A DNA stretch of 49,104 nt, from assembly GCA_937893275.1 (NCBI GenBank), contig CALBIN010000027.1, positions 1 through 49,104 of the forward strand, in the 5' to 3' direction. The position numbers were made by a program, and so were the translations under genes. Below the pieces are notes generated by a model. It saw only the letters and a list, made by a program, of their open reading frames with translations. It did not search any database and had not been told where the DNA came from. The stretch is from an uncultured Opitutia bacterium (lineage in GTDB: Bacteria > Verrucomicrobiota > Verrucomicrobiia > Opitutales > Seribacteraceae). Of the stretch, positions 1-49,104 are shown piece by piece (position 1 is the stretch's first letter; each line of letters starts with the position of its first letter).

Positions 1-246
1 CCACAGGAAGTGATCGATATCGTGAGAGATGGTATCAACGAAAAAGACATTTGCGATCGGCTCGAAGCCTTGCTGCCGCATGAACTGCAAGCTCACAAGT
101 GGAACCGCAAGGTTGTGCAGATGGGCATGAGCTCCATGGCAAAAGAGAAGTTGGAAGAGGTTAAGGTCGACATGGGAGCGGCAGACCGCGATGACCTGAT
201 CTCTTTCGCTGATGTGATCGAATACGACGAAGGCAGGATAGATTAG
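1..246 (+). CDS. C-terminal fragment of an unidentified protein
   Basis: The reading frame is open from the first base (it begins Pro-Gln-Glu-Val) and stops with TAG at 244-246, so about 81 C-terminal residues are visible and the 5' end lies outside the window. A GTG at position 10 is in frame but is probably internal. The fragment is charged and soluble, with no membrane segment, signal or metal motif, and ends in an acidic tail (EYDEGRID). It converges on the PP2C phosphatase gene with about 13 bases between the stops. I do not recognise the family and assign no function. That it is coding at all rests on the clean open frame and its natural, non-shadow amino acid composition. Confidence 0.55.
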   Translation, partial: PQEVIDIVRDGINEKDICDRLEALLPHELQAHKWNRKVVQMGMSSMAKEKLEEVKVDMGAADRDDLISFADVIEYDEGRID

Positions 247-259
247 CCGCTAGTAAGAT

Positions 260-1708
260 CTAAAGTTTCCGAGCCGTGATGATGGTGACGTCGTCACGAT
301 CATTGGACTGGTCCGCAAATTTCTCCAACTCGCCAAGTAGCTCCTCGTTAAACGAATTGGCAGTTCCTCCTCCGAACTTCTCAAGTTTCGCAATGAGGCG
401 GGCAAGAGAGTATTCCTCATTATGTCGGTTGGTGGTTTCCGTAACACCATCGGTAAAAAGCACCAGTGCATCGCCTTGCCCAAAAGAGCAGGTTTGCTCA
501 CTGACGATTTCCTCGAAAAGCTCGTTAGGAACCATTCCGATGGCCATTCCTTCACCCCGCAAAGTTTCGACATTCGCATTGCTCCCCGCAGAGGCTCGAA
601 GCAATAAACCCGGTTCATGCCCGGCCCGAGAATAGGTAAGGGTATTCTTGTCGGTATCAACAATGCCAAGAAAAAGCGTGATGAACATATCGTGCCTCAT
701 TCGTTCATTCAGATCCCGATTCAATTTCACCAATACTTCTGAAGGGGAATGGGCACGCTTGACGAGATGGCGCAGGTTAGTTTGACAAATGGCCATGAGC
801 AAGGAAGCGGGCACACCTTTGCCCGACACATCCGCTATCGCGATAGCGTATCGAGATCGACCGATTTTGTGAAAATCATAAAAGTCGCCACCGACTTGAG
901 CAGAAGGAATGTAGCGGGCGTCCACATCCAAATCCTTGGACGCAGGAAAGTTTTCCGTAAGAAAAAGAGCCTGAACGTTTCGAGCAAGAGAAAGATCCAT
1001 TTCGAGCCGATTTTTATCTATTCGGAGATTCATGACGTCAGAATTACGCACCGCCAGCGAGGCTTGTTCGGCAAGCGAATTGACAAGTGAAAAGTCGGTT
1101 TCCGAGAAGGGAAGCCCACTTGCGGGGTTGGCCACAACGAGTACGCCGATCAATTGATCATTGAACTGCATCGGAGAAAACATAATGGATCTCACAGCAA
1201 GGGCGGGGTCGGCATGGCGGGGAACCCGCGGGTCGTTGACAGCGTCCTGAATGATAACTGGCTTGCCGGTACGGGCGACCTCTCCAACAACGCCCTCTCC
1301 TGATTCCAGAATTTCCGAACGTAGAATTTTCTCTAAGAAGCGGGCTCGGGTAGAGGTGGATTCGTCATCGAGTCGAATCTGTCGTCGTTGGGGAGGAAAT
1401 AGCCCTTCCACAGCCGCACCTCGCAATTTACCATGTTCTACACACTCGTAAACGCAAGCACTCATGGCTCCGGTGCTTTGGACCGCAGTATGGGCAATTC
1501 TGCGAAACAGTTCGCCACGTTCTACACCCTCGCCAATCGCGGTAACGAGGTTGTGCATGAAGTTGTCGACACTTTTCTTCTCCTGCTCGATGAGTTGTTT
1601 TTCCTCGTCGAGTTCAATATTCTCTCTCTTGGCTTTCGATAAGAGAGGCCAAATTAAAGCGGTGCCAACCAACACGCCACACGCAAAAAGAAGGGCTTCA
1701 GTGAGCAT
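260..1708 (-). CDS. GAF domain-containing PP2C/SpoIIE-type serine phosphatase (RsbU-like)
   Basis: Predicted Mn/Mg-dependent protein serine/threonine phosphatase that would dephosphorylate a STAS anti-anti-sigma factor. A hydrophobic N-terminal segment (about residues 2-23) suggests a membrane anchor. A short coiled coil follows, then a GAF sensor domain (about 55-220) and a C-terminal PP2C_2 domain. The metal-site and core motifs GGDFYDF, ADVSGKGVPASL, AGHEPG, FTDGVTE and the terminal DDVTIITAR are all present. An in-frame GTG at 1741 would add 11 residues but has poor spacing. The ATG at 1708 is preferred because it overlaps the end of the upstream STAS gene by about 11 bases, which suggests translational coupling. 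The adjacent STAS gene is the obvious substrate. No anti-sigma kinase (RsbW type) is visible here. Confidence 0.88.
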   Translation of the reverse strand: MLTEALLFACGVLVGTALIWPLLSKAKRENIELDEEKQLIEQEKKSVDNFMHNLVTAIGEGVERGELFRRIAHTAVQSTGAMSACVYECVEHGKLRGAAVEGLFPPQRRQIRLDDESTSTRARFLEKILRSEILESGEGVVGEVARTGKPVIIQDAVNDPRVPRHADPALAVRSIMFSPMQFNDQLIGVLVVANPASGLPFSETDFSLVNSLAEQASLAVRNSDVMNLRIDKNRLEMDLSLARNVQALFLTENFPASKDLDVDARYIPSAQVGGDFYDFHKIGRSRYAIAIADVSGKGVPASLLMAICQTNLRHLVKRAHSPSEVLVKLNRDLNERMRHDMFITLFLGIVDTDKNTLTYSRAGHEPGLLLRASAGSNANVETLRGEGMAIGMVPNELFEEIVSEQTCSFGQGDALVLFTDGVTETTNRHNEEYSLARLIAKLEKFGGGTANSFNEELLGELEKFADQSNDRDDVTIITARKL

Positions 1709-2222
1709 TGCTTGCGGTTCGGGCAGAATCACCGTTCGCACCCTCGTCCATTCGTTGCTCGAGAAAAGAAACTACGTCATGGAATTTCCTCACATTGCTT
1801 TCGTTCAATTCCATCAATCGTTTGTGGGCTTCGCACACCTCGCGAGCGGAAATTGCTTCATCATCGGATCCGTTGCCGACAGCTTCAAGCTGATCGAGAT
1901 CTGTAATTTCCAATTTGGGGCGTACGTGAGCGATACGATGAATCCCAAGATTTTCCACCGTTTCTAGATTTCGTTCTCCAAGGCTCAGCAGCGTCATTGA
2001 ACCTTCCTCTCCCTCACTGCGAACAGCAAGCGCCACGCCAACCAATATACCTAAGAAAGTACTATCCAAACCCGAACAATCCGCGAAATCCAAAACATAA
2101 TTTCGGTGTCCCTCCTCCATCATCCCTCGCAGAAAGCGACGAAAGGGATCACAATTCAAATAAGAAGCTCGTCCGCTCACCTTGACGAAGGCATAGCCCG
2201 TATGGGTGCAGACCTGGTACAT
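1698..2222 (-). CDS. STAS-domain anti-sigma factor antagonist
   Basis: A STAS domain (about residues 1-105) with the expected core: a strand ending in VLDFADCSGLDSTFLGILVG, whose DSTFLG Ser/Thr is the position normally phosphorylated by an anti-sigma kinase. After it comes a roughly 70-residue charged, probably helical tail that is not part of a minimal STAS protein. An ATG at 2243 would add seven residues, but the ATG at 2222 is preceded by a purine-rich AAGGAAG at good spacing. The 3' end overlaps the start of the GAF-PP2C phosphatase gene, so the pair forms a partner-switching module. The phosphatase would activate this protein, which would then bind an anti-sigma factor encoded elsewhere. 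The target pathway cannot be read from the sequence. Confidence 0.85.
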   Translation of the reverse strand: MYQVCTHTGYAFVKVSGRASYLNCDPFRRFLRGMMEEGHRNYVLDFADCSGLDSTFLGILVGVALAVRSEGEEGSMTLLSLGERNLETVENLGIHRIAHVRPKLEITDLDQLEAVGNGSDDEAISAREVCEAHKRLMELNESNVRKFHDVVSFLEQRMDEGANGDSARTASNAH

Positions 2223-2267
2223 TGGCTTTCTTCCTTCGCCCATTTTGCAAAACCAGTCTTCTCGTAT

Positions 2268-4979
2268 TTATGTTGATTCGCTTATGAGCTTACGGAGGAC
2301 ATATGGCAATATGCCGCCATGGCGGTAGTATTGCACTTCAATTCCGGTATCCACCCTAACGCGAACTTTTACACTGGATTCAGCTCCATCGGATTTACGA
2401 ATCACTAAGTCGAATTCTTCCCCGGGGACCAAATCATCTCCAAGTTTAGGAAGAGAAAAGGTTTCGGTTCCGTCAATGCCAAGAGTTTCCGCATCCTCGC
2501 CACCTGAAAATTCCAAGGGAAGAACACCCATCCCAATGAGATTGCTACGATGAATACGCTCAAAGCTCTTGGCAACGACTGCCTTTACGCCGAGCAGAGC
2601 AGTACCTTTTGCGGCCCAATCACGGGAGCTACCCATTCCATAGTCGCTTCCGCCAAATACAATGAGCGATTCGCCTCTTTCCTTGTAGTGCTGCGAAGCA
2701 TCGTGAATGGGGAGGATCTCGCCATCGGGTTGTAATTTCGTATATCCACCTTCCTTGCCATCTGCCATTAGATTCTTGATGCGGACATTCGCAAAAGTAC
2801 CTCGAGTCATAATGCGATCATTGCCTCGCCGAGACCCGAAAGAGTTGAAATCACTCTGGTTCACTCCCTTTTCCTGCAGGAAGTTACTTGCGGGACCGTC
2901 TAGGGGGATGGCCCCAGCCGGCGAAATATGGTCGGTAGTTACGGAATCGCCGAGCAAAGCCAGCGTCCTCATATCGGCAAGAGGTTCGATGGGCGAAATA
3001 TCGAGGCCAAATGTCTCGAAAAAAGGCGGATTCTGAATGTAAGTGCTTTTTTCATCCCACGCAAATAAGGATCCCGCCGGAGATTTAATTTGGTTCCATT
3101 CGGGATTGGCGTCGTCTATGGAACCGTATCTCTCCGTGAACATAGTTGGCTTGAGTCCAACAGAAACACAGGCATCGACTTCCTCTGTGGAGGGCCAAAG
3201 ATCGCGAAGATATACAGGATTACCGCTCGAATCCGATCCCAAGGAATCTTCATCGAGATTCACGTCCACCGTTCCCGCCAATGCGTAAGCTACAACCAGT
3301 GGTGGGGACATAAGAAAGTTTGCTTTAATCGCACTGTGGACTCGAGCCTCAAAGTTTCGGTTACCGGAAAGTACACTTGCCGCGACCAGATTGCCTTGAT
3401 CAATTGCAGCTTTAATTTCGGGTGCGAGGGGGCCACTATTACCTATACAAGTGGTGCATCCATAACCCACTAGATGAAAACCTAGCTCGTCAAAATATCG
3501 CTGTAATCCCGTTTCGACCAAGTAGTCGGTCACCACACGGGATCCCGGAGCCAAACTAGTCTTGACCGAAGACTTTATTTTAAGTCCACGCTCAACGGCC
3601 TTCTTCGCGAGCAACCCAGCCGCTATCATTACACTTGGATTACTTGTATTTGTACAACTCGTGATCGCGGCAATCAGAACAGAACCATGACCAATTTCAT
3701 GCCCGGACCCATCGGCCCCGACCAGAACCGTGTCCTTAAGATTGTCCAAAGGCACGCCGAAACCATCTTCAGCTAGAGGTCCTTTCAACAGGGAATGAAA
3801 GCTGTCTTTAAGAGAATGAAGATCGATACGGTCTTGAGGTCGTTTAGGACCGGCGACGGCAGGAGAAATCGACGCTAGGTCCAAACCAAGATTTTTAGAA
3901 TACAATAGCTCGCCCGCTTTGGGTATACCAAATAGCCCTTGTGCCTGGAGATAGGATTTCACAAGGTTGATCTCATCCTCCGTACGCCCCGTAATGCGCA
4001 GATAATCGAGCGTTGCATCATCGACAGGGAAAAAACCCATCGTAGCCCCATACTCAGGTGCCATGTTTGCAATTGTTGCACGATCTGCAAGCGAAAGCGC
4101 TTCAGCTCCGTTGCCGTAGAATTCGACAAATTTCCCGACTACTTTCTCCGCCCGAAGCATTTGAGTAATACGTAAAGTCAAATCGGTTGCGGTAACTCCA
4201 TCACGCAACGACCCTTCGAGATTTACGCCTATCACCTCGGGTGTCTGAAAATAAACGGGTTGACCCAGCATTCCCGCTTCCGCCTCAATGCCTCCGACGC
4301 CCCATCCGACAACCCCGAGACCATTTATCATTGTGGTATGGGAATCTGTCCCGACCAAGGAATCAGGATAGAACAGACGTTGACCATCCACCTGTTTATC
4401 AAAGACAACCTTGGCCAGATATTCGAGATTTACTTGGTGAACAATACCTATGGCAGGTGGAACTACGGTGAAGGTGTCAAAGGCTTGCCGTCCCCACTTG
4501 AGAAATTCATAACGCTCGCGATTTCGTTGGAATTCCAGCTGAATATTACGACTAAAAGAATCGGTAGTTCCCGATTTATCAACCTGAACCGAATGATCGA
4601 CAACTAGGTCAACGGGAACCAATGGTTCTATCAGTGAAGGATCAGAACCAAGTTTTGCCACGGCGTCTCTCATTGCGGCAAGATCGACAAGAAGAGGAAC
4701 TCCCGTAAAATCCTGAAGCAAGACACGCGATACCACAAAGGGAATTTCACGATCGGATGGTTCCGAAGCGTTCCAGTTTGCCAAAGCTCGAACATCTTCT
4801 TGGGTAACAGTCTCGCCATCGCAATTTCTCAGTAGGGATTCCAACACCACCCGAATGCTAACAGGAAGTCGACTCACGACTCCCACTCCGAGTTCCTCTA
4901 AAGCTGGAAGTGAATAGTAACTACCTAAATCTTCCTGCAGACTTAGTGTTCTCAATATTCCAAAGGCATCTTGAATCAT
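2268..4979 (-). CDS. acnA: Aconitate hydratase, AcnA/IRP1 type
   Basis: Cytoplasmic [4Fe-4S] enzyme of the TCA cycle that isomerises citrate to isocitrate via cis-aconitate. The 903 residues match the usual AcnA length (about 890-900). The three cluster cysteines are in the right places: SCTN near residue 442, and C-T-T-C near 508 and 511, a spacing matching bacterial AcnA. The substrate-binding loops DSHTTMI and the C-terminal swivel domain ([16 protein letters not shown]) are present. The ATG at 4979 is the first Met and aligns with family N-termini (FGILRTLSL, then [11 protein letters not shown]). It lies 47 bases downstream of the peroxiredoxin stop and 45 bases before the STAS gene on the same strand. 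Citrate synthase (43035-44321) is in the same window but not linked. Confidence 0.97.
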
Positions 4980-5026
4980 ATGTTTTGAAAGTTACGATTA
5001 TTGAGAAAGTTATGATGCTGAATGAT

Positions 5027-5506
5027 TCAGCCAAGCTGTGACAAGCAATCTTTAATAGATTGAAATTCAGGCAGTTGCTTAGGGTCATCGGATGACCACG
5101 AATAAGAGATCTCGCCACTCGTGTTAACTATAAATGCAGAACGCTTGGAAACGCCTTTGAAGCCAATGAAGTCTTCATAAAGCACATCGTAAGCCTTCGA
5201 AACTTCCTTGTTGAAGTCACTCAACAATGGGAAATTAAGGCCTTCCTTATTAGCCATCGCCTCTTGGGCGAAAGGGCTATCGACACTTATTCCATAAACG
5301 GATGCGTTAAGTTCACTAAAAGCAGACAAATCGTCCCGCACCGAACAAGCCTCCTCCATGCAAACACTAGTGAAAGCAAATGGAAAAAACAAAAGTACCG
5401 AATTTTTGTCACCATAATTACCACTCAAAGTCACGTCCAAGAGACCGTCAGAAGTTTTCGATTTGAGAATGAAATCCGGAGCCGTTGAACCAACACTTAA
5501 AGGCAT
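5027..5506 (-). CDS. Peroxiredoxin (AhpC/TSA family, AhpE/Bcp-like)
   Basis: Thiol peroxidase reducing hydrogen peroxide and organic hydroperoxides. The 159 residues form a single thioredoxin-fold domain. The active-site signature PFAFTSVC puts the peroxidatic cysteine at residue 49, with the conserved Pro/Thr preceding it. Another cysteine at 54 (MEEAC) could act as resolving residue, and one more lies near the C-terminus. The later ISVDSPFAQ segment and a conserved Arg in KRSAFIV match the AhpE-like branch. There is no signal peptide, so it should be cytoplasmic. It is the first gene of a leftward run into acnA, a sensible pairing because aconitase clusters are oxidant-sensitive. A perfect inverted repeat lies about 28 bases upstream of its start (5534-5550). 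Confidence 0.9.
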   Translation of the reverse strand: MPLSVGSTAPDFILKSKTSDGLLDVTLSGNYGDKNSVLLFFPFAFTSVCMEEACSVRDDLSAFSELNASVYGISVDSPFAQEAMANKEGLNFPLLSDFNKEVSKAYDVLYEDFIGFKGVSKRSAFIVNTSGEISYSWSSDDPKQLPEFQSIKDCLSQLG

Positions 5507-5533
5507 AATAATAGTGGTTAGATATAAGAAAAT

Positions 5534-5550
5534 ATTTTGTTAGACAAAAT
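5534..5550. promoter_or_regulatory. Inverted repeat in the peroxiredoxin/tyrS divergent gap
   Basis: A perfect 7-base inverted repeat with a 3-base spacer (ATTTTGT, TAG, ACAAAAT) lies in the 174-base gap between the leftward peroxiredoxin gene and rightward tyrS, about 28 bases before the peroxiredoxin ATG. The size suits a dimeric regulator's operator, but I cannot match it to a known box (it is not a clear Fur or PerR site). The rest of the gap is AT-rich without another structure that I can defend. Confidence 0.3.
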
Positions 5551-5680
5551 TAGGGCAAAAAGACTAGGTAGCAATCGAGGCATGGAAGGCAAGCGCAATG
5601 AGACTCAAGCTTATAGCTTTTCGTTTTTCTTTTGCACATCAGGGTATCGAAGTACATTTAAAGACGAGTTTCCTAATAAA

Positions 5681-6862
5681 ATGAACGCTATTGAAACATT
5701 ACTAACCAACGCAGAAGTAATCATTGGCCAAGAGGAACTTGAGAAACGAATTTCGGAAGGCAAGAGACTCAAGGTCAAGTTTGGCGTAGACCCAACCCGA
5801 CCAGATCTAACGCTCGGACACATGGTAGTCTTTGAAAAACTTCGGCAATTTCAAGAGATGGGGCATGAGGCAATTTTATTAATCGGGGATTACACCGCCC
5901 AAATCGGCGACCCCAGCGGACGGTCGGTTCTTCGACCAGTTCTTACCGCCAACGAAGTAGAAACTAACGCAAAGACTTATTTGGAGCAAGCATTTCGCAT
6001 CCTTGACGAATCCAATACCACCATTTGCCGAAACAGTGAATGGTTCAATAAAATGAGTTTCGGAGATTGCCTGAATTTAGCACGAAACATGACTGTCGCT
6101 CAAATGCTAGAAAGAGATGATTTTGCTAAAAGGCATAACAACCAGACACCTATTTCAATAGTGGAATTTTTGTACCCACTAGTGCAAGGATATGACTCGG
6201 TAGTGCTGCAGGCAGATATTGAACTCGGCGGTAGCGATCAACTTTTCAACATGCTCGTGGGTCGATCTCTACAAAAAGACGCGGGAAAACCCGAGCAGGC
6301 TGTGTTGACAATGCCTCTTTTGATAGGTCTCGACGGTTCGCGCAAGATGTCAAAAAGCTATGACAACTACATAGCGTTCAACGACAACTCGAAAGACATG
6401 TTTGGAAAAGTCATGTCCATTCCCGATGATGCAATGTGGGACTATTATCGCCTTCTTCTGCTGACTCAAGATTGCGATATAGAGAAACTTCGATCCGAGC
6501 ATCCTATGGAAGTGAAAAAAAACCTCGCAACACAAATCACAGCGAAATTTCACGGCAAAGAAGAAGCAGATAAAGAACTCGCTCAGTTTGAAAAAGTATT
6601 CTCAAAAGGAGAAACACCAGACGAAATGCCCATTTTCAATTGGACAGCACTCGCGCCAGATTCTGAAGAGTGTACCTTGGTTGACATAATTTCGGCCACT
6701 AATTTGTTCGAATCTAAAGGTGAAATTCGGCGACTAATTAAACAAGGTGCAGTAAAAATAAACGACCAGACACACACAAATGCCCAACAAATTCTAAAAA
6801 AGCCTGATTCTGCTATAATTTTGCGAGCTGGAAAAAGAAAGTATTTTCAAGTTTCTCCATAG
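5681..6862 (+). CDS. tyrS: Tyrosyl-tRNA synthetase
   Basis: Class I aminoacyl-tRNA synthetase charging tRNA-Tyr. The HIGH-like motif appears as TLGHM after FGVDPTRPDL, the tyrosine pocket includes QGYDSVVLQADIELGGSDQ, and the ATP loop is KMSKS (RKMSKSYDN). The C-terminus carries an S4-type RNA-binding domain (EIRRLIKQGAVKIND). The frame is open from an in-frame TTG at 5537, but those extra 48 residues are not family-like. The ATG at 5681 begins exactly where TyrRS homology begins (MNAIETLL) and gives 393 residues, typical of the TyrZ-like branch. It is a lone + strand gene, divergent from the peroxiredoxin and convergent with the tricorn-like protease gene. Confidence 0.95.
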   Translation: MNAIETLLTNAEVIIGQEELEKRISEGKRLKVKFGVDPTRPDLTLGHMVVFEKLRQFQEMGHEAILLIGDYTAQIGDPSGRSVLRPVLTANEVETNAKTYLEQAFRILDESNTTICRNSEWFNKMSFGDCLNLARNMTVAQMLERDDFAKRHNNQTPISIVEFLYPLVQGYDSVVLQADIELGGSDQLFNMLVGRSLQKDAGKPEQAVLTMPLLIGLDGSRKMSKSYDNYIAFNDNSKDMFGKVMSIPDDAMWDYYRLLLLTQDCDIEKLRSEHPMEVKKNLATQITAKFHGKEEADKELAQFEKVFSKGETPDEMPIFNWTALAPDSEECTLVDIISATNLFESKGEIRRLIKQGAVKINDQTHTNAQQILKKPDSAIILRAGKRKYFQVSP

Positions 6863-6929
6863 CCAAAAAGCAATGAAAGTTTGCTAGAGAGTGAAATTGT
6901 AAATTAGATAGTGGTAAAACCAATGCTAA

Positions 6930-9900
6930 TTAGTTTCCGATATTCAATTTGTTCTTTTTGGGTGATATTGATTTAATATCAAATGATTTGTGCCTCTTCA
7001 AATCCAGACAATCCTTAAGTAAAACCTCGACGGCTTTTGATAGTTGTCGGTCAATTTTATTAGGGATTTCCGCTGGCAGAGGCCAAATCTGAATGTCGGG
7101 GACAGCACCATTGCCTTCCATATCTCGACCGTCATCTAATTTGTACCAACCTCGGAAGGGTATAGACATTTTCCCAATATCCAAGAACTTTTCGTCCGTG
7201 TAAATCGAGATAACACTTCCAGCCGTACGAACTCCAATTAGCTTGCCTCTTTTAGTCGCTTTAATCGCGTGACAGAATATCTCACCATTACTGGCTGTGT
7301 TTTGGTTGCAAAGAACCACGATCGGCTTGTCCCAGTAAAAGTGATCAAGATAGCCTAGCGGATAACTTCTCTTTCCACCTCTTGGTATTGTAATTGCATG
7401 TAGAGGGCGAGAAAGCATTTTTAACATTCGGTCAGCAGTAAAACCTCCCGTATTGTTTCTGACATCGATAACCATTCCTTCCTTCCGATAACCAATAGAA
7501 AATAATTCCTCTTCAAATTGGAATAAATCATCCCAGTTCATTCGGTTTACATGTAAATAACCAAGTTTGCCATTACTCTCTTCGTTTACGATACGTTGGT
7601 TATCAGAAATCCACGATTCCTTTAACAGTTCTCTCGCTTTTGTAAAAGAAATCGGTTCCAAATGCACAAGCCTCTCATTACCTAAAGGGTCCTTCACCTT
7701 AAGGTCGGTCACTTCATTTAACCGGCGATTAAAGGCATGGCGTTTTGCAAGTGGTGAATCTAAATCTAATCCACCAATCGAAAGAATAACTTCATCCTCA
7801 TAAATCATAGAGTCAGGTTTACGTGCGGGTCCGTCATGTAAGACTGTTTTAACCTTCAGTCCCGAACCTTCAAATGACTTATCGAAAATCAATCCCAAAT
7901 GAACGGTCTGCCAGCGCCAACCATGGTCGGGTTTCCATTGTGGCCAAATTTTGTCGTTAAGCTCAAAAAACAAATGGGAAGCATTTAGTTCTCCTATTAG
8001 CAGGTTTACCAAGCGACCAAAACCATCTCGATCAATGCTAGCGGTAATATGACTCTCGTACTTTTTCAGCAGTTTGTCCCAATCTTTACCATTCATTTTT
8101 TTATCATAGAAAAAGTCCCGGAGGTTGCGCCAGATCATGCGATAACCTAAACGAAGGTATTGTTCTCTATCCGTATCTTGATATGCCTTAAAAGTGTATT
8201 TCGTCAGAACAGAACCTTTAGTCTTTGACGGGAGATTATCCACTAACCAGTGAATTTCGTTGCTTTCCCAATAGGGGTCCAACCCGATCGTCTTCGTTAA
8301 CAGTTTTGGAGCATTCAGTTCGTTGGGGAATTTGATCGTATAAATTCCTCGTACACCTCCAAGGTCACTAGTAAAAGCTAATTTATTTGAATCACGATGC
8401 CAAAAAGGGTTGCTCTCCTTTGAACCAGAAAGGTCAACTCGGCGGATGCGCTCATGTAAATCCTCGAAGTCAATTACAACTCGAGGAAGAACTTTAGGTT
8501 TTGACGCTATAACAATTGGAGGCAAGGGAAAGTCTTCGTTGTTTTTGATGGATGTCGAAGCGGCGGCACGGGAGGAAAGAAGTTTTTTCTTAGCTTCCTC
8601 CAACTTAGAGAGGCGTTCGCTTTTCCCCTCATCGTCGGGAATAAGGTAAACATAATGTAAATCAAAATCGTCATTTCGACCTCGTTTTCCGACAAAGGAT
8701 ATCAGGCGACCATCAGCAGACCACCTCGGTGATCCGTCCCATTTCGGATGACGAGACAGATTGAACGGGGGTTCTTCCCCCTTAACGGAAACAACCCAAA
8801 CATCCCAGTTGTCTTCGCTGTCCTTAGACTGTACAACCAACCAACGACCGTCAGGAGACCAATCATAACCGGGAAAAACGGTAGATGGCAGAAGTAATCG
8901 AGGAGAATATTTGTCCGTAGCAGTTACAATCAAGTCGCCTGTATCTCGACAAAATGCTAAACTTTTCCCATCAGGACTTAATGATAATCGGTTTTTATTC
9001 GTTCTGTCTTTGGGTGAAGAAAATTGACTTAGCGTAAATTTATCATTCTCAAACCAAAATGCATCTTGATTTTTCCTTACGGCTTTCCAAATCTCAGTAC
9101 GATTTCCGAAGTCGCGAAGGAACCAAATTTCTTTATTTTTAGGGCCGAACACTACTTCGGTTTCGTGTGATCTTGTTTCTCCACATACTAGTCTGGGTTC
9201 TCGCAACAAAGTATCCATGACCCATACATCTCCACCGGCAGTAAAGGCGACTTCTAAAAAATCGTCAGTCCAGCCAAGACCTTGACGAGCATCGTTATTC
9301 CATGCGGCATCGTACCATCTACGCCTTGAAGGATCAAGTAATCCGTCCTGCCTTCGCCATAAATTAATTTTTAATGGTTCTTTTCCGCTATTTGGATAGT
9401 ACTTGTAGAAGTCGAACCCTTTTCTAAATATAATGGTCTCGCCATCTCTAGAAATAGACGGCATAATAACTGAGTCGTTTTTAAAGAATGTTAGTTGATT
9501 TGCACTTGATGTCGAAAAATCTTTTTCCCACAGATTAAAAGTACCATTTTTATCACAAACAAAATAAAACCCTAAACCATCAGGTTTCCAAAGCGGAGAT
9601 CTACAACCGTAATTTTCAAAACAAATTTGTTGAAATTCTTTCGAATCGCTATCATGAAGCCATATCTGCGAAGATCTAGATCCTCGATATCCCTTTCGAT
9701 AGAGCAAGTTTCCGCCCTCACGAATAAAAAGCGTTTTTGTCGAATTCGGCGAGATAGTGCCATGTCGGGCATAGGCATCAAAAAGAATTTCGTCATCGGC
9801 AGAGCCGTTAATATCAACACGCAGCAAACGAGTGGAATCAAAACCTAAATAATCCCTACGAACTTTAGTTAGAATGCCAGTACCATCAGGATACCATTCT

Positions 9901-10247
9901 AGTGGCGTATACCCTTCACTATGCTCAGTGAGTTTAGTAGGAACGCCACCTGTCATTGGAATTATATAAATGTTCCAGTACCCATCACGCTTACTGGTAA
10001 AAGCAATTTGCTTTCCGTTTGGAGACCAACAAGGCCAATTATCTTCAGCGGGATGAGAAGTTAGTTGTCTCGCATTACCTCCTTTGACAGGAGCAATCCA
10101 GATATCGCCGTGCCATACGAACCCAAACTGCTTACCATCTGGCGAAATAGTGGGAACCGCTGCCAATTCAATCCTCTCTCTTGGCATTACTTTAGCAGAT
10201 CCGCACAATACTACAAAAATTGTACTAATAAATAAACAGACTCTCAT
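6930..10247 (-). CDS. Tricorn-like protease: beta-propellers, PDZ and S41 peptidase
   Basis: Predicted exported serine protease of 1105 residues. A hydrophobic signal peptide (about 1-18) is followed by two blocks of TolB/WD-like propeller repeats ([47 protein letters not shown]). Then come the C1 helical core, a PDZ-like segment and a C-terminal S41 catalytic domain. Tricorn active-site equivalents are visible: His in ELNASHLFF, the nucleophile Ser near residue 986 in NTASNGEIF, and Glu in [11 protein letters not shown]. The oxyanion-region Asp that follows the serine in archaeal tricorn is Asn here. Tricorn degrades oligopeptides; a signal peptide implies a periplasmic role. It starts 4 bases after the uvrA stop with no clear ribosome binding site, so it probably depends on uvrA transcription and translation. 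Confidence 0.88.
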
Positions 10248-10251
10248 TATT

Positions 10252-13200
10252 TTAATTATTTAGTAGCGGCTTAAGGTATGGAGCGGTTGGACTTCCTTTA
10301 ACCTCAACGATTTCTTCGGGTTTTCCAGAAAACAATATTTTGCCTCCATTATCTCCCCCTTTGGGGCCAATTTCAACAAGGTAATCGGCGTTAGCGAGTA
10401 TATCCAAGTTATGTTCTATTACTATTACCGTATGGCCATCGTCCACAAGTCGATGAAGCAAGTGCATTAATTTAACACAGTCTGTAGAATGCAAACCTAT
10501 GCTAGGCTCTTCCAAGATGTAGAGGTTCCCTATATTCAGAGCATTTTGATTGATATTTTTTCGAGTGAGAATTCCTTTAGACATTTCACTTACAAGTTTG
10601 ACACGCTGTGCTTCACCTCCTGAAAGCGTTGGCGAACTCTGGCCCAAAGACAAGTATCCCAATCCTGTCTCTACCATGAGGGCCATCATTGCCTTAAGCT
10701 TAATGTCAAAAGAGAAAAAATCCACAGCTTCGAGAAAAGAGAATTGAAGGATTTCGGCTATATTTTTCCCCTTCCAACGCAAATTCAACATGTCGGGCGA
10801 ATATCGTAGGCCTCCACAGTCTTCACATAGAATATATGCATCCGGCAAAAAATTCATCTCGAGCTTTATCCTCCCGGCTCCTTTACAGGTTTCGCAACGC
10901 CCCCCTTTGACATTAAAGGAAAAAGCTTTTGGCCCGAGACCCCGAACCTGTGCCTCGGGAAGGGAGGACAACAACGAGCGAATACGATCCCAAGCCCCTA
11001 TGTATGTTGCAGGTGACGAACGAGGGGTCTTGCCGATAGGGCTTTGGTCGACTTCGATTACCTTTGCAAATCGATTTCCATTGAGAACCTTGCGAAAGGG
11101 TGCTTTACCGCAAGACTCATAAGGAAAAATTCCTTGGTCGAGTAAAGCTCGGCTCGTTAAAACAGGTTCTCTAGTTTTGACAGCCTGAGCAACTGCAGGC
11201 TTAATCAAGCCCCGAGCAAGAGTTGATTTGCCTGCTCCTGAAACACCGCACAAGGCAATCAGCCGATTAACTGGAAGCCATACATCTATATTTTTAATAT
11301 TTCGTATGTTCGCTCCTATGATGCCAAACCAGTCTTGTGAAATTTTGCGTGAACGAGAATTTGGTTTATCTCGTGGCATTTCGCGAGATTGACGACCCAA
11401 TGATTGCGATAAGCCTTCCCTAAGAAATTTTGCAGTCGAAGATTTCTTGGAATTCAATACTTCTTCAGGTTTTCCACTTGCAAGTAGCCAACCGCCGGAT
11501 TCTCCGGCCCCGGGTCCAAGATCTATAATGTGATCAGCCCTAAGCATCGTCTCTTCGTCATGTTCAACGACGAGAAGAGTATTACCTTTGGCTTTAAGAA
11601 CTTCCAAAGATTCAAGGAGACGTTGATTGTCCTTGGCGTGAAGACCAATTGAAGGTTCATCCAGAACATAAAGAGCCCCGGAGAGGTTTGAGCCGAGTTG
11701 AGATGCCAGCCTAATACGTTGAGCTTCACCACCCGAAAGAGTTGTGGTTGCTCGATCCAAGCTTAGGTAATCGAGTCCTACCGACTCCATAAATGCGAGG
11801 CGTTCACGAATCTCCGGTAAAATCATTTCCGCAATCGCCTTACCTCTGTCATCAAATTCAAGCCTGTTCAGCATCCATAAAAGTTTAGGAGGAGTAAGCC
11901 GAAGTAGGTCAGGTAAATTTGTAATCTGATCATCACTAAGACGAATGAAAACGGATCGAGAAAGTTCAGCTATGCGATCCCCGTTGCATGAGACACAAAC
12001 GTCACCATCGTAAAGTTTTCCCAAACCAGAACCGACAGAAAGGCCACTCTTTAATCGATTATCGATTCGTCCATAACCACGGCAAACCGGGCACCATCCA
12101 CGAGGGGAATTCCAGGAAAAAAGCTTAGGTTGAAGTTGAGGAAATGCCTCACCAGTGTTCAAGTCTACACGAGCAGTAGAAAGCCAAACGGCCTCACTTA
12201 AATTGCTGCAAAAAAGATATGCACTGCCCTTGCCGACCGAAAGGGCTTCCTCTAAAGAACTTCTAAGAAAATCAGTGTCGCTTCTTGTAATTTGCCTCAC
12301 GACTAAGTCAACATCATGCTCGGCATAACGGCTAAGCCCCTCAAATCCTTCCGCTGAAACCATTGACCCATTACAACGCAGAAGTTCGTACCCTTTTGAT
12401 GCGGCCCATGTAGCCAATGGTCTGTGATGACCCTTACGCCCACGAACAAGAGGTGAGCAAAGATAAAGAAATTCTTTATATTTATTCTTTTTTAAATTTC
12501 TTCGAGCGGCGGCACTCAGGCGTTTCAATAGAATTTCAACAGAGGAGCTCTCGACAGGCGCCCCGGTTGAGGGACTATGCTGAATGCCGATTCTGGCGAA
12601 AAGAAGTCTGAGATAATGAGCGACTTCCGTAATTGTCCCTACTGTCGATTTTCTGGTTCCTCTAGTAACGCGTTGTTCGATCGCTACAGTGGGAGGAAGG
12701 CTAGAAATTGCATCTACAGCAGGACGCGGCAATTGCTCCACAAATTGACGGGCATAGGAAGACATTGATTCGAGAAATCGTCGTTGCCCTTCTGCAAATA
12801 CAATATCGAAAGCCAAGGAAGATTTACCCGACCCCGAAGGCCCGGTTACTACCGTGAACGCATTCAAGGGAATGTTGAGTGAAAGATTCTTTAAGTTGTG
12901 TTCCCTAGCCCCATCGATCCTCACCGAATCCAATGAGGCATTAGGCCGATATCGTGATTGCTCTTCCGCTAAACAACACATCGGGAGTATTTTGGAAATG
13001 GAATTCTTATTAAAGTAATCAGCCAAAATGTCACCTGTCGAAGTACTAAGTTTCGCGACTTTCCTTGGTAAACCTTGGGCAATAACCTTACCCCCATCAC
13101 CGCCTGCTCCTGGTCCAAGCTCTATGACTTGATCTGCATTTGCAATGATGTCCAACTGATGCTCTATCACTATAAGACTGTGACCGTTTCCAGTGAGTCT

Positions 13201-15801
13201 TTTGATGACCTGCAGTAGGCACGCTACATCATCTCGATGAAGCCCAGTGGTAGGCTCATCTACCAGAAGGAGGGAAGGTTTGTCCCCAATTCCTATTTTG
13301 GTAATGTACTTGGCCAATTTCAGGCGTTGAGACTCTCCTCCTGAAAGCGTGGAGAGGGGCTGACCGAGCGATAAGTAACCAAGACCTACTTCTGCAACCG
13401 TACTAAGATTTCGAGCAGCACGGGGAATACGAGAAAATTGCTCGATTGCCTCTGTAACCGAAAGGCTTAGAATCTGGGTCACATCAAGACCATCTAGCCG
13501 AATCGACAGAATTTCATCTTTAAAGCGCCGCCCCTCACAAGCCGGACAAGGAGTAAAAACATCTGCGAGAAATTGCATTTCAATTCGTTCATAACCAAGG
13601 CCTTCACATTCCTCGCATCGACCGTCTTTTGAATTGAAAGAAAAGTGAGAGGCGGAAAGACCCGCCCGGCGGGCGTCGTCAGTACGAGCAAAGGCAGAGC
13701 GAATAGGATTCCACGCATCCACGAAAAGAACAGGGTTCGATCGAGGAGTCTTTCCGATGGGCGTTTGATCAATCGTGACTATTTCGGCAAAATCGACATC
13801 TGCGCAAATATGGTCGATTATGGCCGAATTTTCCATAGGATTACCCAAAGGAGCAAGCAGGCCTTCTCTAATAATGTTAAGAAGAGTTGACTTTCCCGAA
13901 CCCGACACGCCCGCAAGAACGACAAAGCAACCTATTGGAATGTCTAAATCTAGTTTGCAAATGTTATTACTAGATGCACCTCGGATTCGGAGAAGTGATT
14001 GTTGCTTTAGAATTTTCTTGTTGCGAACGGATCGCAGAAGATCGATGGACTTTCGCCCCGAAAGGTAAGCCCCTGTGATGGATTTCTTGTCCTCCTCCAG
14101 TTTTGCCACAGAACCGCGAAAAGTAACTCGCCCGCCTTTTGCTCCCGGAGAAGGGCCGATTTCAATGACTTGATCGGCAGCTCGAATGATTCGCTCGTCA
14201 TGTTCGACAACACAAACAGCATTCCCTTGGACGGCAAGCTCTCTCAGAATTCCAATTAATCGGTCCACGTCCTTTGCATGCAAGCCGATAGATGGTTCAT
14301 CTAGAGCAAAAAGAGTCTCAGTGAGGGAAGCACCTAGACAGGCCGTTAAGTTAACTCGTTGCATTTCACCTCCACTCAAGGTCTTGGACGCACGGTCTAA
14401 AGATAAATAATTCAGACCAACTTGTTCAAGATATCCGAGGCGGGCGCGAATCCCTTCGAGAGCAAGGTCGGCACGATGGTTTCCGCCGGACTTGGCGTAC
14501 CGTTGGAGGTCTGCGTCAAGTTTCGCAATAGGCATGGCGTAAAGGTCGGGTAGCGTGTTTCCCCGCCAGTGCCAGAGAAGAGATGCCGCGCTGAGGCGAG
14601 CACCTTCGCAGTCCGGACAAGAAACATAACTCCTGTACTTTGACAGAAAAACGCGCACATGCATCTTGTAGGTTTTTGACTCGAGCCAACGGAAAAACCT
14701 GCGTAGGCCATACCACATCCGCGCATCTTCCACATAGTCATCCTCGCCATTGAGGATGAAGGCTTTCTCGGTCTCTGAAAGGAAGGACCAGGGCGCCTCG
14801 AGGGGGAAACCGCGTTTGCGGGCAACCCGAATAAGATCTTGCTGCGACCGACCATAAACCTCGCCTCGAAATGCACGAATCGCACCCTCGACTATAGACA
14901 GTGAATGGTCGGGGATAACTCGGCGATAATCGATTTCGATGATTCGGCCAAACCCTTTGCAGCGGGGACAGGCGCCCAAGGGAGAATTAAATGAAAAAAG
15001 CGAAGGAGAAGACGGTGCAAAAGAAACCCCATTAACGGGGGATCTAAGACCTTCAAATCGTGAACACAAGGGTTTCCCTTTGTCGTTAAAGAGAACGAAT
15101 TCACCGTTACCTAGTGTTAAGGCCGTGGACACGGCATCGGCAATCCGTTTGCGGTTATCAGGGAGAATAGTAATTTTCTCTAACCCGACAAGCAACTCGC
15201 CTGCAGACCAGTTCGCATCCAGCAACTCTTCAATACGGCAGAAAGAATTCTTTTCGGATGCTCGTACATAGCCTGCCTGAATCAGAGCACCTAGAAATTC
15301 TTTTGCGGGAAAAGCGTCCGGACGAAGGGAACGGAAGCCAAATACTAAACATTTTCCTGCAAACTCTTTTAAAACTCCTCGGGTGAGGGAGGTGGAAGTT
15401 TCTTCTCGTAAGAGTTTGCCTGAAGAAGGATCCAGCAATTTGGCAACGCTCGGGAACCACACCTTAAAATAGTCACACAATTCGGTCATCGTTCCTACCG
15501 TGGAGCGAGAATTTCGAACGGAATTGCGCTGTTCAACCACAATGGAGGGGCGAATGTTTTCTACGGCGTCGACCTTAGGTCGTGGCATCGTTTCCAGAAA
15601 TTGACGAACATAAGGATTAAAAGTCTCGACATAGCGTCGTTGTCCTTCCGCATGCAAGACCTCGAACAGTAAGGAGGATTTGCCAGCTCCACTTAGCCCA
15701 GTGATTACGGTTACCTTACCGGGCATCAAGTCGAGATTAACGCCTTTTAAATTGTTTTGGCGTGCCCCACGGACACGAATTGGTTTGGTATGTCGCTTCA
15801 C
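10252..15801 (-). CDS. uvrA: Double-length UvrA (two complete UvrA units, four ABC ATPase domains)
   Basis: Damage-recognition ATPase of nucleotide excision repair, at 1849 residues about twice the usual 940. Residues 1 to about 950 form one UvrA and about 955-1849 a second. Walker A motifs are [27 protein letters not shown] and GVSGAGKST, and four LSGGE signatures follow. The CxxC pairs of the zinc-finger insertion in the second ATPase of each half are intact (CEECEG/CPACEG and CETCKG/CEDCGG). The classical first zinc finger has only its second CxxC in both halves. The last Walker B reads ILEEP instead of LDEP. The start is GTG, with GGGAG upstream; no in-frame ATG precedes it. Long UvrA is known in chlamydiae, which supports a PVC origin. 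A canonical UvrA works as a homodimer; this chain may be a built-in dimer (inference). Confidence 0.95.
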
Positions 15802-15883
15802 AAAGAAAATGCTCCCACGCTACCTTCAATTAACGGTAACCCAAACCATTCCAAGAAGTAATGCGTATAAAACTTGGAGTGGA

Positions 15884-15960
<77 letters not shown>

Positions 15961-16122
15961 TAAGTCTAAGAACAGAACATACTGGAGATTTCATTTGCTA
16001 CGGCAAGACGAAACATTTTTGTCAGACTAAAAATGAGTCGATAGACGATCGAATTATAGCGAAGATTTGACTTTATGTAGAAAAAAGCTTTGATAGAGCC
16101 TTTTCAATAAACCCTACGACCC

Positions 16123-16278
16123 ATGAAACCGACATATAATCCGTCTAAAGTGCGCCGAGCCCGTAAGTGCGGGTTTCGCAAACGAAACAGTACGAGCGCG
16201 GGCCGAAACATCCTGAGGAATCGTCGACGTAAAGGACGTAAGCGTTTAACTGCTTCTGTAGCACGTCGCTTCCGTTAG
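16123..16278 (+). CDS. rpmH: 50S ribosomal protein L34
   Basis: A 51-residue, highly basic protein starting [21 protein letters not shown] and ending [10 protein letters not shown]. It carries the L34 signature (TYNPS, then a RRRKGRKRL stretch). The usual bacterial length is 44-50. It begins the classic rpmH-rnpA-yidC order on the + strand. In many bacteria dnaA lies just upstream in the opposite direction, but here the upstream neighbour is tRNA-Glu and no dnaA is present. The 162-base gap from 15961 to 16122 is AT-rich; a TTGACT at 16067-16072 could be a -35 element, but no convincing -10 follows it. Confidence 0.95.
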
Positions 16279-16286
16279 ATGTTGCT

Positions 16287-16670
16287 ATTTTAAGGCAAAA
16301 GTCAGTCAACAGTTGCGGTTTCGGCTTCAAGTCTAAAAGCCGCATTCACAAGCGTGAGGAATTTCAAACCGTTAAACAGAAAGGAAAGCGTGTACGCACT
16401 AATCATTTCTTGGCGCAAGTGCTTATTGACGAAGAAAGGCCAACGACTGAAAGAAGGATCGGAATAATTGCAACAAGACGACTAGGAAACGCCGTCAAGC
16501 GCAACCGAGCCAAAAGAGTCTTTAGAGAGTTGTTTAGGAATCATAAAGAAAATCTGCCCAAGAGATGCGATTTGGTGGTAATTCCGCACTCAACTTTTTT
16601 TTCGCAATCCTATTCGACATTGGAGATGGACTTTCTGCATACATGCAAACGCTTTAAAACAGATAGATGA
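16287..16670 (+). CDS. rnpA: Ribonuclease P protein component, start codon uncertain
   Basis: Basic protein subunit of RNase P, which with the catalytic RNA trims tRNA 5' leaders. The central signature RRLGNAVKRNRAKRVFRELFR is the RnpA RNR motif. Upstream sequence (HKREEFQTVKQKGKRVRTNHFL) is also clearly RnpA, so the in-frame TTG at 16410 is too late. That frame opens at 16242 after a TAA, yet contains no ATG, GTG or TTG before 16410. The only likely start upstream of the conserved region is ATT at 16287. An ATG at 16279, overlapping the rpmH stop, is in another frame and terminates after four codons (MLLF). The coordinates given use ATT. The stop overlaps the yidC ATG (ATGA), so coupling downstream is intact. 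Confidence 0.85.
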   Translation: MLRQKSVNSCGFGFKSKSRIHKREEFQTVKQKGKRVRTNHFLAQVLIDEERPTTERRIGIIATRRLGNAVKRNRAKRVFRELFRNHKENLPKRCDLVVIPHSTFFSQSYSTLEMDFLHTCKRFKTDR

Positions 16671-18763
16671 AAAACTACCTCATTGGCTTCAGCCTATTGC
16701 TTTTCGCCACCTACCTTTATGTGGAACAAGCGAAAGTACAGCAGAAAAACGCGGAAGAAAAGCAGTTGCATGATACGAGCTTAAGACCATATCCACGCGA
16801 TAGTAACTATACAGCCCCTACCATAACTGATGTCGCGGCCGGCAAAATGCGGCCAGACGTCAACGCAACTTCTATTTCTACGAAGATTCCTCACCAGCTT
16901 AAAACATACCCTGGACTTGTCAGCAAAAATTCTTCTTTTGAATTCACTACTCTAGGCGGTGCTATCAGTGCGGTACATTTGGAAGAGGCAGGACGCCTCA
17001 AAAAAAGATATGACATGACATTCCCTACGAATGAAAATGGCCAAGGCATTGACGGTAATGCATTTAGCATGTCGTTCGAGGACCATGATGGCACTCCTCT
17101 GGGCAACCCATTACCAGGCTACGATTCTAGAGCTTACGAAATCGGCAGGGAAGATTTGAATTCCGAGATAACCTTCGTAAATCGCTCGGACAACTTTGAG
17201 ATTCGTCGCGAATATTTTCGAGAAACAAACGAAACCTATTTGATTAGGCATAGAACAACCGTAATTAACAAAGGAGACTCCAGCCTAAAGCTCGATAGGA
17301 TTAGGTTCGGTATAGGTTCAGCATTTCCTATACCCCGAAAATTTAATTTCATCGACCAGGCTGAGTCTTACATGCATGTCGGCTACTTCAATTCGGGAAA
17401 CCCTCAAGAGGCTGGTTGGGGGTGCGCCAAATGCAGTGGTCGCATTGATGGGGAAACCGAAGAGTTTTTTCAGGTTAACGAAATGGGTGACTACGACCGT
17501 CTTCACGAGGGAAAGAAATTATCCGAAGCCAAATGGGCTTCAGTTAACAATCAGTTTTTCGTTAGCATTCTTCGGCCTAAGGACGAAAAGGATGCCGTTG
17601 TTCGAGGAATGCCAATTGAGCGTGGCACGGACGGCAACGCCAGCAATCGGGAACAAGGAGTAACGGGATCCATTTCAATTCCTTTCGGCGAGATTCCTCC
17701 CGGAGAGAGCAGAAGCGTCGAGTGCTTCTACTATGCGGGGCCAAAAGATTATATGATACTCTCCTCATTGGGAATGGAACAGGACAAGGTTATGCAGTTT
17801 AACCCATTTGAGTGGGTTTCTGGGCCGATGAACTGGCTTCTAAACAAGTTGCAAGGCATTCTAGGCAACTTCGGCCTAGCGATTATTTTCCTGACAATCA
17901 TCCTTAAATTGGTGCTGTGGCCCCTTACGGCAAAAGCTACACGCTCCCAGAAAAGAATGCAGGCGTTGCAGGAGCCAATGGCAAAACTCCGAGAAAAACA
18001 CAAAAATGATTCACAGAAAATGAATCAGGAAATGATGAAGTTTTACAAGGAGCAAGGGGTCAACCCATTTGCGGGGTGTTGGCCTATTCTAGTTCAAATG
18101 CCTATATTCTTGGGAATGTTTTATATGCTTAGGTCGGCTGCTGAATTGTACGGGCAAAGTTTTCTATGGGTAAGTGACCTTTCCGAGCAAGACAACATCA
18201 CAGACATCGCGGGGTTTTCGATAAATGCTCTGCCCTTTGTAATGTTGGCCACACAGTGGTTTCAAATGAAGCTTACACCCATGCAACTTGGTCCTGACGC
18301 CAGTGATTCTCAGCGTATCAACGCGAAAATGATGCGAATGATGCCGTTCATGTTCCTCGTGTTTTTGTATTTCTTTTCTTCCGCACTGGTTCTGTATTGG
18401 ACAGTGCAGAATACGATGAGCATCTTCCAGACACTCATTACGAAGAAGGGAAAATCTCCGAAGGAAATTGAAACCGAAAGAAGTCTTTTAGCGAAAGATG
18501 AAGCTAAGGTCGGTCAGAAAAAACCTGATGCCGATTTCATCGAGGAAGAGGAAAGGCAACATCGCCAAGTGCTCGGTTTAAAGTTGCGCGGAAAGCTAAA
18601 CAAAAAACAAATCGATGAAATTTATCGGGGGCGAATGGAGAAGTATCATCCCGACAAATTACGTAACCTTGGAGCCAAACGCCAGGATGAAGCCATGCAG
18701 AAAAAAGAACGGCTGGAAGCTGCCTATGAATTTCTCTTGAAGAAACTTGCCAACAAATCTTGA
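16667..18763 (+). CDS. yidC: YidC membrane protein insertase with C-terminal J-domain
   Basis: Inner-membrane insertase that folds and inserts membrane proteins alone or with SecYEG. An N-terminal membrane segment (about 4-20) leads to the large periplasmic beta domain of Gram-negative YidC. The Oxa1-like core (about 375-600) follows, with GNFGLAIIFLTIILKLVLWPL, a cytoplasmic hairpin (KNDSQKMNQEMMKFYKEQGVN) and four further helices. Unusually, after a linker the last 70 residues form a J-domain: VLGLKLRGKLNKKQIDEIYR, then the HPD motif at residues 661-663 (KYHPDK), then a helix ending LEAAYEFLLKK. The standard length is about 550-620 residues; this has 698. The start overlaps the rnpA stop by four bases. 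The tail would lie in the cytoplasm, so it could recruit DnaK (inference). Confidence 0.95.
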   Translation: MKNYLIGFSLLLFATYLYVEQAKVQQKNAEEKQLHDTSLRPYPRDSNYTAPTITDVAAGKMRPDVNATSISTKIPHQLKTYPGLVSKNSSFEFTTLGGAISAVHLEEAGRLKKRYDMTFPTNENGQGIDGNAFSMSFEDHDGTPLGNPLPGYDSRAYEIGREDLNSEITFVNRSDNFEIRREYFRETNETYLIRHRTTVINKGDSSLKLDRIRFGIGSAFPIPRKFNFIDQAESYMHVGYFNSGNPQEAGWGCAKCSGRIDGETEEFFQVNEMGDYDRLHEGKKLSEAKWASVNNQFFVSILRPKDEKDAVVRGMPIERGTDGNASNREQGVTGSISIPFGEIPPGESRSVECFYYAGPKDYMILSSLGMEQDKVMQFNPFEWVSGPMNWLLNKLQGILGNFGLAIIFLTIILKLVLWPLTAKATRSQKRMQALQEPMAKLREKHKNDSQKMNQEMMKFYKEQGVNPFAGCWPILVQMPIFLGMFYMLRSAAELYGQSFLWVSDLSEQDNITDIAGFSINALPFVMLATQWFQMKLTPMQLGPDASDSQRINAKMMRMMPFMFLVFLYFFSSALVLYWTVQNTMSIFQTLITKKGKSPKEIETERSLLAKDEAKVGQKKPDADFIEEEERQHRQVLGLKLRGKLNKKQIDEIYRGRMEKYHPDKLRNLGAKRQDEAMQKKERLEAAYEFLLKKLANKS

Positions 18764-18822
18764 GTGTGAAGACCGATTCATCGTAAAAGCCAAGAGACTA
18801 AAATTAATTAAAGACAAAAGAA

Positions 18823-19581
18823 ATGTCCGGGCACAGCAAATGGGCTACAACCAAAAGGCATAAAGCTGCGGTAGACGCCAAACGCGGTAAGATTTTCAGC
18901 GTTATCAGCAAAGAACTTATGCTAACTGCACGTGATGGCGGAGGGGACGCTGAGTTCAACCCACGCCTGCGTACTTTAATTTTAAAGGCCAAGCAGGCCA
19001 ACATGCCGGCAGAAAATGTGGAGCGAGCGATCAAGAAGGGTACGGGTGAACTTGAAGGCACAATAATCGAAGAACTGCTTTACGAAGGCTACGCCCCCGG
19101 AGGAGTTGGCTTAATAATTGAAGTTACGACAGACAACAAAAACAGATCCGCATCAGAAGTCAGGAGTACGCTGGGGAAAGGGGGAGGAAACCTCGCGGGC
19201 ACAGGTGCTCTCTCCTACAATTTCAAGCGCAAAGGCCAATTCTTAATAGCCAAAGACAAAGTCGATGAAGATACGCTCACGGAACTGGCTCTTGAAAACG
19301 ATGCAGATGATATTGTTGCAGAAGAGGAGCATTTCGAAGTTCTTTCCGAAGTGAGCGAATTCGATAAACTGACACAAGCACTGAATGCTGCAGAAATTGA
19401 GGCCGATTCCGCAGAACTCGTCTATCTTCCGGAAAACCTTGTCGCAGTCTCGGACGAAAACATAGCTCGTCAAGTATTGCGCCTAATTGACAACCTCGAC
19501 GATTTGGAAGACGTTAAGGCCGTTCACAGCAATTATGACATAGATAAAGCTTTGCTTGAAGCCTACGCAGCACAAGAATAA
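18823..19581 (+). CDS. yebC: YebC/PmpR family protein
   Basis: Cytoplasmic YebC/TACO1-family protein, 252 residues, full length. The start MSGHSKWATTKRHKAAVDAKRG is nearly invariant in the family. It is followed by the conserved blocks ANMPAENVERAIKKGTGE, YEGYAPGGVGLIIE and the second-domain segment SYNFKRKGQF. Family members have been described both as DNA-binding regulators and as factors that relieve ribosome stalling at polyproline stretches; the sequence does not distinguish these. It lies 59 bases after yidC on the same strand and may share its transcript. Confidence 0.95.
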   Translation: MSGHSKWATTKRHKAAVDAKRGKIFSVISKELMLTARDGGGDAEFNPRLRTLILKAKQANMPAENVERAIKKGTGELEGTIIEELLYEGYAPGGVGLIIEVTTDNKNRSASEVRSTLGKGGGNLAGTGALSYNFKRKGQFLIAKDKVDEDTLTELALENDADDIVAEEEHFEVLSEVSEFDKLTQALNAAEIEADSAELVYLPENLVAVSDENIARQVLRLIDNLDDLEDVKAVHSNYDIDKALLEAYAAQE

Positions 19582-19649
19582 AGAATTCATTATTTTGTGC
19601 TGAAATGAAGTTAAGCGCAGGCAGCTAAAACAATGAATTTTCCCATAAA

Positions 19650-21464
19650 GTGATCGGAAGCAAAACAGATCCCGATTACCTAAACGGAATTGGCGAGGTT
19701 GGTCTTGTAAAACCCAAGGAGTTCCGTGACGAATCACCTTTTCAATTTGAAAGAGGTGGGGAAATCTCATCCATAAATTTACGTTATGAAACATATGGAG
19801 AGCTGGCTGCAAACAAGGAAAATGCGATCCTTATATGCCATGCTCTAACGGGCGACCATCATTGTGCCGGGGTTTATTCGCCAGAGGATGCGAAACCAGG
19901 TTGGTGGAACCAAATGATAGGCCCAGGAAAGGCCATCGATACAAAACGATTCTTTGTAATTTGCTCGAATTGCCTTGGTGCATGCCAAGGCTCCACTGGC
20001 CCAACCTCACTCAATGAAGCTACGGAGAAACCATACGGCATCTCATTTCCAGAGTTAACCATAGGCGATATGGTTTTAGCCCAAAAGCGTTTAGTGAAAC
20101 ATCTCGGCATCGACAAGCTCTATGCCGTCGTAGGAGGCAGTATGGGCGGGATGCAAGCGTTGCAGTGGGCAGTGTCCTGCCCTGAAATAGTCGAACGAAC
20201 CGTAGTGATCGCAGCGACAACGCGACACAACGCCCAAACAATCGCCTTTAACGACGTCGGTCGAGCTGCCATCCAGGGCGACCCAGAATGGAACAGTGGA
20301 AACTATACGTCCGGCGGGGGTCCGGAGGTCGGACTCGCGATCGCCAGAATGATGGCTCACATCACTTACCTTTCGGGCAAAGGCATGGAGCAAAAATTCG
20401 GTAGATCTCGCCGCGAGCAAATAGACAGTGACACAACGAAGTCAATAAAGGCACATTTTGGGGTTGAGTTCCAGGTTGAAAGCTACCTGCGCCATCAAGG
20501 GAAAACCTTCGTAAACCGCTTTGACGCGAACACTTACCTCCATCTCACCAAGGCTCTCGATCGATTCGATCTTCACGCGGAGGAGGGAGGACTCGAACAA
20601 TCCCTCAGTCGAATAAATGCCCGCACTCTTGCTGTAGGTTTCACATCAGACTGGCTATACACTCCAAAACAAAATCGTGAAATTGTGGAAACTCTCCAAT
20701 GCCTAGGCAAGGATGCTTCCTATGCTGAAATCGATCACGATTTCGGTCACGATTCCTTCTTACTCAAATCCGAACGATTCCATCGCCTTATACAAGTTTT
20801 TCTGGAAGGAGCTGACCAAAAAGAACTAGACCGCCAAAGTTCTAGGCCCGACTCGATCACTCGCACCGAAGCAAAAAAAGAAGCTGATTTTCGAGTAATT
20901 GATGAATGGGTCGGGCAAGGCGAAAGCGTTCTTGACCTAGGGTGCGGTCGCGGGATTCTCCTAGAACACTTAGCCAAGACCAAACAGGTCCGAGGTTTAG
21001 GCGTGGACATCGATATTGAGAAAGTCATTGGCTGTGTCTCAAGAGCTGCTCCGGTCTATCAAGGCGATGTTCGCAAAACTCTTGCTGGCTTTCCTGATGA
21101 TTCTTTCGACTGGATCGTATTCTCCCGCACAATGGAAGAATTAAACAACCCATGTGAAGTTATTGAAAAAGCCCTGCAGGTTGCCAAGCGAGTCGTTGTA
21201 AGTTTTGTTAATCACGGTTATTGGCGTAATCGACTCCACTATTTCTTAAATGGCAGTCGGATCATAAACGATGTATACGACAAGGCTTGGCACGAACGGA
21301 CCCCCATCAACCCTATAGCAATCCATGATTTCGAAAAGTTTTGTCGAAACCGCAACCTAGTCCTCCGCAGGAGAGTGTGCCTAGGCGGAGACTGGAAAAC
21401 CCATTGCAGAGTCCTCCCAAACCTACTTGCCGGAGTGGCAATATATGAGGTAGGAAGAACTTAG
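19650..21464 (+). CDS. metX: Homoserine O-acetyltransferase fused to MetW-like methyltransferase domain
   Basis: Two enzymes in one 604-residue chain. Residues about 10-390 are MetX, an alpha/beta hydrolase that acylates homoserine for methionine synthesis. It has the nucleophile elbow GGSMGG (Ser164), conserved NCLGACQGSTGP, and the catalytic Asp and His (Asp in FTSDWLY, His in DHDFGHDSF). Residues about 405-604 are MetW-like, with SAM-binding DLGCGRGILLEHL, the acidic GVDID after the second strand, and FPDDSFDWIVFSRTMEELNNP. MetX and MetW are usually separate neighbours. The start is GTG at 19650; an ATG at 19633 is out of frame and stops after six codons. Its 3' end overlaps the convergent Deg protease by four bases. 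The MetX acyl-donor preference (acetyl or succinyl) cannot be settled by eye. Confidence 0.93.
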   Translation: MIGSKTDPDYLNGIGEVGLVKPKEFRDESPFQFERGGEISSINLRYETYGELAANKENAILICHALTGDHHCAGVYSPEDAKPGWWNQMIGPGKAIDTKRFFVICSNCLGACQGSTGPTSLNEATEKPYGISFPELTIGDMVLAQKRLVKHLGIDKLYAVVGGSMGGMQALQWAVSCPEIVERTVVIAATTRHNAQTIAFNDVGRAAIQGDPEWNSGNYTSGGGPEVGLAIARMMAHITYLSGKGMEQKFGRSRREQIDSDTTKSIKAHFGVEFQVESYLRHQGKTFVNRFDANTYLHLTKALDRFDLHAEEGGLEQSLSRINARTLAVGFTSDWLYTPKQNREIVETLQCLGKDASYAEIDHDFGHDSFLLKSERFHRLIQVFLEGADQKELDRQSSRPDSITRTEAKKEADFRVIDEWVGQGESVLDLGCGRGILLEHLAKTKQVRGLGVDIDIEKVIGCVSRAAPVYQGDVRKTLAGFPDDSFDWIVFSRTMEELNNPCEVIEKALQVAKRVVVSFVNHGYWRNRLHYFLNGSRIINDVYDKAWHERTPINPIAIHDFEKFCRNRNLVLRRRVCLGGDWKTHCRVLPNLLAGVAIYEVGRT

Positions 21465-22912
21465 GGTATACGATAGGGAAGGAAATTGTATCTCCCTTTA
21501 AACCAAACATAGAAGCGATTTAGGCCTCGCCGCAGGTAAGCCCCGGCATCCTTTTCGACACGAGCAACCTGACCATTAATCTCCACGATTACAACCCCCT
21601 TGCGAATCGTTTGCTCCTCACCTGAAGATTCGGTGACCACCAAACCGGCTACCGTATTGGGGATATCGAATCGGCGACGAAGATCAGGGTCAAGTGGAGC
21701 AAGTGTAATCCCTGGGATGATCAAACCACCTATGCCAGGGCGCAATGTATCATCGAGGCTACCTAGAGTGACTCTTAATTTTTTCCGGTTAGAATCACGA
21801 ATAATAATCAAGGGGACGCTTGCCCCGGGAGGGGTTTGAGAAATGACGAGACGAAGTTCCGCAACGGAGGCAATTTCCTTACCCGCAGCCTCGACTATAA
21901 TGTCATTACTCTGAATCCCGGCTCGATCCGCTGGAGATCCTTTCACGACTCCCGTTGTGCGGGCGCCCTCGTCGGTGGGCAAGTCCTCAAGCTGAACCCC
22001 AAGGAAACCGCGCTGAACTCCACCTTTCTCAATGAGACCGGTCATAACGCTGCGGGCGAGGTTTACCGGAATTGCAAAGCCAATTCCTATGCTTCCTCCT
22101 GTCCGAGAGTAAATAGCCGTGTTGATACCAACGAGACGCCCTTTGGCATCGATTAGGGCACCACCGGAGTTACCTTGATTGATTGCAGCATCAGTCTGGA
22201 TAAAATTTTCATAGGCGCCCGGATCCTTTAAAATGCCGAGATCGGTACGACCCGTGGCCGAAACAATGCCCATGGTAACAGTGAGACCGACTCCAAGGGG
22301 ATTGCCAGCGGCAAAGACAATGTCGCCCACCCTTAACTTGGCACTGTCTGCGAGGGTGATGGACGGAAGAGCTTCGGGAGCGTTAATCTTGAGAACGGCT
22401 ATATCGGTGGCTTTGTCAAAGCCAACGATTTCGGCAGAGAATTCGCGCTTGTCAGACAGTTTAACGGAGACTTCGTCGACTGGTTTTCCCGTGCGTTGGT
22501 CGGTAATAACATGGGCGTTGGTGATTGCATAACCCTCGGGGGCAATTATCACACCGGACCCCATGCCGGCGGGCACCTTTTGTTCTTCCACTCGAGAACG
22601 GTCCGCACTTCGAGAAAGCCCATAATAGCGTCTAAGAAAATCCTCTAGGGGATTGGATGCGTTTGGAAAACTTCGGCGCACTACTTGAGCGGTATAAACC
22701 CCGACCACGGCAGGTGTCGCTTTACTTAATACATCAGCATAACCTGTCACTCTCGGAGGATCCGTCTGAGGTAGAGGTGTCTCGTCTAACTTTAAAGTAA
22801 AACGATCTGCATGACCAAAAAGGTGATTCTCTTGAGACCACAATAGGTTTAGCAAAAATATTATTCCGACTAAGGCCGGCAGGCGAAACTTGAGTCTGTC
22901 GAATACCTTCAT
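21461..22912 (-). CDS. HtrA/Deg-type trypsin-like serine protease with PDZ domains
   Basis: Envelope quality-control protease, 483 residues. An N-terminal hydrophobic segment (about 11-26) acts as signal peptide or anchor. The trypsin-like domain has the triad His134 (TNAHV), Asp170 (TDIAV) and Ser249 (GNSGGAL). A first PDZ domain (about 302-385) starts GFLGVQLEDL and carries GVVKGSPADRAGIQ. A second, more diverged PDZ-like segment occupies about 395-470. The LA-loop region is short, as in DegQ/DegS rather than DegP. The gene is transcribed alone and leftward, with a TATAGT element and a palindrome just upstream (22937-22972). Which Deg paralogue it represents is not clear, so no symbol is given. 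Confidence 0.93.
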   Translation of the reverse strand: MKVFDRLKFRLPALVGIIFLLNLLWSQENHLFGHADRFTLKLDETPLPQTDPPRVTGYADVLSKATPAVVGVYTAQVVRRSFPNASNPLEDFLRRYYGLSRSADRSRVEEQKVPAGMGSGVIIAPEGYAITNAHVITDQRTGKPVDEVSVKLSDKREFSAEIVGFDKATDIAVLKINAPEALPSITLADSAKLRVGDIVFAAGNPLGVGLTVTMGIVSATGRTDLGILKDPGAYENFIQTDAAINQGNSGGALIDAKGRLVGINTAIYSRTGGSIGIGFAIPVNLARSVMTGLIEKGGVQRGFLGVQLEDLPTDEGARTTGVVKGSPADRAGIQSNDIIVEAAGKEIASVAELRLVISQTPPGASVPLIIIRDSNRKKLRVTLGSLDDTLRPGIGGLIIPGITLAPLDPDLRRRFDIPNTVAGLVVTESSGEEQTIRKGVVIVEINGQVARVEKDAGAYLRRGLNRFYVWFKGRYNFLPYRIP

Positions 22913-22936
22913 TGCAAATACTTAGGCGAGGGAGAC

Positions 22937-22972
22937 ACTATACTTTGTTTATGCCTCATTATGAAATGAGGC
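22937..22972 (-). promoter_or_regulatory. Putative Deg-protease promoter with palindrome over the -35 region
   Basis: On the minus strand TATAGT (22937-22942) is a good -10 element placed to start transcription about 17 bases before the protease ATG. The expected -35 position falls in a perfect 8-base inverted repeat with a 4-base loop (GCCTCATT, ATGA, AATGAGGC at 22953-22972) and does not resemble TTGACA. That suggests either an activator/repressor site or simply the hairpin ending the prs transcript, whose stop is 11 bases away. No T-run follows the hairpin on the minus strand, so it is not a classical terminator. Confidence 0.4.
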
Positions 22973-22983
22973 TAATCGAGCGA

Positions 22984-23937
22984 TTAGAACCCCTTTATTT
23001 TGAAAAGGCTGGATATACTGCTGTCTGTATGGGTGCGGTGGATCGCTTCGCCTAGAAGAGGAGCCACGCTAAGGGTGCGAATGGGAAGATCACCAGTGTC
23101 CAGTTGGACAGTATTTGTAGTAATTAACTCATCAAGAACTCCCTGACGAAGACGTTCTCGACCGATCTCATTAAGAACACCGTGACTCACTATTGCCCTA
23201 ACTGTGTTGGCTCCACGTTCCTTAAGAAGGGTGGCGGCAGCCACGAGAGTACCGGCCGTTTCAGTCATGTCGTCGATAATAAGGATATCGCGACCTTCCA
23301 CTTCACCGACTAGGTTCATGGCTTCAACGGTAGTAGCACCTGTTCGACGCTTGGCAACAAAGCCAAGAGGGCAACCAAGCATTTCAGCATAGGCATTAGC
23401 CATTTTCATGCCGCCTACATCGGGAGAAAAAACCGTTAGGTTATCAGTATTTTCTTCCTTAAGAGCTTCAAAAAAGACTGGTGATGCATACAAGTGGTCA
23501 ACGGGAATATCAAAAAAACCTTGGATTTGCTGGGCATGCAAGTCCATGGTAAGGATGCGGTTGGCTCCGGCAGCAACAAGCAGGTTGGCTACCAGTTTAG
23601 AGGTAATGGGAACGCGAGGTTGGTCCTTACGATCCTGTCGAGCATAACCAAAGAAAGGGAGCACTGCGGTCACTCTGGAAGCAGAGGCGCGCTTTGCCGC
23701 ATCTATCATAATCAGCAACTCCATCACATTGTGATTGGCTGGAGAACAGGTGGACTGGACGAGAAAGACATCGGCTCCGCGGATATTTTCGTTAAACCTG
23801 ACGAAGGATTCGCTATCAGGGAATGCGGTGACCAGTGCATCCCCGAGGGGCACATCCAAATAGTTACATATTTCCTTTGCGAGATCAGGATTTGAAGATC
23901 CGGTAAAAATTTTAAGACTAGCCTCTTTCATTTCCAT
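22984..23937 (-). CDS. prs: Ribose-phosphate pyrophosphokinase (PRPP synthetase)
   Basis: Makes PRPP from ribose 5-phosphate and ATP for purine, pyrimidine, histidine, Trp and NAD synthesis. It has 317 residues, the normal class I length. Visible signatures are SSNPDLAKEI at the N-terminus, FGYARQDRKD, the Mg/PRPP motif DLHAQQIQGFFDIPVDHL, the flexible loop KRRTG and the ribose-5-phosphate loop ILIIDDMTETAGT. The frame is open further upstream to 24195, but that part overlaps lpxD and is not family-like. ATGs at 23937 and 23931 are both plausible; 23937 lies 13 bases after the lpxD stop. It is the last gene of the long leftward rplY-to-prs run and supplies PRPP also used by the his genes at the right end of the window. 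Confidence 0.95.
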   Translation of the reverse strand: MEMKEASLKIFTGSSNPDLAKEICNYLDVPLGDALVTAFPDSESFVRFNENIRGADVFLVQSTCSPANHNVMELLIMIDAAKRASASRVTAVLPFFGYARQDRKDQPRVPITSKLVANLLVAAGANRILTMDLHAQQIQGFFDIPVDHLYASPVFFEALKEENTDNLTVFSPDVGGMKMANAYAEMLGCPLGFVAKRRTGATTVEAMNLVGEVEGRDILIIDDMTETAGTLVAAATLLKERGANTVRAIVSHGVLNEIGRERLRQGVLDELITTNTVQLDTGDLPIRTLSVAPLLGEAIHRTHTDSSISSLFKIKGF

Positions 23938-23950
23938 TTCGACCAACTCT

Positions 23951-24982
23951 CTAAGTGGTCTCGTCGAAGTCGGCAAACCTTTTGAACAAATCGGGTAACT
24001 TCCTTTGCAAAACTGCAATGCGCTGAGCCAGAGCATATGGCAATGCGGGATTACCTTTAAGGAAGGCTCCGGCCTCCACATTCTTTGTAATCCCGGCCTG
24101 AGCGGCAATTTTTGCACCTTTGCCGACATTGAGGTGGCCTGCAAAACCCGCTTGGCCGCCAACAATGACATCATCCTCGAAGGAAACGCTGCCACTTATA
24201 CCTACTTGAGCTACGACTAGGCAACGTTTACCAATTGTAACATTATGACCAATTTGCACAAGATTATCGATTTTAGTGCCCTCCCCAATACGAGTTTCGG
24301 CAAAACGAGAACGATCGATACAAGTATTAGCTCCGATTTCGACATCGTCCTCGATAACGACTTTCCCAAGATGCGGAATCTTTTCGTGTCGACCTGAGAC
24401 CTGATCAAACCCGTAACCTTCGGATCCCACGACAACTCCTGCATTCAGGGTAACTCGTTCGCCGAGTTCACAGCGGCTCAGTAATTTTACGCCGTTGAAA
24501 AGTCTGCTGTCGGTACCGACTTTTGCAAACGCTCCGACATGAACATGGGATGCAATACGAACGTTTCCACCGATTTCAGCTCCACTTTCGATATGGCAAA
24601 AAGGACCAATTGTCACCGAGTCAGCTACTATGGCTCCATTTTCTATACAAGAGGAAGAATGAATTCCTAAAGATGGCGGAGGAAAAAGACGCTCCTCTAT
24701 GATGCGACAGATGAGACCCAGCGCGTACGAGGGTTCTTCCACTCGAAGATAACACTGACCGTCTTGAGGAACCCCAACGAAATCGTTTGGAAGGAGTACC
24801 AATGAGGCGGCAGTGGAGGCAACTTGATCTTTATATTTCGGGTTGCCCAGAAAGGCGATATCCCCTGATTGCGCTTTATCCAGTGCCGCAACGCCACTCA
24901 AGGTTTCTATATGCTTGCCGCCATCTAAGTCGCTCTCGGGGAGAACTTTGAGGATTTCGTCGAGAGTTAATTCGATCGACAT
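23951..24982 (-). CDS. lpxD: UDP-3-O-acylglucosamine N-acyltransferase
   Basis: Third step of lipid A biosynthesis, adding the N-linked hydroxyacyl chain; 343 residues. An N-terminal uridine-binding domain (about 1-105; GDIAFLGNPKYKDQ) is followed by a left-handed beta helix of hexapeptide repeats (about 110-310: IGPFCHIESGAEIGGNVRI, VIEDDVEIGANTCIDR). The catalytic histidine lies in NLVQIGHNVTIG. A C-terminal helix (LQRKLPDLFKRF) is as in E. coli LpxD. It follows skp by 40 bases, matching the conserved bamA-skp-lpxD order, although the usual fabZ and lpxA are absent here and prs comes next instead. It shows that the organism makes lipopolysaccharide. Confidence 0.95.
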   Translation of the reverse strand: MSIELTLDEILKVLPESDLDGGKHIETLSGVAALDKAQSGDIAFLGNPKYKDQVASTAASLVLLPNDFVGVPQDGQCYLRVEEPSYALGLICRIIEERLFPPPSLGIHSSSCIENGAIVADSVTIGPFCHIESGAEIGGNVRIASHVHVGAFAKVGTDSRLFNGVKLLSRCELGERVTLNAGVVVGSEGYGFDQVSGRHEKIPHLGKVVIEDDVEIGANTCIDRSRFAETRIGEGTKIDNLVQIGHNVTIGKRCLVVAQVGISGSVSFEDDVIVGGQAGFAGHLNVGKGAKIAAQAGITKNVEAGAFLKGNPALPYALAQRIAVLQRKLPDLFKRFADFDETT

Positions 24983-25022
24983 ACGATTCTGCCGGATAAC
25001 CCCGGGGGGAATGTCGTGTGAC

Positions 25023-25583
25023 TTACTTTTTTGGGGCGGTGGCGTTAAGAACAGCGATCACATCGCTTGTCATATCCAATGTAGGCTTTACGTAAAAAAC
25101 CCCCAATTGCGTTTCGGATGAATTGATCACAAGATCGAGCTTCTTGACGGAGGAAACCTTGTCAACGGCTTTTCTAATATCGGCAATGTGCTCCACAAGA
25201 AGGTTTCTTTGTCTCTGTGAAATCGTTGCCTTTGTGCGCTTGTCGTATTGTATAAGGTCATCCTGCTTCTCCTTGGCCTTTTTTACCTGCTCCTGATACT
25301 TGGTTCTGAGGGTAGAGCTATCAATATTAGGATTTTTCAGTTTTTCCTCGGTTTCCTTCAGTTCTTTCACAATGGAACCAAGTTCCTCTCGAAAGATTCC
25401 GATTTCTTCGTTGGCAATCTTGCGGGATTTTTCCAGACGCTCTCTGGCGTCTTTTACCTTATGATAGCCATCAAAGACTTTTTGGACATTTACCACTCCG
25501 ATCGACTGTGCCTGAACCATGGAAGATGCAAGACAGATAACGGTCGCTGAGAATAAGAATTGTGGAAGTAACTTTTTCATCAT
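25023..25583 (-). CDS. OmpH/Skp family periplasmic chaperone
   Basis: Predicted periplasmic holdase that escorts unfolded outer-membrane proteins to BamA. From the ATG pair at 25583/25580 it encodes about 186 residues. A signal peptide (MMKKLLPQFLFSATVICLASSMVQA) should be cleaved after AQA/AQS. The N-terminal strand IGVVNVQKVFDGYHKVKDA is the OmpH signature. A long charged coiled coil (about 45-125) forms the tentacle, and then DLVINSSETQLGVFYVKPTLDMTSDVI closes the body. An upstream in-frame start at 25655 would lie inside bamA and precede the signal peptide, so it is rejected. The gene begins 28 bases after bamA and 40 bases before lpxD. Confidence 0.9.
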   Translation of the reverse strand: MMKKLLPQFLFSATVICLASSMVQAQSIGVVNVQKVFDGYHKVKDARERLEKSRKIANEEIGIFREELGSIVKELKETEEKLKNPNIDSSTLRTKYQEQVKKAKEKQDDLIQYDKRTKATISQRQRNLLVEHIADIRKAVDKVSSVKKLDLVINSSETQLGVFYVKPTLDMTSDVIAVLNATAPKK

Positions 25584-25611
25584 TTTTAAATGGGGATGGC
25601 GAGGCATATTG

Positions 25612-27975
25612 TCAAAAACGAGTTCCACCGGAGAAGTGGAATTGAGGCGAACCACCTGTATCGGTTGGATCAGTTATGGGGAAACCGAGATCGAGACGTA
25701 GTGGCATGCCCATAACCATAATGCGGGCACCAAGTCCCCAGTTGTCATACCAATCCGAGGGATCGAAGTCAAAATCGCCCTTATTCATGTAACCACCATC
25801 GTAAAAGAGTGCCAACCGCAAGGGTTGAGCAATCTTAAAGGTGTACTCGGCGCCAAAATAGGCAAAGGAGTTACCGCCTGTAGGTTCTTTCGCTTCACCT
25901 GAAACATTATTTTGAGGTCCCGCATCCCTGTAATCCCATCCCCTTAGGTTGTAAGGCCCTCCCAAGAAAAACTTTTCAAAGAATGGTACATCGGCATCGT
26001 CTCCATTATACCGACCCAAAGTGCCTGCTCTAGCTACAAAAGAGAGTACCTGCTCCATGGTTTCTGAAGTGTTGAAGAACTGTGCCCCTTGCAGTTCGAG
26101 ACGTCCATATTCTGCTTCTCCGCCAAAAGGACCGCCCGCAAATTCCTTGCGCAGGGAGAGAATACTCCCCTCAGTAGGGAACAAAATGCTGTCGCGTGTG
26201 TCGCGAGTAAGCGTAAGACCAATCTTTGATATGATTAAATCCTCATTTCTTATGAAGGATGGGGCACCTGAAGCTATATCGTCGATAACGACATCCTCGT
26301 AACTGTAGAAGAGACGGCCTTCGACCAATTCGAACAAGCGGCGGCGAGCATAGATTTCGAATCCTGCCCGCATCTCGTCGTAGTAGGAACTGTAGTAATC
26401 AGACTTTTCCCGAAAAACCTCAAAACCTGCAGCAAGGCGACGGTTCAGAAACCAAGGTTCCTCAAAGGCAAGACGAACCTCACTACTACGAGAACCCAGT
26501 TTTAAACGTAACCGAAATTTTTGGCCGTCTCCCTGCAACCTATGGGGACCGCGCCAACGAAAGAGATCAAAATTACCTTGGCGAAATTCGGCGAACATCA
26601 TTGCTTTTTCCAATGTGCTAAAACCTACCCCAAAGGAGACATGGCCCGTGCGCCCTTCTTTCACATTCACCACGAGATTCCGCCTAGATCGCTGAATTTC
26701 AGGATCGTCCGTAGCAATAGGTTCGTCGTCGAGAGTGACTCTTTCGAAAAACCGGGTGTTTCTCAAGCGTGCCTCGCTAGTCTCCATTCGGCGGAGGTCG
26801 AATATTTCGCTAGGTGCAAGAGCTAATTCTCGGACAATCGCAATAGTGCGAGTCTTGTCGTTCCCTCGCACCAATATAGAATTTACGGTAAACTTGTTGT
26901 TCTCCGTTACGTCAAAAGTAACGTCTATTCGCCCCGTTTGGAGATTAGGTTTGCGAATCGCGAGAACTCGGGCATCGAGATAACCATCTTCTCCATAGCG
27001 TTTCCTAATGCGATTACGATCCTCCCCAAGAAGGGAAGGCGAGTAGACGTCGCCTTCATGTAACCGTACTACCTCCAAGATGTCTTCCGAAGAAAGGACG
27101 GCATTGCCTGTAACATTTATTTTTCCCGCATACGACCTTTCTCCTTCGACCAAGTTTATGACTAGGTCCAAAGCGGAATTTCCATGCCTTACAATTTCAA
27201 CACTACTTTCTACAATTACTATATCTAGAAAACCTTCGTCTCGGTAAACCTTGAGTAAAGCTTCAAGATCTTCCTCCAGCACGGAAGGCCTATATTTGGA
27301 ACGTTTCGACCAAAAACGCCAGAAGCGCCACGGAGCAGTTTCAATTTGCTTGCGAAGAAACCTACTCGAAAGATGCTTATTCCCTTCAAATACGATTTTG
27401 CGGATTTTACGACTTTCGTTTTCAACTATACGAAAAACAACTGTGGCCGAACGAGCACCTTCATCACGAAGAATTTCAGACTCTATTCGAGAATTCCAAA
27501 AGCCTTTGTCCAAATAGAGTTCGCGAACGGCCCGTTCGTCAGACTTGATCATCGCTTCGTCGAGAAGCTCACCAGCTTCGGATTCAATCGATTTGACGAG
27601 CTTTCGACGGGAAAGTTCATCATTCCCCTCAAATCGAATCTCTCCAATGCGAGGTTTTGTAGTAACGCGAAAAGCAAGGACAACGGAAGCGGGATCTGGT
27701 TGCACCGTATCCAAGAAAACACGAACGTCGTCCACGGTGCCGGTTGCCATGAGATTGCGGATGGATTTGTCCACGGCACTGGGGTGATACTCCGCCCCAA
27801 CCTCCACTTGAAGGTTTTCACGTATAAAAGATTCACCAATAGTACGGGGACCTTCAATCGTGATCCGGATTTCCGCAATACGTTTACCCGTAGGGTCAAC
27901 TTGAGCCGCTAAAAACGCCACCCAGCCCATGAGAATACAACAGGCAAAACCTAAAATACGAATGTTAGTAGACAT
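25612..27975 (-). CDS. bamA: Outer membrane protein assembly factor BamA
   Basis: Omp85-family core of the outer-membrane beta-barrel assembly machine, 787 residues. A signal peptide (about 1-24) is followed by five POTRA domains: FEGNDELSRRKLVKSIESEA and FEGNKHLSSRFLRKQIET are typical starts, and POTRA5 begins TVNSILVRGNDKTRTIAI. A 16-strand barrel fills the rest, with the lid-loop-type motif RGWDYRD (FLGGPYNLRGW) and the near-terminal PLRLDLGFPI. The last residue is Phe, as expected for a BAM substrate. It starts 5 bases after dnaB ends and leads into skp and lpxD, the usual envelope-biogenesis order. Confidence 0.96.
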   Translation of the reverse strand: MSTNIRILGFACCILMGWVAFLAAQVDPTGKRIAEIRITIEGPRTIGESFIRENLQVEVGAEYHPSAVDKSIRNLMATGTVDDVRVFLDTVQPDPASVVLAFRVTTKPRIGEIRFEGNDELSRRKLVKSIESEAGELLDEAMIKSDERAVRELYLDKGFWNSRIESEILRDEGARSATVVFRIVENESRKIRKIVFEGNKHLSSRFLRKQIETAPWRFWRFWSKRSKYRPSVLEEDLEALLKVYRDEGFLDIVIVESSVEIVRHGNSALDLVINLVEGERSYAGKINVTGNAVLSSEDILEVVRLHEGDVYSPSLLGEDRNRIRKRYGEDGYLDARVLAIRKPNLQTGRIDVTFDVTENNKFTVNSILVRGNDKTRTIAIVRELALAPSEIFDLRRMETSEARLRNTRFFERVTLDDEPIATDDPEIQRSRRNLVVNVKEGRTGHVSFGVGFSTLEKAMMFAEFRQGNFDLFRWRGPHRLQGDGQKFRLRLKLGSRSSEVRLAFEEPWFLNRRLAAGFEVFREKSDYYSSYYDEMRAGFEIYARRRLFELVEGRLFYSYEDVVIDDIASGAPSFIRNEDLIISKIGLTLTRDTRDSILFPTEGSILSLRKEFAGGPFGGEAEYGRLELQGAQFFNTSETMEQVLSFVARAGTLGRYNGDDADVPFFEKFFLGGPYNLRGWDYRDAGPQNNVSGEAKEPTGGNSFAYFGAEYTFKIAQPLRLALFYDGGYMNKGDFDFDPSDWYDNWGLGARIMVMGMPLRLDLGFPITDPTDTGGSPQFHFSGGTRF

Positions 27976-27980
27976 TGATC

Positions 27981-29462
27981 TTAATTCATGCGGGAATCGC
28001 CGTGCATACTGGTAAAACGAGTAAATTTCTTACGGAATGCTAGTTGCAAAAAGCCAGTGGGTCCATTTCGTTGCTTGGCCAAGATAAGCTTTATGACCTC
28101 GAAGTCTTCACCCTCTTCAGCTCCGGCATTGGGCCCATCCATCTCGCGGCCATCCGAGGCTGTTTTGTCCTTGGAAAGGAGCATTACAATATCGGCATCC
28201 TGCTCAATGGAACCTGACTCTCGGAGGTCCGAAAGCCTTGGCTCCCGACGATCCTTGTCAGATTCCCTATTAAGCTGACTCAAAACAATCACGGGGACAT
28301 TCAGTTCCTTGGCCATAGCCTTGAGTCCACGAGAAATGTCGGCGACTCCGGCTTCTCTCGATTGAATACGAGAGTCGGTACCAATCAATTGAAGGTAATC
28401 AACCACGATTAGTGAGAGTGGTTGGCGGGAGTGAGTGCGGCGAGCTTTTGCACGCAGTTGATGGATTGTTAAACCTCCTGAATCATCAACCCATATGGGC
28501 GCCTGACGAAATGCACGGGCAGTAGCAGCTAGTTTTGTTTGAGCATCGCGGGGCGCAAACCCTCTTTGAAGGTCACTTTGATTAACTTCGGCCCGGCCAC
28601 AAATCATTCGCATGGCAAGGGAAACAGCACTCATCTCCAAACTAAAGACAAGAACGCTTGGGGGATCATCTTGCACGGCTGGAGACAAAACGATATTCTC
28701 CACAATATTCATGGCAAGAGTGGTCTTTCCCACTGATGGTCGAGCTGCCAAGACAATCATTTCGGTTGGGCTTAGACCGTTGGTCAAATTATCGAGATCA
28801 GGATAGCCTGTTTTTACTCCTGCTGCATCTTCGCCGCTTAATAAACTTTTAATCTGTTCTTCGGCGCCAGTAACTGGTTCTCGGAATCTCTTTGCTGCAT
28901 CGGAGGCTCGATCTTGGCTTAACTCAAAAACATCTTTTTCGATTTCGCCTAGGAATGCGCCAAGATCGCCTTCCTGCTTATTCGCGCGGTCAATGATATC
29001 ATGAGCTACGCGGATGCACTGTCGAAGAATTTGCTTTTCTCGAACTATCTCCAGCCAAAAAGGAGCGTGGGCAGGTGTCTCTATTCGAGATGTCAGCGCC
29101 GCCAATGCGGCATGACCTCCGACTTCATTCAACTGATCAAGTTTTGAGAGCTTTTCTGCGAGAAGAATCTCATCGGCAGGCTCGCCCTCTCTCTGAAGAT
29201 CAAGCAGGGCTGAATATATAAATTGGTGATTTGGCGAATAAAAATGCTCCGGAAGGAGTCCGGACTCAGCGCACAAGGAAGTAGTTTCTCCAGTCTGGTC
29301 GAGAATGCAGGCGGCGAGTAATCCTTGCTCGGCGTCGCCGTTGCTCGGAAGAGAAGGTCCTGCCAAAAAGTTTGTTGCGCCAGCGGATGACTTATCGCCG
29401 CCAAATCCCCGAGAACTTCTTTGCTTCCTCTCGCCTTGGGTGCCTATTTCGGCAGATGGCAT
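27981..29462 (-). CDS. dnaB: Replicative DNA helicase DnaB
   Basis: Hexameric 5'-3' replication fork helicase, about 493 residues. The N-terminal collar domain (about 45-150; DAEQGLLAACILDQ, FYSPNHQFIYSALLDLQREGEP) is followed by a RecA-like ATPase. This has Walker A ARPSVGKTTLAMN, FSLEMSA, Walker B SLIVVDYLQLI, VIVLSQLNRE and the C-terminal arginine-finger/DNA loop KQRNGPTG. No intein is present. An upstream TTG at 29495 is possible, but the ATG at 29462, 48 bases after rplI, is preferred. The position directly downstream of rplI is the classical rplI-dnaB linkage; bamA follows after 5 bases. Confidence 0.95.
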   Translation of the reverse strand: MPSAEIGTQGERKQRSSRGFGGDKSSAGATNFLAGPSLPSNGDAEQGLLAACILDQTGETTSLCAESGLLPEHFYSPNHQFIYSALLDLQREGEPADEILLAEKLSKLDQLNEVGGHAALAALTSRIETPAHAPFWLEIVREKQILRQCIRVAHDIIDRANKQEGDLGAFLGEIEKDVFELSQDRASDAAKRFREPVTGAEEQIKSLLSGEDAAGVKTGYPDLDNLTNGLSPTEMIVLAARPSVGKTTLAMNIVENIVLSPAVQDDPPSVLVFSLEMSAVSLAMRMICGRAEVNQSDLQRGFAPRDAQTKLAATARAFRQAPIWVDDSGGLTIHQLRAKARRTHSRQPLSLIVVDYLQLIGTDSRIQSREAGVADISRGLKAMAKELNVPVIVLSQLNRESDKDRREPRLSDLRESGSIEQDADIVMLLSKDKTASDGREMDGPNAGAEEGEDFEVIKLILAKQRNGPTGFLQLAFRKKFTRFTSMHGDSRMN

Positions 29463-29510
29463 GAGAATAGTTACTCGTTCGTTAGCAGAGAGCAAAGGCG
29501 TGGAAGCATC

Positions 29511-29987
29511 TCAGTCATCTTCAGTTTCGATGGGGTTTTCCGACACAATTTCAAATTCAACATCGGCCTTGACCTCCGGGTGCAGTTCAAACGTGGCAGT
29601 GAGTTTACCCAACTCCTTAACTGGCCGAAAGGGAGCAAGGTGGCGCTTGCCCAAGTGAAAACCCTGCTCTTCAAGCTTGGCAAGCAACTGTGCAGATGTT
29701 ACCGAACCGAACAATTTTCCACCAGCGCCAGTCTTGACAGCGATCGCGACACGAGTCTCTCGTAATTTGACCGCGATTTCTTCGGCTTGGCTCTGCTCAT
29801 CGGCTTCCCTGTGGGCACGAGCACGCATAAGCGATTCCATGCGTTTCTTGTTGGAATGATTAAGAGATACCGCTTTCTTGCGGGGAAGCAACCAGTTGCG
29901 GGCGTAACCCGCCTTTACTTTAACGATGTCTCCCTCTGCTCCGAGGTTTTCAACTTTGTCGATTAAAAGTAATTCTGTTGTGGCCAT
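29511..29987 (-). CDS. rplI: 50S ribosomal protein L9
   Basis: 158 residues, slightly longer than E. coli L9 (149). The N-terminal domain begins TTELLLIDKVENLGAEGDIV and carries the signature VKAGYARNWLLPRKKAVSL. A long connecting helix (about 43-80) and the C-terminal RNA-binding domain (KLFGSVTSAQLLAKLEEQG) follow. An acidic tail (ENPIETEDD) is extra. It lies between ssb (48-base gap) and dnaB. The expected rpsR (S18) is not found between ssb and rplI. Confidence 0.96.
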   Translation of the reverse strand: MATTELLLIDKVENLGAEGDIVKVKAGYARNWLLPRKKAVSLNHSNKKRMESLMRARAHREADEQSQAEEIAVKLRETRVAIAVKTGAGGKLFGSVTSAQLLAKLEEQGFHLGKRHLAPFRPVKELGKLTATFELHPEVKADVEFEIVSENPIETEDD

Positions 29988-30035
29988 AATAGTAAGGTTA
30001 AAGAAATTAAATATTAGATGTTTATTGAATCAGTA

Positions 30036-30521
30036 TCAGAAAGGAACATCTTCGTTCAAGTCGGGATCGACAGCAGGTGGAGGAGACGAACTATCCGTAT
30101 CCGAGGTGGCATTTGCGTTATCAGGGGCGACCGGAGTGGACTGAGGGGCACCAGTGCCTGATTCACGAGATTGACCTTCGTAACTATCTTGCTTTGCTCC
30201 CATAAATTCCCAGTTTTCCAGATCTACGAGCAACTTGCTGCGCTTCTCTCCTGTTTGCGATTCCCACTGGTCCAGCTTGAGGCGGCCTTCAACGAAAATT
30301 GGCTTACCCTTTGAGAAAAATCTGGCTAGTGCCTCACCTCGTGGCCCAAAAGATTCCACATCGACAAACGTTACCTCTTCACGTTTGTTCCCCTCCGAAT
30401 CCTTGAAGTTTCGGTTAATAGCCAAACCAAATTTACAGACGGATCGACCGCTCGGGAGCATTCTCACCTCCGGATCGCGAGTCAGGTTGCCAATGAGAAG
30501 CACTTTATTGAGGGAGGCCAT
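30036..30521 (-). CDS. ssb: Single-stranded DNA-binding protein
   Basis: 161 residues. The OB fold covers about 1-110 (MASLNKVLLIGNLTRDPEVRM, FGLAINRNFKDSEGNKREE, GKPIFVEGRLKLDQWESQTG). A flexible Gly/Ser/Pro/Thr-rich linker follows and the conserved acidic tip ends DLNEDVPF, the docking peptide for replication and repair partners. It lies 38 bases after rpsF, the usual S6-SSB linkage, and ahead of rplI. All expected elements are present. Confidence 0.96.
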   Translation of the reverse strand: MASLNKVLLIGNLTRDPEVRMLPSGRSVCKFGLAINRNFKDSEGNKREEVTFVDVESFGPRGEALARFFSKGKPIFVEGRLKLDQWESQTGEKRSKLLVDLENWEFMGAKQDSYEGQSRESGTGAPQSTPVAPDNANATSDTDSSSPPPAVDPDLNEDVPF

Positions 30522-30559
30522 AGTACTAGATGGTTGGGGAGTCTAATGCAAAAATGAAA

Positions 30560-30850
30560 TCAAATGCGTTCGACAACTATGCGATCGACATTTTTTTCCA
30601 AGGAAAGTTTTTCGAGCAAGCGAGAAGGAAGTTCGGGCTCAGCTTCTATATCAAATTGAAAGTATACCCCATTGGCGAGATTGCTACTCGACTTGCGAGC
30701 AAAGTCCTGAGCCCCGAGATTTTCAACCTTTTTTACTTCTCCCTCAACTGAACGAATAACATCGCTCATCTGAGAGATAAATTCATCGGAACCACCTTCG
30801 TTGCCCCGAGGATCAAGAACTATCGTCGCTTTATAATTTCGTTTGCTCAT
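30560..30850 (-). CDS. rpsF: 30S ribosomal protein S6
   Basis: 96 residues with the S6 ferredoxin-like fold: RNYKATIVLDPRGNEGG at the N-terminus, then VKKVENLGAQDFARKSSSNLANGVYFQFDIE in the middle (a match to the family's G-RRLAY-I---G-Y segment, though diverged), and a terminal VDRIVVERI. S6 binds 16S rRNA together with S18. Its ATG lies inside the 3' end of pth (20-base overlap), implying coupled translation. ssb follows. Confidence 0.92.
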   Translation of the reverse strand: MSKRNYKATIVLDPRGNEGGSDEFISQMSDVIRSVEGEVKKVENLGAQDFARKSSSNLANGVYFQFDIEAEPELPSRLLEKLSLEKNVDRIVVERI

Positions 30851-31445
30851 CTAATTTAATTCGTTCTTTTGATGTTTGATTTACAGAATTCATGGCATGT
30901 GCGCAACCCTTGTCAAGAATCTCGCGCAATGTGCATAAAAAAAAGTCCGTTTTTTCCTCTAAGAGTCGAGCTTCCTGGATCGTCAATCGGCTTAACACGT
31001 GATCGGCTAAATCCATGCGGGAATCTTTCTTTACGCCCACCCCGAGTCGAAAACGAATAAAGTCCGAGCCGATGGCACGTATGATGCCCTTTACCCCATT
31101 GTGTCCACCGTGACCACGATTGCGTGACAACCTTATTTGACCTGTAGCAAAGGCAGTGTCGTCGTGAATCACGATAGTTTCCGAGTGAATGCATTTGTGA
31201 TAATCGAGAAGGGGTTTCAAATACTCGCCGCTGCAATTCATGAAATTGTCCGGCTTGACGAGGATTAATGATTTCCCGGAACTCGTCGATGCGATGGCCA
31301 CTTTGGAATGGAAACGCAGTTTGCCTTTCCACGCGACTTCCAGGTTGCTGGCAAACTCGTCCAACAACCAATATCCCGCATTGTGGCGAGTTCCGGAATA
31401 TTCCGAACCAGGATTTCCAAGACCAACGATTGCTATCGGAGACAC
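30831..31445 (-). CDS. pth: Peptidyl-tRNA hydrolase
   Basis: Releases tRNA from peptidyl-tRNA dropped by ribosomes; 204 residues. Family motifs: VGLGNPGSEYSGTRHNAGY (catalytic His in TRHNAGY, near 21-25), KPDNFMNCSGE, the catalytic-site HDDTA, and GHGGHNGVKGI, with IRFRLGVG after it. The C-terminal 20 residues, encoded across the rpsF start, are not conserved. The start is GTG; an in-frame TGA lies two codons upstream, so no longer form is possible. It follows rplY by 52 bases, the widespread rplY(ctc)-pth pairing. Confidence 0.95.
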   Translation of the reverse strand: MSPIAIVGLGNPGSEYSGTRHNAGYWLLDEFASNLEVAWKGKLRFHSKVAIASTSSGKSLILVKPDNFMNCSGEYLKPLLDYHKCIHSETIVIHDDTAFATGQIRLSRNRGHGGHNGVKGIIRAIGSDFIRFRLGVGVKKDSRMDLADHVLSRLTIQEARLLEEKTDFFLCTLREILDKGCAHAMNSVNQTSKERIKLDEQTKL

Positions 31446-31497
31446 GGGTCATACTGAATGAAGTAAAGGCACAAGCCCGAGATCGAGAGGGGAGGTT

Positions 31498-32190
31498 TCA
31501 GCCTTTGGAATCATCGGTTTTCTTCGCTTCGCCTTCTTCGGAAGAAGCATCGCCTTCCTCGCCTTCGACAATGTCGGTTTCATCATCGAGCCCCCCCTCG
31601 TCATCGTCAGCAGAAGCACGACCACTGGCACTTCCCACGCATGCGACTAGAACTTGTAAGGGATCGCCAGGAAAAGAAACGCCATCGATTTCAGGAAGAT
31701 CCTTAACTTGTAAATTGTCTCCTAAATCCAAATTGGTCACGTCGATCTCGATCGAGGCAGGCAAAGCACTTGGTCGGCAACGCACCTCGACCTCGGGCGT
31801 GTTAACTTCAAGAATACCACCGGCCATCTTTACGCCCACAGCTTCTCCCACAATTTCCAGCGGGACCTTTGTCTGGAGTTCCTGTCCACGAGTCACTTGA
31901 ACAAAATCAATATGTAATATGGCATCCGTCAGAGGATGTCGTTGCATTTCCTTAATTAAAGCCAATTCATCTTCACCATCGCCAGACTTAAGACGAAAAA
32001 GAGACGCGGTTCCCCCAGAACTTCTCATCAACTGGCGAAACTCACGCTCTTCAAGAGAGTAAGGCTTATTCAAGTCCTTACCATAATAAATAATAGGGAT
32101 TCGCCCGGTCGCACGCAATTTCTTGCAAGCATACCTACCGCTATCCGAGCGCAAGGCTACATTGAGAGTTAGATCGTTTAATTCAGACAT
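31498..32190 (-). CDS. rplY: 50S ribosomal protein L25/general stress protein Ctc
   Basis: 230 residues: an N-terminal 5S rRNA-binding L25 domain (MSELNDLTLNVALR, KLRATGRIPIIYYG), then the TL5/Ctc beta-barrel domain (VPLEIVGEAVGVKMAGGIL, IEIDVTNLDLGDNLQVKDL). An extremely acidic Ser/Asp/Glu tail occupies about 187-230. A longer in-frame start at 32253 is rejected because the ATG at 32190 is preceded by AAGGAG and starts exactly at the conserved domain. It heads a ten-gene leftward run ending at prs, with a promoter-like element upstream at 32225-32253. Confidence 0.94.
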   Translation of the reverse strand: MSELNDLTLNVALRSDSGRYACKKLRATGRIPIIYYGKDLNKPYSLEEREFRQLMRSSGGTASLFRLKSGDGEDELALIKEMQRHPLTDAILHIDFVQVTRGQELQTKVPLEIVGEAVGVKMAGGILEVNTPEVEVRCRPSALPASIEIDVTNLDLGDNLQVKDLPEIDGVSFPGDPLQVLVACVGSASGRASADDDEGGLDDETDIVEGEEGDASSEEGEAKKTDDSKG

Positions 32191-32224
32191 CTTTAAGAGG
32201 CTCCTTTTTGGGGAAAAGATACAA

Positions 32225-32253
32225 AAAATAGCCAGTTTGCAAGAGAAGTGCAA
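32225..32253 (-). promoter_or_regulatory. Putative sigma70-type promoter of the rplY-to-prs run
   Basis: On the minus strand TTGCAC and TATTTT are separated by 17 bases. Transcription would begin about 28 bases before the rplY ATG, leaving room for the AAGGAG ribosome binding site. It is the only convincing pair in the 177-base gap between rplY and the end of the ThuA/heme protein gene. The remainder of that gap shows no structure I can support. Confidence 0.4.
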
Positions 32254-32367
32254 GTAAACTTCGCAAAACTAAGTTATTGAGAAATTATTTCTACATCTCG
32301 ACTTAAAGCAAAGTGATTAAAGTTCAAATCACGAAGATCATCTAAACGGTATTCGCAAAAGGGAATG

Positions 32368-35300
32368 CTATTTGGGAGGCGTAGTAGAAGAGAGATAGGC
32401 GAAAAAGTGACGAAATTCCTCGGCGGTGAGAGATTCGAGCAGACCGGAGGGCATCAGGGATCGTCCGGCAGGAGTGAGGTCGGCGATTTGGTTGCGGGGA
32501 ACCACGTGATCTTGCCCATCGAGACCGCGAAGAATAAGTACCTTTGGGTTTTCCTCAACCTTGAAGCCACTCAGTATCCGACCATCCTTGGTGCTAAGAA
32601 TGTTGTATTCGTAGCCTTCGCGAATCTCGGCGCCTGGACGAACAATGGCGAGGAGCATGGCGTTTAAGTCGGACCTATCGTAGGATGTAAGGTCGGGACC
32701 GATTGATCCCCCTTTGCCAAACAAGACATGGCAAGCTGCACAGCCTGTCTGGCCAAAGAAAAGGCTTTCTCCGATTTTAGGATTTCCGCCGCCCGAAGAA
32801 GCAAGCGTACGGTATCGAGCCATTTTTCGATCGAGCTCGATTTCCGTTTGCAATTCTATGGAACTGAATTCAGCAGTGAGCAGTTTTTGCAGCTGAGGCA
32901 AATCGTGCAGCCGTAGTTTGGCGAGGATTTCGCGATTGAGGGTTTCGCGAGAGATCCTTTCGGAAACACATGCCTCGACCAACTCCAAAGCCCAACCTGC
33001 ACGGCTCGCCAGCAAATGTAAGGCCGCGACACGAAGTTCTTCGGGCAAATTTGGGAAAGCAATGGTTATGGTTTTTCCAATTTCGGGTAGGTCGAACTTC
33101 TGTAAACTCAGCAAGGCTTCGCGACGGAGTGACATTTTCTTTCCTGCCGAAACAAGACCTAGTAGGACGGGAACTGCTCGAACCTCTTTCACATCACCCA
33201 AGATTCTAGTAAATTGGATGCGAAGGGCGAGGGGGGCTTTGCTGTCCTTCAGCCGGCCGATAGCCTTGATTGTTGACTCCTTGTCTCCTCGGCGGAGAAC
33301 GATCGAGAGGTTTTCTTGACCGCGGGCCATGGACAATGCACGGGAAAGGCTCTCGGGCAAAGGTGGCAAGGTCCGGCCCTCGAAGGCTTTTTCAAATCCT
33401 TCCAAAAGTAGGGCGGTATTTGCGGCATCGGGTGCCAGTGCCAGCAAGTGGGCACAAGCTTCCAATTCAGCTTGCCCGCCGGACAGGGCCCATCGCCGCA
33501 TGAGGTTTTGCTGAGGAAGCGCACCGTCTGCCCGTAGGTGACTGTTCCAGTTTGCAGGGTCTTTGAAATGCACTAGAGTCGAGTCGATTTCTGAGGCATG
33601 AGTTTCGAATCCCCACCAGACAAGGAGTGGAAGGTGGGGATCTCCCGCGTCTTCCTTGAATTGAGCAAGACGCGTAAGGAGAGGCAGGGCTTCTCGGGCA
33701 GGAAGCCGGCGGGCGCTCGCGGCTAGCTGCGAACGGACTTCAGCATTGGATTCGTGTGCCGCCATTTCAGCCAATCTTTTGGCAACCTCTTGAGACACCT
33801 CTCTCTGGTCGCCCAGTAAGCGTACCGTCCATCGACGGATGTGAGGATTTTTATGGCCGAGAGCCTCTAAGGCAACCTCCTTGCCGAATCCACCACACAA
33901 GTTTAATGCCCATAAAGCCTGCAGGGCGGGTTGCCCGGATTCCTCTTGAAGAATTGCACGGAGTTTTGGGATGTACGCCGAATCCGGATGGTCTCCCAAT
34001 AACCGCAGTGCGGTTTCGCGATGCCAACGATTCTGGTGCCGAAGAGCAGTCTGCAACAGGTTGGTGGTAGAGAAAGGGTCACCAAACCGAACATGCTTAG
34101 CTCCCTTGGCTTTGAGACGATAGATTCGACCGAGATCGGGATCGGTAAGACCCTTGGAGTAGGCGATATAATGAGCGACCTGTCTGGCATGGAAGTCGGC
34201 CACGTATAAGTTGCCATCGGGACCAGTCTGGATGTCCACGGGCGAGAACCAACGATCATCAGGATCTTCTCCAATGGTGATGGGCTTGTCCATGTCTTCC
34301 GTGCGAAAGGTGGATCCATGTGATCTGAGATCGCTGGCCACAAGGTAACGGAGGGTGGGTGCGACTCCAAATAGTTTTCCGTGATAGCGTTTCGGCAGGG
34401 CCTTCCCTTCATAAATCTCAAAGGTGTGGGTGAATCGCTTCACCTTCGGATGAGCCATAGATGGGAAGTGGCCAAAAGCGTAAGGATTGGACAAGTTGCC
34501 ATGCTTGCCGAAGGTTTTGCGGTAGTAGCCTCCTTGCACATAATGGAACCCGCGCGTATCACCGCCATTGTGACCGGAATAGACTCGTCCCTTCGAATCG
34601 ATCTCTACCCCAAAGGCATTACCGCCGCCCTCCGCGAAGACCTCGAAGCGATGAGTCTCGGGCTGATAGCGCCAAGCAAATTGGCCCATGCGATGAATCG
34701 GCTTGAATCCAGGAATCGGCTTGTTGTTCAGACCATGCAGAACAACATTAGCTGTTACGGTGCTCCCGTGGGTGGCGTAAATCCAACCATCCGGCCCCCA
34801 ACGCAGGTTGTTGGCAATAGAATGGGAATCCTCCAAGCCGAAACCTGAGAGGAGGATGCGCGGGGTGGGGGAGTCGGGACGATCGTCTCCATCCTTGTCG
34901 GCATAAAACAGCAGATATGGAGGATTGAGCACGAAGACTCCGTCACGACCCTTCAAGGCAGCAGTTGCAAGATTGAGTCCATCAAGGAAAACCTTGTGGG
35001 AATCAAAAGTACCGTCACCATCGGTATCCTCGTGGATGGATATCCGATCTTTCCCTCGAAAAGGAGAGTTGGAAGCGTGGGGCGGAGGTGGAGGGTAGGG
35101 CGGGTCGTAGACGTTTCGAAAGACCTTGTCGTGAGAGATCATCCTCAATCCTGCAGGCCAAGGATACTGCCTGTACTCAACAACCCACATACGACCTCGT
35201 TCGTCAAAGTTGACGTAAAGCGGGTTGGCTACATCCGGTTCACGCAGCACGAGTTCGACTTCCAAATCGTCCGGCGTTATCAGTTCAGGAAGTCGAGCTT

Positions 35301-36099
35301 CTTTAACGGAAGCAGGCTTTATAAGCTTCTCAGGCAATTTACGATTCAAAGACCAATGAATCGCATTAACCAACAACTGGCGAAAAGCAGGTATTTTAAA
35401 GTCCCGTGAGTGTCCGAGGGACGTGTTGAAAACCCGATTCCCCCACAACGGTTCGTTGGTCCATGCCACGGGTTCGGATGCCTCGACCCCTTCGGCTCTG
35501 CCTGAGGCCAGAACCTGAGTCGTTGGAGCTAGCGGTGAGACTTTGTAGAGCGACCCGCCAGATGTTACTTCAGTGGCCGATTGTAAGCCATCGAGAATAG
35601 GATGCCCTTTTGCGGTAGGCTCGATCCTAAACCATGTCTTTTTGTTGGAACCATGATGGTTGGAATAGTTGCCTCCGAGCACCTCTCCATCCCAACCTTC
35701 CCAGAGCGCATGCCCCGCCGGAGGAGCCTTTCCCCTCAAATGGAATGCATGACTCGACGTACGAATCGCAACAACAGGCTTGCCGGCTTTGACCCACGAG
35801 CGAATCGAATTCATCTGAGAAATCTTCGGTGCACGCCTGCGAACGCTCACGAACAGCAAATCAGCCGCATCCAAAACCCGCTCCATTCCCTTTAAATCGT
35901 TCCGTCCATCTCCATCGTCTGGAGAAATAATATAAGTTGCCCGAAACCCTAATGGCCTCAATTCCGATTCGTAGAACGCCGGGACTGTCTTGAGGGTATC
36001 ATATTCACGTTCAGCTAAAACAAACGCGATCGTCGCATCTTCACCAAAGGCACAGCAGAGTGAAAACAACGAGAGGACAAGCAGCTGAAAAAATCTCAT
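32368..36099 (-). CDS. Exported ThuA - membrane-bound dehydrogenase - HEAT - CxxCH heme protein (PVC type)
   Basis: A 1243-residue exported multidomain protein. A signal peptide (about 1-19) is followed by a ThuA-like glutamine-amidotransferase-fold domain (about 22-255). A PVC-specific 'membrane-bound dehydrogenase' beta-propeller comes next (about 275-660; LRWGPDGWIYATHGS, DIQTGPDGNLYVADFHARQV). Then there are HEAT-like repeats (about 690-1060) and a C-terminal cytochrome c-like module with the single heme site CAACH (GQTGCAACHVLFGKGGSIGPDL). This architecture is a hallmark of planctomycetes and verrucomicrobia and is thought to act in oxidative sugar or polysaccharide catabolism; the substrate is unknown. 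The DUF1501 gene lies 78 bases upstream on the same strand. The distal Met is probably the heme axial ligand, but I cannot assign it. Confidence 0.9.
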   Translation of the reverse strand: MRFFQLLVLSLFSLCCAFGEDATIAFVLAEREYDTLKTVPAFYESELRPLGFRATYIISPDDGDGRNDLKGMERVLDAADLLFVSVRRRAPKISQMNSIRSWVKAGKPVVAIRTSSHAFHLRGKAPPAGHALWEGWDGEVLGGNYSNHHGSNKKTWFRIEPTAKGHPILDGLQSATEVTSGGSLYKVSPLAPTTQVLASGRAEGVEASEPVAWTNEPLWGNRVFNTSLGHSRDFKIPAFRQLLVNAIHWSLNRKLPEKLIKPASVKEARLPELITPDDLEVELVLREPDVANPLYVNFDERGRMWVVEYRQYPWPAGLRMISHDKVFRNVYDPPYPPPPPHASNSPFRGKDRISIHEDTDGDGTFDSHKVFLDGLNLATAALKGRDGVFVLNPPYLLFYADKDGDDRPDSPTPRILLSGFGLEDSHSIANNLRWGPDGWIYATHGSTVTANVVLHGLNNKPIPGFKPIHRMGQFAWRYQPETHRFEVFAEGGGNAFGVEIDSKGRVYSGHNGGDTRGFHYVQGGYYRKTFGKHGNLSNPYAFGHFPSMAHPKVKRFTHTFEIYEGKALPKRYHGKLFGVAPTLRYLVASDLRSHGSTFRTEDMDKPITIGEDPDDRWFSPVDIQTGPDGNLYVADFHARQVAHYIAYSKGLTDPDLGRIYRLKAKGAKHVRFGDPFSTTNLLQTALRHQNRWHRETALRLLGDHPDSAYIPKLRAILQEESGQPALQALWALNLCGGFGKEVALEALGHKNPHIRRWTVRLLGDQREVSQEVAKRLAEMAAHESNAEVRSQLAASARRLPAREALPLLTRLAQFKEDAGDPHLPLLVWWGFETHASEIDSTLVHFKDPANWNSHLRADGALPQQNLMRRWALSGGQAELEACAHLLALAPDAANTALLLEGFEKAFEGRTLPPLPESLSRALSMARGQENLSIVLRRGDKESTIKAIGRLKDSKAPLALRIQFTRILGDVKEVRAVPVLLGLVSAGKKMSLRREALLSLQKFDLPEIGKTITIAFPNLPEELRVAALHLLASRAGWALELVEACVSERISRETLNREILAKLRLHDLPQLQKLLTAEFSSIELQTEIELDRKMARYRTLASSGGGNPKIGESLFFGQTGCAACHVLFGKGGSIGPDLTSYDRSDLNAMLLAIVRPGAEIREGYEYNILSTKDGRILSGFKVEENPKVLILRGLDGQDHVVPRNQIADLTPAGRSLMPSGLLESLTAEEFRHFFAYLSSTTPPK

Positions 36100-36177
36100 G
36101 CCGTCATCGCAATTATAGCCGAGGCTTCAGTCAAACCAAAGTTCGCACCTCAATGCATCGGCAACAAGAAGGCAATT

Positions 36178-37614
36178 TCAAGTAACAGGCAAAAGTTCCT
36201 GAATCGGAGAACCGTTCGGCAGGATAGGCATGGGGCGACCGCCATGGTCGGGAAACGCGAGGTTGTAATCTATGCCCAAATGCTGATAGACGCTGGCCCA
36301 GAGATCGTTGGGAGACAAGGGCCGCTCGACAGGTTCCTCGCCCTTCGAATCGGTTGCCCCAATCACTTGACCCGTGCGCATACCACCCCCGGAAACGAGC
36401 ATGCTCATTGCCCGCGGCCAATGGTCGCGTCCAGGTTGATCCACCTTTGTCTTAGATCCCTTGCCTATCGAAATGCGGGGAGTACGGCCGAACTCGCCGG
36501 TAACGACAAGCATGACCTTCCTGTCTAAACCTCTTTCATAAAGGTCCTCCACCATCGCGGTTATAACCTTGTCGTAGATCGGCAGGCGCACCTTTGAGTC
36601 CTTGAAGATGTGGGCGTTCACGGCATGACTGTCCCAATTGTAGGCGCCTTCATCGATCCAAGGCACACCAGTGCCACCGTAAGGATTTTCCATCACTACC
36701 GTCACCCAGTTTGCACCCGCTTCCACCAACCGACGAGCCAGCAACGCTCGAGTACCCCAGTTATGATTACTGAATCGATCTCGAGTTCGCTGAGATTCCT
36801 TACTCAAATCAAAGGCATCGCGCACATTTCCAGAAGTCATCATACTTAGCGCACGCTGGTTAAAAAGGTCCATCGAGTTAAAAACGCCGCTGTTGTCGAC
36901 GTCCCGACGCATCTGGTCGAAATCATGAAGAAGTGAGGTTCGATCGGTAAGTCGGTCAGCCAGACTTTTATCGATATCGATGTTTTCGACCTTGAAGTCC
37001 TTTTCACTGGGATCGGCCGAAATGGCGAAAGGATGAGTCTCCGAACCCAAATAGGCAGACCCAAAGCTAAAAGTATTGATCCCGTTGACCCTACCATTGC
37101 CGAGAGCCATATATCCGGGCATCCCTCTGGTATCCCGCTTCCCCTCGAGGGCCTTGTAGGCCATAGAACCCACGCAAGGAAAGTCATTTATGAAACCAGT
37201 CGGCTCCTTGGGGTCACGACCAGTCAGAAAACGTTTATGACCGCCGCCATGATCAGAAAAGGTATGGTGGACAGAGCGAATCAGATTGTACTTGTCCGCA
37301 CATTTGGCATGCATGGGCAGAAGTTCGCAAACCTCGACGCCCGGCACATTCGTACGAATGGGATTGAACTCACCTCGATGCGTATCAGGAGCATCGGGTT
37401 TCATATCGTAGGTCTCCATGTGAGGCGCACCGCCGGGGAGCCAAACAAAGATTACTGATGTGTCCTGCTGAGTTTTACCAGCAGAAGCAGACAGGTCGCG
37501 AGCCTTTAGGAGACTGCTTATACCCAAACCTCCCGCGGTAGCCCCACCGATTTGAAGAAAACTGCGCCGCGGCATAGGGCCGGGACACAAACCATTTAAT
37601 TCTCCATGCTTCAT
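36178..37614 (-). CDS. Tat-exported DUF1501 family protein
   Basis: 478 residues. The N-terminus has a twin-arginine signal (PRRSFLQIGGATAGGLG). The body is the DUF1501 fold, related to alkaline phosphatase/sulfatase-like proteins: VIFVWLPGGAPHMETYDMKPDAP, HHTFSDHGGGHKRFLTGRDP, LVVTGEFGRTPRI, and a terminal DLWASVYQHLGID. Most family members are uncharacterised and often stand beside cytochrome-type or ThuA/dehydrogenase genes in PVC genomes, as here. The codon at 37617 is TTG; the ATG at 37614 is the more natural start. A second ATG at 37575 would give a short signal peptide and cannot be excluded. Confidence 0.9.
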   Translation of the reverse strand: MKHGELNGLCPGPMPRRSFLQIGGATAGGLGISSLLKARDLSASAGKTQQDTSVIFVWLPGGAPHMETYDMKPDAPDTHRGEFNPIRTNVPGVEVCELLPMHAKCADKYNLIRSVHHTFSDHGGGHKRFLTGRDPKEPTGFINDFPCVGSMAYKALEGKRDTRGMPGYMALGNGRVNGINTFSFGSAYLGSETHPFAISADPSEKDFKVENIDIDKSLADRLTDRTSLLHDFDQMRRDVDNSGVFNSMDLFNQRALSMMTSGNVRDAFDLSKESQRTRDRFSNHNWGTRALLARRLVEAGANWVTVVMENPYGGTGVPWIDEGAYNWDSHAVNAHIFKDSKVRLPIYDKVITAMVEDLYERGLDRKVMLVVTGEFGRTPRISIGKGSKTKVDQPGRDHWPRAMSMLVSGGGMRTGQVIGATDSKGEEPVERPLSPNDLWASVYQHLGIDYNLAFPDHGGRPMPILPNGSPIQELLPVT

Positions 37615-37709
37615 CAAACAATATATTTCAGAAAAACACCTACTTCGTCAAGAATCCAAGCCTTTACATGAAGCACATTTTCAGGAAAGCTTTTGACGAA
37701 ATTTATCAA

Positions 37710-38693
37710 TTACGAACGCTCTTTCCAGTCATAGGCTACTCGAGAATTTCTCCAGAAAAACTTTTCCGACTGCTCGGAGGGCATTTCGGCAAGATATTCC
37801 TTCAAAATATCGATTGCCGTAGAGTATGGAGCTGTATGATCGCTCACAGGCCAATTGCTCCCGTAAAGGAGGCGATTCTCCCCAAAAGTCTTCCAGAGAT
37901 GATCCAATCGTGATCGATAAGTGGCCGCGTGTTGAAATTCCGGAGCAAGTTTTCTTACGATGTTTGAAACCTTTGCAAAGACATTTGGTCTTGTCGCCAG
38001 ATTTTTCATAGCCCGTTCGGCAGCATCCCGCACGAATGAATCCGTTGAGGCGTCAAAGGGGAAATGGTTGATGATAATCCGCAAAGTAGGGACGATTTCC
38101 GCCAACTTCACGATACTGGGCAGCATGGCGGGTCCACCCAAGACATCCACGCTAAGCTCTTGTGCCGCGATATGCCGTAAATCCTCGACATAAGAAGCAC
38201 CCGAAAGGTCGACCAACTCCTTTTCGCGAATACGGATTCCTCGGAAAAGAGGGTCTTTCGCGAATAGTTCTAGATGCCCCCGGAATTCGAGGTCGCCTAC
38301 CGGCAAATTTCCCACAACGCCAAGGATAGATGGACTTTCATTCGCAAGATCGAGAAGCCATTGATTATCCTCTATTCGAGGTGAAGCTTCAACCAAGATT
38401 GATTCTCGTATGCCATGAGATTCAGCAGTCTTTAAGAAATCCTTCGGCAGAACAGTACGATGAAGGAGTTTGTCCTTCTCCTCCGGCCAAACCACACCGC
38501 CTTCGCGACCAGGATCGTAAAAATGAACGTGAGCGTCGACCGCGCGTGAAACTCGTGCCTTCGAGTTTCCAGCCTTTTGCGGTTGGGTTTCAGGCCACTG
38601 CCGCACGCACCCCGGCATAAGAGAACCGATACCCAAACCACTTGCGGCAAGAAAGGTCCGACGATCAACTGCTAATTGGCGACTAGTTGGCAT
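37710..38693 (-). CDS. Tat-exported amidohydrolase (COG3618-like lactonase family)
   Basis: 327 residues of the amidohydrolase-2 TIM-barrel type. A twin-arginine motif (DRRTFLAASGLGIGSL) is followed by a Cys (MPGC) that might be lipidated, though the lipobox is poor. The metal-site start VDAHVHFYDP, the later NHFP strand and the terminal LLYGSNWPVSD are as in L-fuconolactonase/2-pyrone-4,6-dicarboxylate lactonase relatives. The role is probably hydrolysis of a sugar lactone or ester in the periplasm; the substrate cannot be read. It lies 92 bases upstream of the DUF1501 gene on the same strand and is likely part of the same exported catabolic set. Confidence 0.87.
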   Translation of the reverse strand: MPTSRQLAVDRRTFLAASGLGIGSLMPGCVRQWPETQPQKAGNSKARVSRAVDAHVHFYDPGREGGVVWPEEKDKLLHRTVLPKDFLKTAESHGIRESILVEASPRIEDNQWLLDLANESPSILGVVGNLPVGDLEFRGHLELFAKDPLFRGIRIREKELVDLSGASYVEDLRHIAAQELSVDVLGGPAMLPSIVKLAEIVPTLRIIINHFPFDASTDSFVRDAAERAMKNLATRPNVFAKVSNIVRKLAPEFQHAATYRSRLDHLWKTFGENRLLYGSNWPVSDHTAPYSTAIDILKEYLAEMPSEQSEKFFWRNSRVAYDWKERS

Positions 38694-38835
38694 GTAATAG
38701 AGAACATCTTGAACACTTGCTTAAACAATATGGCTAATTATTGACCTTGATCGCAATTTCATGCAACTGCAGAGGATGACTCATTATCAATAGGCCTGAC
38801 GACCATTTGAGAAGAAATTGAGTCGCAGCACGGCA

Positions 38836-38865
38836 TTGACACCAATAGAGTTATCGGCATATTAT
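38836..38865 (+). promoter_or_regulatory. Near-consensus sigma70 promoter of tRNA-Asn
   Basis: TTGACA (38836-38841), an 18-base spacer and TATTAT (38860-38865) place the start point a few bases before the tRNA 5' end at 38876. The -35 is perfect and the -10 differs at one base. The other part of the 182-base gap back to the amidohydrolase start shows nothing I can support. Confidence 0.75.
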
Positions 38866-38875
38866 TATTGTTTGA

Positions 38876-38950
<75 letters not shown>

Positions 38951-38970
38951 CCTCTTTTTGCTAAGGCTGG

Positions 38971-40335
38971 CTACGATTCTCGTACATCCAATTCAGGCCA
39001 ACGGTCTAATTTTCGGTGAAGCGTTCGACGGCTTACTCCCATTAGCTCAGCGGCCTTCGTACGATTCCCGCCCGCCCGAACCAAAGCGTTGCGAAGGAGA
39101 CGTTTTTCATTTTCCTCCACCGAAAGATTTTCTCCTGGCGGGCGTTCATCTGCAAGAAGGTCGGTAGGTGCGGAGAAACGAGGATCCAGATCATACTCGG
39201 TAATTTCACTTCCTCTCTTCAGCACGACCATATTCTCACAAAAGTTTCGCAACTCCCTGACATTGCCCGGCCACGAATAGGAACGAAGGATGGATAGTGC
39301 CTGATCACTGGGAATAGGGGTAGTCAAACCGTTTTCCTCGGCAAACTCTTCCAAAAAATGGTTAAGGAGGATTGGCACGTCGTCTGCACGTTCTCGAAGC
39401 GAGGGAAGTTGGATTCGAATAACGTTTAGCCGGTAAAACAAATCGTCCCGGAACTCGCCTTTTTTGACCATCTTTTCGAGATTCCGATTCGTGGCGCAAA
39501 CAAGTCGCGCATTCACAGCAATCGGCTTCATACTGCCAAGCCGCTCAATTGTTTTGGATTCTAGAAAGCGAAGTAGCTTCACTTGAGTGGAAGGATCGAT
39601 TTCTCCAATTTCATCTAAAAAGAGAGTTCCCTTGTCCGCCGCCTCAAAACGACCGATACGCCGGTCGGTAGCTCCTGTGAAAGCACCTTTCTCATGTCCG
39701 AACAATTCACTTTCCAAAAGGTTCGCAGGAAGAGCAGCGCAGTGGACTGGAACAAATGGGCCCCGAGCGCAGTCGCTGTTTTGATGAATGGCTTGAGCAA
39801 TCAGTTCTTTGCCCGTACCGGTTTCACCTTGAAGCAAAACGGAAGCTTTGGAAGGGGCGACCAGCCTCACCTTCTCCAACACCTCCTCAAGAGCCGAAGA
39901 CTCACCCAAGATGCCATCAAAACTGTATTTCTTATCTAGGCGACGATGAAGATCTGCATTTTCCTCTTTTAAATTCCGAGAATCAAGACCACGGCGAATA
40001 AGGATTTCCAATTTCTCCAAGTTCAAAGGTTTGGAGAGAAAATCAAAAGCTCCTCGCTTCATGGCTTCCACGGCAACGTCTACGTCTCCATAGGCCGTCA
40101 TCATTATACACACAGGCCTGTTCGGCAGCCGAATGGCATGATCGATAACGCTCATTCCGGAAGATCCGGACATGCGAAGATCGGTCAAAACGATATCGAA
40201 TTTCTCGGCAGCCAGTAGGTTGAACGCTTCCTCGGGATCCGAAGCCAAGTACACGTCGAATTTATCTTCAAGAGCTAACTCCAGACCTTCGCGGGTGTGT
40301 TGCTCGTCGTCAACGATGAGGATTGTTGCAGGCAT
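38971..40335 (-). CDS. NtrC-family sigma54-dependent response regulator
   Basis: 454 residues in the classic three-part order. The receiver (about 1-120) has acidic DDE at 9-11 and phosphoacceptor Asp52 (VLTDLRMSG). The AAA+ sigma54-activation domain (about 140-375) has Walker A GETGTGKE, the sigma54-contact loop GAFTGA, Walker [12 protein letters not shown] and an arginine finger region. A C-terminal Fis-type helix-turn-helix ends [20 protein letters not shown]. The companion sensor kinase lies 36 bases upstream. It would activate sigma54 promoters after phosphorylation. The regulon is not visible here; I found no -24/-12 element that I would defend. Confidence 0.95.
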
Positions 40336-40371
40336 TTCTAAATAATTTAGGCAGAATTATATAAGTATATT

Positions 40372-41550
40372 TCACTGCTCCTCAAGCAGCTTCATCCGTC
40401 GATCTTTTCTTGGAAAACGGAGGGTCACAATAGTGCCCGCACCTGGTTTGCTGTCGATGCCTACGTCACCACCATGATCTCGCATAATACGATAGACAAT
40501 CATCATCCCTATGCCGTGACCGTTTTTTTTCGTGGTGTAATAGGGCTCGAACACCTTGGGAATGTCTTCCTTCGCAATGCCGACCCCCGAGTCGACAAAC
40601 TGTACATAGACGTTTTCATCGTCTCCGCGAGTAACGATGCTTAACTTTGGCTGCTTCCCCATAGCGTCGATCGCGTTGCCAATCACATTGAAAAAAACCT
40701 GTTTCAATTGGTCCGGATCTGCAAAAACGAAAGGTGTTTTCGCGCACTCCTCCACTTGAATGCTTACCTTGCGGGCTTTAAATTCCTCTTCTCGGCCTCG
40801 CAAAGATTCTTCTAGCAACTCAAGTAGGTTGGTTTCACGAAAATCAGGTTCGGAAGGGCGAATCGCCTCAAGAAAATGGGCAATGATACCATCCAGACGC
40901 TCCACCTCTTTCACGCAGGCGCCGAGGGATTTTTCCAGTTTTTCGTTTTCGGCTACTTCATCAAGACGGCGCATCATTAGCTGCAGATGAATATTAATGG
41001 AGTTGAGAGGGTTTCCGAGTTCGTGTGCAACTCCGGCCGCCAAGTTCATTACGCTCGCTATCTTTTCACTCTCGATCAACTCCTCGGTGGACACCTTGTC
41101 CTCCGTAACATCAGACAACACTACTGCAAGACTGCGAGAATGTTTGGTTGCTTCAAGATTGTCCTCGCTTTCGATGGGGACGGCATAGAGCCGAACATAG
41201 CGATATTCGGGATAAGAAATACTTAACTCCCGGGTAATTACCTCCGCTTCAGGAAACCCGGTCTTACGATCAAGCCCCAATGCTCGTGCAATCTCTGGAG
41301 CGGCTCGAGCCACCTTGACTTTGCCGACTGCACTTTCCTTCAATCCAATTAGACGTCGACCTTGCAGGTTCGCGTACTGAATAGAGCCCGCGCCATCGAG
41401 AACCAGAATACCATCACGTATAACATCGAAGATGGTTTCCAATAACCGCCGCTCCTTGGCCAGCTTTTGCACTAATATGCCAAGATTTACCTCGTCCAGG
41501 TCTTCAATGCGCCCAAGGACGCGATCAAGTGGACTTCGGCGAGGTTTCAC
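40372..41550 (-). CDS. Soluble PAS-domain sensor histidine kinase (NtrB-like)
   Basis: 392 residues with no membrane segment, so a cytoplasmic sensor. A PAS domain (about 35-150; IFDVIRDGILVLDGAGSIQYAN) precedes the HisKA dimerisation helix. Its phosphoacceptor His is in GVAHELGNPLNSI. The HATPase_c domain has the N box (FFNVIGNAIDAMG), the G1 box (VDSGVGIAKEDIPKVFEPYYTTK) and GHGIGMMIVYRIMRDHGG. The start is GTG, overlapping the coaB stop (GTGA), so its translation is coupled to coaB. The cognate regulator is the next gene. The signal is unknown; the absence of a periplasmic domain argues for an internal cue or a PII-like partner. Confidence 0.93.
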   Translation of the reverse strand: MKPRRSPLDRVLGRIEDLDEVNLGILVQKLAKERRLLETIFDVIRDGILVLDGAGSIQYANLQGRRLIGLKESAVGKVKVARAAPEIARALGLDRKTGFPEAEVITRELSISYPEYRYVRLYAVPIESEDNLEATKHSRSLAVVLSDVTEDKVSTEELIESEKIASVMNLAAGVAHELGNPLNSINIHLQLMMRRLDEVAENEKLEKSLGACVKEVERLDGIIAHFLEAIRPSEPDFRETNLLELLEESLRGREEEFKARKVSIQVEECAKTPFVFADPDQLKQVFFNVIGNAIDAMGKQPKLSIVTRGDDENVYVQFVDSGVGIAKEDIPKVFEPYYTTKKNGHGIGMMIVYRIMRDHGGDVGIDSKPGAGTIVTLRFPRKDRRMKLLEEQ

Positions 41551-42191
41551 GAATCTATCCTTTCCAAAAGGATACGGGCTACCTCAAGCTTCGGGGATAG
41601 ATCGATAGGGACGATCTCCCCATTTCTCCCAAGCAAAGTGACCTCGTTAAAATCGGATGCAAATCCACACTCAGGCAATGACACGTCGTTCACTACGATC
41701 CAATCAAGATTCTTTTCACGAAGCTTTCGCTCTCCATTACTCAAGCAATCGTTTGTCTCAGCGGCAAAGCCGACGAGGTTTTGACCTGAAGCTTTGCGGC
41801 GACCAAGTTCCGTCAAAATGTCGGGAGTCTGCTCCAGTTCCAAAATCGTGCTCATTTCACCTTTCTTGAGTTTACTTTTAGCAACGAGAGCCGGTTTGTG
41901 GTCGCAGACGGCGGCTGCCATTATCATGAAGTCGCATGATGCAAAAATGTCAAGGCAAGCGGCAAGCATCTCATCAGCGGTTTCTACAAACGTCTGTCTC
42001 ACGCCGGACTTTACCTCAAGAGTGACTGGTCCGCTAATCAAATCTACTTCCCAGCCACGTTCACGAGCTGCATCGGCTACGGCAAAACCCATCTTGCCCG
42101 TGGACGGGTTCGAGAGGAAACGGACGGGATCCAACCATTCTCTAGTGGGTCCCGCCGTAACCAGACAACGAATTGAGCTTGCTTTTGTCAC
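41547..42191 (-). CDS. coaB: Phosphopantothenoylcysteine synthetase domain protein (CoaB)
   Basis: The CoaB half of coenzyme A synthesis, joining 4'-phosphopantothenate and cysteine with a nucleotide. The DFP-domain motifs are present: LVTAGPTREWLDPVRFLSNPSTGKMGFAVA, the nucleotide/dimer-region MAAAVCDHKP, KLKKG, and VGFAAET, ending ARILLERI. No CoaC flavoprotein domain is fused, unlike most bacterial Dfp. The frame is open to an ATG at 42275, but those 28 residues are not family-like and overlap the divergent membrane protein gene by 13 bases. The GTG at 42191 fits the family start better. It is first in a coaB-kinase-regulator run; the link between CoA synthesis and the two-component system is unexplained. 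Confidence 0.88.
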   Translation of the reverse strand: MTKASSIRCLVTAGPTREWLDPVRFLSNPSTGKMGFAVADAARERGWEVDLISGPVTLEVKSGVRQTFVETADEMLAACLDIFASCDFMIMAAAVCDHKPALVAKSKLKKGEMSTILELEQTPDILTELGRRKASGQNLVGFAAETNDCLSNGERKLREKNLDWIVVNDVSLPECGFASDFNEVTLLGRNGEIVPIDLSPKLEVARILLERIDS

Positions 42192-42262
42192 ATTGAAAGA
42201 AAGGCTCGCGATGATATCGAATCTTTCAGGCAAATACAATATTTCATAAAAACCAACATCAG

Positions 42263-43024
42263 ATGCAAAAACCAAAACGGGAAAATATTTGGCTGAATTT
42301 TGGATTCAATCTAATTCTGCCTATCTTAATCCTCCGAAAAGGAGACGATTGGCTAGGAGAGCCGCTTACGGGGTTGCTTGACGCACCCAGCGATGGGCCA
42401 CTGGTGGGTTCCGTCATTCTAGTCTTGGCAGTCTTATTCCCCATAGGATATGGCACATGGGATCTGCTCCGTCGCAAGCGCTGGAACATCATTTCCATTT
42501 TGGGTGCCGTGAGTGCATTCCTTACCGGCGGCATAGGACTCGTTCCAGGTGCCACAGTAGCGATGTTCGCGATAAAAGAAGCAGCCCTTCCGACCATTTT
42601 TGCCATATTGACCGTGGCCACGCTCAACACGAAAAAGCCTCTCGTAAAGTTGTTTTTATACAATCCCGACGTGATTAACGTGGATCGGGTGGAAACCGCC
42701 TTGGAACAACGCTCCGCAAAAGCCAAGTTCGACAGGCTGTTGGCCCAGTGCACTTGGTATATTGCATCAACCTTCATTCTAAGCGCCATTCTCAACTATG
42801 CTCTTGCGAGAATCATCGTTAAGACGGAACCACATATAAACAAGGCCGCCTTCAACGATGAGGTTGGCTCAATGATGACATGGAGTTTCCCGATTATCAG
42901 CATACCTTGCATGATCGTTACCGCTTTTGCCTTTTGGAAATTGATAAAAGGCATCAAGTCCCACGCAGGACTAGCCATTGAGGAAGTTCTCGTCGGTGTT
43001 GAACAGGTATCTGAAAATAAATAA
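42263..43024 (+). CDS. Multi-pass membrane protein, possibly VC0807-like
   Basis: 253 residues with about five to six hydrophobic helices: NFGFNLILPILILR, VGSVILVLAVLFPIGYG, SILGAVSAFLTGGIGL, ALPTIFAILTVAT, WYIASTFILSAILNYAL and FPIISIPCMIVTAFAFW. Short charged loops lie between. The pattern resembles the VC0807 family of small inner-membrane proteins of unknown function, but I hold that loosely. It is the only + strand gene between two leftward runs. It is divergent from coaB and ends 10 bases from the convergent gltA stop. Confidence 0.8.
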   Translation: MQKPKRENIWLNFGFNLILPILILRKGDDWLGEPLTGLLDAPSDGPLVGSVILVLAVLFPIGYGTWDLLRRKRWNIISILGAVSAFLTGGIGLVPGATVAMFAIKEAALPTIFAILTVATLNTKKPLVKLFLYNPDVINVDRVETALEQRSAKAKFDRLLAQCTWYIASTFILSAILNYALARIIVKTEPHINKAAFNDEVGSMMTWSFPIISIPCMIVTAFAFWKLIKGIKSHAGLAIEEVLVGVEQVSENK

Positions 43025-43034
43025 ATGCAGGGCT

Positions 43035-44321
43035 TTAGCGCTCTTCCAATGGAAGGTAAACTCGCTCAGTGGCACCTTGGTAAATTTGGCGAGGGCGATG
43101 GATTTTGCCACCACTCTCGGCAATTTCCTTCCAATGGGCAAGCCATCCGGGAGCCCGACCGATAGCGAATAGGACCGTAAACATATCCGTGGGAAATCCT
43201 AAAGCTTGGAGGATGATGCCGCTGTAAAAATCGACGTTTGGATAAAGCTTTCGCTTAATGAAGTACTCGTCCTGCAATGCCACCTCTTCAAGGTGGCGGG
43301 CGATATCCAAAATTGGGGAAGAAACACCTAAAGCCTCAAGTGCGCTGTCGCAGGCGCCTTTCAGGATTTTTGCGCGAGGATCGTAATTTCGGTAGACTCG
43401 ATGCCCAAAACCCATAAGGCGAGTTTTGCCTTCCTTGGCCGCAAGAATGAAACGTGAACCATCATCGCCAGACTCATGAATCTCGTCGAGCATTTTGATG
43501 ACAGCCATGTTGGCTCCTCCATGAAGAGGACCCCAAAGAGCACATACCGCACCGGCAAGAGAAGCGAAGGGGTTCGCCCCGCCTGACGCAATCATTCGGC
43601 CGGTGGAAGTGGAACAATTTTGCTCATGATCGGCATGCAGAAGAAAAATGAGATCCAAGGCTTTACTTACTGCGGGAGGGACAGCTTCACCGTTGTCGGT
43701 CTTGGAAAACATCATGGAGAGAAAATTCTCGCAGTAAGTCTTTTCTGGATTACTTTTGACAGGCGCAAGCCCCATGCGGAATCGGTGGTGCCGAGCCGCA
43801 ATCTTCCGAATCGCCGAAATAATGATTGCGGCAGATTCGTCGAAGACTGCCAAGTCTTTGACTCGGTCGTTAGAAATCTTGTCGGGATGGCAGGTGCCGA
43901 GCGCATGAATACCGGCCGAAAGAACCGCCATAGGGTGAGCGTCCTGAGGAAAGGCCTCTATGACGCTAGCTACCGACTCGGGAAGAACGCCGGCGGCAGA
44001 AACACGGTGGCGAAAAGCCTGCAATTGGTCGTGGCTTGGAAGCTCCCCATAGATAACGAGATAGGCGGATTCGAGAAAAGTTGATTTTTCGGCTAATTCT
44101 TCGATGGGATAACCTCTGTACCGAAGAATTCCCTTGTCGCCGTCTATAAACGTAACCTTGCTTTCGCAAGAACCGGTATTGCCGTAACCATCGTCAAAGG
44201 TAATGAGGCCACTCTGCTTGCGAAAAGACCGGACATCTATGCCGCTCTCGTCCTCCGTTCCAGTAATAATTGATAGGTCGTAATTATCGTTGCCGATACG
44301 AATAGTGGCCGAATCTTCCAT
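43035..44321 (-). CDS. gltA: Citrate synthase (hexameric Gram-negative type)
   Basis: 428 residues catalysing oxaloacetate plus acetyl-CoA to citrate at the entry of the TCA cycle. It has the N-terminal segment of NADH-regulated Gram-negative enzymes (GYGNTGSCESKVTFIDGDKGILRYRGY split across 66-92), the active-site His in HADHEQNCSTS, the second His in GFGHRVYRNYDPRA, and the catalytic Asp in PNVDFYSG. A TTG at 44351 is in frame, but the ATG at 44321 is the better start. Its downstream neighbour converges within 10 bases. It sits 62 bases after hisH, with a terminator-like hairpin between, so it is probably a separate transcript. Aconitase (2268-4979) is the next enzyme in the pathway. Confidence 0.96.
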   Translation of the reverse strand: MEDSATIRIGNDNYDLSIITGTEDESGIDVRSFRKQSGLITFDDGYGNTGSCESKVTFIDGDKGILRYRGYPIEELAEKSTFLESAYLVIYGELPSHDQLQAFRHRVSAAGVLPESVASVIEAFPQDAHPMAVLSAGIHALGTCHPDKISNDRVKDLAVFDESAAIIISAIRKIAARHHRFRMGLAPVKSNPEKTYCENFLSMMFSKTDNGEAVPPAVSKALDLIFLLHADHEQNCSTSTGRMIASGGANPFASLAGAVCALWGPLHGGANMAVIKMLDEIHESGDDGSRFILAAKEGKTRLMGFGHRVYRNYDPRAKILKGACDSALEALGVSSPILDIARHLEEVALQDEYFIKRKLYPNVDFYSGIILQALGFPTDMFTVLFAIGRAPGWLAHWKEIAESGGKIHRPRQIYQGATERVYLPLEER

Positions 44322-44344
44322 GAGGCAAAATAAAGGATAAGCGG

Positions 44345-44376
44345 AAAACAAAAAGCAGAACCACAGGGTAGCCTGC
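44345..44376 (-). terminator. Putative intrinsic terminator after hisH
   Basis: On the minus strand GCAG and ACC pair with GGT and CTGC around a short loop (44355-44376), and the hairpin is followed by TTTTTGTTTT (44345-44354). The stem is short and interrupted, but the U-tract and the placement just past the hisH stop are right for ending the guaA-his transcript before gltA. Confidence 0.4.
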
Positions 44377-44383
44377 CGCGAGA

Positions 44384-45016
44384 TTAGGTATGGTTTACAT
44401 TATCAAGAAAATTTCGGTAGATTTGCAATCCTTTTGCCTGACTTTTTTCGGGATGGAACTGGGTAGCATGACAATTTCCTGAAGTAATACCGCTGACGAA
44501 CTCTCCGCCATAATCGGTTCGTGAGAAAACTATATCATCGTTCTCGGATTCCACTCGGTAACTGTGAACGAAGTAAAACTGGTCTCCATCGGCCAATCCC
44601 GTCCGTAACCACTTGGGAGTAGTTTCCGAAAACACTAGGCTATTCCAGCCCATGTGAGGCACCTTGAATTCTGCAGGCAGACAAAATCTAGACACCTTTC
44701 CCGGAAAGATGGAAAGGCCCGGAGCATTACCCTCTTCCGACCATTCAAAAAGTACTTGTAGGCCTAGGCAAATACCGAAAAAGGGCCTATCCGCCGCAAT
44801 CCATTCCTTCAAGAGGACATCGAATCCACTGCTCTTTAAAGCACCCATGCAATCAGGGAAACAACCTTGTCCGGGAAATACTAGAGCTGATGCAGTTTCT
44901 GCAACCGAAGGATTGGTTGCCAAAATCACTTCGGAACCCAAGTTCTCGAAAGCCTTCACGACACTTCGAATGTTGCCTGTGCCGTAATCGATTACGGCCA
45001 ACTTCTGCCCCATCAT
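44384..45016 (-). CDS. hisH: Imidazole glycerol phosphate synthase, glutaminase subunit
   Basis: Class I glutamine amidotransferase that feeds ammonia to HisF in histidine synthesis; 210 residues. It starts LAVIDYGTGNIRSVVKAFE. The nucleophile Cys is in FFGICLGLQVLFE, and the triad His and Glu in CHATQFHPEKSQ. The oxyanion strand is FPGQGCF rather than the usual PGVG, a minor variation. GTG at 45019, ATG at 45016 and ATG at 45013 are tandem possible starts. It lies 26 bases after hisB. hisF and hisA do not follow; citrate synthase does. Confidence 0.94.
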   Translation of the reverse strand: MMGQKLAVIDYGTGNIRSVVKAFENLGSEVILATNPSVAETASALVFPGQGCFPDCMGALKSSGFDVLLKEWIAADRPFFGICLGLQVLFEWSEEGNAPGLSIFPGKVSRFCLPAEFKVPHMGWNSLVFSETTPKWLRTGLADGDQFYFVHSYRVESENDDIVFSRTDYGGEFVSGITSGNCHATQFHPEKSQAKGLQIYRNFLDNVNHT

Positions 45017-45045
45017 CACATGCTATGGCAAGTCGCAATAAAACT

Positions 45046-45648
45046 TCACTCGGAAAGCGTACCCTTGGTTGAAAGTATCGCTCCCCCGAGACGAGGTTCA
45101 TGACGTGTGGCCGTGTCTAGAGCACGGGCAAATCCCTTAAAAACCGCTTCCACCACATGGTGCGGTTCTTCACCGTATTCGAGGCGAACATGAAGGTTGG
45201 CTCCGGCTTCATTGGCAAAAGCCTGAAAAAATTCCTTGAATAAATTCACATTGAAGTCGCGAACAAAAGTTACGGGGGGCTCGGCATTATAAACTAGGTA
45301 TGGCCGGTTGCTCAGATCCAAGGAGACAGTTACGAGGGTTTCGTCCATGGGTAAGACAAAGAAGCCGTAGCGAGTAATGCCGGCACGGTTGCCCAATGCC
45401 TTACGCACTGCCTGACCGAGGACCAAGCCCGTATCCTCCACTAGATGATGGTAGTCCACTTCTACGTCGCCGCGGGCATCCACCGAGAGATCGAAGAAAC
45501 CATGACGGGCAAAAAGCTCAAGCATATGGTCAAAGAAAGGAGCACCTGTATTGATTTCCCCTTTGCCCTCTCCGTCGAGATTCAAAGAGAGATTGACGGA
45601 GGTTTCATTAGTCTCCCGCGAAACTTCGCCTATTCGTGTGTTTTCCAT
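45046..45648 (-). CDS. hisB: Imidazoleglycerol-phosphate dehydratase
   Basis: 200 residues, the monofunctional dehydratase without the N-terminal phosphatase of E. coli HisB. Mn-binding motifs are complete: [22 protein letters not shown] and [16 protein letters not shown]. It catalyses the sixth step of histidine synthesis. Its start overlaps the hisC 3' end by 19 bases, implying translational coupling, and hisH follows. Confidence 0.96.
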
Positions 45649-46718
45649 TTACTTAGAGCCTCCTTCAAAATGATCATTTCATCATCCCTTCCAATACTGA
45701 TGCGTAAGAACGAAGAAGTCAAAGAATGATTGGGAAAGTGGCGAACAAGGATACCATTTTGCATGAGATGGCAGAAAAGGTTCTCCGCTACTTCGAGACC
45801 GACCTCGCCGCTCATCATCCTTGGTTCAGTAAAAAGAAAGTTGGTGGCGCTCTCGTAGGTTTTCCAGTTACGGGAGCGAAAATCATCAAGCGTATTTTTG
45901 CGAGTAGATTTGATTTTTTCTGTTGTATCTCGGAAGTAAGATTGATCTCGAATTGAAGCAATTGCCGCAGCTTGTGCAAGCCTATCGACATTGTAGACTT
46001 CGCGAGCCTTGTTAAGAACCTCGATAAGCCCGGAATCCCCGAGAGCATACCCGACTCGTAGCCCGGCTAACCCGTAAGACTTCGAGAGAGTTCGCGTGAT
46101 GATCAGACGAGGACAGTCGGCAAGCAAGCCTACGGCATTGTGTGGCGCAAAGTCGGCATAGGCTTCGTCGGCAACGAGAATCCCAGGAAAACCATCATGA
46201 AAAGCACTTAGAAAATCGTTGGCAAAAGCCGTCCCCGAAGGTGCGTTGGGGGTTGTGAGAAAAAATAAATTGGCTTCGCAAGCAAGGAGGTCGGACAAAT
46301 CCAGCCCAAACTCATCCCCAAAAGGAACTTCAACAAGTGGAGCGTGTTGAAGTGAAGCGAGAACTGAATACAGAGAATAGCTGGGAGAAGTCATGCCCAC
46401 GGGATGATCGTGATCCGCAAAACAACGGGCGCAAAGGTTCAAGATATCATCGGATCCATTTCCCACTAATACTTGATTCGGTTCCAGATCATACAGATCA
46501 GCGATTGATTCTCGGAGTGGCAAAGAAGTTGGGTTCGGATATAAACGAAGTTTGGAAATTTCGTCATTTATCGCGGCAACAACATACGGTGAGGGCGGGT
46601 AGGGGTTTTCGTTGGTGTTGAGCTTGATTACTTCTTGCCTTCCCAAAGGTTGCTCGCCGGGGACATAACCGGAATGCACCTGTATATGGGGCAGGACGCG
46701 CGAAACCGGAGAGGACAC
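45630..46718 (-). CDS. hisC: Histidinol-phosphate aminotransferase
   Basis: PLP-dependent class I/II aminotransferase, about 362 residues from the GTG at 46718. Signatures: [58 protein letters not shown], the PLP lysine in [17 protein letters not shown], and the C-terminal [12 protein letters not shown]. An in-frame upstream start at 46766 would overlap hisD by 47 bases. The GTG one base after the hisD TAA fits family length better, but no strong ribosome binding site marks either start. The 3' end overlaps hisB. Confidence 0.93.
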
Positions 46719-46719
46719 T

Positions 46720-48060
46720 TTACTGAAAGTTTTCGAAGCGGATCGACAGAGAGCGACCGTGAGCATCCAACTCTTCCATGGCGGAAAAACGAGTGATCAC
46801 TTCATCGGCCTTACAAAGAGCCTCAAGGTCGTAGCGTACGATGCTGGAGCGACGAAAGAAATCGCTAAGACGCAAACCTGCAGAGAAACGAGAGGTTCGA
46901 CCGGTAGGCAAAACATGACTAGGCCCTGCCGCAAAATCACCTAACACCGTTGGAGTGTAATGCCCTTGCAGAATAGAACCTGCAGTAGTAATTGAGGAAG
47001 TAAAGCGTTCAACCTTTGAATCGTCTATCTGTAGTTCCAAATGTTCCGGAGCTACGAAGTTAGCTACTTCAAAAGCTCGTTTTTCGGAGCTAACCCGAAT
47101 AGCCAATAACCCAGTTTTGAGAACGCTACGAATCGCATCTCGGCGAGAAAGGGTTTCCAATTGTTTTTCTGTCTCGGCAAGGGATAGTCGAAGAATATTT
47201 TCGTCCAAACAAAGGAGAAACACCTTTTCCTTGCCAGAACCATGTTCAGCTTGAGCCAAAAGGGCGGCAGCGACATAAGCGGGGCGGGCAGTCTCATCAG
47301 CGACGACCATTACCTCGCTCGGTCCGGGCAAAAGGTCTATGCCGACCGTACCGAAAACCTGCCGCTTCGCCTCATTCACATAGGCATTGCCCGGACCGAA
47401 AATTTTATCAACGGGAGCAATCGTTTCTGTGCCATAGGCAAGTGCGGCCACAGCTTGTGCACCCCCCGCCTTGTAAACCTCCTCCACCCCACAAAGAGAA
47501 AGGGCGGCAAGCAAAGGCGCTGCAATCGTTCCATCAGGTCTCGGCGGTGTGGTAACGGCTATCTCGGGAACACCTGCGGCTTTGGCTAAGACTGTCGTCA
47601 TTATAACAGTAGAAACTAAAGGCACTTGACCGCCAGGCACATAAATTCCAACTCGCCGCAAAGGATAGTATCGCTCGCCAACGGCACCGCCATGCGAATT
47701 AGTAGACATCCAGTCTTCGCTTTGACAATGAGAATGGAATGCACGGACATTTTGGATTGCTTCATTGATTGCTGATCGATCCCGCGACTCGAGGGCTTCT
47801 TCGGCCTGATTGAATTCCGATGCAGTTACGCACTGCTCGACAGAAGACAGGGAAGCTCGATCAAACTGAGAGGTAAAGGACAACAGTCCATCGTCACCCT
47901 CGTCACAAACCTTTTTCAAAATGGAGGCCACTGCACTCTCTACTTCAGGATTTCGAGATGAACTCGAGATTGACGCGAGCTTCTCAAACAATTCTGAATC
48001 TTCCCCGTCTAGATGCTGCATTTCGAAAAGGCTTGTACTAGGAGGATTGCTTACTCCCAT
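46720..48060 (-). CDS. hisD: Histidinol dehydrogenase
   Basis: Zn- and NAD-dependent enzyme for the last two steps of histidine synthesis; 446 residues. Conserved segments: [77 protein letters not shown] (metal-site Gln/His) and VAPEHLELQ, with a late [13 protein letters not shown]. The ATG at 48060 overlaps the guaA stop by 10 bases; an ATG at 48021 is also possible. It is the first his gene of the hisDCBH run and is coupled to guaA. Confidence 0.96.
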
Positions 48061-49103
48061 TCTATAGTGCTGGGCGGTTTAGAACTTACATCGTAGACAA
48101 CCCGATTTGCTCCCTTAACTTCATTGATTATTCGATTTGAGACCGTGCGCAATAGCTTGTCGGGCAACTTTGCCCAATCGGCAGTCATCGCATCGCTACT
48201 AGTTACGGCCCGAATTGCAATAACGTTTTCGTAGGTTCGTTCGTCCCCCATGACTCCCACGCTCCGGACTGGCAGGAACACGCAAAATGCCTGCCAAAGT
48301 TTATAGTATTGCCGAGAGTTGAATAGCTCTTCCTGGAAAATCGCATCAGCTTCACGGAGAACGCGCAAACGGGGTCGGGTAACTTCGCCAACGATACGCA
48401 CGGCCAATCCCGGCCCAGGAAAGGGATGCCGATAAAGGACATCCTTCGGCAACCCCAAACCAAGACCAACTTCACGGACTTCGTCTTTAAAAAGTTCACG
48501 AAGAGGCTCGATCAATTTGAGCTTCATTTTCTTGGGCAGTCCACCCACATTGTGATGACTTTTGATGACAGCAGCCGGATTACCGGCAATCGGAATGCTT
48601 TCAATGACATCCGGATAGAGAGTTCCTTGAGCCAAAAATTCGACGCAGCCAATGCTTTTGACGGCATTATCAAAAACTTCAATAAAGGTTTTTCCGATGA
48701 TTTTTCTTTTGCGTTCGGGGTCAGAAACCCCCTTCAGCCTCTTCAGGAAAAGAGATGAAGCGTTAATCACCTTGAGGCGTGAGGGAAAGTTATCTCTAAA
48801 CAGTTGTTCGACTTCACTTCGCTCATTAAGACGAAGAAGACCGTTATCGACAAAGACGCATGTGAGATTTTCGCCTATCGCCCGATGAAGAAGAGCTGCT
48901 GCAACCGAGGAATCCACTCCGCCACTGAGACCGAGAAGAACTCGCTTGTCGCCAACGACATCGCGAAGGTCCAAGATCGTTTTCTTGGTAAAGTCATCGA
49001 GACGCCAATCGGCCTTGCATCCACAAATTTTTTGAAGGAAATTGTGGAGCAGCTCCCTCCCTCCATCCGTATGCTCAACCTCGGGATGAAATTGGAGGCC
49101 ATA
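48051..49103 (-). CDS. guaA: GMP synthase (glutamine-hydrolysing), 5' end cut by the window
   Basis: Converts XMP to GMP with glutamine. About 350 C-terminal residues are visible, beginning [19 protein letters not shown]. The His/Glu part of the glutaminase triad (FHPEVEHT) is therefore included and the frame continues past the window edge. The ATP-pyrophosphatase P-loop SGGVDSS follows, then the dimerisation domain ([13 protein letters not shown]), and the universal C-terminus PSTIEWE. An internal TTG at 48974 could be mistaken for a start. It leads directly into hisD with a 10-base overlap. Both pathways draw on PRPP and the purine pool. Confidence 0.96.
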
Positions 49104-49104
49104 A

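Follow-up and report, generated by a model that had tools for sequence, protein, structure and literature searches.

A J-domain is a module that normally recruits the chaperone DnaK, and class C J-domain proteins act at translocons, Sec63 at Sec61 and Pam18/Tim14 at TIM23. The C-terminus of YidC is cytoplasmic by its known topology, and in some YidC/Oxa1 proteins it is extended by a Lys/Arg-rich tail that binds the ribosome. In all systems tested, stimulation of Hsp70 depended on the HPD motif, and DnaK is positioned by five basic residues of DnaJ, R22, K26, R27, K48 and K51 (PMC8215388). Mitochondrial Pam16 is a precedent for a J fold without HPD that was kept at a translocase, and a 2026 review posed as an open question whether HPD-less J proteins are evolutionary accidents or were selected (PMC13254874).

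The stretch of DNA analyzed here (the window; 49,104 nucleotides) carries a yidC ORF of 698 aa at 16667..18763 (+), the sole full-length YidC found in the window's genome. The YidC/Oxa1 insertase core (60KD_IMP, PF02096) was matched at residues 402-594 (17870..18448, +) with an E-value of 3.6e-58, TIGR03592 was matched at 1.5e-62, and the periplasmic domain PF14849 was also matched; insertase activity is predicted for the product. The gene is placed between rnpA (16410..16670, +; TIGR00188, 4.5e-16), which is the usual yidC neighbor, and a YebC-family gene. The core is followed by a fast-evolving linker (residues 595-631; 18449..18559, +), disordered over most of its length in AlphaFold2, and by a J-domain at approximately residues 632-692 (18560..18742, +), in which the HPD motif is formed by H661-P662-D663 (18647..18655, +).

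That YidC ends in a J-domain with HPD had been proposed in an earlier note from the letters of the window, and a real J-domain fused to the cytoplasmic end of YidC was confirmed by Pfam (at the cut-off), NCBIfam, AlphaFold2, Foldseek and selection; helix II, HPD and the C-terminal helix had all been placed correctly. When the tail was scanned in isolation, DnaJ (PF00226) matched residues 638-692 at 27.8 bits (E = 2.8e-6), a score equal to the gathering cut-off. A scan of the whole protein gave 23.6 bits, under the cut-off; the best match by a YidC of the window's family was 3.2e-9. Among NCBIfam J-protein models, ActJ (9e-9), DjlA (2.6e-5) and HscB (1.1e-4) matched the tail, each under its own cut-off. 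The tail was modeled with AlphaFold2 from an alignment of 33 rows, shallow like the others used here, and the model consisted of helix I (627-636), helix II (646-660) and a long helix III/IV (670-697), with pLDDT of 75-90 across the J-domain and <50 for tail residues 1-30, the linker. Helices II and III are antiparallel with the HPD loop between them, which is the J fold. With Foldseek against the PDB, the best matches were the J-domains of HscB and DnaJB6 (probability 1.00, rmsd 1.6-1.7 Å, 57-59 columns); the E-values of 0.1-0.3 are not significant taken alone, and weak values are normal for a domain of 60 residues.

As in Sec63 and Pam18/Tim14, a J-domain is tethered to a protein-translocation machine and could in principle recruit Hsp70; the YidC tail differs in being a covalent part of the insertase, bacterial, and on the cytosolic (cis) side. 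It resembles the ribosome-binding tails of YidC/Oxa1 as a functional extension of the cytoplasmic C-terminus, although here the extension is a folded J-domain and there a Lys/Arg-rich tail. In J-domain type it is like DjlA, DjlB/DjlC and ActJ, two of which (ActJ and DjlA) were the top-scoring NCBIfam models, whereas these membrane-linked or short bacterial J proteins are separate and unfused to an insertase. The earlier note knew of no described YidC-J fusion, and none was found in the open-access literature searched. If DnaK is recruited, the tail would be, by that literature, the first case of a J-domain covalently linked to the universal insertase, and a chaperone would be coupled to insertion on the cis side.

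For the distribution of the tail, Verrucomicrobiota were searched and contigs were scanned with YidC-core patterns. The window's family, a family of uncultured Opitutales, was sampled with 42 genomes in 4 genera (g1, the genus of the window; g2; g3; and g4, basal), with one full-length YidC per genome. All complete YidCs found there, from ~35 genomes and all 4 genera, carried the J tail. In the order Opitutales (177 genomes), no J-type tail was found on YidCs outside the family among the matches listed, and 35 of 35 YidCs read from other families ended in a Lys/Arg-rich tail, mostly short. Long YidC ORFs also occur elsewhere in Opitutales; 20 of these were read, and the idea that they carry a J tail was rejected. 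When the tail profile was searched against 388 genomes of the phylum, from 199 genera, the matches listed included no YidC-sized ORF beyond that of the window; the remaining matches were free J proteins of 138-311 aa. The earlier suggestion of a lineage-specific extension therefore held among the genomes searched, but the lineage is one Opitutales family and not Verrucomicrobiota at large: the extension was present throughout the window's family and absent from the others. As a separate observation, YidCs of one other Opitutales family (f16; L053-L059) had long, basic C-tails that were not J-like and shared a conserved terminal RKKNPGGRST, in contrast to the short tails of YidCs in other families.

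A maximum-likelihood YidC tree was built without the tail. YidCs of the window's family were monophyletic (100/100), with g4 branching first, then g1, then g2+g3 (100/100 for g2+g3). HPD was intact in 4/4 g1 tails, the window's among them, and in the 1/1 tail of g4, and was absent from 30/30 tails of g2 and g3. Mapped on this tree, the HPD state required one change, a loss in the ancestor of g2+g3. The order of g4 and g1 is less sure than this single loss, because each sits on a long branch and g4 is represented by one YidC. In a tree of J tails, HPD and non-HPD YidC tails formed one clade (100/100) separate from free J proteins, so fusion most likely occurred once and HPD was ancestral. The best match of the YidC tail in its own genome was the free membrane-anchored J protein described below; the donor of the tail was not resolved by the J tree (73 columns).

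In pairwise comparisons among four g1 genomes, the J part had 12-19 synonymous and 0-3.5 nonsynonymous changes (dN/dS 0-0.06), against 0.03-0.06 for the insertase core, 0.20-0.26 for the periplasmic domain and ~0.05-0.21 for the linker. Purifying selection on the J-domain is as strong as on the insertase core. The HPD-less J-domain of g2 and g3 had dN/dS of 0-0.2, with ~0.13-0.45 for the linker (some pairs were saturated). These tails have a signature of their own: N634, L649, Y660, L665 and M668 were invariant, N659 was present in 27/30, and the position of H661 was occupied by S, T or E. AlphaFold2 predicted the J fold for them as well, with a core pLDDT of ~90, and HscB was the best match by both sequence and structure (PDB). 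Type IV J proteins have a J fold that can still be recognized but a non-conservative replacement of HPD, and the g2/g3 tail is such a pseudo-J (type IV) domain; that of the window, with its HPD, is not. With Pam16/Tim16 and other type IV J proteins, g2 and g3 share an HPD-less J fold at a site of membrane translocation; they differ in that the fold is part of YidC and any partner J protein is putative, and the window differs in retaining HPD. A single HPD loss with the fold retained bears on the question of accident or selection (PMC13254874), as ~30 species in one clade carry an HPD-less J-domain under purifying selection on a single-copy insertase, beside close relatives with HPD intact.

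The earlier note had also suggested that the tail could recruit DnaK, a reading for which the support is partial. A full-length DnaK is encoded in the window's genome, and genomes of HPD-less genera encode DnaK as well, so loss of HPD through loss of DnaK was ruled out. As HPD was lost once, the fold is under selection and DnaK is present, DnaK recruitment is not the conserved function; coupling is plausible by sequence for two genera alone, that of the window and the basal one. Even in the window, four of the five basic DnaK-positioning residues were replaced, three by acids (D650, E681 and E684), and only R654 was kept; this basic surface, scored as lacking in the window, is a supporting rather than a strictly defining feature of a class C J-domain protein. 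Three of the five were kept in the basal genome, two in L007, and 0 or 1 in the HPD-less tails, and the series reads as a DnaK surface eroded by degrees until HPD itself was lost.

Ancestral DnaK coupling with a later drift to a DnaK-independent docking role gave the best fit and is put forward with middling confidence. The sole YidC most likely acquired a class C J-domain at its cytoplasmic C-terminus once, in an ancestor shared by the whole Opitutales family, and this domain stands where relatives have a Lys/Arg-rich tail. In that ancestor, and probably to this day in g1, the J-domain would engage DnaK-ATP via HPD from a flexible tether of ~35 residues, and Hsp70 would so be brought to the insertion site and the membrane proteins there. 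In the ancestor of g2+g3, HPD and the remaining DnaK contacts were lost and the fold was kept with new invariant residues. The fusion, the J fold, its single origin, the single HPD loss and purifying selection are computational results, and DnaK binding and a docking partner are predicted from them. A second, fold-dependent docking role may have taken over in both genera. As most of the family lost HPD yet kept the domain, the YidC J-domain probably has another role too; its long-term function is probably the docking of a putative partner at YidC, and DnaK coupling is probably ancestral and perhaps weakened in the window.

It is conceivable, though we favor it less, that docking was independent of DnaK throughout, the J fold binding another protein as in Pam16 and the HPD of the window being a relic. 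Loss of HPD from 30/35 tails with the fold retained agrees with this, as do the reversed charges at DnaK contacts even in tails with HPD and the Pam16-Pam18 precedent (PMC13254874); against it stand the strong purifying selection on the whole domain and an HPD that does not vary in g1 and the basal genome. An example of a candidate partner is a membrane-anchored J protein of the same genomes (L003, 196 aa; G000:C541, 1480-2070, -), encoded beside htpG in the window's genome. HPD was intact in all members read, an N-terminal hydrophobic hairpin was judged by eye, and near-full-length homologues were found in the window's family only, among the matches listed from 132 Opitutales genomes, a distribution that also favors docking throughout. 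From these sequences the protein is a possible partner of the YidC tail. That the YidC pseudo-J is a bacterial counterpart of Pam16, which would hold the HPD-competent membrane-anchored J protein at the insertion site and so control DnaK there, is a more speculative and rather unlikely proposal, under which the window's family would preserve intermediates from active J to pseudo-J.

The tail might instead be a folded ribosome-binding tail, a moderately basic J-like domain in place of the Lys/Arg-rich one, with the J fold incidental. The basic tail of the YidCs read from other Opitutales families (35/35) is missing in the window's family, and the net charge of the J part is +7 in the window and +12 in the basal genome. 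However, the tails of the derived genera have a median net charge of only about +2 to +4 and have lost the basic C-terminus, their last 25 residues carrying ~0 to +1.5 where other families carry +7. Nor does this account explain why HPD is invariant in g1, and we consider it improbable. A score only just at the Pfam cut-off would suit a chance resemblance or a chimeric assembly, an explanation with next to no probability: the same fusion recurs in ~35 separately assembled genomes that form one clade, with dN/dS near 0 and a J fold by structure search.

The periplasmic domain of the window's YidC also contains a CxxC at residues 253-256 (17423..17434, +). It reads CAxCSxRIDG, was invariant in 20/20 aligned YidCs of the window's family, and did not occur in 35 YidCs from elsewhere in Opitutales, a set that includes partial sequences. 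By this comparison of Opitutales YidCs, the CxxC appears as a second YidC feature confined to the window's family. Elsewhere in the window, a double-length UvrA (10252-15801, -; 1849 aa) consists of two UvrA units in tandem, and NF001885, a model of ~1800-aa UvrA (1809 positions), also matched it, far under its cut-off. At 19650-21464 (+), a single 604-aa ORF is a fusion of MetX (homoserine O-acetyltransferase) and MetW.
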